Source of the DNA: Zopfochytrium polystomum
Taxonomy: Eukaryota; Chytridiomycota; Chytridiomycetes; Chytridiales; Chytridiaceae
NCBI GenBank assembly: GCA_025765615.1
Contig: JAIVFJ010000103.1
Span: 1 to 64,000 of the forward strand
Direction: 5' to 3'
DNA length: 64,000 bases
Under the pieces are notes generated by a model that was not told the DNA's origin, did not search any database, and was given only the letters and a program-made list of their open reading frames with translations. This document shows positions 1 to 64,000 of this stretch, one piece after another. The stretch's first letter is position 1. Every line of letters begins with the position of its first letter. Both the position numbers and the translations under genes were made by a program.

Positions 1-15
1 GTGGGATTTCATCAC
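1..15 (+). repeat. Tail of the 905-bp repeat family
   Basis: The first 15 bases match the outer end of the repeat at 4655-5559 in the same orientation, so the window opens inside a third copy. Positions 16-106 match nothing else seen here and hold no gene. Confidence 0.7.
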
Positions 16-106
16 CAGGCCACACTAGCCTACAAGCTGGACTTCGGTTGATTTTACACTGCCGGTCTGCCACATCAGTCCAGCCTTCCACAGTCATGCC
101 TATAGT

Positions 107-1012
107 TGATGAAATCCCACCCAGGACTGGATGGACTTGGTGTGTGTGGGGATGAAGAGAGAGAGAGAGAGAGAGCAGTGATGATGGAAAGGGGAGAGGA
201 GTGAGAGGATGGAGAGAGGAGAGAGGAGTGAGTTGGCAGAGACGGAAGAGAGAGCAAATGGAGGAAGAGAGATTGGCTTGTTTTGCACTGGATTCTGTCA
301 AAGCAGCAAGGAGGGGGTTGGATTCCTTGTTTGAACTCTGTGAGAGGTTGCTGCTTTTATACTCCTCCAGTTTGGAGCCATCAGAAAACAGAGGGAGTGG
401 GCTGCACAGAGCAGGCCACAGAAATGAGATAAAGCAGGCTGAGCACCAATCCCCAGCCTGGGCTAAGTACCCTTTCAGGGCTGGGCATCACTCAGGGCTA
501 AGTACCAGCCTGAGCTGAGTATCACCAGGAACCAATTTACAGCTTGTTTGAGAAACAGTTACTTGTAAATTGGTTTGGTTGTTTCCAAATCAGGAAGCTT
601 GTTTGGGAAACAAGCCGCTTTTTTTCCTTGTTTTTAGAAATCCAATGATTGGTGCAATCTCTGGTGAGCTCAGTTTTTATCTCACTTTTAGAAATGCAGT
701 GATTGGTGCAATCCCTGATTCCTAAATGCCTGTTGCATTGCTCAGATTGCACAGCACAGCAGGAAAGCTGGAATTCCGGAGCATGGGGCAGTGGTACACT
801 GCTTCTGCATGCTTGCTGTGCTGTGTTACTTGTGCAGAATGCGTAGTTGGAGCGTTTTTCTGCATGTTCTAATTGCATTGTTCCTACTGGTAGGATGAAC
901 AAAGCTAGAACAACAGCCGCCTTTGCCTATCTCTTTTTATTGAGAACAGATTAGCCATTCCGAGCGCCCCATTCAAGTATTGAATCTACTGAGCCCTTCA
1001 AACACCCCATCA
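107..1012 (-). repeat. 905-bp inverted repeat, left copy (LTR-like)
   Basis: This stretch is the reverse complement of 4655-5559 over its full length. Two long frames (318 and 366 bases) translate identically in both copies, so identity is close to 100 percent. Read on the minus strand it begins TGATGGGG and ends CATCA, the TG..CA form of an LTR. It carries a TATA box (354-361) pointing to the outer end, and a (GA)n tract near 157-175. It is either the terminal inverted repeat of the element that holds the recombinase gene, or an LTR in inverted orientation. No target-site duplication is visible at 102-106 versus 5560-5564. Confidence 0.85.
354..361 (-). promoter_or_regulatory. TATA box in left inverted repeat, facing outward
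   Basis: TATAAAAG on the minus strand, mirror of 5305-5312. Transcription from it would run out of the element towards position 1. Confidence 0.5.
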
Positions 1013-1937
1013 AAAAGTGTTAGTGTTGAGTGTCCAATAAAGATAAACGTTGATACTCCTTGGAATGAGCCAAAAGTTATTTTCAAGGAACATTGTGTTT
1101 TGTCAGAGAAGTTGGTTTGGATAATTCATCAGAGTGATGTAATTGAGGTGAGGACTCAGGTATGGCTGTGGAATTTCCTGTGGTGTGGGACCTGGTGTAG
1201 TGTGTTAGTATGTCTGTGTATAAAAGCTGAAGCAGTCAATATGTGTGAGTTGAGGTCCCTAGCCAGGGTCAAGTAAGCCCAGCAATAATAGTCAATTTTC
1301 AGCGAAAAATCGCAAGTGGACGGTGGCTGACCATCCACCCTGACAAGTCACCCCCGCCCCCCCCACGACAACTGCCACCACTGTCCCTCCCACCAATGCA
1401 TCCACCATGCGTGGTCAACCCTTCCATCACGCGCTGATGGCAGGGACACTGTTGATCTCGTGAAGTCGCATGCAGTTGCTGTGCTGTAGTCGATGGGGAA
1501 AGGTTGATCGGTATGGAGATGGCACCACCAGGTTGTGTGCGATGGTGCTGTTGCTGCTGTTGGTATTTAAAACAAAGACGAGCAGCCGAATCCACCAGCT
1601 GGCACACCACCCTTGCAGCTGCCGTCTCAACACCTTAGATCACTCAAAACTCACCTTGTATCTGAGGTGGAAGACCAAGGCGTCTCCTTGTGCGAGTACG
1701 CCGAGCTTCGAGTTTCTTGATTGTGTCTTCCTTCCCCATTTTCATTTGAATGAAAAAAAAAGGCAGTTTTGCACGAACCGCAACACACATATGGCCCTCC
1801 TGTTCTTTATTCAACTCTTTTGCATTTTGCCTGACATCGATCAAGATGAGCTGCGGGATTGAATTTTACGTCAAACCTCTCCAAAAATATTTGTGTGTCC
1901 CCATTACAGTGGCTCTCAAGACAGTCAAGCACTGGGG
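1013..1937. other. Spacer between left repeat and recombinase gene
   Basis: AT-rich sequence with only short overlapping frames on both strands and no recognisable domain. It lies downstream of the minus-strand recombinase gene and probably holds its 3' untranslated region. I see no gene in it. Confidence 0.5.
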
Positions 1938-4646
1938 TCATAGATGAGTGACAAATGTTCGAGCAGCACCCGTTAGCATGCTCATTTTTGCTGGAAGCTG
2001 AGATTTAAGTTGCTTCAAAAGCTGAAGCTTCTCAACTCCAGATACAAGCTTCACTCGCTTTCGGCCCTCCAAGTCATCGTCACCAACTTTCCGTTTCCTC
2101 TTCTCTGGCGCTTCCAAAAAGTTTGGACCAAGTCGCTGAGCAGCTTGCAGCACTGTCTGTGGTGAAGGCATGGGCAGCATTTCCGTAGTGGACACTGTTT
2201 CCGCTTCTGCAGCAGGAATTTGCGGCAATGGCACAGGAGTCAATGTAAGTTGAGAATTCGTCATCAGCACTGGTGGGGGTGGCAGCATTGTTGGAAGTTG
2301 CGTCATTTTTGTTGTCATTGCCTTTGCTGCTGGTGCTGTGTGTGTGGTTGATGGCAATAGCGCTGGTGTTGGTGTTGGGGTCAGATCAGGGCCAAGGTTG
2401 TTGGGGAAGGGATCAGGGTAGGTCTTAATATCAGCGGTGCTGTCAAGGTTAGGGTGTTGGTGTTGGCGTACCAGTCAGCGTCAGCTGAAGCAGTGGGTTA
2501 ACTGTTGCTGTTGCAAATGCACTGGGTCTTGGAAGCGGTGCGGGAGGTGTTGAATTCAGCAGCTCGTTGTCCATTCTGCTCCTGGTCACCGCGACAAGAG
2601 CCATTTGCTGCTGAAGCATCAACTTGACATATTCTTCAACCCACATCATTGCTTGAGCTGCCAGCTCTGATCCATTTTCAGGATAAGACCGCTCCAACCG
2701 CTTCTGTAACTCCTCCGTGGCAGTGTCTGTTGACTTCAGCAAAAGGACTCGCTCCACAGCGTTTCCAACACTGAAACTGGGGTGAGTAACTGGATATTCT
2801 GAATTAACCTCCATATAATAAACAGCCAGAGAAGAAATCGATTTGAAACCAGATGGATTGGCAACACTTCTAGCAATATTTGGATTGTTTACTCAAATTG
2901 CTTTCCACAGTATGGAATACTTTGGAATCTCATCATTTGCTTTCAGCATCTCCAGAATAGTGGATGCATCCTTCTTATACAGTAAAGCACTAGCTGCTGT
3001 CTTGTGCCGAGACCCATCCATCAGGTCCAAATCGCTTGCTGCATTCAAAACGGCAATAATGAAAATGTCTTTCGACAGGTGTGAGTTCCAAAAAAGCGGC
3101 CGATGCCGGTATTTTCATCAACTGCACGACCAAATAAGCTATAGCACAGATCGCGAATTTTTTCAAGGAACTGCTTGTCAGAAACGTGATCAGTGATCCC
3201 TGCAAATGTAAGTCCTCCTTCTCGACTTTTCTGGATCATAAACGAGGGAAATAGATAGCCACTTGTCGCACCCAGACAGTAAATGTAGACTAAACGGTGG
3301 CGGACCGGGCAGAGAAGTGGGTTCTTGTTGTCTGCCCAAAGCTGTAAAAATACTGGTGTTGAGTCTGACCCTTTCGGCTGAACACAATTAAGAACTTGCT
3401 GGGCACGGAAAACCCAAAACCAGTCCACTCACCATGATGTCCACACACACTGACTCAACAGATAGAGATTTGTTTGAGCGCCGTATAGTAGAAAGGTCAA
3501 GGTGAACACTATCAAATGTCAAGTTGACTGCCTCCATCTCACGAAGCCCGAGTTTACAGGAGATAATGATAAGAACAAACCACATTAGATCTGTAAGGCT
3601 CCCAGTACTAATCAGTCAGGCACGAAGCTGCATGAGCTCATGGGGTAAAAGTGGAGAGTCCCCCTGGGGAATATAATCAGAATCATCAGCCATTGTTTGC
3701 TTATAGTAGTTCTCCACATGCTCTGAATTCCGAGGGTTTCCTTTCTGAAATAGATAGATTTGAGGGCATGCTCTCGACAACCTTTGCTTTTTCTTGCATA
3801 CATTTTTTGGCAATCGGAGCAAGGAACTGTGTATGGACTAGTTTCACTGTGCCCGCGGACTTTGTGGACTGCAGATACAAATGAAAGGAGCTGGTTAACT
3901 GCATTTGGAGCATTCCATCCTCCTTGGCAAAGCACAGTCTCCATTTTCGGTGAACCGTCCTTCTCGAAGCCACGATTCTTCCCAACACAAATAGCTTTCA
4001 CCTCTTCTCCGTTGCGGTTAAGGAGTGGTGTATCCTTTTCGCCTCGCTTATATTTCATCGCTCATTGATGGGCATATTCCACTGGGTGGGAAGTCCTTCA
4101 GAGTGAGAAGGCTCTCATAGTCTCTGATAAGGGTGAAAAAAAACTTCAACCCCCGAATATGTTTCTGAGCTGATTGCTTCGATGTTGACTTGTACACCTG
4201 TTCTCCAAGCGGTGGCTTTCGAGTGGATGAGCGCTTAGGTCCAAGTTCTTTCAATTTTTCCTCCATTCCTTTGATTCCCGTCCAAGAAGGAAATTGATTA
4301 TTGAAATGAAAGACCACAGGGCAGCTAAAAAAAAAAATAAACATACCAGTACCGACCATTTCCTGACGTTCTGGATCAATATCAAATAGATTGACTTTGT
4401 TATAACCATCACCACGCATTCGCTTCCTCGCAATATCCATGTCCTTTTGAACTGCTTTTTTCTTTTTTGCTGAAACAGCTCCTTTCCGCTTTGGTGTTGC
4501 TCCTGCTGTGACAGATTTTGCCTTCTTCCCCCGAATGGGATTTTCGCGATCTTTGACTTCAGTTGAAACAGATGGCAGCTGTTGAGATTCGACCCACGGG
4601 GTACACTACGCCCGTTACTGATGATCCCTTTGAGAACTCCATCCAA
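1938..4646 (-). pseudogene. Crypton-type tyrosine recombinase, decayed
   Basis: A tyrosine recombinase cuts and rejoins DNA through a tyrosine-phosphate link and moves Crypton-like elements. Read on the minus strand, a basic N-terminal part (about 4646-3830) leads into the core. The core shows the first Arg in GLREMEAV (about 3540), LWADNKNP and CPVRHRL (about 3310), GYLFPS, the HxxR box in GTHTCRKT (about 3080), SRHKT (about 3000) and the nucleophile in LLYKKD (about 2970). A stop at 2893-2895 and a proline- and lysine-rich C-terminal part (2892-1938) follow. Breaks: TGA at 3616-3618, a frame change near 3720-3760, and a one-base loss in the T run at 3062-3065. GTGAGT at 3432 to CAG at 3378 would be a 55-base intron restoring the frame there. 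The gene cannot make a full protein as read. The family is clear; the exact subfamily is not. Confidence 0.8.
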
Positions 4647-4654
4647 TCACATTG

Positions 4655-5559
4655 GATGGGGTGTTTGAAGGGCTCAGTAGATTCAATACTTGAATGGGGC
4701 GCTCGGAATGGCTAATCTGTTCTCAATAAAAAGAGATAGGCAAAGGCGGCTGTTGTTCTAGCTTTGTTCATCCTACCAGTAGGAACAATGCAATTAGAAC
4801 ATGCAGAAAAACGCTCCAACTACGCATTCTGCACAAGTAACACAGCACAGCAAGCATGCAGAAGCAGTGTACCACTGCCCCATGCTCCGGAATTCCAGCT
4901 TTCCTGCTGTGCTGTGCAATCTGAGCAATGCAACAGGCATTTAGGAATCAGGGATTGCACCAATCACTGCATTTCTAAAAGTGAGATAAAAACTGAGCTC
5001 ACCAGAGATTGCACCAATCATTGGATTTCTAAAAACAAGGAAAAAAAGCGGCTTGTTTCCCAAACAAGCTTCCTGATTTGGAAACAACCAAACCAATTTA
5101 CAAGTAACTGTTTCTCAAACAAGCTGTAAATTGGTTCCTGGTGATACTCAGCTCAGGCTGGTACTTAGCCCTGAGTGATGCCCAGCCCTGAAAGGGTACT
5201 TAGCCCAGGCTGGGGATTGGTGCTCAGCCTGCTTTATCTCATTTCTGTGGCCTGCTCTGTGCAGCCCACTCCCTCTGTTTTCTGATGGCTCCAAACTGGA
5301 GGAGTATAAAAGCAGCAACCTCTCACAGAGTTCAAACAAGGAATCCAACCCCCTCCTTGCTGCTTTGACAGAATCCAGTGCAAAACAAGCCAATCTCTCT
5401 TCCTCCATTTGCTCTCTCTTCCGTCTCTGCCAACTCACTCCTCTCTCCTCTCTCCATCCTCTCACTCCTCTCCCCTTTCCATCATCACTGCTCTCTCTCT
5501 CTCTCTCTCTTCATCCCCACACACACCAAGTCCATCCAGTCCTGGGTGGGATTTCATCA
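4655..5559 (+). repeat. 905-bp inverted repeat, right copy (LTR-like)
   Basis: Inverted partner of 107-1012. Read forward it ends in TTTCATCA, carries TATAAAAG at 5305-5312, AATAAAAAG near 4728 and a CT tract near 5490-5508. It lies directly against a gypsy gag relic that starts about 200 bases downstream. It could therefore be the 5' LTR of that relic, but no direct-oriented partner is present at the far end of the gypsy region and no convincing primer-binding site follows at 5560. Confidence 0.8.
5305..5312 (+). promoter_or_regulatory. TATA box in right inverted repeat, facing outward
   Basis: TATAAAAG in a GC-rich setting, about 460 bases before the first ATG of the gypsy gag at 5767. It would drive transcription out of the repeat into the gag. 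Confidence 0.5.
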
Positions 5560-5766
5560 CCTTGTGTCTCTGCGCAGTGCGCACTCCCCTACCTGCGACT
5601 CAATAGTGTGCCGCATGCAACTTTAGTTTCCTTTAGTATGCTCCTGTTATTCTTACATCCTAGGAGATCGTACTCTGCGATATGTACATCCCTTCTCTCT
5701 GCGTGCATTCTGATGCACTCCATAACACCTCAGAGAATTCCATATCGGAGGATTTCGCCTAAGCAC

Positions 5767-7487
5767 ATGATGAAACAAATTTTCCTCATCACATCTCTGC
5801 TTCTTTTCCCACCTGTGACATCAGCCGCATCAGATGATATCTCATCTGGTGGATACCCTGCAAATTTTCCTTCTTGGTTGGGGCCAGGAGTATATAAACT
5901 GGGGGTTCCCCTCCTGATTTTTCTCATCATCCTCACACTCTCCCACACATTCAAACTGGCTCCTTCCTCGTCTGATCGAGAACCCAACTCAAAGTACTTC
6001 CTTTACAACGACCAACTCTATCGATACTTTGACGGGTCCTTCTGCCTTTCTGGTGCAAGCTCCTTCCTTGAGTACGATAGCCCTGAAGACCTTGCTCTTC
6101 AGCACACACTTTTCCAGGTCAACCCTGCCAGGTTCCCCCTTCGTGGCTGCTGTACAACTTCCATCTGGAAAGCCTTTGTATTCCATCTTGGAGGAACCCG
6201 ACGCGACCCTTTTGTCCTTCCTCCTCCACCATCTGTTACTACACCTGAGTTCTCTGGCTTCTCTGACACCACTGGTTCTGGTCCTGTTTCATCTTCGCCA
6301 GGCAACCCCGATCTTGTTTACGCCTTTGACGTTCCTACTCTCACTGCCATGGCTGATGAAGAAAAGCCCACTCTTGATGTCACCAGCTTGTATGCTGCTG
6401 ACCTTATCTCCCACCCTGAGGGAGAGGATCCCGCTCTGACCATTGCCAAGGAAAACGAAATTCTTCGTTGCCTAGGATACAACAAACGCCTCACTGAAGA
6501 TGTAAATCGCCTTAACACTGAGCTTGCTTCCATCCTCATCGACAGTAAAGGAAAACGCCCGGCCACTGGTTCCGCCTCTGCTGACTCTGCAACTAAGGCC
6601 ATGGCCTCTTATTTTGCTGATGGCCAGTTTAAGGACACGCTTGAGAATATTGGCAATAACTTCTTTGCTCAATACCCTCTGTGCACAATCAACTCCCAGT
6701 CCTGAGTGATGATTCAACTGCTTCAGTAAAGAAGTACCTCTGCGACTTCATCACTACCTTCAACACTTACCGCCCTAAGTTTGCCTCAGACAATGCTCTT
6801 CTCGTCGCTATGATTAAGCCTACCTGCTTTCCAACTGAAAGGGGCAGCCTATTCTTCCATCAACTCTCTAGTACGCTATCAACCCTGACGCTAGCGCAGT
6901 TCAAACATCAACTCCTACTTACACTGCTCCTGCCTCAGCTTGGCCACACAGACGTCTATTCACTTCACCCCTTCCAATGGGGCAACCTCGACCCAGCTAC
7001 TGATGCTCTTGCAATTCGCCGTGCCAACGACGAGCTTCTTACCCCGCTGGATGATGAGTCTGTCAAGCGAGAATTCATCGCATCTTGCCCTTGCCCTGAT
7101 ATCCAACAGGTTGCCACCTGCCAAGTATACCGGATTGGCACCAATAAGCTCTTCTATCAGGACCCCTGTGTCACACTTGACTCTATCGCTGAAGTTATGA
7201 TGAAAAAATGGCCCAGTGTCATTCTACAATCTAATGTTGCAACTCCTCCTCCTCGTCGCACTGATGGCCGTGATGATGGTCGCCGCCCTCGTAACAAGGA
7301 ATCCTTCCTTGCGGCCATCACCACTGCCTATGACCAACTCTTTGAGGAAGATCAACCTGAGGCTGAGGTTTACAACAACGAGCAACAACCGCCCTCTGGT
7401 CGTCAGTATTCTCAAAGCTTCAATAGGGGCCCCTATGTGCTCTGCAGTCACTGCAAGATCCCTCTCAGCCTTTCACACCCTGATTGA
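5767..7487 (+). pseudogene. Ty3/gypsy gag relic A
   Basis: Gag packages retrotransposon RNA. The ATG pair at 5767 opens a frame to 6705; a second frame overlaps it from 6681 to 7487, so one frameshift near 6690 splits the gene. The middle part (FPTERGSLFFHQL, then a hydrophobic helical stretch) resembles the matching part of the second gag at about 11,320 (FPTAKGSQFF), so both belong to one gag superfamily. An LCSHCK remnant of a zinc knuckle lies near 7440, its second half lost. The first 25 residues look like a signal peptide, followed by a hydrophobic segment near residues 45-60, which is unusual for a gag. The frame is also open upstream into the repeat, but that part is low-complexity and probably not coding. 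Confidence 0.6.
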
Positions 7488-8073
7488 TACTGCATTCTTA
7501 TGCAGATGGCTGAACATTACCTTAAGTATGGCTTTCTGCCTTCAATGTTTCCAACTGCTCTAACCCCTGCTTCTGCAGTGGCCTCAAACAAGCCAATGAC
7601 TCCAAGCCCTCTGCTTGAATTATCTTTACCTTTATCCCAACCCATTTATGATTTACCTACATCCTTTTTTACCATGGTCAACTCTCAATTGGAGAGCCAT
7701 GCTTTTCCCCCTTTGACTTTGGTCTTATCACCATCATTTTTAGAAGAAATAAAACTCATCCTGTTATCCCCAACTTACACTGCTTTTCCACCAAATCTCT
7801 TCCAAGGTGGCCACCCTGCTGTTATCCTTGATGACTTCAATGAAATTTTAATCACAAACAAAGCTTGTTGCTGTCTTGCCTCAACCCTTTACTCTTATCC
7901 TGAAGACCCCAAAGCGACTTCCTGTCAACTTCCTGCTCTGCCGAAATATCGGTTACTTCTTTAAGTTCTGAAAGAAATGACCGCTGCTGTTTGTGGATGG
8001 TGGTGAACTACTCTGGTGGACTACTCTCTTGTGATGGTGAAGCTGAGATGGGAGACTGTTGCACAATGTATGC
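7488..8073 (+). pseudogene. Degenerate gypsy internal sequence
   Basis: One weak frame (7500-7964) continues the reading direction of gag relic A but shows no clear domain. A short stretch (near 7820, AVILDDFNEIL) recalls the end of a retroviral-type protease (compare AVILGTPVLKEF in element B), so this may be the decayed protease of relic A. Confidence 0.35.
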
Positions 8074-8200
8074 TGTTTGGCTTTATACAAAATTGTGACA
8101 AAAAATGCACCAAATTCTCATCACAGTTGGTGCTCCCATGCACCACAGTGTGAGGTGTTGCTCCTGCACACTGCTTACTGCAAAAACCCAAAATCTAACA
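8074..8200 (+). repeat. 127-bp TG..CA repeat, left
   Basis: Begins TGTTTGGCTTTATAC and ends CTAACA. It pairs in direct orientation with 9536-9660. Ends are well conserved and the middle is diverged. Together they look like short LTRs or two copies of a small repeat around a LINE fragment. Confidence 0.45.
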
Positions 8201-8223
8201 GTGGTGATGGGTGGAGTACACTA

Positions 8224-9535
8224 CTTTTTTTTTTTTTTTTTTTTTTATTGTTACAGCCCCAGAGGGGCTGGCGGGAAGAGAAAGAGCCATCAACAGTGAA
8301 CCGTAATGGACTACGTCCAGGTATCACCTCAGCAAACCCACCCCATGCGCTACGGACTTACAGGGTCGTCAGGCATCTCCACCGCACATAAAGCCACAAT
8401 GATCAAAGGAGAAGGGGAAAACACAGAATCAAGAAAATAGAGAAGTGAGTCTGAAGGAGGTCAGCTTAAGAGAGGGGAGCATCTGTGAAAGATCGGAGGG
8501 TTGGGATATGTCAGATTAGGCAACAGCCCATGGCAAGATTGAGAAGGGCAACAGTGGCTCAGTGAACGTCGGGGGGCTCAGCAGGAGATGGGTGACGAGT
8601 GGCTCTTGCTTGTTGGTGTGAGGGAAGTTGTATTGTGTGGTGAAGCCAGATAATGCCTGCAACAAGTTTTATGCGGCCGAGGTAGTGGTCAATCCATCTG
8701 GAAGAAGCCTTGGTGCGCAAAAGCCAGATGCCTGGGCAAGTGTCAGTGGAGTGCCGGCGACTACACGTGGTGCAGCAAGGTTGAGAGGGTTGTGAAGAGC
8801 TGATACGAGTTCTGTGGGATGATGGAGTGGGAGGGGAGGGAAGAGTTGATGTTTGGAGAAGACAGTGGGTGAGAGGCCTGGGAATTTGGTGGAGGGGATC
8901 TGCGGGGCTTGGAGCGCTTGTCAGAGGGCTTGATGGACTTTGACTTCTCCCAAGAGATAGTGTTGTCGCAACGGGGGATCCAAATAAGTCGATGGGTGTC
9001 AAGAAGGAGCTGATGGAAAGCGGTGACAAGGGTTTTAAGGACAGAGGCAGCAGGGTTATCACGTGAGAATAAGGTGTCATAAAAGGATTGAGGGATGAAG
9101 CCACGAAGGAGGGAGGAAAAATTGATACAAGATTGATGATCAAAGAGAAATTCAGGGCAGGAGAGCCAGTAAATGGGATGGGCTTGGGGAGGAGAGCGAC
9201 CATGAGGTGCAGGAGGAACAGAGGAGGAAAGAGTTTCAGCAAAGGTGTTGCGAATCATGGCAATGGCGTCAGCGGCTGCAGGGCATTGGCAGACATGCTC
9301 TGTGGTTTCCAGAGCGTGGTGGCATCGACGACAGAGCCCATCAGGGTAGACTTGAGGGTGTCGTTGGTGTAGAACTTTTTGAGTGGGCAAAGTGTTGCTG
9401 AGGATTTGAAGTCGATACTTGCGACGAGCAGAGCCAGGGAGGGTGCCAAAGAGGGAAGAGGGTTTAATTCCAGAGTGGAGAACAAGAAATGTGGTGGAGG
9501 TGGTGGGAGGTTGATCTTGGCTTCTGTCAGTCTTG
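8224..9535 (-). mobile_element. 5'-truncated LINE (non-LTR retrotransposon) 3' end
   Basis: On the minus strand a 277-residue frame (9594-8761) reads through the C-terminal end of a LINE reverse-transcriptase ORF: RRKYRLQILSNTLPTQKVLH, then a Cys-His knuckle (LCRRC, ETTEHVCQC). The 3' end carries an A tail of about 22 bases on the minus strand, seen as poly-T at 8225-8246. No catalytic reverse-transcriptase motif is present, so this is a dead-on-arrival copy cut at its 5' end. The reading frame runs on into the 9536-9660 repeat. I do not see a clean target-site duplication. Confidence 0.7.
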
Positions 9536-9660
9536 TGTTTGTCTTTATACAAAACTGTTACAAGGACCATCACTTGCAAAATGCTGCAAGTCATCCTTGC
9601 AGAGCAGTATCAGGTCAAAGCTCCTGCACACTGCTTACACCAAAAGACCCAAAACTAACA
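9536..9660 (+). repeat. 125-bp TG..CA repeat, right
   Basis: Direct-oriented partner of 8074-8200: begins TGTTTGTCTTTATAC, shares the block CTCCTGCACACTGCTTAC, ends CTAACA. Confidence 0.45.
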
Positions 9661-12034
9661 GGTTCTGACACACGCCGTCACACCATCGTCACACTGGGTG
9701 ATGCTACTGTTGTCGCTATTGCTGATGAGACCTTTCCTGACCGACCTGTAGGCAATGAGGTGGTGCACCAGTATGTATCATCACTAACTCTGGCATAAGG
9801 GTATTGTCACTGACGCTGATGGTGACGATGACGAGAGCGGCCTTCGACAGTGAGGGTTCTTCCAACCTGAGGCTCGAGTCTTCGTGTTCACCCGCCACTT
9901 TGCTCTCCTCAGCACTACTGGTGGTTATTGCCAAGCCATCCTACCTGAGTCTGAACGTGAGCAGTACATCATCAGACAGCTGTCCATTGACCTCAATGAA
10001 CTGATGCGCTGCCAGCCTCGTTGCCCATTCCCCTGAATGGATCAATTGGCTTTTTGCCCACCTGCCCCACGACTGGCCTGGCACTCCTGTCCTTACATCC
10101 CAGCGAGACGGATACATTGAATATAACCGCTGCCCTCAAAAACCTTGACAGCACATACACGATGTCTACCTTCATACACCTCTGTATCCACATCAACTTT
10201 GAAACTGCCGTTGATGAGCTTTTTGAACCTGTTCACTTCTACTTCGAAGCCATTGACACTGACGTTGTCTTCCTCCCCTGGGAAGGCAAGTTCGTACGCC
10301 CTGGTGTTGGTATCGTCACCCAAGGTTTGCCCTCAGAGCCCCGCCTGTATTGCTACTTCTGCACAGTGTACCCCGATCTGCCTGCCATGCCACTGGTAAC
10401 TGACAACTGGGCTACCCAGGTTGCTAGTATCCCCAGCTTTCCCACTGCAGCTGAATGGCCCTTCCCGATCCCCTCATGCATGGAGCGATTCACAGTGCCT
10501 ACTGAGAGTCATCGCCTGCGAGTTTTGCCTGATCCTTCAGTTTCGTCCACCCACGACCACGCGTACGCCTTTCATCGATGTCCTCAGAGGTCCCCACCTC
10601 TGACACCACTTCCCGCCCTCGGTCATCCCCTTCTGCCTGTTTTGATGCTGAGGTTGCTGAAGCTGCTGCCCGCAACGATGCTTCCTGTCAATCTGCTGAA
10701 CGTGCTGCCCTCGTTTGCCAGGAGGCTGAACGAGCTGCAGCTGCCCATGCAACTAGCCTCCGTGACGCTGCTGACACCGCTCGCTGCTCCCAACTTGCTG
10801 CTTGGGCTGAAGAATACCACCGATGTGCTGCCACAGTGGCCCCATCCACCACTGCTTGAGTTCCAGCTGCCCCTGCTGCCAGCCCCACTTGTCCCCCCAT
10901 CGAGACATTGTATTGTCGATCACTTACACCACCACATGGCGCACATGTCCCCTATGTGTCTCCGCAGACACCACAGACACCTGTGTCAGTGGCACCACGC
11001 TGCACACCACCCATGCCATCAGGAGTTGGTGTGCCACCGATCCCCAACCCCATGGCACATGATGAGACCCTCGAACCTGTCAGTTCCTTTGCTGGCTTTG
11101 GCAATGGTGGTCCAAACAGGAATATTGACTACCGTGTTGCCAAAGACATGCGCAAACACCATGTCAGATCGCAATACGGAAATCCCATCACTGCTGAACT
11201 TCTGTTCCCATGTCTTCAGTTGCTTGACGTGTCTGGTCGTCCAACCTGTCGATGCTTCCAAATACAAACCGCTTTTCTGGGACACCGGCAGCTTCTTTGA
11301 GCACATGCTCAATGCAAGCACCTTTCCGACAGCAAAAGGCTCCCAGTTCTTCATGCGCATCCGAGGGAGCCTCTCCTCCTTTACCTGGACAACCTTCAAG
11401 GCCATGTACGATCAGCACTTTGGCCTTGACTCTGCGTTCTGGGACTACACCTGGTCCCCATCGGCCACTTCCCCTGCCGCTGCCTTGACTGACCTTGAGC
11501 TCCTCAACTCACACCAGTCAGAGCCTCATGGCCAGCGTGGCATCAAGAAGCAGCTGGTTGATCTTGCACCAACCAAGCCCTTCAAGAGGTCTTCCAACAC
11601 GATCTCATCCCAACTGCAGCTGGACAGTTTAATTACTTGGATCACCGCGTCACAGCCAATGACCTTGCCTGGCGCCTCAACATGCTCTCTCTCACCAACC
11701 TTCCTGATCAGTCTGAGTTCAATGCTCTGCAAACTGAAGTCGACTCGCTCCGTGGCGCTCCTCTGCCGTCTGCACTGAACAGCCTATCACTCCCTTGCCC
11801 TGTCCCCATCGCACTTACACTACAGAGGAGGAAACCATGTATGGCAGCGCACTGCCCCCAGTGATGCGTGAGACTTCTCTCCCCCTGCAGCGCTCAGGCT
11901 CCTGCCACCTCTGCAACAAGCCTGGTCACTTTGTTTCAAACTGCCCTGAGCTTGCTGCAGCTAAGCAGGGTTATGTGCCCCAAGCGCATATCTGGAGACC
12001 TATGTCAGTCTCGACAACCGCGTTGCAACAGTAG
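9661..12034 (+). pseudogene. Ty3/gypsy element B, gag region
   Basis: Gag part of the second gypsy element. The main frame runs 10021-11778 (585 codons) with broken coding stretches before it (9661-10020, stop near 10035) and frame changes near 10580 and after 11480. It includes a long N-terminal region of unknown role, a low-complexity Ala/Glu-rich stretch best read in frame 10578-10859, the capsid-like block at 11260-11480 and a CCHC zinc knuckle (CHLCNKPGHFVSNC) at about 11,910-11,950 that binds RNA. The 5' LTR of this element is not recognisable in the window. Confidence 0.65.
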
Positions 12035-12048
12035 CCCGTGTTTCTGCC

Positions 12049-13135
12049 TGGGTCCAGGGTTTTATTCTTCCTGACTGCCTTGTTGATACTGGCTCCAATC
12101 ACAATGTTGTGACTACTACATTTCTGGAGAAGCTACGCAAATCACCTGTAATGACTCCTTTGAGTCGACCTGCCATGAATAAAGGAATAGGCAGACAAGT
12201 GCCTATTTTGGGTCATGTTTACATGAAGGTCAACTTTGGAAGAAGTGGTGCCTGTGCAAAATGGTTCCGCTTCTCTGTCATCCCTCATTGTCCCTGTGCA
12301 GTCATTCTTGGAACACCTGTTCTTAAAGAGTTTCACACCATTATCTCTTTTGAACATGACACCCTAATGTGGAAGGCTCAGACTCCCCGTGGAGTCACAA
12401 CATGGTTTAAAACTCCTCTCATCTCTTACCAGCGTGTCACTGCCGGTAACGAGACCAACATCTCCCAACAGGACGAGGCTGTTGACATTGTTGTTTCTGA
12501 AGACATTGTCCTGGCCCCGAATCACAGTTGCGCCATTAAGGTTCAGCTCTCCCGTCCTATGATTCACAGGAACGGCTTTGTTCACACAACGCCTTTTGCA
12601 TCCCTCATGGATAAGAAAATACACTTCCCTGGTTCTCTCCTCACTGCTGCTGACCTACACCACCATGATGGTGAAACTCGCTGGTTCTACGTACCCCTGC
12701 TATGCTTGCAGCACAAGCCAGAACAGATTGCGGCAGGAACCTGTGTTGCCCGTATCTTTGATATTCCGTCCAGCTTGGACAGCTCTGAGGCCACCCGTGC
12801 TGCCTGTCCCAGAGAGTCTCCATAACTCTCCTGACGCCCTTCTTGCTATGTTCAGTGTTGCACAGAAGTATGAGCCTGAAGACTTAGAGTCCTTCCTTAG
12901 TGCCCTCGACAACATTGAGAAAGGTAATTCTGGTCTGTATGCTGAGGCAACCTCCAATCCCTCTGAAGACGTTGAACTTGTGGAAGACGTCTCTGAGGCT
13001 CCACCTCTTCCTGACGCTGTCAAGGATGTTTTCCGTCTCTTTGAGGAGGCAGAGGAGGACCCTGGTAATGAGTCTGACACTGAAACCCTCCTCGCAGAGG
13101 ATGATGATTCTTCCGTCGCTGATATGCCGCACTGA
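12049..13135 (+). pseudogene. Element B aspartic protease and acidic linker
   Basis: The retroviral-type protease cleaves the Gag-Pol polyprotein. The active-site DTG lies in CLVDTGSNHNVV at about 12,080-12,115 and the second conserved block in AVILGTPVLKEF near 12,300. The frame 12109-12825 is open. It then shifts into 12578-13135, an acidic Glu/Asp-rich linker. The domain joins directly to the reverse transcriptase that follows. Confidence 0.75.
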
Positions 13136-13193
13136 AATACTACACACGCAGACCAGCTGAAGCCAATATGACTGAGAAGAGATATGGGCTAAG

Positions 13194-14632
13194 TTGAAAA
13201 CAAAGCATATTGCTGAGATTGTTGGTGAAGAGACAGTCACCCGTCTAAAGAAATTAGTGGACAAGTACATTAATATCATCAGGCCTGGTGTCCTCACTCG
13301 TTCTAAGCTCCCACCTCCCCACACTATTGGGTTGCAAGAGGGTGTTAAGATTCCTGCTAGTAACCCCTACCTGGAAGGACTTGGGCGCACAGAGGTGCTC
13401 CGAGACCACATCACCCAGATGAAGAGTGCTAATGTCATACACGAAAGTCACTCTCCTTTTGCAGCACCTGTAGTCCTTGCTTAAACCTGATGGCTTGTGG
13501 TGCTTTTGTGCTGACTTCTGGAAACTGAATGAAATCACAATCAAGGACCGACATCCACTCCCCCGAATTGAGGAAGTCTTTGACGCAATTAGTAACAAAT
13601 GCATCTTTAGTGCCATGGATTTGCTCAGTGGCTTCTGGCAAATCCCTGTCAAAGAAGAGGATCGCCACAAAATGGCGTTTATATCTTCACAAGGCCTCTT
13701 TGAGTTTAAAGTCATGCCCTTCGGCCTTTGTAATAATCCCCCAACTTTCCAAAGAGCAATGGATCATGTTCTTGCTGGCATCAAGTGGTTATACTGCATG
13801 TTGTATGTAGATGATGTTGTTGTGTGCTCCAAAACACTCAATGAACACTTTGAACACCTCGAAGGTGTCTTTGCACGCTTCTCAGAGTACAACCTGAAGT
13901 TGAAACCCTCCAAGTGCAATCTGTTCCACTTGGATCTCCCATTCCTCAGACATCAGGTCTCCGCAAAGACCCTGCTAAAATGGTTGAACTCAACCAGTAC
14001 CCAGTGCCGACGACTTTGAACCAGCTTCAGCAGTTCTTGGGGTTCGCCAACTACTTTAAGCGTTTCATCCCAAACTATTCAGATACGGTTCAACCTTTGA
14101 ACGATCTGTTATCCCACAAACTTCCATTTGTTTGGACAGAGCGTCAGGACGAGGCCTTCAACCTTGTCTGCAAAGAGTTGAAAGTCAATACAATTCTCTC
14201 TATCCCACAGAAAGGGGAAAAGCTCCTCATTGAAGTCGACGCCTCAGGCAATGCCCTTGGCGCTGCCCTTTACATTGTGGACCGACAGGAACCCCATAAC
14301 CGAGAGAAGCGAAAACCTGTTGCCTTTGCTTCCTGTGTTCTTGCTGATGCTGAGATGCGCTATTCGACTCACGATCGTGAAGGTCTTGCTATTGTGTGGG
14401 CTGTTGACACACCTTTGAGCGCTACCTGTTTGGTCAGTCATTCATTGTCGAAACAGACCATGCACCACGGCTGCAGCTGTTTAAGAAAGTACCACTTACT
14501 GGATGCTTTGCCCGATGGGCTAACCAGCTCTCTGACTATGACATTGAACTTGTTCATGTCTCTGGTAAAAGAACGTCGTAGCTGACGCCCTCTCCCGAGT
14601 CTTCCTTGGGCCTGCAGATTGATCTTGCGAAA
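13194..14632 (+). pseudogene. Element B reverse transcriptase and RNase H
   Basis: Copies element RNA into DNA and removes the RNA strand. Frames 13194-13484, 13477-14019 and 13914-14585 overlap with frameshifts near 13,480, 13,940 and 14,400. Seen motifs: SPFAAPVVL, DRHPLPRI, FSAMDLLSGFWQI, MPFGLCNNPPTFQ and the catalytic YVDD at 13,804-13,815. The connection domain has FLGFANYFKRFIPNYS (about 14,035). RNase H acidic residues lie in LIEVDASGNALG (about 14,230), STHDREGLAIVW (about 14,365) and ETDHAPRLQ (about 14,450). ADALSR near 14,585 closes the domain. Motif spelling is that of Ty3/gypsy chromoviruses. Confidence 0.85.
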
Positions 14633-14739
14633 ATGTCCCTCCAGAGGATGACAACACAACCATCAGAACAGGGGGGTGAAGCGAAAAAAGAGGTACTCAG
14701 TAAGGAGCCTTCTCCCTTGCTGACCCTGAGTTCCCCAGC

Positions 14740-15800
14740 TTGGGTCACCTTGATACTATGTACCAATCTCTGTTTATGCAACAGCGCCAGGAGATGGAAA
14801 GTCTCCGTGCAGCTGCTGATGCCTGCCCTGCAAACATTGAACCAGACCCGGTTATCAAGAAGAGGCTGTTACACCATGCTCTCACTCGCATTCGGCATGC
14901 ACCACCAAAACCACCTGTGTTTCCAAGTGGAAGCCTTCACTGAACATCTCCACTTGGAATGTGAACGGAATTAATTCCTGGCTCAAAGTTGCCTGCAAGG
15001 CTGGTTTACCTTATGCCCAGGACCCAGATCTTGGTCGGTGCCTTGAAAACTATTTGAACTCTCAGTCTTCAGCCATTGTCTGAGGAGACTCGCCTTGGCC
15101 CAAAGAGCCAGAAGCTCATCGATCACCTCAGTAAAATGAAGGATTGGAGATGTATCCTCCGCGACCCCCGTACCGGACGGAACGGAGTAGCTATCTTTTA
15201 TCGCTCTGACCTTAACAGTTCAGAATATGAAATAGCAGGGGATGCCCAGCATTACACAGAAGGTTGTGTTGCAGCCCTTGTTGTGGGAGAATATGCAGTG
15301 ATGACCTGGTATGCACCAAGTGCTTTTGGTGACAATACTGGTCTCCGTCAGTCCTACAAGATGAAGTTTCTTAACGAAATGGCAGATTATTGTTCTGACC
15401 TTCTTGCACACAGTTACAAAGTTATTATAGCTGCTGACATTGATGTGTATTCACAACTCTGGAAAGAGATGGAAATTGCAAACGGGACCTTCCCAACTTG
15501 CCTTAACGAAGAAAGGACTTGGCTCTCTCGTTTCCTGGACTTGGGTTTCACTGATGCTTTTCGGGCCCATCATCCTACCGAGCCTGGTTTAACATGGACC
15601 AACAAGGCCCGTGACACGCCTTATTGGTTCCCTCTACTCCAAGTGGACTACTTCCTTGTGAGTAACAACATCCCTCCTTTGGTGTATGACGTTCGTATTC
15701 ATTATGATATACCTGCTGACTCAGAACGAGTTGCTAGTGACGACTATCGCTTGGAGTTACTCACTGCACTGGAAGCACCCCTGAGGTCAATGAGCTTCGG
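14740..15800 (+). pseudogene. Exonuclease III/AP-endonuclease-like domain inside gypsy pol
   Basis: Endonuclease/exonuclease/phosphatase (EEP) enzymes of the ExoIII/APE1 branch nick DNA at abasic sites. After RNase H and a linker of about 65 residues, the frame at 14,937 reads LNISTWNVNGINSW, the classic N-terminal strand. A small deletion shifts the frame near 15,070 before EETRL. The open frame 15076-15819 then shows GVAIFY, WYAPSA, AADIDVY (usual GDFN), ERTWLSRFLDLGFTDAFR and QVDYFLVSNN, in the order of ExoIII. The final SDH is read as SDD (about 15,740), so the catalytic His is lost in this copy. No HHCC finger or DDE core is seen here. LINEs carry such a domain before their reverse transcriptase, but here it follows RNase H and no LINE reverse transcriptase comes after it. 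Confidence 0.75.
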
Positions 15801-17202
15801 GAAGCCTTTACCTTTTTAGATGAACTTAAGTCAACCAAGACTGAGGCCTCCAGGCGTGAGACCTGAGAAAATCCCAAAGTTCTCGATGCCTAACTTCCTG
15901 CAATGGAGCCTCTCTGAGCCTGCTCTTGCACTTATGCTCCACCGTTCTGCCATGGACAGCAGCGCGTTTTACCTCTACTCCAGCTCCAACTACGTTTGCA
16001 GAGCAGAGTTGATTTACCCTGAGATCATGTCACACTTCTCAAATGGCTTGATTGGATATTCGAACAATGGAAGTCTTTCACACTTCCATCTCAACAAGCA
16101 GGGAGAACTGAAGTCAGTTGATATCCTCCCTGAACCATGGAATAGGGAAGCACCTATTAATGGGACCAAGCTCTGGCCTGGTCTTTCCGCACCAATTCTG
16201 TTGGATATCCCCAAACCTACTGGCTTGGAGGAAGAACCACTCACTTGCGCAGTTGGGTTGATTTTGACAGAACCTCACGTTGCTGAGCCCTCAACCGGTT
16301 GAAGGCAGCAGCACAAGAGACTGTTATTTCCCGCTCTGAGAAATACAAAGAGGCCCTTCGACAGGCCTCCCTCAATAGAGACAAGGATCCCTACTTTTTC
16401 TGACTTGGAGAGAAAGCATGGATGGCTGTTCCCTCTTGACAACCCTGGTAACATTGGTGACAAAAGCCGTTCTCTTATTTTCTGGTGGGTTGGACCTGTT
16501 TGAGTCGTCGCCATCACAGGCAAGGACGCAAAGACACAATACAGTGTTGTAGAAACATTCCCTGCTGGACAGATTGTGGTGCAAACTGTCCATATCTCCC
16601 GTCTGAGACCCTACACTGAGCGGCCTCCTGTAGACTCTGCGGAAGATGCTGTTACCAATAGTCTTGATGACTTTGAGAAAGAGCTTGAAGGGTAGAAGAC
16701 TGCCACTCGGCTCATGAAGAAACCTGCCTCCAAGACCACAACAGCCCCTGGAGTGCATGTTGACGCCCTTAAGAAGTACACTTCAGAGGAAACCGAAGAC
16801 CAAACTGCTGATGTAGAGTATCCTATCGAGAGGATCAAAGGTCATACCTTTGACGGAGAAAAGTATTACTATCTGACCAAGTGGTTAGGATTCTCTACCA
16901 AACACAAATGGTACCAACTCAAAGAAGATCTTCACCGCCTTGCAGTGCGCGACTACTGGGAATTGGTGAAGACTGATGATCCTGAAGAATATCAGAAACG
17001 ATTGAAATGGTCATGGCTTCCAAAGAGCTGCAAGTTCTGTGTGCCTACTGCAAAGGTGGCCACACAGATGATAATGGAGAGAGATCAGCGCTTGCTTCGT
17101 CCTCTCACCCCACCACACAAGCTAGTGCACTGTCTGTACAACCTGCCCCAAGTCAGCCTGTTGCTGGCCTGCCTACACCACAAACTCAACCTGTGCCCCT
17201 GA
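15801..17202 (+). pseudogene. Element B integrase tail with GPY/F module and chromodomain
   Basis: After the EEP domain a helical linker leads into frame 15820-16302, which weakly resembles the end of a gypsy integrase core (HRS..SAFYL near 15,940) and its post-core helix (LKAAAQE, near 16,300). The GPY/F-type module reads FWWVGPV, a TGA at 16501-16503, VVAITGKD and VHISRLRPY (to about 16,615). Frame 16714-17202 contains a chromodomain: YPIERIKGHTF, YYLTKWLGF, KWYQLKEDL (about 16,815-16,940). Chromodomains steer integration to modified histones. The tail ends in a short CxxC-like stretch. The element is inactive as read. Confidence 0.7.
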
Positions 17203-17284
17203 GGAGGAGCACACAGTCGAAACCTTCAAAGTAAGAAGTACTCCCTTTGTCACACCTGTGGGTGTGAGATTAAAAAAGAGGTAC

Positions 17285-18689
17285 TGTGAGACTACACCGA
17301 GGTCTCAGTGATAAAGTCTAGGGATTTTATTCACAAAAACAAGCGTATCTGTCATAAAACTGCAAGGATCCGGACCCCTATTATTATTCCCGGTTCTTTA
17401 GTTTCCAAGGCGTTATCAAAGTGTATTTGCAGCTAACCCATCTTTATTATTGGGCCTGCTTTTACTACTTTCGTCTTAACAGTTTCTGTTGCGCCAGGGT
17501 TTTCCCAACATATTTTCTTTTTCGGTGACTAACAGAGACTGCCCAACAGGCCGTACCCCAAGCCCACCTAATTTATTATTTATTTTTGGCACTTGTAAAT
17601 ACACGCATAGGGTTGGGGGGGACTTAGAGCATTTGTGGTGGATGCTCCAAGTCAGGGGGTTGACTTGTCAATTTTCTCTCTCTCTGTTTTTGGGCCATTT
17701 CGCTTTTTCCTTTTTTTCTTCAATCTGATTTCTGTCCATTGGCACCAATACAGAGTCCCTTCAAATCCATTTGGCTCACGAAGGTGAGGGTAGTGAGAGA
17801 TGGTACACACCCAGGTGTGTACATGGTCCCTTCGTGGGGCTCCTCTTAAGGGGCCGTGGGTGGGGAATGCAGCTGGCCCCACCAGCGACTGTGTGACATT
17901 GCTGGCTCTGTGTTGGAGTGAGGATCACAGGCACTTGCCCGCTGCAATGACAGTGGTGGTGGTGGGGGAGACAACAGCGTCGTCGTCCCCAACCTTCCCG
18001 TCCCTGTGAGGGTGCTGGTGGCTGCGCTCAGTGCAGCCCCGGACACCTGAGAGTTCAATCTACGAGTGCCTGCCTCAGTCCTATTGCTGTGAGAGTGAGA
18101 TGTGTGAGTACGAGTGCAATGCAATAAAGCCCGTTGGTCGAGTGATTGTGCTGACGCAGCCTGGCGGGGTGCGAGTTCCCTGCTGGTGACCTTCTGACCC
18201 CTACATAGTCGACTCCCTTCTCTCTCTCCCCCCCCGTCGCTGGCAACAACAAGGGCTCCTGCAGCACTGTCCGCGATGAGGGGCACTAGGTCGCACCCTG
18301 TCCATCCCATCGCTATCAACCGCTCCTGTTGTATTTGAGATTAGGTTCCTGAGATAAAAACCCCCATTTCCCTCTTCTCTCTCTTTATTCTGCGGTTGTG
18401 TTGCACCCTTGGGAGTGCCCTTCTGTTTCCCCTCGCATCGGCCTGCGGCCACGCGAGTAATCGGTGCTCCGGCACTGATCCTTCAGAGGATTGTCCCTCT
18501 GAATGTTCATTCTTTGTGTTTGAGACCCCTGTTAGACAGATCAGTAGGGATACTTTGTGGACTAGGCAAGTAGTAGGGTTGAAACACTCCCTAGACAACA
18601 GCCCAATAAAGTTAGTTTTAGCCTATTATTTGCTTTCCCTCACTCTGGGGCCTAGATCCCAGGGTCTAAGGAGTGAGTATAGTCTCACA
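17285..18689 (+). repeat. 3' LTR of gypsy element B
   Basis: A purine tract (AAAAAAGAGG at 17,271-17,281) directly precedes it, as expected for plus-strand priming. The LTR begins TGTGAGACTA at 17285 and ends TAGTCTCACA at 18680-18689, a perfect 10-base terminal inverted repeat. Length is 1405 bases. It holds no gene. The bases after it (TCCTC) are the expected 5-base target duplication, but the 5' LTR needed to test this is not in the window. Confidence 0.8.
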
Positions 18690-18908
18690 TCCTCCTCTGC
18701 TCAAGCAGATAATATAGGAGAGGTTTTTACCCTGTGCCAGTCACGCTTGCCTAGCAACTATTACAGCGTGTATATCATCATCATGTATCATTAATTCATA
18801 ACAGAGTTTTTTCTCCTTTCTCTCCAAGTTGGGGAGAAGGACCACCCACAAACACACCTCCACTTCATTCACTCCTTCCACTCACTCACTCAGAGTAGAC
18901 TGTTTACA
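18690..18908 (+). repeat. Copia LTR remnant, split by gypsy element B
   Basis: About 95 percent identical by eye to 27803-28023, the last 221 bases of the copia LTR, and ends with the same CTGTTTACA. Its first 15 or so bases are missing exactly where the gypsy LTR ends, so element B landed about 15 bases inside this older LTR. Confidence 0.8.
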
Positions 18909-18985
18909 AGAACGATAACTGACAGTCACAATAGGCTTGGTTCTGTCTTGTGCCTCTTGCTGCTAACCAGTCAGTTCTGCCTAAC
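18909..18985 (+). repeat. 75-bp dispersed repeat, inverted relative to 27.6 kb copies
   Basis: Reverse complement of 27611-27687 with few differences, and of the more diverged 27498-27570. All copies sit next to a copia LTR. Confidence 0.7.
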
Positions 18986-19644
18986 GCCATGGAGAGACAG
19001 AGAGACACAGACAGACTGAATGTTGACTGCCACTCCCAGCGACAGGGAGGTAGACACACAACCTGTTGAGATAGACGGACAGCCTGTTGACTTTCTTCTC
19101 TCTCTGTCATCAGTCAATTCTGGCTGTCTGTCTCTCTGTCTCTTCGTTGAGGAGATAGGTACAGACAGACAGACAGACAGGTTTTTGTCTCCTGTCGGTT
19201 CCTCATCAAAAAGATTTCCCTCTTCCTGTTTTCCTGTCTTTTGCCTTTCGATCAATACACTGAAAAGTAGGGTGTTATTGATTTTCTGTCCCACCACTTC
19301 AGAGGTTGGATTCTGACAAGTCCTTGGACTAATTGGTGAGAAGCGGAAAGGGGGTGGTTCACCCACAATCTTTTACATAGTGGCCGCTGCGTAAAACGAT
19401 TTTGTGGCAAAAAGTGGCCTCGTGCCAACAATTACGCAAACAGTGAATATTTTATTGGGAGAATCGACAGAAGAAAGGAAGAAAACAAAAAAGAGGGGGA
19501 AAAAAAAAAAAAAAAAAAAAAGGACGGCAGCCACTCCGCCGTCATCATTGCCAAAAGCGGCCACCAGAAGAAAAAAAAATAACACTCAAAATTAACAAAA
19601 ACAACAGAAAACAAAACAAACAAAAAAAAAATTTTAATCAACCA
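18986..19644. other. Upstream region of membrane protein gene 1
   Basis: Contains short GACA/TGTC-type simple repeats (about 18,990-19,185), an A tract at 19,500-19,521 and an A-rich stretch before the ATG at 19645. No gene seen. The promoter of the plus-strand gene should lie here; I find no clear TATA box. Confidence 0.5.
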
Positions 19645-21196
19645 ATGAAAAACATGTACTACACGTCTCCTCTTCCTTGTCAGCAGCGCCGCCAGCCGCC
19701 ACCGCACCAGCCACCGGCACCGACCGACGCCGCCGCTGCCGCTAACGTAACGACGACCACGACGACGACAACAGCGAGGTCCTCAGTCGCGGCCTGGGCA
19801 GCCGGCACTGCGATCGCATGCGCCGTTGCCACCGTCCTTGCCGTCGCTCAGCCCGTCGCCGCCGACGACGCCTTTGTCAACTCGACCGCATGCTTCAGCA
19901 TCGAGACGACCGCCGTATGCACGCCGTGGCCTGCCTACGTCCAGGATTTTAGGCTCCCTGCACTCGCAAAGTGGATGGCGTCGCTCGGCTCGTCTGTGTC
20001 TGATGCCGCCTCCTTCGACGCCGCCATCCAGTCCCTCAACTTTGCTTCCTCGTGGCCCACCTCTTTTGGCTGCAAGAACCTATCCGTTTCAAACAACGCC
20101 GGCGTTTTCCCCGTGCGCTTTGCGGAGTCTTATGCTTGCGCATCCACCATCGTGAATGCAGTGCGCGGATCTTCGGCAACCGATTGCATTTCTCAAGCCG
20201 ACGCCAAAGCCGTTCCGTCCCTGTGCAAGGAGACCTGTCTCGCCTTTTCCTCGTCATTTGGGCAGCTGCGTTCGAACGCCGCCGTGTGCAGCAGCGGCGC
20301 CAACATTGACGCCGGCCAGAACGCCGCTTACGTCACCGAAAACACCACCCTCGCCGCAATCTGCTCCCCGCTCCCGTCGGTTAACGATCTGGTCAATGGC
20401 AGGCCGACGTGCGTCTCGTACACATTCCGCGACTTTGCGTCCTGCGGTGAGCAGCGTTCCTCTTGCCTTTCCGCTTTCCTTTTTTTTTTTTTTTTTCTTT
20501 TTTCCTCATGGCCATTCCTCAACTCGACACGGCTGACCCTTTCAACTTCCCCACTTTTATCACAACCGAAAAAACTCATTACGTGATCCAATTACAGGTT
20601 TCGGAAACACAACCGCCGGTCTAACAGCTGCAACGGCCTACTGCAATGCGCAATCCACGAAAGATGCTTGCTGCAGCTACATTGGCGCCCCACCCAACGT
20701 CGTCGCCCGAGTTCTTGGATATACCGGTGCGTCGGGCACGCTTCCCGGGTCGGAGGGAACTTCCTCCGCCACGCCGATCTTGATTGGGTCCCTCGTCGGT
20801 GCCGTCGCCATTGTGGCCATCGCGGCGACCGCAGCTTACTTCCTTTACCGCCGGAAGCGAATGGCATACGGCCGCGGTGGGTTTGTCGGCGCTGACGGAT
20901 CAGGCGGCGAAGAGACGGAACTCGAGACGAAAACCGGCATCGTGGTTGGAGCGCGTTCTCGCCTGTCGTTCCTGCCGCAGCGCGGAGTTCACTTTGGCGG
21001 GGGCCCGTCGTCGCCGCCTGGCGCCGGCCTCCGAAGTGGCATTTCGCCTGTTCTCGGCAACAACGGTGGGTACGCACCCATGGGTGGCAGCGCTGGCCCG
21101 TCCACGCTGTCGAGGAAGCTTGGTCCGAATGCATCGGCGGAGTCGCCTCTAAGTCCGACGCTTTCCCGTAAGCTGGGACCTAACGCTTCATCTTAA
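19645..21196 (+). CDS. Cys-rich single-pass membrane protein 1
   Basis: Two exons, 19645-20446 and 20598-21196, joined across a GTGAGC..TTACAG intron; 466 residues. An N-terminal low-complexity stretch with Thr and Ala runs leads to a hydrophobic signal-anchor or signal peptide at about residues 48-72 (ending AVAQPVAA). The ectodomain (about 75-345) has about 20 Cys, including SIETTAVC, CLAFSSSF and a final DACCSYIG block. One transmembrane helix follows (about 350-375, ILIGSLVGAVAIVAIAA), then RRKR as stop-transfer and a cytoplasmic Gly/Ser/Pro-rich tail with a repeated LSRKLGPNAS motif. The ectodomain resembles that of the SH3 protein at 23747-25453. The layout suggests a surface sensor or wall-linked protein; that is inference. 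A second ATG nine bases in would also serve. Confidence 0.8.
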
Positions 21197-22407
21197 GTGG
21201 TTTTGGGGTGGAGAGGTTGTGTTCTTCTGCTTATAGATTGGCGGAGTTCCGAAGATGTCTATGATGTGCGTGCTGAGAGCAGTCGTTCGCGTGTGGTGTG
21301 TGTGTCTCAGTCTACTTCACACTGGCACTTTGCTTTTCCCCTTGAACATGTAGTCTCGATCTATCCTTGCACCTTATTTTCATTCGCTTTTTTTCCCGTC
21401 CACCGCTGCCTTGCCTCGTTCCGAGAAATGCGCTGGCAGCATTTTGGATAACTACTTGTCGTGTCTCGCGTTAGTTTGATTTTTCTTCTTTCCCTTTTTT
21501 TTTTGTTTGTGGTTCCCGGCTACCTCGCATTCAGTACTCTACTTTGACACCCGGCCATCGGTTCTATCTTCTTTCTTCCTTCCTTTTTTTTTTTGTTCTC
21601 CCCATTTTCTTGTCGTCCTTTGCCTTTTTTTGCCTTGTGTCGCTTGAGGCCGTGCGCGCATCCAGCTTTTCCTTTTTTTCCTTTTGCTGCGTGCGTTGGC
21701 GGGAGTCATCGGGCCGGATGTAGAACAATGAAACGGAATGGAATCGGGGACGATTGTGCGATCCCTAGGTCTTCCATATTCCACCGCTAATAAGCGCAAC
21801 AACGATGAGTCCAGAAAAGAAAGCTCGAGAAACAATAGGAAAAGACCCCCATCAGCTCCCGCAAGGCAGAAAAGGTAGGAGGAGCAGAGAACGATTCCTT
21901 TAGCCTTTTCCAGGTTACCGTTAACTTCCAGATTGCAGAAACGAGAATCTAAATCCAGGAATGAGGATTCTCGAGCCTGAAAGGGTCCAGATTTATTGTT
22001 GACAGGGAAAAAAGTGCCATCAACGGTGACTCACAACTGACTGTGTCAAGGTTATGAGATTCTCCAGTGTATCACTTAAGGTGTTGGCCATCGTTTAGTT
22101 TCTCCACGATTCTTTTTTCAGTTGGAGACAACTCACCATTATTGAAGCAACTATGTTTCAGTATCAAATCCCCAGTTTTGCAACCTATAAATGAGCTGAC
22201 TGTGAAAATCAAACACGCTTAGTTCTACTCCCCTTCTCCCCCTTTTGGGAAATCTACTGCTTTCTCTTTGTGACGTGATGTATTAAAAAAAGAGCAAGAG
22301 TTTAAGGAGACACACTTATTTTGCCGCCTCCGCCAGCTTTTTTTTTTTAGTGATCTGCTTGGTAACCCTGCAGCCCTAATGACATTTTGAATATTTGACT
22401 GCAAGAC
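21197..22407. other. Intergenic DNA between gene 1 and a doubtful ORF
   Basis: Starts with the T-rich 3' region of gene 1 (to about 21,800). The rest is AT-rich and carries a 56-base dispersed repeat (22050-22105) and a TATA-like CTATAAATG near 22,190. No gene seen. Confidence 0.5.
22050..22105 (-). repeat. Dispersed repeat shared with 59844-59897
   Basis: The reverse complement matches 59844-59897 at roughly 80 percent (shared GATGGCCAACACCT-type core). Possibly the end of a DNA transposon or MITE, as the second copy lies beside a Tc1-like relic. Confidence 0.5.
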
Positions 22408-23505
22408 TCAATTTGACTGCACAGCTAGATGAAATAGCACGCCCACGGGGAGCTGCGCAGGGTTGAGGCAATTGGTTTGATGATTGGGCCAAAGTGGTCG
22501 CTGGGATGAGGATCGAAGTCGTGGATGAACTGACAGCCTCCTGCAAGCTGTTCTCTCCGCTGAGTGAACCAGCTTCCTACCCGTCCCACCTAAATTCTCA
22601 GTGGGACTGCTTGTTTCAAGGTTGCTCCCAACCGAGGTGTCTTGTAATGCGCTGCAGTCTAGAAGAACGGCTTGCTGAAGCAGTGCGGCAAGCTTTCTTG
22701 CTGTATCAGGGTCAACGTTTTGTGGTTCTCTTGCAATCTCTTTGTCAATGGAAAGTAGTTGCTTACATTGCATTTTTGGATATGGTCATTAACAGAAAAT
22801 AATATAAGCATATACTGAGCAACTTGTGTCAAGTTGTGCACCCCAGCTTCAACCGTCTCCCACCACCTTAGTAGTCAACCTCTGCAGCAACCCAAAGCTC
22901 CTATTTTCTTCATGTGGTGCCTTCCTTGTGTTGTTTTGAGGATGCTTGATGTGGCCAAAGTGATGTTGGAGAGACTAGTGACCACCAAGACTGGCAGTCA
23001 TGGCCTCGAAGAGCTTGTTGGTCGAGGACGGTGCAGAAACCCATGCTGTACGTGAAGGAGGTACAGCCTCTTCTGCCGAGTGTGCGACCTCTGGTGTAAA
23101 AGCTGACAAAACGGCATCCGTGGTGGCTGCTGATGGTGTACTGAATGAAGGTAAAGCTGTGGCTGGTAGACCTGCAGGCTGGCCAACGGCAGTCGTGGAG
23201 AGGGTGTCGTCCGGAAATTCGTAGTCATCATCTTCGCCTTCAAGCTCGAAATCCTCACCAAGTTCATCGTCTGAGTATCCTCCAGCAAGTGCGCTTCCGC
23301 CCGCGCCAGTCGTAGAACGCTTGTGATTTGCTGTTGTTGCAGCAGTAACGACTGACGCAGCGGGGACTTCGGAGGTTCGGGCGACGATTGTTACGGTGGC
23401 GTTCGTCGGAGCGGGAGGGGCTCTGATGGTGGTCGAGGCGCTTTTCAATGCGGTGGCAGTAATGGACTCTGTTGTGAGTCGCTCCAGCGTCATCGGCAGT
23501 CGCAT
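22408..23505 (-). CDS. Doubtful hypothetical protein(s)
   Basis: Two neighbouring minus-strand frames. 23505-22975 gives 176 residues rich in Thr, Ala and Val with a strongly acidic patch (DDELGEDFELEGEDDD). 22773-22408 gives 121 residues with a plausible helical start (IDKEIAREP, TARKLAALLQQ). No intron joining them is obvious and no family is recognised. They may be exons of one minor gene, a relic, or chance frames. They lie just downstream of the SH3 membrane protein gene on the same strand. Confidence 0.25.
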
Positions 23506-23746
23506 TTGCAGCGGACCTTTTGGCGTACGGAATCATTCTCAGAGCATCGGTTAGGAAGGTCCATGTCAATTTTTTTTTTTTTTTTCTTTTTTTTTCCAAC
23601 CTGTTTGGGTCTTTTCGAGTTTGTGGTGGTGCAGGTTGCGGGAGAAAACGAAACGGTCGCAGAGAAACTGACACTATGTTCGACAAAAAAAGGAAACACG
23701 CTCCCCCCCCCCCTAAAAGCACTCTGAATACACATTAGCAATAAGT

Positions 23747-25453
23747 TCAGGGCGCACCTACAAAGCACTGCATTGGGAATACCCCCGTCTTGCCCGTATT
23801 CAGGTTCCGACCCCGCCCCCACCCGTCGTCATACGTAGCAAACATCTCCACAACCTCCCCATGCTTCAAGTCTATCTCGTCGGGAAGATTCGCCGTGTAG
23901 TCATGAACAACGCGATACTTCGTCTCCGGTCTGCCCGACGCAGCCGTCGCCGGTATCGGGCTGGGGCCGAACGGTGCAAACCCTCCGTCCGTTCCGCTGC
24001 CGAGGCCCAAAGGTTGCTTGAGAGGCGCCTTCACAATGTCGGTGGTGCCGCGTTTGCGTCGATCTTTGGGGCCGACGGCAGAGTTTCTGGAGCGATAACG
24101 GAAGTAGACCAGGATGAGGGCCATGAACGCAATCACAAAAAGTATGCCCAACACGATGCCGACAACAACCACGACAGTCGGATTGGGAGATTTCCCGGAT
24201 GTATCTGGTGTTGGCGTTGCTGCGACGTTCGATGTTGTTGACAGCTTTCCATTGAGCTGAGCTGGTGCGCCTGCGAGTCCTTTTGGTTGCTTTCCAGGGG
24301 GTGGCGGCGGGCTTGGTGAAGGTTTCACAGCCGCCTGGCGCTTTCCCCCCTTTTTGGTGCTTTCTTCGTCGTCGTCATCGTCAGTTTTTTTCCGCCTTTT
24401 CTCGCTGCTTGGACCATCGTCGTCATCGTCCTTGCTCTTGCGAGGTCTGTCCTCGTCGTCCTCGTCGCGCTGCTTGCGAGGTTTCTCCTGATCGTCCTTC
24501 TCATCGTCGTCCTCGCTGAATCGGCTGGGAAAACCAGCAGCTAGAACTTCGTCTGACTGGAAGGTGCCGACATCCAGTGCACCAATCAGGGCTGCCTTTC
24601 CCGCAGAATCGCTGTCACCTGATGATGACATGGAGGTGGTGGAACCAGCGACCGTTGAGGACGATGCGGCAAGTCGTCCGCAGCAAGTCGGTTTGCCGCC
24701 GCGGTCAGCGCAAAATGCCTTCGCAGCTGTAAGGTCCCCAGCGAATCCGCAAGAAGTCAAGTCTGCACCAAGACCGTCCTGGCACTGAGAAGTTTTTTGA
24801 CTGCTGCTGCTCGTGTGTCTCTTGGTCATCAGCTTGTTTGCAATGGTCGTACACACTCTAGCGCCTTTCCAAAGCTTCGACCGCCGCTTCGCAACTGTTT
24901 TTTTCGAAGGTCCAACTGCTCCATATTTAGGATCCCACAGCTCCACGCATCTGTTGTTCTCGTGGAGAAGACTCTTGACAGCCTTGCCGTAAGCATCACA
25001 CGAGGCGGCGCAGACTCCCGGTGGAAGGTTAGCGGTTGTGGCCGACGTTGAATTGGAGGAGGCGGTGTTGCAGCCGGCAGAGAAGTGATATATATTCGTG
25101 AGGCATATGTACGTTTGAAAGTACTGGATGGGTGATCCGTTGTACTTATCGCAGCGAAGGAAGCCCCTTATGACCGCCTTGAGCAGATCGCCCTGGGTGG
25201 ACGCTCGCAGCAATGCTTCCCAGTCCCCGACCGAAGCAATTGACTGAGGGAGGGCGGCCAGGCGAGCCGAGTCGATGCCGGTGGATCGAGCGTGATCGAA
25301 CCAGGATCGGTATACGGAGCTGAGGGCGGTTTGATTGATGTACAGACCTGCTGTCGACCCGCACACGGACGACTGTGGCAGGGCCAGGCATTCTGGGCGA
25401 GCAACATTGGCCGTCGAGGCAGCGGCGGGGGCGCCAGCGGGCTGAGCATTCAT
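23747..25453 (-). CDS. Cys-rich membrane protein 2 with cytoplasmic SH3 domain
   Basis: 568 residues in one open frame from the ATG at 25453. The ectodomain (residues 1 to about 280) has spaced Cys like those of gene 1 (ECLALPQSSVC, GVCAASCDAYG, PTCCGRL). A long charged stretch (about 305-385, Asp and Lys/Arg runs) and a proline-rich spacer follow. One transmembrane helix (TVVVVVGIVLGILFVIAF, about 430-455) precedes a YFRYRSR stop-transfer. The C-terminal SH3 domain (about 505-565) shows VVHDYTA, EIDLKHGEVVEM, DDGWGRGRN and GVFPMQCF. This is the layout of fungal surface sensors that bind proline-rich partners inside the cell (compare Sho1 and Fus1), but no orthology is claimed. No signal peptide lies at this start, so an upstream exon is likely. 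Confidence 0.8.
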   Translation of the reverse strand: MNAQPAGAPAAASTANVARPECLALPQSSVCGSTAGLYINQTALSSVYRSWFDHARSTGIDSARLAALPQSIASVGDWEALLRASTQGDLLKAVIRGFLRCDKYNGSPIQYFQTYICLTNIYHFSAGCNTASSNSTSATTANLPPGVCAASCDAYGKAVKSLLHENNRCVELWDPKYGAVGPSKKTVAKRRSKLWKGARVCTTIANKLMTKRHTSSSSQKTSQCQDGLGADLTSCGFAGDLTAAKAFCADRGGKPTCCGRLAASSSTVAGSTTSMSSSGDSDSAGKAALIGALDVGTFQSDEVLAAGFPSRFSEDDDEKDDQEKPRKQRDEDDEDRPRKSKDDDDDGPSSEKRRKKTDDDDDEESTKKGGKRQAAVKPSPSPPPPPGKQPKGLAGAPAQLNGKLSTTSNVAATPTPDTSGKSPNPTVVVVVGIVLGILFVIAFMALILVYFRYRSRNSAVGPKDRRKRGTTDIVKAPLKQPLGLGSGTDGGFAPFGPSPIPATAASGRPETKYRVVHDYTANLPDEIDLKHGEVVEMFATYDDGWGRGRNLNTGKTGVFPMQCFVGAP

Positions 25454-25639
25454 GCGATGACGGGAGCGTTCGCAACAACGGCAGCAAGCAAGCAGCGGTA
25501 GATTGATTGATAATGGTTTTGAGGGGAGAGTTTGCGGTCAGAAGGGAAACAGACAGAGGGCGAAGGACAGGGAAAGGACGGGGCGGGGGGGTAATGGGAG
25601 GGAGAGAGAGCCGCCAGTGTGTCTGAGTGGCATGCAATT

Positions 25640-26071
25640 CACAAACAGGCGGCTGGGCGTCTGGCGAAGCAGCGGTGGCGGCAGACACTTGCTCAAACAA
25701 CCGCACCCCACAACACAAACAACAAAACAGAACAACAGGAAGGCAAGAGATGCTGCTAGCCTTCTCACCGGTAGCGATTCTGAGGTGGGTGAGGCTGGAG
25801 ATGGGGGGGCTCCGGTGTCATCGTCGGCGGACCGGCGGTCAATGTGAATGCGGCTTTCACCAACGAGGGTGGGGGGAGATCTGTCATGAAACTGGCCATC
25901 GGGAGGAGGCGGAGGAGGCGGAGGGGGAAGGAGTGGGGACTGCTGCTGCTCCTGCTGCTGCTGCTGCTGTTGCTGCTGCTGTTGCTGCTTCCGATGATGC
26001 TGATGCTGAGGGTAAGAAGTGATGGAGGTGGTCGATGGGTCGTCCGACAGCATCCTCAAATCCTCCGTCAT
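25640..26071 (-). CDS. Possible upstream exon of the SH3 membrane protein
   Basis: On the minus strand the ATG at 26071 opens a frame with a polyQ run (about residues 29-46), a polyproline run and then a strongly hydrophobic helix (LAASLAFLLFCFVVCVVG, about residues 108-126). The main frame at 25453 lacks any signal sequence, and gene 1 has the same order: low-complexity N-terminus, hydrophobic segment, Cys-rich ectodomain. A splice into 25,440-25,453 (a CTCAG acceptor lies there) would give gene 2 its signal anchor. I cannot fix the donor, so the 25640 boundary is approximate. Confidence 0.35.
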
Positions 26072-26613
26072 CGTGAGCTTTGGGGAGCGCCCCTATGCAG
26101 CCCTCCTCCCCACCCCCCCCGTCACTTCCCGTTTCCCACACGCACTGTGCTGTCACTCGATGTCGCGGAGGGCCTTCTTTGCTCTGGTGTCTGACGGACC
26201 GTTCGCTCAGCTAAGAAGAAGATAGAGGGGGTTGGGGAAGGAGCAAGGGGGGTTAGGGGGCGGATAGAGGGAGGTGGGGGAGGGTCGCGCGGGAGGCAGC
26301 TGGAGCTTCAGCGGCAGTGTTTTGTATCGATGGACGGAGGGGCAGTTCTGATTATTGCTTTTGGTTTTGATGATTTTTGAAGTTTGTTGTTGTTGTAATT
26401 GACAGAAACGGCTCTGTCTCTGCACCTGTCTCAGGCATGCCAACCAACACTCACTCAAACACACATACAAAGGCCGACAGACAGACAGTAAGACATTAAG
26501 AAGCAGAGGAAGACAGGCCGTCCACCAACCTGTCTGTCTCCCTTCGCAAAACGGGTCTTCCCTCTGTCTTCCACGCTATGTTTTTATTTTCGTCGTCTGT
26601 CTCACGCTCTCTC

Positions 26614-26673
<60 letters not shown>

Positions 26674-27497
26674 GCTCTCCCTCACTCTCCCTCCGCTCGC
26701 TCTCGCTCTTGCGCTTTTCTCCACCGGGAACCACAGATTCAGACACGCGTGCATGTCTCGAATGCCACCCCGTCGCTTGCTTGCTGTTTTCTTCATTCCA
26801 CCGCCACCGCACCACTCACCACACCGCTCACCACACCACCACCCTCGCAACCACCCGCCATCGCGCGAGCCGCTATCTCTTTGCATCATTTACTCTCCCG
26901 CCCCCCACCCCACCCATAAGTGTGTCTTCTTTGTACAGATTCTCTTTGCACCACTGCAAGTCTATTACTTTTGCATATTCATACTTCTTTTTTTTCCGCC
27001 CCAAGCTTCATCTTATTTCACCGCCTTTGCGAGGTTGCAACTTCCTTCATCCTGCCCACAGAGAAGCGAGGAGTAGTTGTATGCAATTTGTGCACTTAAT
27101 GTGTGCGGTGGTGTCTTGGCGGAACCAACTCACTGCAAAGTACAAAGGATCTGGGCTTCTTCTCTAACAATACTATCTCGTTGTGCTGTGGAGCTTTGTC
27201 CTTGGTGTTCTGTTTGCTGACCTCTTATTAGCCAGGAGTGTCCTTCAAGTACAATTGTCCTGACGTTTGGCCATTCAGAATGGATCATGGGTTGTGACTT
27301 GACCCTTCTCTGTGTGCCAATGATGTTAACAAACGGAGCGGTAAACTGCTTCATCAAAGTTTAATGAATACTTTCTGTGTATCCTTAAGCTTTGATTGCA
27401 GTGAATACTGGCAGGGTTTATTGCAATCAACGAAGTTTGCACTTCGAATCCTTACAACTGGGATGGTTTCTGCAAGCTGATTGGCGGGAAACTTGGT
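26072..27497. other. Gene-poor region with CT microsatellite
   Basis: GC-rich promoter-side sequence of the SH3 protein gene, then a (CT)n tract at 26,606-26,669, then unique AT-richer DNA. The frames present are short or low-complexity. I see no gene. Confidence 0.5.
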
Positions 27498-27570
27498 GTT
27501 AGGTGGAACTGACTGACTAGTACCAAGAGGCGCAAGGCATACCCAAGCCTGTTGTGACTGTCAGTTATAT
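27498..27570 (-). repeat. 75-bp repeat, diverged tandem copy
   Basis: First of two head-to-tail copies about 113 bases apart (second at 27611-27687). Shares ACTGACTG and the TGTGACTGTCAGTTAT core; also inverted at 18909-18985. Confidence 0.65.
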
Positions 27571-27610
27571 GATATTCATGGGCAGAGCGAGGGCCTGGTG
27601 CACTGGTTGT

Positions 27611-27687
27611 GTTAGGCGGAACTGACTGGTTAGCAGCAATCGGCACAAGACAGACCCAAACCTATTGTGACTGTCAGTTATCGTTCT
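27611..27687 (-). repeat. 75-bp repeat, second tandem copy
   Basis: Almost the exact reverse complement of 18909-18985. It lies about 100 bases before the copia LTR at 27788. Confidence 0.7.
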
Positions 27688-27787
27688 CATGATGCCCATG
27701 GGAGAGCGAACCACTGCCAATGCAGACCTGGACGCTGGCTTGCGCTGATGACAAATACTCTGAGTATTAAGTGGAACGGAAGCCTGG

Positions 27788-28023
27788 TGTCAACAGTTTT
27801 CCTCCTCCTCTGCTCAAGCAGATAATATAGGAGAGGTTTTTACCCTGTACCGGTCATGCTTGCCTAGCAACTATTACAGCATGTATATCATCATCATGTA
27901 TCAATAATTCTTAACAGACTTTTTTCTCCTTTCTCTCCAAGTTGGGGAGAAGGACCACCCACAAACACACATCTCCACTTCAGTCACTCCTTCCACTCAC
28001 TCACTCAGAGTAGACTGTTTACA
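27788..28023 (+). repeat. 5' LTR of copia element (236 bp)
   Basis: Begins TGTCAACAG and ends CTGTTTACA, an 8-of-9 terminal inverted repeat with the TG..CA signature. The last 221 bases match 18690-18908. It is followed by a Ty1/copia internal region in the same orientation, so it is taken as the 5' LTR. No 3' partner is present because the element is cut at about 31.85 kb. Confidence 0.75.
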
Positions 28024-31000
28024 CATCAGTGTGCCAGCTATCTGGCTGCATCAACCACAGATTCTAGCTCCGAAAAACACTCTCTACCACCTCCAACAAA
28101 CAGAATCAGCATAGCTCAACTTTAGAAACCATTTCGTTTGGGAGGCCCAAAATTTTCGACGCCCTCTCCCGGCCGACCCCGTCATTCAATCCAGACTTGC
28201 TATAGTGCATTCAAAAGCCCTGAATCTCCTCTTTCCAACGAGCTATCACAGAGCTCTCTACATTGTCTCTAGAAATTCGATCAATTGAAACCGAAGTCAA
28301 AAAACGCTTCCTCAACTTTGAGTGACATCGTCGCAACAGGAAGAAGCGATCGGAAGACGCCCTTGCATGCCCGTATTCTCCTGCTTCTGCTCTTTCCATT
28401 GATACCTAACGCGCCCCACTACAACGCCCACAGCAGGAGCTACAAGAGATTTTGATAAGGGGGTCCAAAAAGTCGAACTACCACTTCCTCCAACCACAAT
28501 TTTGTCCTTTCTTGTGTGACAAGTCACCCCTGCTGGACACCAAATTGCTCTAAGTTCTCTCTATTCCGCTCTCCTACACTCTCCGAAGGAAAACACCACC
28601 AAAACTTCGATCCTCAGCCTGAAATTCGGCGCACACTCACTATTCAACAGTGCCAACCTGCTATTCCGATTTCAGAATTTTTGGTCCATCAATCAGCTTG
28701 CAACAAGCATTGTGTGCAACACACATCTTCTACTCTGGACCATTTCTCCATCAAGTAGAGCATCAAACAACTCCTAGAGTCACTATTTGTCACTGCCAGA
28801 CTGTCGAGCAACTCCTCCAAATTTTTCCAGCAACTGGTTTTCTCCTGCAACAGAATCATCACTACACGCAACGCAATGTCATCCAACCTAAACTTGTTTG
28901 TTGGCATGTTCACTGGCAAGACGCTGACAGAATTCAATGACTTTATTAGCAACCTTCAGATCAAGGCAGCTTTGATGATCAGGCTTCCAGAGACCTCGCA
29001 CTTGTTTGAGCTCTGCCACAACATTCACCTCTATCGAGACTGTGTGGCTGCCATTTGCTGCACATTCAACAATGCCCGCCCATCCAGCTCGATTGATGAT
29101 TTTGAAAACGGATGGTCAGGGCTGCAGCTACGCACAGACACTCAAAGCCCCTTGCGTTACCAAGATCTGAATTCTTATGTGCGCAAGATTGAGCAACTTC
29201 AGCAACTATTCATCCAAGGTCATGGCCAGAACAGACTTGATGAGTTTGTACACAAACTGCAGAGCAAACTGCCACAGACCTCGCACGCGGCTCAGCTCAT
29301 TGTTGTTTTGGACCAATTGTGGCAGCACTTTGAAACAATGATGCCTGCTTCAATGATCTACAAAATATCATGGATGAGCTTACTGCTGTCTTGACTGCCC
29401 TCGAGGCAGATGAAGAGGAAGACTGCAGGAACCGCCGCAACAACCGCACTGGCGTCAAGTGGGCAACAACCACTGTGACAACCATGACAATTGCAAGGAT
29501 AGACGCCACCAAAGTGACCACATCCAAGGGGGCCGCAATGACCTTGAGCAAGCAGAACAAAACTATTGCCAAAGAAGCAACTACAGGAACGACGACAACA
29601 GGGGTCACAACATCCATGACAACTGCAACTGCTCTCGCTCCCCTCGTTGTGGGGATAGGCCACGCTACTGGTGTGGTTACCACATGGAAAGGGACTGTCG
29701 TGACCACCGCAAACCAGGAGCCACCCATAGGCTGGAGCCAAAGGCTACGTCTTGGAAGAGTTGAAGGCACTGGGTGCGAGTTCTGTGCAGAGATTCCAAA
29801 CTTGGCCACCACCAACGCACACATGCACAAATCTGAGCACTGCCTGCACATGCGCCGAGCCAATGCCATCTCAGCCAGGCTCCAAACGCAGCACTTCACA
29901 CCAGCTCAACCAAACCATGCTTCAGCCTCAGCAATTGTGGCTGTACCACAAGCAACCCTTGTTCCTTTCTCTGGATTTTACCGTCAACCTGCTACGGGAA
30001 GGCCCCATGCGAGATGGCAAAGATGCGCCAGCAACACCTCATGGCCAAACCTTGCTTTGATTTTGCCCCACCAAACTGGAAAGATCAGTACACGTTCTCT
30101 TGATGGTTCCAACTACTTTGAAGTTATCGTCAACTACGCCACAGGCTACACTTGGGTCAACACTGTCGCTCACACAGCAGGCGTCACTCAAAGGATAATT
30201 GATCGCATTGATTTTGAAGAGCAACTCTTCCTACTCGTCAAGCTCTATTTGTATGAGCAGACAACATCTGTCTTAACACTCAGCAATTTGAGGCCTACTG
30301 TATCAAACACCAACCTCCCATTGTCTTTCAGCCTTCTGTCCCTTACGTCAAGGAGGGTGATGGTGTTGCAGAAAATACCATCAAGGTCATCACCCACATT
30401 GCTTCCTGTCTCCTGATCGAAGCCCAGCTTCTGCAGTTCTTCTGGTCCAACGCGATACATCATGCTTCATTCCTGCACAATCGTGTACAACATACTCGCA
30501 CTGGTCGAATTCCATTTGAATATTACCAAGGCCGAAAACCCAACCTTCGCCACCTTGGAATTTTTGGCTGCCTTATTGTCACACTCAACAATGAGTATAC
30601 AGAACCTGCAAACTCACACAAGACCAAGTTCTCTCCTCGGGCCTCACTTGGACTCTTCTTCGGCTTCGACACAGACAGCGAGTCTATTGCCCTCAGCTAC
30701 AACTTTACTGCACAGACCATTCTTCAGACACGCCACTATAACTTGCATGAGCATGTCTTTCCTGGCCTTGTCTGCAGTGACGCTAAGTTTCAATCTCTTA
30801 ATTCTGATTTCTTAACTTCTCTCTCTGATGATTTTACAGAAATTGACAACTCTCCTTCTTTCAAGCCTGTCGAGCCACCACTTGACTCTTACCGTCGATT
30901 ACCCAACTCTCCTCCTGACGGTGCTCCCTCCACTTGTACTTGCCAGCAACTGCTCCAGGCTTCCAGGGGGGACAGCCGCCATCATCATCAACAAACACCT

Positions 31001-31858
31001 CAGATCAACCTCCAACTCTTCCCAAGATATGGAAAACAATAATGACAGTGACGACTATGGTTGGAACCCTGACACATTTGCTGTTGTCCTGGGTGAAGAT
31101 TAAGACAAACCTGAAGAGAGCCTAGCTCCAACAGCAGACCGCGTAGCAGCATCCATCAACACTGAACCAGAACCTGTCATTGAATCACCACTTCCACCAT
31201 CTGTCATTGTCAACATCAAAGATGCACCAACTGGACTTCGCAAGCTACTTGCAAATTGAACAATCACTCGCCATCTCTTGCAACTCTACCTTGCATCAGC
31301 TAAACCAGAACCACACTTCCCTACAGAACCAATCCACCAATCACAACTCCCACCAGTGTCATGTTCCCACAAGGAAGCCCACGCATCAGACTACCATGAA
31401 GAATGGACTGCATCTGAGCTTGAGGAGCTTCACTCTCTCATGGACAAGCACAAGGTCTGAGAATGGGCAGTTCTTCCTCCTGGTGAACGTGCAATGTTCT
31501 GCAAATGGGTTTATGCCTACAAGCTCGACCATTTTGGCTGGCTGAAGTGATGGAAAGCTCGTCTTGTCGCATGTGGAAACACCCAACGCGAAGGCATTGA
31601 CTACACAGACACGTCTGGATCCAGGCCATCTGACTGCTCATTGCAATCATCCTTTCTTTTGACCTCGAGTACCAAAGCATGGATGTCAACACAGCCTACC
31701 TGAACGCTTTCCTCAAAGAAGTCATCTACATACATCCACCAAAAGGGCATGAGCGATTCACTCCAGATGGAAAGAAACTATTCTGCAAACTCCTCAAGAG
31801 CCTCTATACTCCATCAATCTGGACAAAACTGGTTCCTGACCCTTCGCAAGTTCATTGT
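28024..31858 (+). pseudogene. Ty1/copia gag-pol, truncated and frameshifted
   Basis: The leader (28024-28875) has no clear gene. Gag is open from 28876 to 29394 (172 residues) and shifts into 29370-30416. A WCGYHMERDC finger remnant lies near 29,670. The integrase C-terminal part reads in broken frames at about 30,290-30,720 (EGDGVAEN, FFWSNAIHHASFLHNR, FGCLIVTL, SLGLFFGF). Reverse transcriptase begins near 31,455 with LPPGERAMFCKWVYAYK, KARLVACGN and MDVNTAYLNAFLKE (31,679-31,715), and stops after LLKSLY near 31,810 without reaching YVDD. In-frame TGA codons occur at 31,458 and about 31,548. The order integrase before reverse transcriptase marks it as copia. Confidence 0.8.
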
Positions 31859-32571
31859 CGAGAAACTTGTGAGATTAGATCTCACAAGTTTCTCACAACT
31901 GAAGTGACGAAGCAATGAAAGGGAGATTCGGTGGTAGCAAAATTGCTGCAGGCAATCAAAATCATCCTCATTGCTTATAATCTCTGCAAGGACTTCTTGA
32001 ATTGAATTGAAGGTACTGTGGAGTGCAGCTGATGGAACTGAAGCCAATGAACCCCACATCTTTTGAATGATACAAATCGTCTCCTTGAGCTGGACGCTGT
32101 TGGCGTTCTCCACAATATTTTTCTCTGATGGATTGGCATTCTCCTTGTCGCGAGCAGTGTTATCATTGCTCTCGGATACTTGTTTGCCTTTGGCAGCAGC
32201 GCCAGTTGAACTGCAGTGCAAATCTGCTTGGTTGGGGTGGAAGAGGCAAGAGAACGACGTGATTGCACAGTTTTGAATCAAAGAAGCCACAGACAGGCTG
32301 CTCTGCAGTTCCAGCATCTCCTGTAGAAAGCTCAAAACTGCAAGGAGTCACTTGGCTTCCGATATGTCAGCTCTCTAACCGTCTCAGCTGTCACTTCTTC
32401 ATTGTCGAAGAATGCTGCAATCTCCTGCTTCAAATCCTCAAGAGTGGCAGTCCTCATGTCTGCAGTGAGAACCTCATGAGTTTCCGTCTCTCCAAACAAT
32501 GCCACGTAGGTGGCAGAAAAAGTGGCAGGAATGATTGTGGGCGCATTCTTGCAGGCGCTCATGTTGGACAA
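31814..32571 (-). CDS. Doubtful hypothetical gene
   Basis: On the minus strand, ATG at 32571 opens 79 residues (acidic, with ATFSATYVALFG and LTADMRTATLEDLKQEIAAFF) ending at 32332. A second frame continues from there (about 32335-31910) with SLSVASLIQN, SLASVPSAALHSTFNS and EVLAEIISNEDD. The two join by one frameshift or by an undetected short intron. The protein has normal helical character but I recognise no family. It abuts the truncated copia element, so it may itself be part of a mobile element or a host gene disrupted by it. Confidence 0.35.
31860..31894. repeat. Perfect palindrome at copia truncation point
   Basis: A 16-base stem (31860-31875 pairs exactly with 31879-31894) with a 3-base TAG loop. 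The copia reverse transcriptase loses homology about 40-50 bases before it. Confidence 0.85.
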
Positions 32572-33037
32572 GAAGACGGTGAGGAAGATGGCGGCGTCAA
32601 GATGGTCGAGGCGACGGTGGGGTAGTGATGGCGTGGAGGATGCTGTTGATTGATTCGCAAGAGCGCGCTGTTATCAATTATCAATGTTTCTTTGCACAAA
32701 AACATTCTTTTCCTCCACTCCCAGTTGTTGCGCACTTGTCGAAATTTCCAGGACTTGGACGGTGGCACATTCAACAAAAAAAAGAATAGAAATCTACTCG
32801 GTCTCTGTCTCCCTTCTCTCTGTCTCTCTCTCTCTCTCTCTCTATCTCTCCTTCTCCTTTCCCGATATTCCCATTCAGAGACAAGTACAACTAAAAATGA
32901 AAAATTGAAGAAATAAAATTCGTCGGTAGAAGCGGAAAAGAAGACACGCTTAATCGCACACACACACACACACACACACCACGTCGCCGCCCAACAAGCC
33001 CACGCTGGCCCACACCGCCCGCCAGACCGGCTCAGTC
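32572..33037. other. Promoter side of kinase gene with microsatellites
   Basis: Holds a (CT)n tract near 32,815-32,846 and a (CA)n tract at 32,957-32,980, then GC-rich sequence leading to the kinase ATG. No gene seen. Confidence 0.5.
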
Positions 33038-33137
33038 ATGATGGGCTGGATCCGCGGCGGCCGCACCGAGGCCGCCGCCCAACGCAAGCGCGCTGAGTAC
33101 AAGACGCTGCGCAAGCTCGGTAAGTGAGCTGCGGCTG

Positions 33138-33172
<35 letters not shown>

Positions 33173-35823
33173 CACCTGGGGTCATCCAACATCATCACTC
33201 GCTCCTCCTCGGCTGCACCGCATCCTTCGATCGAGATGGAGTGCGCGATCTTGGTGGGGGTATTCTGTGCTTTGCGTCCTTCTGCGCACCACAACTGCGC
33301 CTCACCCAACGCACACCAACCCACCACACACACACACACACACACACACGCTCTCTCACACGTTCATCTCTTCTAACATTGGATTACTGGCAGGTGAGGG
33401 AACGTACGGTCTCGTGGAGGAAGCGATCCATTATCCCACTGGAGAGCACTGTGCAATCAAGCAGATCAAGAAGAAGCGTGGAGCACATGATGATCGGGCA
33501 AGACACATTGTTCATCGCGAGATGCGAATCCTTCGTGATGAGGCAAAAGATCATCCTAATGTGATCAAGCTGGTGAGATGGACACCAGGGAGCCGGACCT
33601 CGCACTAAACCCATCGTTACCCCCCACAGAAAGATTTTTTCGAAACTGTGAATTTCTACTTCATGGTGTTCGAACTCGCGACGGGTGGAGAGCTGTTCGA
33701 GCGCATCTCACAAAGAGGCCGTTTCACTGAACGGAATGCTGCGGAGATTGTCTTTCAAATTCTGCATGGTGTTTCTTACTTGCACTCCCGTGGAATCGCC
33801 CATCGCGATCTGAAGCCGGAGAATATGTGCGTAACTCCTCGGCATGGCAGTCTGATCCATTGACAAAAACTCTTGAAGTCTCTATCGAACACCAGATGAA
33901 CGCTCCGACATCGTCATCGCGGATTTTGGAATGTCAAATATGGTTGTCGAGGGAGAACTTCTCTTCACTCTGTGTGGCTCCCCCGCATATGCTGCGCCGG
34001 AGGTCATTGCCCGAGCTGGCCATGGGAAGGCCGCCGATATATGGTCAATCGGCGTGATAGCTTATACTATCCTCATGGGTTTCGGCCCGTGGTGGTATTG
34101 CCAAGACGAAATTGAAATGCTGGAGGCTGTCAAGCGCGGGGAATGGCGCTTCATCTCTCCAGCTGTCGACAGTTTATCGCCAGAAGGTTTGCAAATCCTG
34201 AATAGGTCGGAAGTTGGGCTCACTCTGGCGTCCTTTTTTGTAGCACAAGATTTTGTCAGACTGCTTATGAATCTCTATCCGGAAAGGCGACCGACGGGCA
34301 GGCAGGCTATGGCCGACCTTTGGATTCGCCGCAATTCGAAGAGCGCAAGGCGATTCGCTCGAGAAGCGAAAGAAGCATTCCGTGGCTTTCGACTTCCGTC
34401 GATTGAAATTGACTCGCAAGGCAACGCACGCTCGTTATTTGCGCCGTCGATACCGTCGCTGCATAGACGCAAATTATCCGACTCAACCGACCAGGAGACT
34501 CCGGCGTTAACAAACTTGCCGACTTTCGAGTCCCCTGTTCCAGGAAGTAGTTTTGGTGACTCGACTTCCCCTCAGCATGCATTGGCTCCCCTCCCCGGGT
34601 CAGTCTCTCCAACTGGATTCCGTGATATCGTGAGCATTGAGCACAGGGGCGATCGAGGAGACGATGCTCACCATCACGGTGGTCTCTTCAATAAGCACCA
34701 TGACGATAAAGAACATCATGAAAAGAAGCACGTGCCCTTCCACTTGTCTCTGCGGAAGCATCACGAAGCAACCTCGCCGGAAGACTCGGCGGACGGCGCG
34801 TCTGGGCCTGACCAGCATCATGACATAAGACGGGAGCCCCCTCATCATCACCACCATCATGACAACCACCGCCACCACGGTGAAAGTGCTCACCACCCGC
34901 ACAACCAGATATTTTCCAACTTTATGCACCGCTTCCACAAGGGCGTCCAATCTCCTGACTCTCCGTTTATTGACCCAAAGACTCAAAACTTTTTCGATGA
35001 CATCCTTGAGATTCCAGCCCTCGCTGGAGGGCTTATGGAAACTGCGGAGGATTCGATCGCCCACCGCAATGCAGTTCACATTCGCCAAAAAAGCTTCCAA
35101 CCAGATATTCCAATATCGCCATCGCCGACCAGTGAGGTGGCCAAGCTGGAAACCAGTCTGACACTTACCACTGAGCAGCACGCAGGACTTCCTCAAGTTG
35201 AGAAAGCGGATGGCGAAGTCGTGATCGGACCAGAGGACGACCCTGACCTCATGGACGACGAAGAGATCGTCTTCAGCGATCCTGCCTTCCCACCCGTTCC
35301 CATTTCTGTCCTGCCAAACCTGGTGGAAGCCATTTGGGATGTGAATCCAGCAAGCCGCTTCACGCGTGAGCGCTGGAGAAAGGCCGTGCGGTTGGCAAAA
35401 CGGACTTTGGCAGATGCGCACCCGACGCGAGAGGACTCGGCCCACAGCGATTCGACCGAAACAAATGCCGCGGTGTCCCATCACGACCACCATCCCCACG
35501 TAAGCTTTGCGGATGTTGCAGTTCGCGTAATGACCCGAAGCGGGGATGAGGGCCAACCTCATACTCTCGAATCGGGCAAATTAGCCTCCTCAGACGGTAC
35601 TTCCTCAGTGGTACACTCCAAGGCTTCCTTGGTGAGAGCTGCTTCGTTGGCGGCACTCGCTGCTGGTAACAAGCGAGAGTCTGCCGTCGTTGCTGTCCTC
35701 GCTGCACCCCCCGAGGTCATGATGGAAGAATTGTCTGTGGTGGATTTGGCCGAACTGGAAGGGCATGAAACGGAGGAGGCTCTTGATTCCGACCCTGAGT
35801 CCAACCCTGCTGCTCCAAGTTGA
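33038..35823 (+). CDS. CaMK-type Ser/Thr protein kinase with long C-terminal tail
   Basis: Five exons: 33038-33119, 33394-33572, 33630-33826, 33879-34186, 34244-35823; 781 residues. The last intron (57 bases) is a multiple of three and can be read through, but GTTTGC..TTTTGTAG removes a non-conserved insert. The kinase domain (about 20-285) has GEGTYGLV (glycine loop), CAIKQIKKK (ATP Lys), HRDLKPEN (catalytic loop), ADFGMSN (metal site), SPAYAAPE and DIWSIGVIAYTIL. The spelling of the activation segment and the YERRPT end place it in the CaMK group. The tail of about 490 residues is acidic and Ser-rich, has several His-rich stretches (about 34,660-34,920) and no second recognised domain. Intron 1 is packed with CA repeats. 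It should transmit a Ca/calmodulin or stress signal; the exact subfamily is open. Confidence 0.88.
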
Positions 35824-36042
35824 ACCTTCTCAAAGCGTAGCTTTTTGCTTTGTTTGTGGCCTCAGTGGAAAATATCTTTCTTCATATCTTTCTCGTTCCC
35901 CCGTGCTGATGCTGCAAGGTTGTTGTACGCCTTCTTGATCACTAAGCGAAAACGCGTTGGGTTTCTCATGTGGGACGAACTCAGAATACACATTTTCGTG
36001 TGCGCAAACATCAATAGGAAGACGCTCTCTCTGGCTGCCCTA
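35824..36042. other. 3' region of kinase gene
   Basis: T-rich untranslated sequence between the kinase stop and the rRNA-like fragment. No gene seen. Confidence 0.5.
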
Positions 36043-36067
36043 GGACGGTGGCCATGGAAGTCGGAAT

Positions 36068-36101
<34 letters not shown>

Positions 36102-36165
36102 TGAACTAGCCCTGAAAATGGATGGCGCTTAAGCGTGGTGCCTATACTCGACCATCGGCGGCAAG
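36043..36165 (+). rRNA. Fragment of 25S/28S (LSU) rRNA gene
   Basis: About 120 bases match a deeply conserved inner part of eukaryotic large-subunit rRNA: GGACGGTGGCCATGGAAGTC, then GGAATCCGCTAAGGAG, TGTAACAACTCACC, GAATGAACTAGCCC and AAAATGGATGGCGCTTAAGC. Homology starts abruptly at 36043 and fades near 36165. No flanking LSU sequence is recognised, so this is a displaced piece and not a working rRNA gene. It sits between the kinase stop and the clathrin gene on the plus strand. Confidence 0.85.
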
Positions 36166-36683
36166 CCTTGGCAAGCCCTCCTGCTCTTGGGAACGAGGCA
36201 GCTAAAAGTGGTGAAGAACGTTCTTTTCATACTGCAAGGGGAAGTGCCTCGGAGAACGCACTGCCGACCGGTCGTTCTGCCAAAGCAAATTTGAATTTTC
36301 AGGAAGTCCAATTGAGGGGGGAGAAAAAAATTTTTTTGCAGGGAAACAAAGGAGGTTGGTGGGCTCTGTGGAACTTCGTCCTCTGGTGTGTGTGAGTGGT
36401 GGGGGCGCTGGTTTGCGCGTCGTCAGCAAAGGGGCCGCGCGAGGCGGTACGCACACGTCCCTCGTCGGACACAGCCCCGGTCAATGAGGCGAGCTGCCGT
36501 GAGGGACGTGTGCTCGATTCGGCGGCTGCCCCCCGTGATCGTGGGAGGGTGTCTCGCGGCAAGGCCGGTTTGATGTGGCCCCCCTGTCATCACAACTCAC
36601 CATCCATGCACGCTCCCTCCTCTTCAACAGTTACCCTTCCTCAGTCACCTCCTGCTGAAAGGCTACATTCGATCGACTTTGCG
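36166..36683. other. Upstream region of clathrin heavy chain
   Basis: Begins with unassigned sequence, then a GC-rich block (36,400-36,590) with short overlapping frames. It likely holds the clathrin promoter and 5' untranslated region. No gene seen. Confidence 0.5.
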
Positions 36684-39600
36684 ATGACGGAACTACTTCC
36701 GATTCGGTTCCAAGAGCATGTGCAGGTGCGCACTTTTTGAGTCGTGGCGCGTGCCCTTTGAGCTTTTTTTCCCCTTTGCCCACCGCCACCACCTGTATTC
36801 TTTTCAATACGCACCCCATTCAAAAACTGACCTAAACATTTGTGCGATCCCAGCTGCAAGCTCTTGGGATCAATGCTGCGAGCATCAGCTTCAACACTCT
36901 CACAATGGAGTCGGACAAATTCATCTGCATTCGCGAAAAGGTTGGCGAAACCAACCAAGTCGTGATCCTGGATATGAACGACCCTACCAATCTAATTCGG
37001 AGACCCATCTCGGCGGACTCTGCCATAATGAACCCCGCTACTAAAGTCATTGCACTAAAAGGTAGGATTGTAATTCTTGAAAGATATGGTCTAAGCTCGC
37101 TGTCGAAGCCGGCCAGACGATTCAGATCTTCAACCTGGAGATGAAGGCCAAAGTGAAGGCATACGTTATGCCAGAGGAGGTTGTTTTCTGGAAATGGGTC
37201 TCTCTGAGCACGATCGGCCTGATCACAGAGCGTGCCGTTTTCCACTGGTACGAGGACAAACCTGCAAGATCGGCCTTGTAATCTCAAGCTAACAATTTCC
37301 AGGTCGATGGAGGGCGATTCGATCCCCACGAAGGTCTTCGATCGCCACCCAAACTTGACCGGCAGCCAGATCATCAACTACCGCACCAGCGCCGACGAGA
37401 AGTGGATGCTTTTGATTGGCATCTCTGCTCAGGTATGGCAGTTTCAGTTGTCTGGTTGACCTTGTCTAACGACAAACGACTGCCCTAGGATGGACGTGTC
37501 GTCGGAAACATGCAACTGTTTTCGCGCGAGAAGGGCGTCAGTCAACCTCTTGAAGGGCATGCGGCCGCCTTTGCAGAGATCAAGCAAGACCCTGCTGCTC
37601 CCGCGAACAAGCTCTTCACATTTGCAGTCAGAACAGCCGCTGGTGCAAAGGTACCATGAGAATTCAATTTTTGCCGACGGTCCCTAATGGCGTCCCACTT
37701 TTCAAGCTTCACATTATCGAGATTGACCATAAAGAGGGCCAACCAGTCTTTGCGAAAAAAGCGGTGGATGTGTTTTTCCCTCCTGAGGCAGCAAACGACT
37801 TCCCTGTTGCTATGCAAATCAGCAAGAAGTACGACATTATCTACCTCGTCACTAAGTCTGGCTTCATCCACTTGTACGATCTGGAAACCGGAACCTGCAT
37901 TTACATGAATCGCATCAGTGGAGACACAATCTTCGTTACAGCCGATCTGGACTCCACCAGCGGTATCATTGGGGTGAACAGAAAAGGACAGGTACGTGCT
38001 CCAGTGTTCACCTATTTGTCTTGTTCTGATTGACACGCCCATACAGGTCCTTTCTGTGAGTGTCGACGAAGAAAATATTATTCCGTATATCCTGCGGAAC
38101 CTTGCGAACCCAGAACTGGCATTCCGGATCGCAACTCGCAACAACTTGCCAGGCGCCGACAACCTAGTCCTCGAGCGATTCAACATGTGCCTCAACTCGG
38201 GCAATTACACCGAAGCTGCAAAAATCGCCGCAACTTCGCCGAGGGTACTTCCTTTGGCCCAACGAAAGCCATTTTTGAACAACTTTTCCTCTAGGGCATT
38301 TTGAGGACACCTCAAACTATCGAAAGGTTCAAACTGGTTCCGGTCGCCCCCGGCCAAATGTCACCAATTCTTCAATACTTCGGAATCCTGCTGGAGAAGG
38401 GCGAGTTGAACAAATTCGAATCCCTGGAACTTGCACGTCCCGTACTTCAACAGGGTCGAAAGCAACTCCTTGAAAAGTGGTTGAAGGAAGATAAATTGGA
38501 ATGCAGCGAAGAACTCGGTGACATAGTGAAGCAGCACGACCTCACACTAGCCTTGTCCGTGTACCTTCGCGCAAACATCCCCAACAAGGTGAGAATGATG
38601 ACAATGCTCAAAAAAGAAAACTAAAACATAATAAACGCAGGTGATCGCTTGCTTTGCGGAGACGGGTCAATACAACAAAATCATTCTTTACGCAAAGAAA
38701 GTCGGATACCAACCCGACTATTCTTACCTCCTGCAATTCATTATGCGCATTGACCCGGAGAAGGGCAGTGAATTCGCAACCTTGCTTGTTAATGACGAAT
38801 CCGGACCTCTCGTGCAACTTGAGCAGATTGTCAATGTGTTCGCGTCACTGAACATGGTGCAGCAGCTTACGGCATTCTTGTTGGATGCATTGAAGGAGAA
38901 CAAACCCGAGCACGCAGCGCTTCAAACCAAGCTTCTTGAGTTGAATTTGCTGCATGCACCCCAGGTCGCCGATGCCATTCTCAGCAACCAAATGTTCTCG
39001 CACTACGATAGGGCATATATTGCGTCTCTTTGCGAGAAAGCTGGTCTCTACCAGAGGGTAAGATTTTCTTCATGGGTCACACAATCCTAAAGTGAGTTAG
39101 GCGTTGGAACACTACACTGACATCTACGATATCAAACGAGCTATTGTAAACACACAGCTGCTTCAACCAGACGTGAGTCACAATCCTCCGAAGTTGTTTT
39201 CTAATGTAATTTCAGTGGATTGTCAACTTCTTTGGAAGGCTATCAGTTGATCAATCTCTCGAATGTCTGCGGGAGATGTTGAACAACAACATCCGCCAGA
39301 ACCTGCAAATTGTCGTGCAAATTGCAACCAAGTACTCGGATCAACTGGGGCCGGCGAACTTGATCAACCTGTTCGAGTCTTTCAAGACTTTCGAAGGTGA
39401 TAACAAACGCTGCACAGCCTCCTCCGTTATTACTTAATATCGTTGGCAGGATTGTACTACTACCTTGGATCGGTGGTCAACCTCAGCCAGGACAAGGAAG
39501 TTCACTTCAAGTACATCCAGGCTGCCTGTCGCACGGGCCAATTCAAGGAGGTTGAGCGCATCTGCCGTGAGAGCAACATTTACGACCCGGAACGAGTCAA

Positions 39601-42448
39601 GACGTTCTTGAAGGAGGCAAAGCTTCAAGACCAACTCCCCTTGATCATTGTTTGCGACAGGTTTGGCTTTGTGCATGATCTCGTCCTGTTCCTGTACCAG
39701 AACAATCTCTACAAGTACATCGAAATCTATGTGCAAAAGGTCAATCCCGCGCGCACACCCGAAGTGATTGGCGGCCTTTTGGACGTTGATTGTGAGGAGT
39801 CTGTGATCAAAAACCTGCTGCTGTCCGTTCGTTCTCCTGTCCCAATTGACGACCTGGTGGCCGAAGTCGAAAAGCGCAACCGACTTAAGCTGCTCCTTCC
39901 GTATTTGGAGTCGAAGATTAAGGAAGGCTCATTGGAAACGCCAATTTTCAACGCTATCGCCAAAATCTACATCGACACGAACAACAACGCTGAATATTTC
40001 CTTAAAGAAAACAAGGTCAGTGGAAACTTGCGATGCCTGTTGCCTCTCTGAGCTAAACCGTTGTTTTCTTTTAGTTCTACGACGCCCTCGTTGTTGGAAA
40101 GTACTGCGAGCGAAGGGACCCTTACCTTGCATACATCGCTTACGAGCGCGGAAACTGCGATAAGGAGCTCGTCAGCATTACCAATGAGAACTCCATGTTC
40201 AAACACCAGGCTCGGTACCTCGTGAAACGGCGAGATGCAGACCTGTGGGCCCTTGTTTTGCAACCAGACAATCCGTATCGCCGTTCGCTGATTGATCAGG
40301 TGAGCGTAACTTCGAACATCTGTCTTACCCTAAACTGACCCTTTTCAGGTTGTTGGAACAGCGCTCCCTGAGACCCAAGATCCAGAAGACGTTTCGGTCG
40401 CTGTGAAGGCGTTCATGGCTGCTGACCTTCCCAACGAGCTCATTGAACTTCTGGAAAAGCTTGTTCTTGAGGGCTCATCCTTTAGTGATAACCGCAATCT
40501 CCAGAACTTGCTCATACTTACAGCTATCAAGGTGATGCTACTAATTCTACAAAGTCGTTGTGACTTATGATCGTATGTTTCATGTTTTAGGCGGACAAAA
40601 CCCGTGTAATGGATTACATCACTCGCCTCGAAAACTACGATGCTCCTGACATTGCGAACATCGCGGTGGGAAGTGAACTTTACGAAGAGGCTTTCTACAT
40701 CTACCAGAAGTACGATCAATACGTGAACGGAGTGACAGTTCTTCTCTCAAATCTCGGAAACATCGACCGTGCGTACGAGCTTGCCGAAAAGGTCGACCGG
40801 CCCGAAGTGTGGAGCAAACTTGCAAAAGCTCAACTTGACACGCTTCGATTCAAAGACGCCGTGGACTCTTACCTTCGCGCTGATGATCCGTCCAACTACG
40901 TTGAAGTGGTCCAGATCGCCAAGACCACCGAGAAATACGACGACCTTGTTCGCTTCCTACAGATGGCTCGTAAGACTGTCCGACAGCCCGCAGTGGAAAG
41001 CGAGCTCGTCTATGCTTTTGCGAAGACGAACCGCTTGGCGGATTTGGAAGAGTTCATCTCGTCGCCGAACATTGCAGAGATTGCGAACGTCGGCGAACGC
41101 TGCTTCGCTGAGAAGATGTACGAGGCCGCGAAGCTGCTGTTCACGAGCGTCTCCAACTGGGCTCGCCTTGCGTCTACTCTCGTCTTCCTCAATGAGTACC
41201 AAGCCGCAGTCGACTGCGCTCGCAAAGCGAACTCTACCAAGGTGTGGAAGGAGGTAAACGCGGCGTGTATCGAGAACTCGGAGTTCCGCCTCGCACAAAT
41301 TTGTGCCCTGCACCTTATCGTGCACGCGGAGGAGCTGGAAACCCTCGTCAGGCTTTACGAGGCGCGCGGCTTCTTTGATGAGCTCATTCAGCTGATCGAG
41401 GCGGGTCTTGGGCTGGAACGCGCACACATGGGTATGTTCACGGAGCTGGCAATCTTGTACTCGAAGTACAGGCCGGATCGCTTGATGGAGCACCTTCGCC
41501 TGTTCCATCAGCGAATCAACATTCCGAAAGTCATTCGAGCGTGCGAGGCCGCACATCTGTGGTCTGAGTTGGTGTTCTTGTACACGAAGTACGACGAATT
41601 CGATAACGCCGCACTGACCATAATGTCGCACTCCGCCGATGCCTGGGAGCATGCCACTTTCAAGGACATCATTGTTAAAGTGACGAACCTTGAGATTTAC
41701 TACAAGGTGAGCTGTCCTAAGCAGCCTTTGTGTCGGCTAATCAAAATTCTGCGGTATTAGGCCTTGCGCTTTTACTTGGAGGAGCAACCGCTCTCCATTA
41801 ACGACCTTCTCGTCGTGCTGACCCCCAGAATCGACCACACTCGTGTCGTTCAAATGTTCCAAAAGACGAACAACCTTCCTTTGATCAAGCCGTACTTGAT
41901 TGCCGTCCAGCAAGCGAACAACCAAGCCGTCAACACAGCGTACAACGACCTTTTGATCGAGGAAGAAGACTACAAGTCTCTGCGGGATTCTATCGACAAC
42001 TTTGACCGCTTCGACGCGTTGTCTCTCGCCCAGAGGCTGGAGAAACACGAATTGCTCGAGTTCCGTCGTATTGGCGCGCATCTTTACAAGGTTGGAGGTT
42101 TAGGAAAGTGTGTTGAACCTTCTGACGTTCATTGATTGGTAATGATGACAGAGGAACAAGCGCTGGCGGCAGTCCATTAACTTGTCCAAGAAGGACAAGC
42201 TGTACAAGGATGCGATGGAGGCCGTTGCTGAGTCCAAAGATGGAGACCTGGCCGAGGAGCTCTTGCTGTACTTTATTGAGATCGACCGCAAGGATTGCTT
42301 TGCGGCCTGCCTGTACACAGCCTACGACATGCTGAAACCAGACCTCGTGCTTGAATTGGCATGGAGGCATCGTATCCAGGATTTCGCTATGCCTTTCCTT
42401 GTTCAAGTCTTGCGGGAGTACTCCACCAAGGTACGCTACGCCTGCCGC

Positions 42449-42482
<34 letters not shown>

Positions 42483-42845
42483 GAATGTTACTGATAGCAG
42501 GCACATCCAGATTGATCTTTTGGAGAAGGCAAACAACGAACGCTCTCAGAAAGAAGAAGAAAAGGAAAAACAAGGTAGGACTAGGTTGCAATTGTGTTTA
42601 AGCTTGGAACATCTCGGCTAATTGTCCTTCGTCCCCAATATGCGTTCCTTGTCTCGATGGGCTCGATGGGCTACTTCCTTTCAGAAACACCGATGATCGC
42701 GCCAGTTGTCGGCCTCGGAAATCCCTTGACGATTACTTACGGAAACGTTGGCGTCGGTGCGGGTCTTGGTGCTGGTGGCATGGGCATGGGTATGCCGCAA
42801 GCGCCGGTAGGCATGCCGTACATGATGAACGGAGGAGGTTTCTAA
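36684..42845 (+). CDS. CHC1: Clathrin heavy chain
   Basis: Triskelion leg of the clathrin coat in endocytosis and trans-Golgi sorting. Nineteen exons: 36684-36725, 36854-37061, 37109-37247, 37303-37432, 37489-37650, 37707-37991, 38047-38244, 38295-38588, 38641-39057, 39101-39172, 39216-39396, 39450-40015, 40075-40299, 40349-40531, 40591-41706, 41761-42090, 42152-42430, 42511-42574, 42685-42845. They sum to 1683 residues, close to the family's usual 1650-1700. The N-terminal propeller has the conserved PIRFQEHVQ start, [19 protein letters not shown] and [14 protein letters not shown]. The leg repeats are continuous (for example [28 protein letters not shown]). RRIGAHLYK and the trimerisation region [13 protein letters not shown] are followed by a Gly/Met-rich end. 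An upstream ATG at 36604 is out of frame. No damage seen. Confidence 0.97.
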
Positions 42846-42945
42846 GGAAACGGACACTCTTTTCGCGACAAACAAAGAAAAACCCCGCCTCATATGAGGC
42901 TTTCCGTTGTCATTTTGTGTTTTTTCAAAAATGTCACTATGTTGT

Positions 42946-42978
<33 letters not shown>

Positions 42979-43197
42979 CGACGATGGCGCAGCGTTCTGT
43001 GGATGTGCGAGGCAAAGCACCAACTCGCAATACCTGTTTGTTGCATGCGAGTTTCTTTCAGAGTCCATTGACACGAAACAAAAACACGAAAACAAATCGC
43101 CGACAAATTTTGTCTCGAAGCGACGCAGCAATCAAACCAACAACAAAGTAAAGCTGCTGGGCGCACACCCTTCCCTCCCACACCAACCTATTCAGAC
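42846..43197. other. Intergenic region clathrin to Rho, with GAT repeat
   Basis: 3' sequence of clathrin, a (GAT)n microsatellite at about 42,945-42,980, and the promoter side of the Rho gene. No gene seen. Confidence 0.6.
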
Positions 43198-43199
43198 AT

Positions 43200-43249
<50 letters not shown>

Positions 43250-44230
43250 TCCCACAACAGCCGCAGTACTATGAAGACGCAGCAGGCGGCAAGCTTCGCA
43301 AGAAGCTGGTCATCGTCGGCGACGGAAAGTGCGGCAAGACCGCGCTGCTCATGGTGCACTCCGGCCTGGTGTTCCCAGAGGTCTGGAAGCCCTCGTCCTC
43401 GCTTTGCACCCCCGCATCCTCCTTTATGTCCCTGTTTTTCGGTTTTCGCAATTGAGGTCGTCTCGGCTGCCTTCTCCCTCCCCGACCCTCATCCCGAAAG
43501 GACTCTGCGCGTTTCTGTCTAAAATAATTTTTCCCTCCACCCTCCAACGCATGCACAGAACTACTTCCCGACCATCTTTGAAAACTTTATATCAAAGAAC
43601 AACGTGAACGGAAAGATCATTGAGCTGTCGCTCTGGGACACGGCGGGGCAGGAGGACTACGACAGGTTGCGGCCGCTCAGCTACCCCGGGTCAGACATGG
43701 TCATCATCGGCTTCTCGGTCGTCGACAGAGAGCACTTTTTTAGCGTCAAAGACAAGGTAAGGAGGCAAGAAAGATATCAAATTGGATTTAGCTAATTTGC
43801 TTCTTCAAACACCTCCCTCCCTCTTCAATTCCCCTTCAGTGGTGTCCCGAAATCAATCACTTCCTCCCCGACGTGCCAAAGATCCTCGTGGGGCTGAAGA
43901 CCGACCTGCGAACAGACGTTGCGACGCTCAATTTCCTCCGATCCCGGGCGCAAGTCCCGGTCACGTTCGAAGAGGTGCGGTTTCGGGTTGATTTGTTTTC
44001 CCATTCAACCACAAAACGAAAAGAAAAAAAAATTCACCCCCAACCTTACCTGTTAAACCCCGCACTCCACCATCCAGGGCCTCCGCGTCGCTTCCGACAT
44101 TGGCGCCAAAAAGTACTTTGAGTGCTCGGCAAAGACCGGCGACGGCGTCAACGACATTTTCGCCTACGCCGCAAAACTGGCCGTCCGTTCGCGCAAGCGG
44201 GACCGGGGCGGCAAGTGCGAAGTGATGTAG
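43198..44230 (+). CDS. Rho-family small GTPase with N-terminal polyQ
   Basis: Membrane-bound molecular switch for actin, polarity and wall synthesis. Exons 43198-43380, 43559-43756, 43840-43974, 44078-44230; 222 residues. After a run of about 17 Gln come P-loop [11 protein letters not shown], switch [10 protein letters not shown], switch [22 protein letters not shown], the base-binding VGLKTDLR and [10 protein letters not shown] basic stretch (RSRKRDR) and a CaaX box CEVM end the protein, so it should be prenylated. The Rho hallmark FENF and Rho-type insert are present. Odd points: Lys and Ala replace the usual Ala and Cys in GDGACGKTCLL, and Leu replaces Cys/Asn in the G4 motif. It is not a plain Rho1 or Cdc42; it may be a divergent Rho3-like member. 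Confidence 0.9.
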
Positions 44231-44843
44231 AAGAAGAACAGGAACAACCAGGAAAAAGAAGCTGGCATTCAAATAGGGGGCAGCCGACGCCTGTTCCTTT
44301 TTTCCTTTGACCCGACCCTTCGTTCCTCTTCCTCACCAATCCCCCCTCCTCCGCTACCAACTGCTCGAGTATTATTCGTTCGTGTCTGCGCATTGATTTG
44401 GTTCATATTCATTAGAGGAAGCTCTACACAAATAGTACTACTGTCCGACGAAGGCATGTCTGATTTTTTGGCACCCCCCGCCCCCACGACGCAAACGAAT
44501 AATAACCATAATATACTATTGAAGAAACGAAGGCGGAAGTATTTATGCGTGCGTTTTTGGTTGTGAATCTGGCGGTGTAGCTGTTGGCATATGCCCTGGG
44601 CGCTCTTGTTTGGGCATGTTTGGCTGGGGATGGAGTGTCCGTGATTCATTCGGCCGGCGCCAGGGGAAGTTGGGGAAAGAGGAGAAATGGGAGAGGAAGG
44701 GGGTATAAAACGAGTGCGGCTACCTCGTTGGCTGCGGGAAAAAGATACGGGGCGTATGCGGTGGGTGGCCCTGTGAGGGCGTTAAATAATTTCTGCGGCT
44801 TCGCTGGACACAAGCAAACAATTACTGCAATTGAATATTAATA
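44231..44843. other. Intergenic region Rho to TIM8
   Basis: 3' end of the Rho gene, then GA-rich promoter sequence of TIM8 with the TATA box at 44704-44710. No gene seen. Confidence 0.6.
44704..44710 (+). promoter_or_regulatory. TATA box upstream of TIM8
   Basis: TATAAAA preceded by a GA-rich stretch, 134 bases before the TIM8 start codon. Position and strand fit a core promoter. Confidence 0.45.
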
Positions 44844-45538
44844 ATGGACAAGCTGTCGAGCGCCGAGAAGGAGGAGATTTCGGCCTTTGTCGAGGTGCGT
44901 CCTCTGCGTTTGATACGGTGAGGGCGCGGTGGGGGGGAGCGGGGGGAGGCAACGGGGAAAAGCGCAGAGGCATGAGCGCGCGCGCTCGCTCGCTCGCGAG
45001 TCCATGCCCTCCGCGTCCCCCGTGCGGCGCGCAGCGGAAGCGACAGCGGGTAGCGGACGAGGGGCGGGCGATCCTCGGTGGGAGAGCCACCTTGACATGT
45101 GCGATCGTAATCCGGCTAACCCTTCCTCCTCCCCTTCTACCTTCGCAGGCCGAGCAGCAGCGCTCGTCGTTCCAGCAACAAGGTTGGGCCCCCAACAGCT
45201 TCCGCGCGCCCAACCCCCTACCCGCCGTCTCTATTGAATGAATGAATGATTGCGCTGTTTCTCACCGCACACTTGTAACCTCCCCCCATCGCGCTTCCGT
45301 CCAATTTGGTTTTGGGACTGTAGTGCACCAGTTCACAGACGTTTGCTGGGACAAGTGCATCGCCGGCGGCAAGGTGAAGGCGACCCTCGACCGCGCAGAC
45401 GAAGGTGTGTAAGAAAGCACTTAACTGACCCAGCTGACTTCTGTGGCAGCCTGCGTGTCAAACTGTGTCGACCGGTTCGTCGACTCGTCCATGCTCATCA
45501 TCCAAGTGTTCAACCAGGCTGCGGCGGCGAGAAAGTGA
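44844..45538 (+). CDS. TIM8: Mitochondrial small Tim chaperone Tim8
   Basis: Carries hydrophobic precursors across the intermembrane space to the TIM22 or TIM23 complex, normally as a Tim8-Tim13 hexamer. Exons 44844-44894, 45149-45182, 45324-45404, 45450-45538; 84 residues, the family's usual size. The twin CX3C pair is CWDKC and CVSNC, which form two disulfides. FQQQVHQFTDVCWDKC and NCVDRFVDSS match Tim8 better than Tim9, 10 or 13. No targeting sequence is present, as expected for import through the MIA pathway. Its stop is 266 bases from the stop of BCS1 on the opposite strand. Confidence 0.92.
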
Positions 45539-45804
45539 CGAAAGGACGATACCCGCGGGGAAGGAGTGCGACCGATGACGACGACGACGATGGGTTTGCG
45601 CGAAGAAGGGGATGAGGCCAATATTGCTTCTCCGTTGGTGGGGGGTGAAGGCGCGTTCGCGCTTGCGAACGTCAAAAGTTGTCCACAATACAAGCCATTC
45701 CTCCTATTTGTATATTACCCCCTTCAATAGGAAGTTCTATGCGGGGAAACGTTTCGAACACAATCCCGCCCTTAAGTAAGCCCTGTGTTTTGAAAAAAAG
45801 AAAC

Positions 45805-48531
45805 TCACTTCTCTCCCGACTCTGCCGGTTCCCCGCTCCTCCTACTACTCTTCGCGACCCATTCGACCACCCCGTCCACCGCCTGCGCCGGCCCCCCCTT
45901 GTGCCTCATCAGATATCCTTGTATCGCCGCCATGCTCAGCCTTTCCTCTGGAATCTCCCTCGCAAACGCCGCGGCCAGCCGCGCCAGCTCCTCCGCCGCC
46001 GCTGCCGCCGCTGCCGTGTCCGCGCCCGGCCCACCTCTGCCTCCGCCGCGCTGCTCGTGCTTGTACGAGTAGAACTGGAGGAACAGCTGCTGCGCCGTCG
46101 CGCGCGTCGCGTTGCCAAAGAAGATGCGGACGTCGATTCGGCCGGGCCGGATTAGTGCCTAGATCGGCGAGGGGGGGTGGGAATGGTGGAAGAAAGGGTG
46201 GAAGGTGGGGATGCCGCGAAAAACCGAAACAGTGAGCCGAGGGGTGTGTAATTTTAAAACTTCTCCTGCAAAGCAGTGGAAAAAATACCTGGTCGAGCTT
46301 CTCCAAATGGTTTGTCGTCATCACCAGCATCCGGCCCTCCTGGGCTGGCAGAAGTAGTTCAGTGACGGAACTAACAAAAAAAAAAAAAAAAAAAAAAGGA
46401 GGAGGCAGGAAAATAAAGTTGCGGAGGCGGCAAGTTTCTTTTCCTTGCGTACCAGCGACACCATCGATCGCGTTCAGCAGCCCGCTGAACGTCACGTTGG
46501 TCACGGCGGCTCCTCCGCTCCCGCCGTCGGACGACGCGGCGGTCGCCGGGACGGCAGACCGATGCACGAACGCGGCGTCAATGTCTTCGATCAGGAGGAT
46601 GCATTTTCTGGGAGCGCAGGTCATCAGCTCGGTCAAAGCTTTTTTTTTTAAAATTTGTGTTCAGGCGAAGCCGGGAAAACGCAGGGCAGGACGTTGGGAA
46701 AGGGGGAAGGGAAAGGGGGAAGGGGTGGTACAAGTAAAAGTCAGCGAATTACGGGAGCGCGACTGGCAGAGCTTACTCTCGTCTGTGAGGCCCTTGTTTG
46801 CAAGCGATATTACGTATCTTTCGGATGGCAAGTTTTTTGTCAGAGACGATTTCGTAGTGAGAGACAGCGGCACACCACAGGCACAGACACACACACACAC
46901 ACACACACTCAACGCTTTTGCATACGCACATGTTCAGCCCGAGCTTCCCGGCGAGGGCTGTCACAAACGACGTCTTGCCCGTGCCTGGCGGCCCGTAGAG
47001 CATATAGCCCCTTCGGTAAGGGATTCCGCGGTCCGCGTACCACAGCTCACTTCTGAGGAACTCTTGCGCGTCCCCAATGACCTCGCGCTTTGTTGCGTCG
47101 TCCATCATGATGGTGTCAAAGTGCCGGACAGGTCGGCTGCGGATGCGCCTCTGGCGGGGGTGGGGCGGGGGGGCGGGGGAAAGGGAGGAAGTGGTTACTG
47201 AACCGAAAGCCCGGCGCGTGCCGTCGCGAAGCTCCCCCGCGTTTCAAATCCCCCCCGCCTCCCTCCCTCACTTCTCCCGCACCCAGTTCCCGTACTGGTC
47301 TGCCGCAAAGACGACCGTCCGCTTCCGGTCCTTTGCGACAAACGCCCGCCCGGCCTCCGCGACCAGCTCCTCCAGCAGCCGTCGTCCGCCGCCGCCGCCG
47401 AAACCGACGGGCAGCGCGAGCGTCGACACGGCCAGCCGCTCCTGCCCGCCCTCGGCGTCCGCCGCACCCGTCACGCTGAGCCGCGCGCGCTGGCGCGTCA
47501 GCCAGAGGATGCGGTTGCGGAACACGAAAAAATGCGTGGTGCCGGGCGACGGCAGAAAGTGGATGCGCGGGTGCGCCGCCGGCTTGTCGACGCCGTGGTC
47601 ACCGCCGCCGCGCGCGGTGGCGGGGCGCGAACTGTCCGCGGCGTCGCTGTCATCGTCTACTCCGTGGTGGTTGCCTTTGGAGGGAGAGGGGGGTGGGGTA
47701 AGGTCGAGTTCGTCCGGAAAGTCGATAAAATGACAGGAAGGAAGAAGGAAACCCACGTGCCGCGGCTCCGGCGACTCCCGTCACGACGCTGAATCGCGTC
47801 GTCGTCCGCGCGACCGACTGCTCCGAGAGCCACGCTAGCATCCACCTGAGCAGCCAGCGAGCCGAGCGGCGCGGCGTCTTTGTCAATTCAAAGCAAGCAC
47901 ACGCACACACACACACACACATAAATGCAAGAGCAGTAGTAAACCTCACTCACGCATGGCTGTCGTCGCGCGCGTCAAACTCGGCCGTCACGATCAGCCG
48001 CCGCCGCGCCAGCTCAGCGGCGTTCGTCAACGCCAGCCGCGCCGCCGCCAATGCCGCCGTCGCTACCCCGAGCGCCAGTCCGCCCGTCGCGAACGGGTTG
48101 TCGGCGATGCCCATGTATTCGGACACGGCGGTGATCGCCGCTGTCAGCGGGTTGCTCGCCGCGTCGGACGGCGGTGGCGGCGCTCCGCCGGCGTCGGCGG
48201 CGAGTGACGGCGGGTCGTCCTGCACCGTCGGCAGCGGCGGCGGCGGCGGCGGCGGCGACTGTGTTGTGGGAGCCGTCGAGGACCGGTGCGGTGGGGACCA
48301 TGACGCCGTAAGAAACGACAATTGTCGGCGCGCGGATGCGGCGGAGACGATCACGGCGGCAGCTGTGCGGCGCCGGTGCGGTTGAGGTAGTAGCGGAGTC
48401 CGGGTCGCGGCGGCCATGAGGCATGGAAGGCACGGAAGGCGCGGAAGGAGGCGGCCCGCCGCTGCGGGACGCCACGGCGGCGGCTGGCACGCAGCAGCAG
48501 CAGCAGCAGCAGCCTGCGGGAGGCCGGTCAT
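45805..48531 (-). CDS. BCS1: Mitochondrial AAA ATPase BCS1
   Basis: Inner-membrane AAA protein that moves the folded Rieske protein across the membrane to finish complex III. Eight exons on the minus strand: 48531-47954, 47845-47757, 47674-47272, 47148-46930, 46817-46777, 46638-46453, 46344-46289, 46158-45805; 641 residues. A long low-complexity N-terminus with Arg-rich stretches (fits mitochondrial targeting) precedes a hydrophobic segment (GGLALGVATAALAAARLAL). The BCS1-specific region follows. The AAA domain has Walker A GPPGTGKTS, the exon LNIYVISLANKGLTDE, Walker B CILLIEDIDAAF, MTTNHLEKLDQALIRPGRID and the sensor/lid region. The N-terminus is longer than in yeast BCS1 (456 residues); a second in-frame ATG at 48417 (MAAATRTP) could also start it. 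Introns carry a CA repeat and a T-rich tract. Confidence 0.93.
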
Positions 48532-49579
48532 GATCGTGGATGGGGGTCACGTGATACTCTTTGTCACTTTTTTTTTCCCCCTTTTTTTCCTTCTTTCTTA
48601 TTTCCTACTGCCTTTCTCTTTGTACTGTGTGTTACCTGACGAAGCCCGCTGGCAGAAGGAATGAATTCAGAACGGGTGTAAGGCGAGCAACGTGAAGGAA
48701 GCCTGCCTCTGTTTTCTTTACTACTGAGATATAATCATTAGCTTTGTTAAAAAAATTGTGCAACTTCCTGAGAAGGATAAGGGCCATTCCTGTGGAGTCG
48801 CTCTTGCCGCCATCACTTTGTAAGATACGGCAGCTCTTCACCGCAGATCACAGGTTCACTACCTTGACATGCTCCCAGTTGATTGATCAGTCTACCCTAA
48901 CCGGAAGAGAATGCCTCCGAAACCAGGAACTATATTTTGATCAAGTCTAATTTGTTACATGGGAATCCATGCACAATAGACTAAACTTTCGGGCAGTGCA
49001 TTTGGCCCTGGCCTCAGGCAATCAGTGAGTCGTTTGCCAAATACCTTGTGCTGCAATTTTTCCTCAGGATCTGCTTGTTTTAATTCAAAGCAAAAACTGC
49101 TCAAAAATCTTGCAAAACTTGAAACACTGATAAAACAATAAGAACAAATTGAAAATGAAAAGGTGAAGGAAATGGCGGTGGAGTATTTTTAATTTTTGTG
49201 AGGGGCTATGGCGATGGCGATGCATTGCACCGAGCTCTTAGAAACTTGCATAGACTATAAGGAGTTTGTGAAATTCAGCAGGATGCTGGGTAGGCCTCAT
49301 CCTCAAACGGTTTTTGGTTGGCCAAATGTGTCCCAAAAAAAAAAAAAAAAAAAAAAAAAAAGAAGCAGAAATGGATGATCCCACTCCAGATAAGCCGTCA
49401 GAGCAGAGCACATGGAGCATGATAAGGGCTACTATAAAATATAAACAAATGATGGTGAGCGGTACACCTCGTCATCAACAATATGTACAGTCGCGAGCCA
49501 TCTTTGTACTTTTATTAATACCACCCTCTCATCACCCTTCACTACCATGTACGCCTACACGTACATGCCCAACAAACAG
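48532..49579. other. Intergenic DNA with an A-tailed repeat-like segment
   Basis: AT-rich, no coding frame of note. A 27-base A run at 49,335-49,361 ends a stretch that could be a short retroposed sequence; I find no flanking duplication to prove it. Confidence 0.45.
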
Positions 49580-51566
49580 TCACGGCTGCTCCTCGTAGCG
49601 GACGCCGAGGGACTCCTTCGGCTGGAAGCCCATCTTGCGCAGCCGGTCCGCGGCCAGGCGCTCTTCGGAAACCCGCTTCAGCTCCTGCATCTGCCCCGTC
49701 GAATAGGACAGCTGCGGGCCCTTTGGCACGCGAGACTTGGACTGGGGTGTTGGGTTTGGAGATGGGGAAAATTGCGCCGAGTGTTTAATAGGAGGCACAA
49801 AAAAAAAAAAGAAAAAAAAATTGAATGGATGGTTAGAAAGGGTGTGGGTCGGAGCTGAGCGTGAGGAAATGCAAAGAGCCAGAGAAAGAGAGAGTGTATG
49901 ACAGAGAGAAAGGAGAAAGATGGGAAGAGAAAAGTCCTACCTGCATCCGAAGCATCTCTTCGTCGCGTTTCAAGTCAAAAGTTTCACCCCCGTCTGAATC
50001 GCCCATCCCCACAGCCGTCATCCATTCTTTGCGTATCCGATCTTGAGACTCCCACTGCAAGGAAACAGAAAAACTGGGTATTCAGCGAAACGGCGTTGAA
50101 AGGAGAGAAAAAAATGAAAAAAAAGGAACTGGAGGAGCAGAAAGAGCTATCGGAAGTGGGACGTACGTGATCTAGATTATAGAATTTTTCATGCGGAAGA
50201 CTTCCCGTATTGTAATCCTCCATGTATTCGGCAAAGTATTGCTTCGTGTTCAAGGCGTCGGGCGAGATCTTTTTCACCTCCATTAACCACGCCCGAAACT
50301 CGGCCTCCTTTGAATAAATCTGTGGGAAGATAACTCGTTAATGAATAAGTAACACAGTCGGATTCGGCTGGAGGGTGGAAAGAGGAGGATATGACGCACG
50401 TCAGTGTTTGTGATGATGCCGTGCGAGCCGTACGTCGAGTTCATGGACCCGCTCTTTGCTCTTGTATCCAGCGAGTCCCTGTCCCTTTTGATCTTCTTGC
50501 TCTTGTTCTTGCTCTTCTTCTTCTTTTTCCTGTCGTCGTCCTTGCTCTTGCTCTTCTTCTTCTTCTTCTTTTCCTTTCTGCTCTTCTTCTCTTTCTTGGA
50601 CGAGGACGACGACGACTTTTTCGCCCGTTTCCGCTTGCTGTTGCGGTCCGACGCGTCCGAGTCGCTGTCTGAACGGCTGTCGCTGTCGCTGTCGCTGCTG
50701 CTACTGCTGCCGCCGCCGTCGCTGGCGCTCTGGGAACGGCGTCGCGAATGGTGCTTCCGGCTGGGAGAGCGTGAGCGCGAGCGGCCGCCGCGCACCGTCT
50801 TTTCCGGACCGTCCCGTTCCCCACTGTCGCCCTTCTCCTTCTCCATATCCCTCATCTTCTCCCTCTCCCAATCCTTGTCCCTCTCCTTCTCCCTCTCCCT
50901 CTCCCAATCGCGATCCGCGTCGCGCCGATCCCGCACCCCGCCAGCCCTGTCGACCGAACGCCGCCGGGGAGATCGCGATCGCGACCGCGACCGCGAGCGG
51001 CCACCACGCTCTCCCGACCTCCGACGATCCCTCGTCTCCCGCGGCCTGTCCCGCTCCCTCTCCCTCTCCCTCTCCCTATCCCTGTCCCTCTCTCTGTCCC
51101 TGTCCCTCTCCCGCTCGCGATCAACGTCGCGTTCCCGCGCCCTGTCGATGACAACGTCGCCGCCGCGTTTTTCCCTGCTCCGACTGCGGCTCTCGGTCCT
51201 GCTCCTGCTCCGCAGGCGCCGCCCGCGTCGCCGCTCCGGGCTCCGGCTGCGCGGCCGGCTGCGCGACCGGCTGCGTGACGACGACAACCTGCCTCGGCTC
51301 CGCTTGCGGCTGCTGCCTCCCGTCGTTGTCGTCGTTGACACCGTCGCCGGGGCTGTGCGCCGGCCGTCGTCGTCAGCGTCGTCCCGCCTGCTGCTGCTGC
51401 TGCTGCTGTTGCTGCTGCTGATTGCTGTGCCAGCGCCGCCGTCAACGTTGTCGCTCCTCGCCCGGGCGACACTTTCATCACCGCCCCCGCCGCCGCTGCC
51501 GCCGTTGCCGCTGCTGGCGACGATGGCGCCGTCGACGGCGTCGTCTTTGGTGTCCTGCGGCGCCAT
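49580..51566 (-). CDS. Nuclear Arg/Ser-rich protein with conserved C-terminal domain
   Basis: Four exons on the minus strand: 51566-50400, 50319-50167, 50054-49941, 49741-49580; 531 residues. The N-terminal 390 residues are low-complexity: Ser and Gly runs, then long Arg-Ser, Arg-Asp/Glu and Lys-rich stretches typical of splicing-speckle proteins. The C-terminal exons carry ordered sequence (KEAEFRAWLMEVKKISPDAL, YFAEYMEDYNTGSLPHEKFY, KRDEEMLRMQ, RKMGFQPKESLGVRYEEQP). The EFxxWL..EYxxDYNTG block resembles the domain of plant style cell-cycle inhibitor 1-like nuclear proteins; I recall this only by pattern. A nuclear RNA-processing role is likely but not shown. The long open plus-strand frame across it is a shadow of the RS repeats. 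Confidence 0.75.
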
Positions 51567-51854
51567 TATCCAAACCTTTTCTTGCGTGGGTCGGTCGTGA
51601 CAAGGCCGAACTCTGTCTCTGGTGGCATGTTCCAGTACCGACCTGTTCCCTTTCTGCTCTGCATATGTAGGAAATGTTACGGTTCAACTTATGAACAGAA
51701 ACAGAACGCTGACAGTATATGGTTATCGCGGTCTTATCCTCCTCTTAGCCTCCTAGGGTTGGCAGGGCACGCGGCGGGCGGGTGCTAGGAGCTGCCACAT
51801 TATTGGCCCAACTTGCTCTGGCAGTGGTGGTGGACGGATAAAGGGAGGACTCTC

Positions 51855-51886
<32 letters not shown>

Positions 51887-51909
51887 ACTCTCTCTCTCTC
51901 TCTCACTCT

Positions 51910-51973
<64 letters not shown>

Positions 51974-52524
51974 CTCTCTCGCATACACCCTGTTTCTTGC
52001 TACCAAAAGCGCACAGTGAAGATTGTTGTTGAGACACTCTCACCAAACGAAACATCGGCCTGTTTTTCGTTGGTGCTTTGTTCTCCGACAGGATACGTCT
52101 TCAGCATGTTGAGCTCTGGCGACCAGACCTTCCTGGTGGATGGCGGGTGGTCGGCAGAGGGGAAAAGAGAGAGAGTGAGAGAGAGAGAGAGCGAGGAGAG
52201 AGAGAGAGAGAGTGTGTGTGTGTGTATGTGTGTGTGTCTAGTGCGTGCGTGCGAGGGTGTGGGTGTGGGTGTGTATGGTTGGTGGAGGATTAGTGGGGGC
52301 CACCGAAACGCGCCACCGTATGTTTGTCTCTCTCTTCTTCTCTGTCTCTGTGTGGAGGTGCATGTACCCCCACCACCCACAACGAACCGAGCCACCCTCC
52401 ACCCCCGACCGAGAGAGAGAGAAAGAGAGGAGAGAGAGACACGCCGACAGACGGCTTTTGAATGAGATATTTAAATGAACGACTCGTGCCGTCGGCCCGT
52501 CAAAACGCACAAGCACCGCGCACG

Positions 52525-52594
<70 letters not shown>

Positions 52595-52635
52595 ACACAC
52601 TCGCACACTCTCGTTCCCACACATCGACCACGGCA
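51567..52635. other. Divergent promoter region with CT and CA microsatellites
   Basis: Lies between the divergent RS-protein and SET genes. Contains a long interrupted (CT)n tract at 51,850-51,980, GA-rich sequence near 52,160-52,215 and (CA)n at 52,526-52,592, only about 45 bases before the SET start codon. No gene seen. Confidence 0.6.
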
Positions 52636-53992
52636 ATGTCGTCTGTTCAGCAACAGCAGCAGCGGCCCGCCCGTCGCGTCGTCCGCCGCACTCCATCCGA
52701 CCCACGACGGCCGGACGCAGCCGGCGCCGCAACCACCACCACCGTCGCAGCCGCCGCCCTCGCCGCAGCCGACTCCTCCTCCGCCCCCCCCACCACCACC
52801 AGCACTACCACCACCACCAAGTCCTCTCCGTCTCACTCCACCTCTCATCACTCTCCCTCTCCTCTGGGCCCGCCGCCGTCATCGCTGTCGATCCTTGCCG
52901 CGTCGGCGCTGGCTCTTGTGGCGTCCATTCTGGTGGGTCTGCGCTCCGTGTCTTGTTCTTTTTTTTTTTTTTCTTCTTTTTTTGTTTTTTTTCTTATCTG
53001 TCCGATTCTCTGTCTGTCAATCCTTACCTCTGTGTCTGCCTGCCATCTGCAGTTGCGGCAGCTCTTCCCGGCCCTTGCCCTCAACAAGCCAACCACCACC
53101 ACCACGGCGGCGGCCGCCGACCAATGCGCCTGTTCCTGCGCCGAGTTGCCCACGGCCTTGGGCGGCTGCGTGACAAACGCTTCGAAATCGTCGGCGAGTG
53201 CCTGCTCGCGCACCAACAACAATAACGACGACGAGTACGACGACGACGACAACGACGACGACCACGCGTACGACTACGACGGGTACGACAGCGCAACGAC
53301 TTTTACGCACGCGACGATGCGCGCGCACTTTAACGTCGAGCCCGTCCACCACGTCGTGGTCGACCCCGCCATCGCGCACCACCTCGCCGGCCACGACATT
53401 TACTCCGACGCCCGCTACACCGACGACCCCGAGTACCGCGACGACCTGGCCGAGAACTGGAGCTGGGTCATCGACGACGGGCTCGCCGACGACGACCGCT
53501 TCGCAATAAGATGGATCTCGCCCGAAAAGGGTTACGGCCTGTTTGCAGAGGTCGACATTCCCGCGTGGAGCCCCATCGGGCCGTACACGGGCGCCTTGAC
53601 GAATGGTAAGTGTTTTTAGTTTTTTGGTTTTTGTTTGTGTGTGCGTGTGTACTCAAGGACACGCACATCACCCACACACTACACACTCGCACGCACACTC
53701 ACGCACGCGCGTTGCAGCAAGCCGCACCGACTACGGCTGGTCGTACCCGTCCAAGTTTGTGGACGAGCACGGCAAGAACATGACGCTGACGATCGACGGA
53801 CAGTACCGCGGCAACTGGCTGCGGTTCATCAACCACGCGGACGAGGACTACAACAGCATCTCGGTGTTTGTGCCGCACAACGGCGTGTGGAACATGGTGT
53901 ACATTGCGCGGCGCGACATTCCGGCCGGCGGCGAGGTCACGGTCACGTACGGCAGCGGCTACTGGAAGTCGCGGCCGTGGAAGATTGATTGA
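52636..53992 (+). CDS. SET-domain protein with N-terminal membrane helix
   Basis: SET domains transfer methyl groups from S-adenosylmethionine to lysines. Exons 52636-52932, 53053-53605, 53718-53992; 374 residues. A Ser/Thr/Ala-rich N-terminus leads to a hydrophobic helix (LSILAASALALVASIL, about 83-98). A Cys-containing stretch, a Asp/Asn-rich run (about 160-190) and the SET domain (about 265-370) follow. SET motifs: KGYGLFAEVDIP, YTGAL, NWLRFINHADEDYN (the NHxxxxN-like site), IARRDIPAGGEVTVTYG and YW. No post-SET Cys cluster is seen. The helix suggests a membrane-tethered enzyme or a missed organelle signal; substrate unknown. Confidence 0.85.
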
Positions 53993-54613
53993 TGGATTGA
54001 CAGACCGTTTGGTGAACCACACTGCTTGTGCCTTTGATTAATTGTGTGTGCATGGGGATGGATTTTGATTGGTCACTGTGTTTGTGGGTTTATTCTCGTA
54101 TTTTTTTTGTTTTGTTTTTTCTCTTCTTCTTCTTTCATATGTCTTCTTCCAAAACGAGAATATGAATACCCGACGTTTTCGATCGAAAAAAAATATAAAA
54201 GAAACGGAAAAACGGAACAAAAAGGGAGGTAGGGTGACAGACACCCAGAAAAAAAGCGCCCCGTCGAACCTTTTTTTTTTTTTTCTTTTTTTCTTTGAGC
54301 AAACTCCCGCAGAGTGGTCGTTCTCCTTTGTTTTGTTGTTGCACAATTTTTGAAACTGGGCACGAAAAAAAGAAAAAAATTTTCTGGGTTTTTGTAAGAA
54401 GAGGGGTGAGACAGGCACCGAGACAGAGGACAATTTAGGAGGATTTCAAGCAAAGATCGAGGAGGCGGGGGGACAGACAGGCGGGGTCGTAGAAAAGAGA
54501 ACTGGGAGACCGACCCGAAGGCAGATAACTGGGTGTCAAGGAGGAGAGAGAGAGACAGAGAGAGAGGGAAACACAACACGAAAAGAAAGGCAGGCAGACA
54601 GGCAAGCAAGCAG
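53993..54613. other. Intergenic region SET to Sel1 gene
   Basis: T-rich 3' region of the SET gene with several T tracts (54,272-54,292), then GA-rich sequence (GAGAGAGACAGAGAG near 54,543) forming the promoter side of the next gene. No gene seen. Confidence 0.6.
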
Positions 54614-57297
54614 ATGGCTTCCGCCGAGGCGTCGCCCGCTCCCCCATTCCCGTCGTCGGCCTCGTCGTCGTCGGGCTATCAGCATCGCGCCTACTCGGAT
54701 GGAGGTAACAGCAGCAGCAGCAGCAGCAACGGAAGTGGAGGAGGAGCAGCAGCAGGAGGAGGAGGCAACAGCCCCGCTCTATCCACCTCCTCGATGGGTG
54801 GGGGTGGGGCACACAACCATCAGCCTCAACACCCTCACCATCGTCCGCAGCACCAGCACCACCACCACCCAAACCACCACTTCAACCCTCACCACCAGCA
54901 GCCCTTTCACCCTCAATTCCCTCATCATGGCCACCCTCACGCCCTCCCCCAGGGACAGCAGCCGTTTCGACCTGCTCTTATTATTAACAACTCTGGCGGC
55001 GGCGGCAACACTTCTCCTGCGACTTCATCCAATTCGTCACCTCTTTCGTCGCCTGTCACCGGCCCCCCTCTGCCAATGATGCGCCCGCCCCCCTCCCCCT
55101 CCCCATTTTATGCCCGGTATGCCTGCTCCCCCTCCAGGAGTCATGATGATGAGGCCGCCCCACCAGATGATGCCCTTTATGCCCCCCACGCTCCTCAGGG
55201 GACCACCCCCTCCTGGTATGATGATCGGTGGCCCGATGCCCCCTCCATGGATGTTTGGACCGCCAAGGCCCGGAATAGGCCCGCCACCCCCAGGCGGGTT
55301 CCTGCCCCCAGCAACCATGCGCCGAGATTCCGTGAGCAGCCAGACGGGGCCTGGCCAGAACTCTCTAAGGCCACCCCAGGCACCTTCGAGCACGGTGAGC
55401 GATGGCGAAGACTCTACTAGCGTCATTAGCGATCTCCCGGCCGACGACACATCGAGAAGCGGTGCCGAGGACGGCACCAAAGCCAAGGACGGTGCAGATC
55501 TATCGCTGGCGGGTCTCTCCCTCGGTGCACCCGACGCACGGAACTCGATGGCGTCTCTCGCCTCTTCCGATGGGCGGCCCATCTCTATGGGAGAGAGCCC
55601 AGAGCTGCTGCGCACATCGAGCATCTCGAGCTCCGGAGGCGACAGATCGGAACGGAACAGTGTCTCCTCAGCACACTCGCTTGGTGGTGGCGGTGGCGGC
55701 GCGATGCCCCCTCCCCCTCCTCCTCCTGGCTTCCAGTTTGCACCACCTCCCCCCCCAGGCCTGATGCTGATGCCCCCAACCCTCATGCGCGGTCTTCCTC
55801 CTGGTCCCCCTCCGATGGGCTTCCCACCGGGCGTACAGCCCCCACCAGGGTTCGCCATGGCCCCGTATCCGACCATGCAATATCCTCCGTATGGTCCTGG
55901 TGGCCCCCCACCCCCAGGAATGATGAGACCGCCGGGGCCTCCATCTTCCTACATGAGTGCATCAGCAATGGCAAGGTCTGACTCGGACAACGTTTCGATT
56001 CGGTCGAGCCGGTCGAACGTGGCAAGCAGCACTGTTGGAGGCGGCGGCGGCGGCGGCAGCGACGCGCACTCCATCATGAACGGAGCAACCGCCAACGGAG
56101 AATCGCTGGATTCGATGAGACAAAAGGCCAAAGCGAGCAGCGACCCCGAGTACCAGCTCAACTTTGCTAAGCAATTGATTGTGGCCGCTGAAGGTACGAT
56201 CCAATTTGGCCCTGATCCTTCTCCCATGCCAACGAACAAAATTTCCTTCCCACATGCAGAGCTCGTGGAAATGGAGACCGATCTCAAGAAACTTAAACGC
56301 AACCAAGACTTGTTGTTCCAAGAGAGCCTCAAGTGGGTCAAGAAGCTGGCCACAGGAGGTAGCGGGAGGGGCGCGTACCCCGACGCCATGTTCTTCCTTG
56401 CAGAATGCTACGGGAACGGCTCTCTGGGCCTAACTGTCGACCACGACAAAGCTTTCAGCCTTTACCTCCAAGCGTCAAAGCAGAATCACCCAGGGGCCAC
56501 GTACCGATCCGCGGTCTGCTACGAAGTTGGTGCCGGCACGAAGCGGGACCACCCCCGCGCAGTACAGTTCTACCGGAAGGCGGCGACGCTGGGCGACACC
56601 GCCGCGATGTACAAGTACGGAATGGTTCTTCTAGGGGGGCTCCTGAATGTCCCGAAAAACGCACGAGAGGGAGTCAGCTGGCTGAAAAGAGCGGCGAACC
56701 AGGCCGACGCGACGACTCCGCACGCGCTGCACGAGCTGGGTGTGCTGTATGAGGGCAAGGGCGACACGAACGGGAGCATCATCCCCGACCCGCAGTACGC
56801 GCACGACCTGTTTCTCAAAGCCGCGCAGTTGGGATACTCGCCGTCGCAGTACAAGCTCGGGCTGTGCTACGAGTACGGACACCTCGGACTCCCCGTGGAC
56901 CCGCGACGGTCGATTGCGTGGTACACGCGGGCGGCCGAGCAAGGCGACCCGGAAGCCGAGCTGGCGCTGTCGGGGTGGTATCTAACGGGCGCGGACGGCG
57001 TGCTCCGACAGTCGGACACGGAGGCGTACCTGTGGGCGCGCAAGGCTGCGGACAAGGGCCTCGCCAAGGCCGAGTACGCGGTGGGGGTACTATGTTGAGC
57101 ACGGAGTCGGAGTGCGGCCAGACGTGGACGACGCGCGGAGGTGGTACATGAGGGCGGCTGGACAAGGGAACAAGCGAGCGGTGCAGCGGCTGAAGGAGCT
57201 GAAGGGGTATGCGCAGATGGCGGCGCAGGACAAGAGCAGGAAGGGCGATTGGCGCAAGGATGGGGACGCCAGTAACGGGGACTGTAGTGTAATGTAG
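54614..57297 (+). CDS. Sel1-repeat protein with CaaX box (Chs4/Skt5-like)
   Basis: Chs4/Skt5-type proteins recruit and activate chitin synthase at bud necks and septa. One exon of about 893 residues if two one-base insertions are discounted: an extra T at 55106-55109 and an extra G in the run at 57083-57087. Without these the frame is split into 54614-55420, 55110-57098 and a tail to 57297. The N-terminal half is Ser/Gly-, His- and Pro/Met-rich and probably disordered. From about residue 560 come six to seven Sel1 repeats (DAMFFLAECYGNGSLGL, AVQFYRKAATLGDTAAMYKYG, HALHELGVLYEGKG, YKLGLCYEYGHLGL, AELALSGWYLTG). The protein ends CSVM, a farnesylation-type CaaX box, as in Chs4. Both breaks fall in homopolymers and look like sequencing errors more than gene death. 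Confidence 0.85.
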
Positions 57298-57540
57298 AGG
57301 GAATTGCGATAGGGGTTGGGTTAAGAGTGGACCGGGAAGTGGTCCCTGTACCATTGTCTTGTTTGCTTTGTCGCCTTCCCCCAGTGTTTTTTTTCAGTGT
57401 TGAATTGTTTTTGTTTCTTGCTTCTTTTTTTTTTTTGTTGTTCGACCGACGTTGGCCCCGCCTCTCATTCCCTCCCCCTACCCCGACCCCACTCTCGCTT
57501 CAAATCCCGGCTCGCAACCTTTGTACGCGCCTTCCTCTTG

Positions 57541-57581
<41 letters not shown>

Positions 57582-59161
57582 TTCCTCTGTACCTGTCCTT
57601 AAACGTGGGTGGTTGTCCCCCTGTTTCCTCTGCTGCCCCTTTCTGACTGTTTTGCTACTGCTGCTAGTTGACTCCCCTCCTCTCCCCACCCCTCCCCTAT
57701 AACCGTGCGCACACTCGTTGGGGAACTGGAAAGAAACAGCACTCCGTCTTCCCCCCCTCCCGCCCTCCTTTTCTTTCCAACCCCTCCCGAAAAAAAAAAA
57801 AGAAAGTAAAACAGCTTTTTGTTGTTGCTGTTGTTTCTTGTTGCTCTTTCGACCTTGTGCCTTTTTTTTTTTGTTTGTTTGTTTGTTTTCTTTTCCTCTG
57901 TTTTCTGTTTCTCCTAAAATCCTCTTTTTTTTTTTCTTTCTTTCTTTCCTTTCTCTCTGAAAAATGTTCCTCGTGTTGCCCTCTTTTATGTCGTTTTCAG
58001 CACGCAAAAGCAATACTGTCTCTGTCTCCAAGTCGTTCCATTTGTTGGTACCAGCCATGATATCTAATACGCCAAAGGTGTATCTTGTTCATATCAACAT
58101 CAGATAACTCCTTTCTTTGAAAGCGACCAGCCCTCTGCGAATTACTCAAAAGGCATGCACTGGCAGCAAGGTTGGGCAGAAAAAGCACAACACTGGCCGG
58201 CGATTCTGAATCAACTCTCAACAACAACCTCTGTTGCCCCCTTCCCAATGGGCACATCCAATGGGGTGAGGCTCTCTTCTTGTTGGTGATTGCGCTTGGA
58301 GTGCTGAATGGGCACCAACAGACTTGAGGTGGTGTGGAGCGAGAGAGCTTGTTAACAGCGTGAGCCCTTATGAGATCTTGGTATCGAATCTGACTATAGG
58401 GTCTGGTAACAGGGGAACCACAGCTGAACCCAATGCTAGGACTCACACATCACTTGACAACTACCTTACGGTGTGTCAGCAGCGCTTGCCAAAGTAGAAG
58501 GAATGCGGCATATCCTCTACACTCTGCTCATCCATGCCTCGTGACAGGTTCTAATTCTACATCCTCTCGTCCTGTGAGCAGTCGGTCAACATTGTGCAAG
58601 GTTGTTTATTAATGTTGTCCAAGCGTGAGCAAGGTCTGTATATGATGGTTATACCACTAGGGCGACAGAAGGTCAGCCACAAGAGGACTGGCGTGCCAGT
58701 CTCTGCACAAGTGCAAGGAGTCCAACCCAATGACACGGACTGTGTTATAAGAGGTTCAGGGGGGCTCAGTAGAAAGCAAATCTAATTTCTTAGGCTGCTT
58801 CTCCAAAGGCAGCTGTTTATAGGGAGAGTGGCATTAGGAAAGAAAGAAAAAGAAAGAAGGAGGAAAAGAGCAAAAATGAAACAACGAAGATTCTTGTTCG
58901 AGTTGAGCCAGCTGTCAATGAACAAAAAGCTTCCTGGGTTCAAGCCCATGAAACAGCCCCAAATAGAGAAGGATCCACGACCACTCTTGCACGAGCCTTG
59001 CAAGCACCCATTCATCGTGCTTTCCCCAGCTCTTTCACACACAGACTTTGCCCTGCTTCCCAGTCTTGAAAGTTGCCTTGTCAGTCAAATAAATTTGGCC
59101 CAATCTTTGACAGTCCAGTCCTTATGCTAGCAAGTGAATGCCAGGCGCCCAGCTCAGTGCT
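57298..59161. other. Gene-poor DNA after the Sel1 gene
   Basis: Starts with T-rich sequence including a T run of about 37 bases at 57,543-57,579. A minus-strand frame of 149 residues (58446-57997) and short plus-strand frames have no recognised domain. Probably untranslated 3' sequence followed by degraded repeats. Confidence 0.45.
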
Positions 59162-59700
59162 TCAGAGACAAAAATGGCCTCTTCTTTGAAATACAGCTGC
59201 GAATTCCAAGAAGGTAGTATTTCTGAATTGTTCTTGTTGTAACGGGACAATCAAGCTGAATTCACGACATTTGAGATGTTCTGTAACAAACAGCGATGAT
59301 TCTCTGCAGAACCCTTTGTTGCCTGAGCCAAGATATCGTAGATTGTAGACTGAGAGCTTTTTTGGCTGTCCACTGCGTGGGAAATCCACCAGGCTTCTGG
59401 TCTTGTCAAAGCAGGGTATTATACTTTGGGCGCTGTATCGCTGATTGGAACAAGTCACTGATCTCACCAAGGCTCCATCCCTTTGCATGCAATTTGACAG
59501 CGGTCTTGAATGTGGCAGCATCATGCTTTGTGTGATGCTGCTTCCCCATGCCGGGTTTGGTGCTGATCTGGGCGGTGGCGGAAGTGGCGGATGGCGATGA
59601 TCTTGTGGTGGCAGCAGTGGGAGGACTCAAATTTGCCAAGGTGTATAAAGACTTTTTCCCCCCACTGTACAGCACAATTAGAGGGAAATTTGACAATTAG
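59162..59700 (-). pseudogene. Tc1/mariner-like transposase N-terminus, decayed
   Basis: On the minus strand one frame (59696-59406) reads a helix-turn-helix start (FKTAVKLHAKGWSLGEISDLFQ). A second frame (59524-59162) continues with TRSLVDFPRSGQPKKLSVYNLRYL, the typical linker between the two DNA-binding helix-turn-helix units of Tc1 transposases (compare RPRSGRP). One frameshift near 59,440 separates them and no DDE catalytic part follows. The relic cannot act. Confidence 0.65.
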
Positions 59701-59959
59701 TCCAAATAATGAGTCTGCGGAGTAGAAAAATTTAGAAAAATATTGTGGGAACGTCCTGAATTGATCCCTTGTTTAGATAGGTCACATGTTATTTATATAA
59801 TGTATGATGTGTTGTATGTCACATAGTAAACTAAGTGCTCATTGAGAACCTAAACTATGGCCAACACCTCACATGAGACACTTGAGAGTCTCGTACCTTT
59901 GTATTGTTAAAAGCAAAGCGCCCTTTGTTGCCAAAGTAGATGGAGAGCCAGGGCTCAGA
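59701..59959. other. AT-rich spacer with dispersed repeat
   Basis: Carries the 54-base repeat 59844-59897 shared in inverted form with 22050-22105. No gene seen. Confidence 0.5.
59844..59897 (+). repeat. Dispersed repeat shared with 22050-22105
   Basis: Matches the reverse complement of 22050-22105. It may be a transposon end because it flanks the Tc1-like relic. Confidence 0.5.
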
Positions 59960-60267
59960 TGTTATGAATCACCCTCTGGAAACCTCTGGAACCTTCTAGA
60001 ACATTCCTTCATGTGACCTTGTGGAACCTTCTGGAACCTTCTTTGCTTTCCTGACTTGTCTTGTTGTCATTGGTATCATTGGTATCATTGTATTACTAAT
60101 TGCTCTTTCTGGAACTTTCTTTGAGTCTTGACAAGGAAGACTCTCAAAAGGTATAAAAGGGGGATGGGGGTCCTGTCCCATCCCTCAAGTGAATTATTGT
60201 TTCCAATACAATCATCACTCCTCTCAGTTCCTTGTCTGCCTTGCCTTGTCCTGCCATGTTCCTGACA
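59960..60267 (+). repeat. Solo LTR with 5-bp target duplication
   Basis: Begins TGTTATGAATCACC and ends TTCCTGACA (308 bases). TCAGA occurs directly before (59955-59959) and after (60268-60272), a clean target-site duplication. TATAAAAGG lies at 60152-60160. Imperfect repeats of GGAACCTTCT fill the first 110 bases. It is about 80-85 percent similar to 61521-61800. No internal retrotransposon sequence is present, so it arose by LTR-LTR recombination. Confidence 0.9.
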
Positions 60268-61481
60268 TCAGACAGATATGTCTTGTTAAGAGTGCACGAC
60301 CCTTTTCTTGTAAGAGCAAAACGCCCTGTACAAACGAGTATCAAACTGAGGTAAAAGTTGAAAAGCTTCGTAGGTCAAGGTTGTTGGAGTATATGCACAT
60401 TGGTAACATTTATTCAAGATCCTCTGAGGGTATTTCATCACTGTACGAGTGCTTGGTAATGTTCCTGAGGTTTCAGTCCACAGGCCAGACACCACATCAT
60501 TGTGCAGGGTGTCATCATCTCCCAGCTGGGTCAACTGAACGTTCTCTGACTCTTTGCCTCCCAGGCATTGTGACTCAGAGATGCCTTCCAGGCTGTGCCT
60601 CCTGCACCCTGCTATAAATAGGTGACAGCTGAACAGCTGCCCAGTAGAAGAGTTACCCCACGCACGAACCACCCCATATAAAAACAAACCATTATAGCAA
60701 CATACACATCTCGAACCTATGACACATCAGTGATCGATCTGTGACATCAGCAACACATCAAAGGTAGAGGGTATGGCGACTGAGGTAACTGCTGTGAAAT
60801 CGATTTGGAATGCGAAGAGTGACTGTGAGTAACTTAGTCTTTTGCAGACTGTACAGGGGTACATAGAACGTGGTGAAGTACAAAGCATGTAACTGTCGAG
60901 TCAGGCTATCTATATCTGGGGTATTTGTCCCTTATGTTTCCAACTGTGGTGATGAGCTGTAGACAGAGCTGTCACCAGGGGGGTCCCATGAAGGGCCTTG
61001 GTGTGGCAGAGATGACTGCAGGGGACAGACGCAAAGTGCCTGTTGCTTGACCATCTGCTGTGCTGCTGGCCCCATGAAGGGGATACCCTGTGAGCGACAG
61101 AGGAAGTAGGTGACTGCAGGGGACAGGTGCGGAGAAACTGCCTCGCGCCTGTTGGAGGCAGAGCAGTCTGTCTATGTAGGAGGCGGACCTGTCCCGCTAG
61201 CTTTGTTGCTCCCATAGGCCCATGAAGGGATTAAAGTCCGACTATGGTGGAGACACGCATGCAGTGCCTGTTGTAACCCTCTTGGTCAGCTTCAGCAAAA
61301 CGACTTTGCTGAGTGGAAGTGACTTTGCGGAGCAACGTCTGAGGAGCAGACAGAGCCATTGGGGATGACTGCGGTGGACAGGGTCAAAGACAGAAAACAA
61401 AGGACAAAATCCAATTAAGTAGACACGCGAATGGACACAGTAAATGTACTATCTGTTAAAGGGCCGGACTTCGTATATTCA
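60268..61481. other. Unassigned DNA with degenerate short repeats
   Basis: No gene recognised. 60,950-61,380 contains degenerate repeats of CCCATGAAGG and GATGACTGCAGGGGACAG at irregular spacing, which suggests an old tandem array. Confidence 0.45.
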
Positions 61482-61837
61482 GATATTATAGTGCACTGGA
61501 TAGCGCACGCACACGCCCACTGTTATGAATCACCCTCTGGAACCTTCTGGAACCTTCTAGCTGGAACTTTGTGGAACTTTCTGGAACCTTCTCTGCCTTT
61601 CTGACTTGTCTTGTTGGTATATGGTATCATTGTATTGTTAATTGTTTCTGGAATTTTCTTTCAGTTTTGACAAGGAAGACTCTCAAAAGGTGTAAAAGGG
61701 GGATGGGGGACCTGTCCCATCCCTCAAGTGAATTATTGTTCACAATACAATCATCACTCCTCTCAGTTCCTTTTCTACCCTGTCCTGCATGTTCCTAACA
61801 CATACTAAGACCTGGGGTTCAAATCCTGCTGGTGTTA
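61482..61837 (+). tRNA. tRNA-like sequence split by a solo LTR (probably a pseudogene or SINE head)
   Basis: Left of the LTR, TAGTGCACTGGATAGCGC (61489-61506) fits a tRNA A box, with a D stem GTGC/GCGC and GG in the loop. Right of it GGTTCAAATCC (61816-61826) is a perfect B box. Removing the LTR and 5 bases puts the boxes 42 bases apart, as in a tRNA. The outer seven bases on each side can pair, but with four G-U wobbles, and the T stem is poor. A T5 run at 61869-61873 could end Pol III transcription. The anticodon arm is destroyed, so it cannot work as a tRNA. Confidence 0.4.
61521..61800 (+). repeat. Solo LTR, second copy
   Basis: Begins TGTTATGAATCACC and ends TTCCTAACA (280 bases). Same family as 59960-60267. 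The TATA box is changed to TGTAAAAG at about 61,691. Flanks CCCAC and CATAC agree at only three of five bases, so the target duplication is decayed or absent. Confidence 0.85.
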
Positions 61838-64000
61838 TGTGTTCGGCTTTGAGCCAAGTGTGTGTGCCTTTTTAGTAAGTATGCAGAGGTGCCTTAGCTT
61901 CCCTACTGTAATGACAGATCGCGCATATTTTCTAACTCATAATTGAGTTCTTCATGAAGCCCAGTCCGTTCAGTGCGCACAGTGAGGCATATGAGATTCC
62001 TAATCTCATGGGCCATTGAGCTGTTGAGGTCTCTTTAAAAGCTCTTCCTTGACTAGTTCATTGGTTTTACCTTTACATATAGTGGCCCCCCATCAATCAC
62101 AAACAACCACTCTATTCCTATGTTTGAATACTTATTCTTACTTTCAAAAGTAACTCAGTGCTGATGCCCCGCATCAAAAAGAGCATCTGGTGTTCCTTGT
62201 GCTGAATGGGCCTAAGCACAAGGGGCACACCCTTTATTTCTTCTTATTTCTTCTTATTTTTACTCATTTTCTCTTATTTTCCCTTTTTCCCACCTTTCAA
62301 GCCTCTGTCCCTGCACTAATGTGGTCTCCCAGCCCTCAATTTTCAGCCCATCTCAAATATGAGGCAGGAGAGACACTGGGTGGAGGGAGGTGTGGCTGAA
62401 AGATGATTCATTCTAACAAATTGTTCTTTTCTTTCATTTTCTCCTTTTTACTATCTTTTGTCTTTTTCCTCTTTTTCTTCCTCCTTCTTTCTTTCTCTCT
62501 CTGATCCCCATAAATACTGCCCCTCTCCCCCTTCTTCTCTTCAATAATAACTCTCAACTCAAAAACAATCAATAAGACTCCCCCTTGGGCAGCCCCTGTT
62601 TGACTAGTTGTGTCCCTCATATCTCCTTTCAGGGTGTTGTAAGGTGAGTGCCTCCCCAAAAGACCATGTGTGTGGTGGATAGGAGTTCCCTGGCAAAGTG
62701 CAGAGTGGGCCAAGCTTTCTTTGTTACTTACAGAATCTGCCATTGCACCCCTCTTTTGAGCACAACTTCACCATCAGATTCTTCCCTCTTCAAGTCAAGC
62801 CTGTCTCATCTTCCACATCAAGTTGGTATGTCAGATACCATTCCGTCCTGTATGGGCGCTCCAGGGCTTAACCCTGTCATCTCATGCCTATGGCACCCAT
62901 GATTCATTCATGTGGAGACTTGTCTCTGTATGTTTGTCCATGGCTGTTATGGTACTCATGAGTCAGCAATGACTCTTGACATTTATTAATTGGTATATCT
63001 GTGCTTTCAGAGCATACATAGAGAGTAGTATTAACACCAACACCAGGGTACTGGCCCTTAGAACCAGGAGTTCCCCATCATTGATGACTTGTCCTTTCCC
63101 CACATATCCACTAGATAATGGGATGAGCCTTCAGAGATGTAAAGGATCTCATAGGCGCTGGCTGGGTCCAACAACAGTAACAGAGTGGTTTTTACTTGTT
63201 TGCACTCTAGTGGTAGAGAGAGAGCAGGCAGATGTGATTGGAATCTGTGATGATGCTTCTCTGGAGTTGCTGGGGCTCCCCCTGTTTGTACTGCAGGTGG
63301 TCTCAGGAATCAGACTTTGATGATAGCTGAGAAATGGAGTTTAGACTTTGAAGGGTCAGGAAGCAGGCTTGACATCACGCTGATTTGCCAGAATTTCCAT
63401 GGAGTTATGTTTGCAAAGAAGTAAGGTTCCCTGTCAAGCACCCATAACCCAGACTGGTTAAAACCACCTCATCTTGAAAGGTACGTGTATTATGAGCAAA
63501 CTCCAACACTTGTGCTTTTCCCCCTCAGTCACTTACGCAATGCCACGGCCCCGTTCATGGGGACCACCTTTTCGACAGCTCTGCCTACATCCGATTCACA
63601 GGTGACAACAAATGCACCAGTATATAAAAACCCGAACTCAACAGGCGATTACTGGCTTCGCTGAATCGCTTCTCGCAAACTAGTAACAACCCCATGCACT
63701 CTGTTAAACGTTGAAGTTTCTTGCTGCCCCTTGTTGCTCTTCAACAACAGATTGACCACCCTGAAGGGATCTGGACCGCTGCGAGAGAATTGCAGCTTTG
63801 GTTTCTTGTTGCTGGCGACTTTGCCAACTGGTTCAGGGTTTGAGTCTTGGCTGCGTGCTGGTTTTTTTTTTCCCTTTTCCTGTGTCTTGCCAGAGTGACC
63901 GGCAGCAATATACGTATTGTCGTCATATGATATCGAGAGCAGTGATGGTGCGGGCAGGTTGACCCGGGAAAGGAAGGAAAGGGAAGGGAAGGGAACAGAT
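61838..64000. other. Unassigned repeat-like DNA to the window end
   Basis: Only short frames without recognisable domains. 62,230-62,300 and 62,430-62,500 are T-rich low-complexity tracts. TATATAAAAA at 63,621-63,630 and CATAAATAC near 62,510 sit in LTR-like settings, but I cannot define LTR ends. The window closes with a GGAAG-type purine repeat (63,970-63,995). Confidence 0.4.

Follow-up and report, generated by a model that had tools for sequence, protein, structure and literature searches.

An ExoIII/APE-type nuclease domain (EEP) was found in the pol region of a lineage of Ty3/gypsy chromodomain elements of Zopfochytrium polystomum. The architecture as a whole, with EEP added to pol beside an ordinary HHCC-DDE integrase (IN), is virtually certain. 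The window (the whole stretch of 64,000 nucleotides analysed) contains a decayed copy of such an element, with the EEP domain located after RNase H at 14925-15771 on the plus strand. Its relatives in the same genome and one metagenome protein, P0122, were used for comparison.

Two loci, L007 (copy C40) and L020 (copy C251), were open throughout and gave Pfam matches in the order RVT_1, RNase H, full-length Exo_endo_phos, Integrase_H2C2 and rve. The open frame of C40 comprised 3741 aa (C40:103065-114287) and that of C251 3604 aa (minus strand, 87108-76297). In each of four copies (C40, C61, C442 and C251), a single frame, 3604-3741 aa long, contained reverse transcriptase (RT), EEP and IN, and the order in the open copies was RT-RNaseH-EEP-HHCC-DDE-X-chromodomain, X being a further conserved domain. 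A preliminary description of the window copy had named intact copies with RT, RNase H, EEP and chromodomain in one frame and with matching LTRs as support for its proposal; such copies exist, and the LTR pair of C40 was identical (908/908 bp). The integrase of L007 matched Integrase_H2C2 at 1.2e-18 and rve at 1.3e-11, and the H, H, C, C and D, D, E residues were conserved in a three-row alignment of C251, C40 and P0122. With the Chromo model, C40 scored 34.4 bits, above the cut-off of 25.1, and C251 20.4 bits, below it. The best PDB match of the RT was Ty3 Gag-Pol (6e-90), and the RT motif was YVDD or YIDD in C251, C40 and P0122. Gag and protease gave no match in the Pfam search and were both named by eye, ahead of RT; a zinc knuckle in C251 reached 18.3 bits, under the cut-off of 20.8. 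A dUTPase or uracil glycosylase domain was not seen beside EEP (Pfam, E up to 0.1). Element length was 14.7-15.1 kb in C40, C61 and C13, and C442 spans 18.5 kb. By the tests run, the elements are classed as Ty3/gypsy chromodomain elements, with gag and protease assigned by eye only.

The window copy was read on the plus strand. A gag-side (5') polyprotein remnant was located at 11110-11559 (C251 residues 658-809; tblastn, 30% identity, E 1e-14) and a protease-side region at 11989-12768 (C251 residues 1398-1656; tblastn, 51%), in which the protease was named by eye from a D-S-G motif, without a Pfam match. The reverse transcriptase at 13161-13980 (Pfam RVT_1, 3.6e-28; tblastn, 70-83% to C251) is interrupted, with frame changes near 13481 and at 13956-13980. 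RNase H and the linker after it occupy 13956-14695 (Pfam RT_RNaseH_2, 5.8e-21; tblastn). Decay of the following EEP domain comprises a frame change near 15080, partial deletion of the D-x-N loop and a change of SDH to SDD; positions 15076-15816 alone scored 22.7 bits with PF03372, under the cut-off of 24.5. Residues 3-239 of this EEP were nevertheless 94% identical to those of copy C54, the EEP of which is uninterrupted. Behind a deletion junction at 15846-15848, the remainder of domain X was assigned to 15849-16300 (tblastn to C251 residues from 3168; X aligned in C251, C40 and P0122), an integrase GPY/F-like end, named by eye, to 16403-16649 (blastn, 73.6% to C251; tblastn of 15850-17001 to C251 3168-3545), and a chromodomain-like end to 16805-17001 (Pfam Chromo, 17.8 bits, under the cut-off of 25.1 in this copy). 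The start of the 3' LTR (TGTGAGAC...) was read from the sequence at 17285-17320 after the polypurine tract (PPT) AAAAAAGAGG, and copy C40 has a similar PPT/LTR junction. When the window was compared with itself, no 5' LTR of this copy was found among pieces over 80 bases. With several frame changes, the altered SDH motif and the partly deleted D-x-N loop, the window copy is dead; its frameshifts and the loss of the catalytic His of SDH had been recognised correctly before.

The HHCC finger and the DDE core are absent from the window copy. Loci L056, L058, L071 and L057 matched the window up to 15848 and resumed at 15846/15847, with 1,476-1,488 extra bases between (blastn); the overlap at the junction was 2-3 bases. 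In the alignment with C251, the match jumped from residue 2664 to 3168 (tblastn), a stretch that by position covers the HHCC finger, the DDE core and the first part of domain X. Because the sibling copies are collinear with the window copy but about 1.49 kb longer at 15846-15848, where other copies hold HHCC and DDE, the integrase core was lost from the window copy by deletion, and its absence is an accident of one copy. In L010, EEP reads on into a typical HHCC finger; the gap of L011 is shorter (815 bases) and is a partial loss of its own. The preliminary description was thus confirmed in that EEP follows RNase H in the same orientation and precedes a chromodomain-like end, and had to be corrected in that EEP does not take the place of the integrase, since neither HHCC nor D, D, E is missing from open copies. 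The linker from EEP into the tail, which it had read as natural protein, is therefore the junction of a deletion.

EEP was identified by model and pairwise searches. The ExoIII model xth was matched by the family EEPs in all seven cases tested (E 0.01 or better), and the EEP of L020 scored 132.4 bits with TIGR00633 (cut-off 99.05). EEP matched ExoIII at 4e-33 versus the LINE-1 endonuclease at about 1e-6; the ExoIII/APE-type identity assigned earlier was upheld, and a LINE origin of EEP was rejected by these scores, the domain being far closer to ExoIII. Mth0212, listed as a DNA uridine endonuclease, was among the closest fold neighbours. No LINE endonuclease was among the 50 structure matches listed, which by itself is no evidence. 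The catalytic set N, E, Y, D-x-N, D and D-H was invariant in all 11 uninterrupted copies examined, P0122 included. The tryptophan before R-x-D-Y, presumably part of the abasic-site pocket, was present in 120/120 cellular relatives and in only one of the 11 element EEPs (P0122); the loop around it was also altered in 10/11 element EEPs. Judged from these residues, the AP-site specificity of EEP may be weakened. In a sample of ten copies picked for a stop-free EEP, dN/dS (w) of EEP was 0.046-0.295 in 16/45 pairs, the other 29 being saturated. EEP is under purifying selection.

In the genome, 57 EEP loci were counted, clustered from the 79 of 93 rows that had an E of at most 2.8e-7 (the 14 others were weaker and left out). 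Of these loci, 22 had family RT on the upstream side and family IN on the downstream side; RT only was present at 8, IN only at 11, and neither at 16. Conversely, EEP was located within 3 kb upstream in 33/44 family IN loci, the count of which took in all 61 rows outside the 33-34% class, and within 3.5 kb downstream in 30/33 family RT loci. EEP was not found adjoining 11/44 family IN loci and 3/33 family RT loci; one of these IN loci starts at a contig end, and another, in C85 (L057), retains a short EEP end. Five groups of copies, according to our own grouping, carry EEP at the same place. The RT-RNase H match was separated from the IN match by 1834 bp in C40, and by only 226 bp (C18:217271 to 217497) in a high-copy family of the same genome with mostly 1255-aa frames. 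A control scan of GTDB genome records yielded 44 loci, mostly gypsy pieces, one of which (L139) had an EEP match only, without RT. In the 43 RT-bearing control gypsy loci no EEP was found, some of the contigs ending too early. The RT-IN gap was measurable in 31 control loci; 30 of these gaps were 211-730 bp long, and that of L118, 1432 bp, was read as a proline-rich linker without EEP. Ty3/gypsy pol was present in many prokaryote genome records (L096-L138); these look like eukaryotic contamination.

The same arrangement was found in a second organism. P0122, a metagenome protein of 3585 aa, contains RT-RNaseH-EEP-HHCC-rve in order and was the one match among 497 candidates in a protein search at 1638-5211 aa; a chromodomain was not matched in it at E 0.1. 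Its RT-RNase H was 57-58% identical to the EEP clade versus 32-33% to the family without EEP in the Z. polystomum genome. The corresponding search at 681-2166 aa gave P0001 as sole match (1/2489 candidates), an EEP protein with PF06839, which we take to be the GRF zinc finger. A search with the EEP profile resulted in 2126 proteins among the best 8000 candidates scored; the 120 matches listed all had PF03372, and the named ones were nearly all exodeoxyribonuclease III. Two pattern scans for relatives in IMG/VR gave 0 matches and 30 stretches, respectively, none of the latter confirmed. In an RT tree of 42 rows, seven EEP carriers were placed on one side of a branch (100/100) and 35 others on the opposite side; for L096, L125, L126 and L129, which lack a measured RT-IN gap, "no EEP" means that none was found. 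In an EEP tree of 61 rows, a quick tree with long branches, six element EEPs were on one side of a branch (SH-aLRT 99.9), the other rows being 53 of the 120 listed ExoIII-like proteins plus P0001 and P0110. A single old gain of EEP followed by common descent would fit these trees best.

The mode of integration was examined at the LTRs. At least 77 LTR pieces were matched in the genome, a lower bound with 40 of 325 candidates scored. Comparison of flanks at ten insertions revealed perfect 4-bp target duplications at nine (C40, C61, C13, C442, the outer ends of a three-LTR array in C49, and solo LTRs in C102, C206, C4 and C35); at the tenth, C275, internal sequence follows, which precludes a judgement. 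Perfect 4-bp duplications around complete LTR ends in 9/9 judgeable insertions therefore point to integration by the integrase and argue against target priming by EEP, so that the LINE-like, target-primed insertion proposed at first is not sustained. Self-priming from the primer-binding region of C40 (GTGGGGGGGATTCC) was rejected, the longest match being 7 bases. The young LTR pair of C40 suggests that the lineage was recently mobile.

Overall, the best explanation, which we regard as fairly probable, is that an ExoIII/APE-type nuclease was gained in pol and serves cDNA repair. Most simply, a single ancient acquisition would have placed the nuclease between the RNase H and integrase domains of a chromodomain Ty3/gypsy lineage whose elements are giant, at about 15 kb. 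RNA would be copied to cDNA inside the particle of the element; EEP, released from Gag-Pol or acting within it, would nick the cDNA at abasic or uracil sites and trim blocked 3' ends, possibly also leftover primer RNA. Insertion of the cDNA would then fall to the ordinary integrase, perhaps with guidance from the chromodomain. This role would be comparable to that of the dUTPase between RT and IN of some retroviruses, by repair instead of prevention. Uracil can occur in reverse transcripts (PMC7360050), and some retroviruses keep a dUTPase, whose place in the vertebrate viruses is at times between RT and IN (PMC5408684, PMC12789967). Taken by itself, the cDNA-repair role is drawn by analogy and is put forward tentatively. 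Equally tentative is the fuller picture of a deep, recently mobile LTR lineage, present in at least two organisms after a single gain, in which a base-excision or nucleotide-incision nuclease beside the integrase would repair cDNA prior to integration.

Two other activities of EEP have to be weighed. EEP might act in reverse transcription as a 3'-5' exonuclease or RNase H-like trimmer of primer RNA, plus-strand flaps and 3' overhangs, not on base damage. Its position after RNase H and the altered pocket tryptophan in 10/11 element EEPs would suit this activity, as would the exonuclease and RNase H activities of ExoIII-class enzymes; it is nonetheless unlikely, since the elements retain a full-length RNase H domain match and other gypsy elements manage without EEP, as seen in the 43 control loci mentioned (31 with measurable gap). 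It is quite improbable that EEP is a broad nuclease which gives the element access to its target or counters host defence, by nicks in host DNA or chromatin close to where the chromodomain binds, and which leaves the joining to the integrase: the chromodomain in the same polyprotein and the loss of the pocket tryptophan in most copies, comparable to the loosened specificity of LINE endonucleases, would agree with it, but the judgeable insertions had clean 4-bp duplications and none was irregular.

The cDNA-repair reading was also compared with two explanations in which no lasting fusion beside an integrase is involved. That EEP substitutes for the integrase and starts target-primed reverse transcription, as first proposed from the lack of HHCC and DDE in the window copy, is hardly credible: four sibling loci contain the missing 1.49 kb, the open copies keep HHCC and DDE, full LTRs are bordered by 4-bp duplications, and EEP is nearer to ExoIII than to the LINE endonuclease. 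Siblings, open copies and duplications refute both replacement and target priming for the EEP-bearing family. Chance nesting of a LINE or of a host AP-endonuclease gene in one gypsy copy could be imagined, as EEP is common in LINEs and 132 PF03372 matches were present in the genome, many outside the EEP-bearing family; its probability is negligible in view of the 57 EEP loci (22 flanked on both sides), the same place of EEP across five groups of copies as well as P0122, and dN/dS of 0.05-0.30 in the non-saturated pairs. Several copies with open frames, together with the second organism, refute it. The preliminary description had named two findings that would speak against its proposal; one of them, a normal integrase in other copies, was obtained with the open copies, and the other, a nested LINE or host gene as source of EEP, was not, EEP being at the same place in five groups and in a second organism.

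The elements share with Ty3/gypsy chromoviruses (Metaviridae) the Ty3-like RT, RNase H, HHCC-DDE integrase, chromodomain, LTRs and a short target duplication. They differ by EEP between RNase H and integrase, by domain X, which separates the DDE core from the end module, by the single frame of 3.6-3.7 kaa in four copies and by a length of 14.7-15.1 kb in three. With the ExoIII/APE1 AP endonucleases (xth) they have the whole fold and the catalytic set in common, the TIGR00633 cut-off being passed; here, the enzyme is part of a retroelement polyprotein, and the pocket tryptophan and its loop are changed in 10/11. LINE (non-LTR) elements likewise join an EEP superfamily member, their APE-type endonuclease, to RT. 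In LINEs this domain sits N-terminal to RT and starts integration, and target-primed elements have duplications of variable length and no LTRs, whereas EEP of the present family is C-terminal to RT and accompanied by a retained integrase, LTRs and fixed 4-bp duplications. In dUTPase-bearing retroviruses and LTR elements, as described in excerpts of PMC5408684 and PMC12789967, an accessory nucleic-acid-quality enzyme was also captured in the polyprotein. dUTPase blocks the incorporation of uracil beforehand, whereas an ExoIII-type enzyme acts on finished DNA. The dUTPase fold is unrelated to the ExoIII-type fold.

A described lineage with the order RT-RNaseH-EEP-HHCC-DDE-chromodomain was not found in the open-access (PMC) literature. 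Kuafuorterviruses (PMC11673190) belong to the LTR elements as well and likewise encode RT, RNase H and integrase; their Exo_endo_phos is described as "only present sporadically" and as perhaps host-derived, and their RT has I/V/L-A-D-D instead of Y-x-D-D. Kuafuorterviruses are a separate animal superfamily of mostly 5-6 kb with sporadic EEP, whereas EEP is lasting and under purifying selection in the present chromodomain Ty3/gypsy elements, in which the Kuafuorterviruses RT motif was not met (YVDD/YIDD in C251, C40 and P0122). In the excerpt of a review of giant transposons, AP-EN is mentioned for Helentrons and not for LTR elements (PMC6431247), and that of a survey of LTR retrotransposons in fungi mentions "complex transposons" with extra domains from multiple insertions, EEP being unnamed (PMC3248453). 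Among the open-access papers searched, the nearest statement is that on sporadic Exo_endo_phos in Kuafuorterviruses, and a lasting EEP in chromodomain Ty3/gypsy pol appears to be new. Accessory enzymes like dUTPase hint at cDNA quality as a limit, and a lineage that went on jumping with a selected ExoIII/APE-type pol nuclease makes it testable whether cDNA damage or blocked ends limit retrotransposition. EEP together with RT does not imply a LINE, and automatic classifiers may misfile such elements.

Domain X, which follows the DDE core and precedes the GPY/F-like end, is about 200-240 aa long (about 3090-3280 in P0122) and is conserved in both organisms at 18-28% identity (C251, C40 and P0122). 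It gave no Pfam match and no convincing PDB match, the best being a poly(A) polymerase (E 0.055). Another weakly conserved stretch of about 250 aa is located between the zinc knuckle and the protease side in C251 and C40 (L042 and L039) and aligns poorly in P0122. The window contains at 5560-7969 a frameshifted 5' polyprotein fragment of the C40 subfamily (residues 475-1282, 92-95% identical), which is a second remnant of the EEP-bearing lineage. An inverted repeat of 908 bp (107-1014 and 4652-5559; 99.9% identical) ends exactly at the start of this fragment; it was rejected as family LTR, the C40 LTR matching the window only in 111 bases (62177-62287). In C49:54463-83481, three LTRs in a row enclose two EEP-bearing elements with a common middle LTR, and the outer duplication is AGAA. 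The integrated LTR termini at C40:101529 and 115299 are TG...TA, versus the usual TG...CA.
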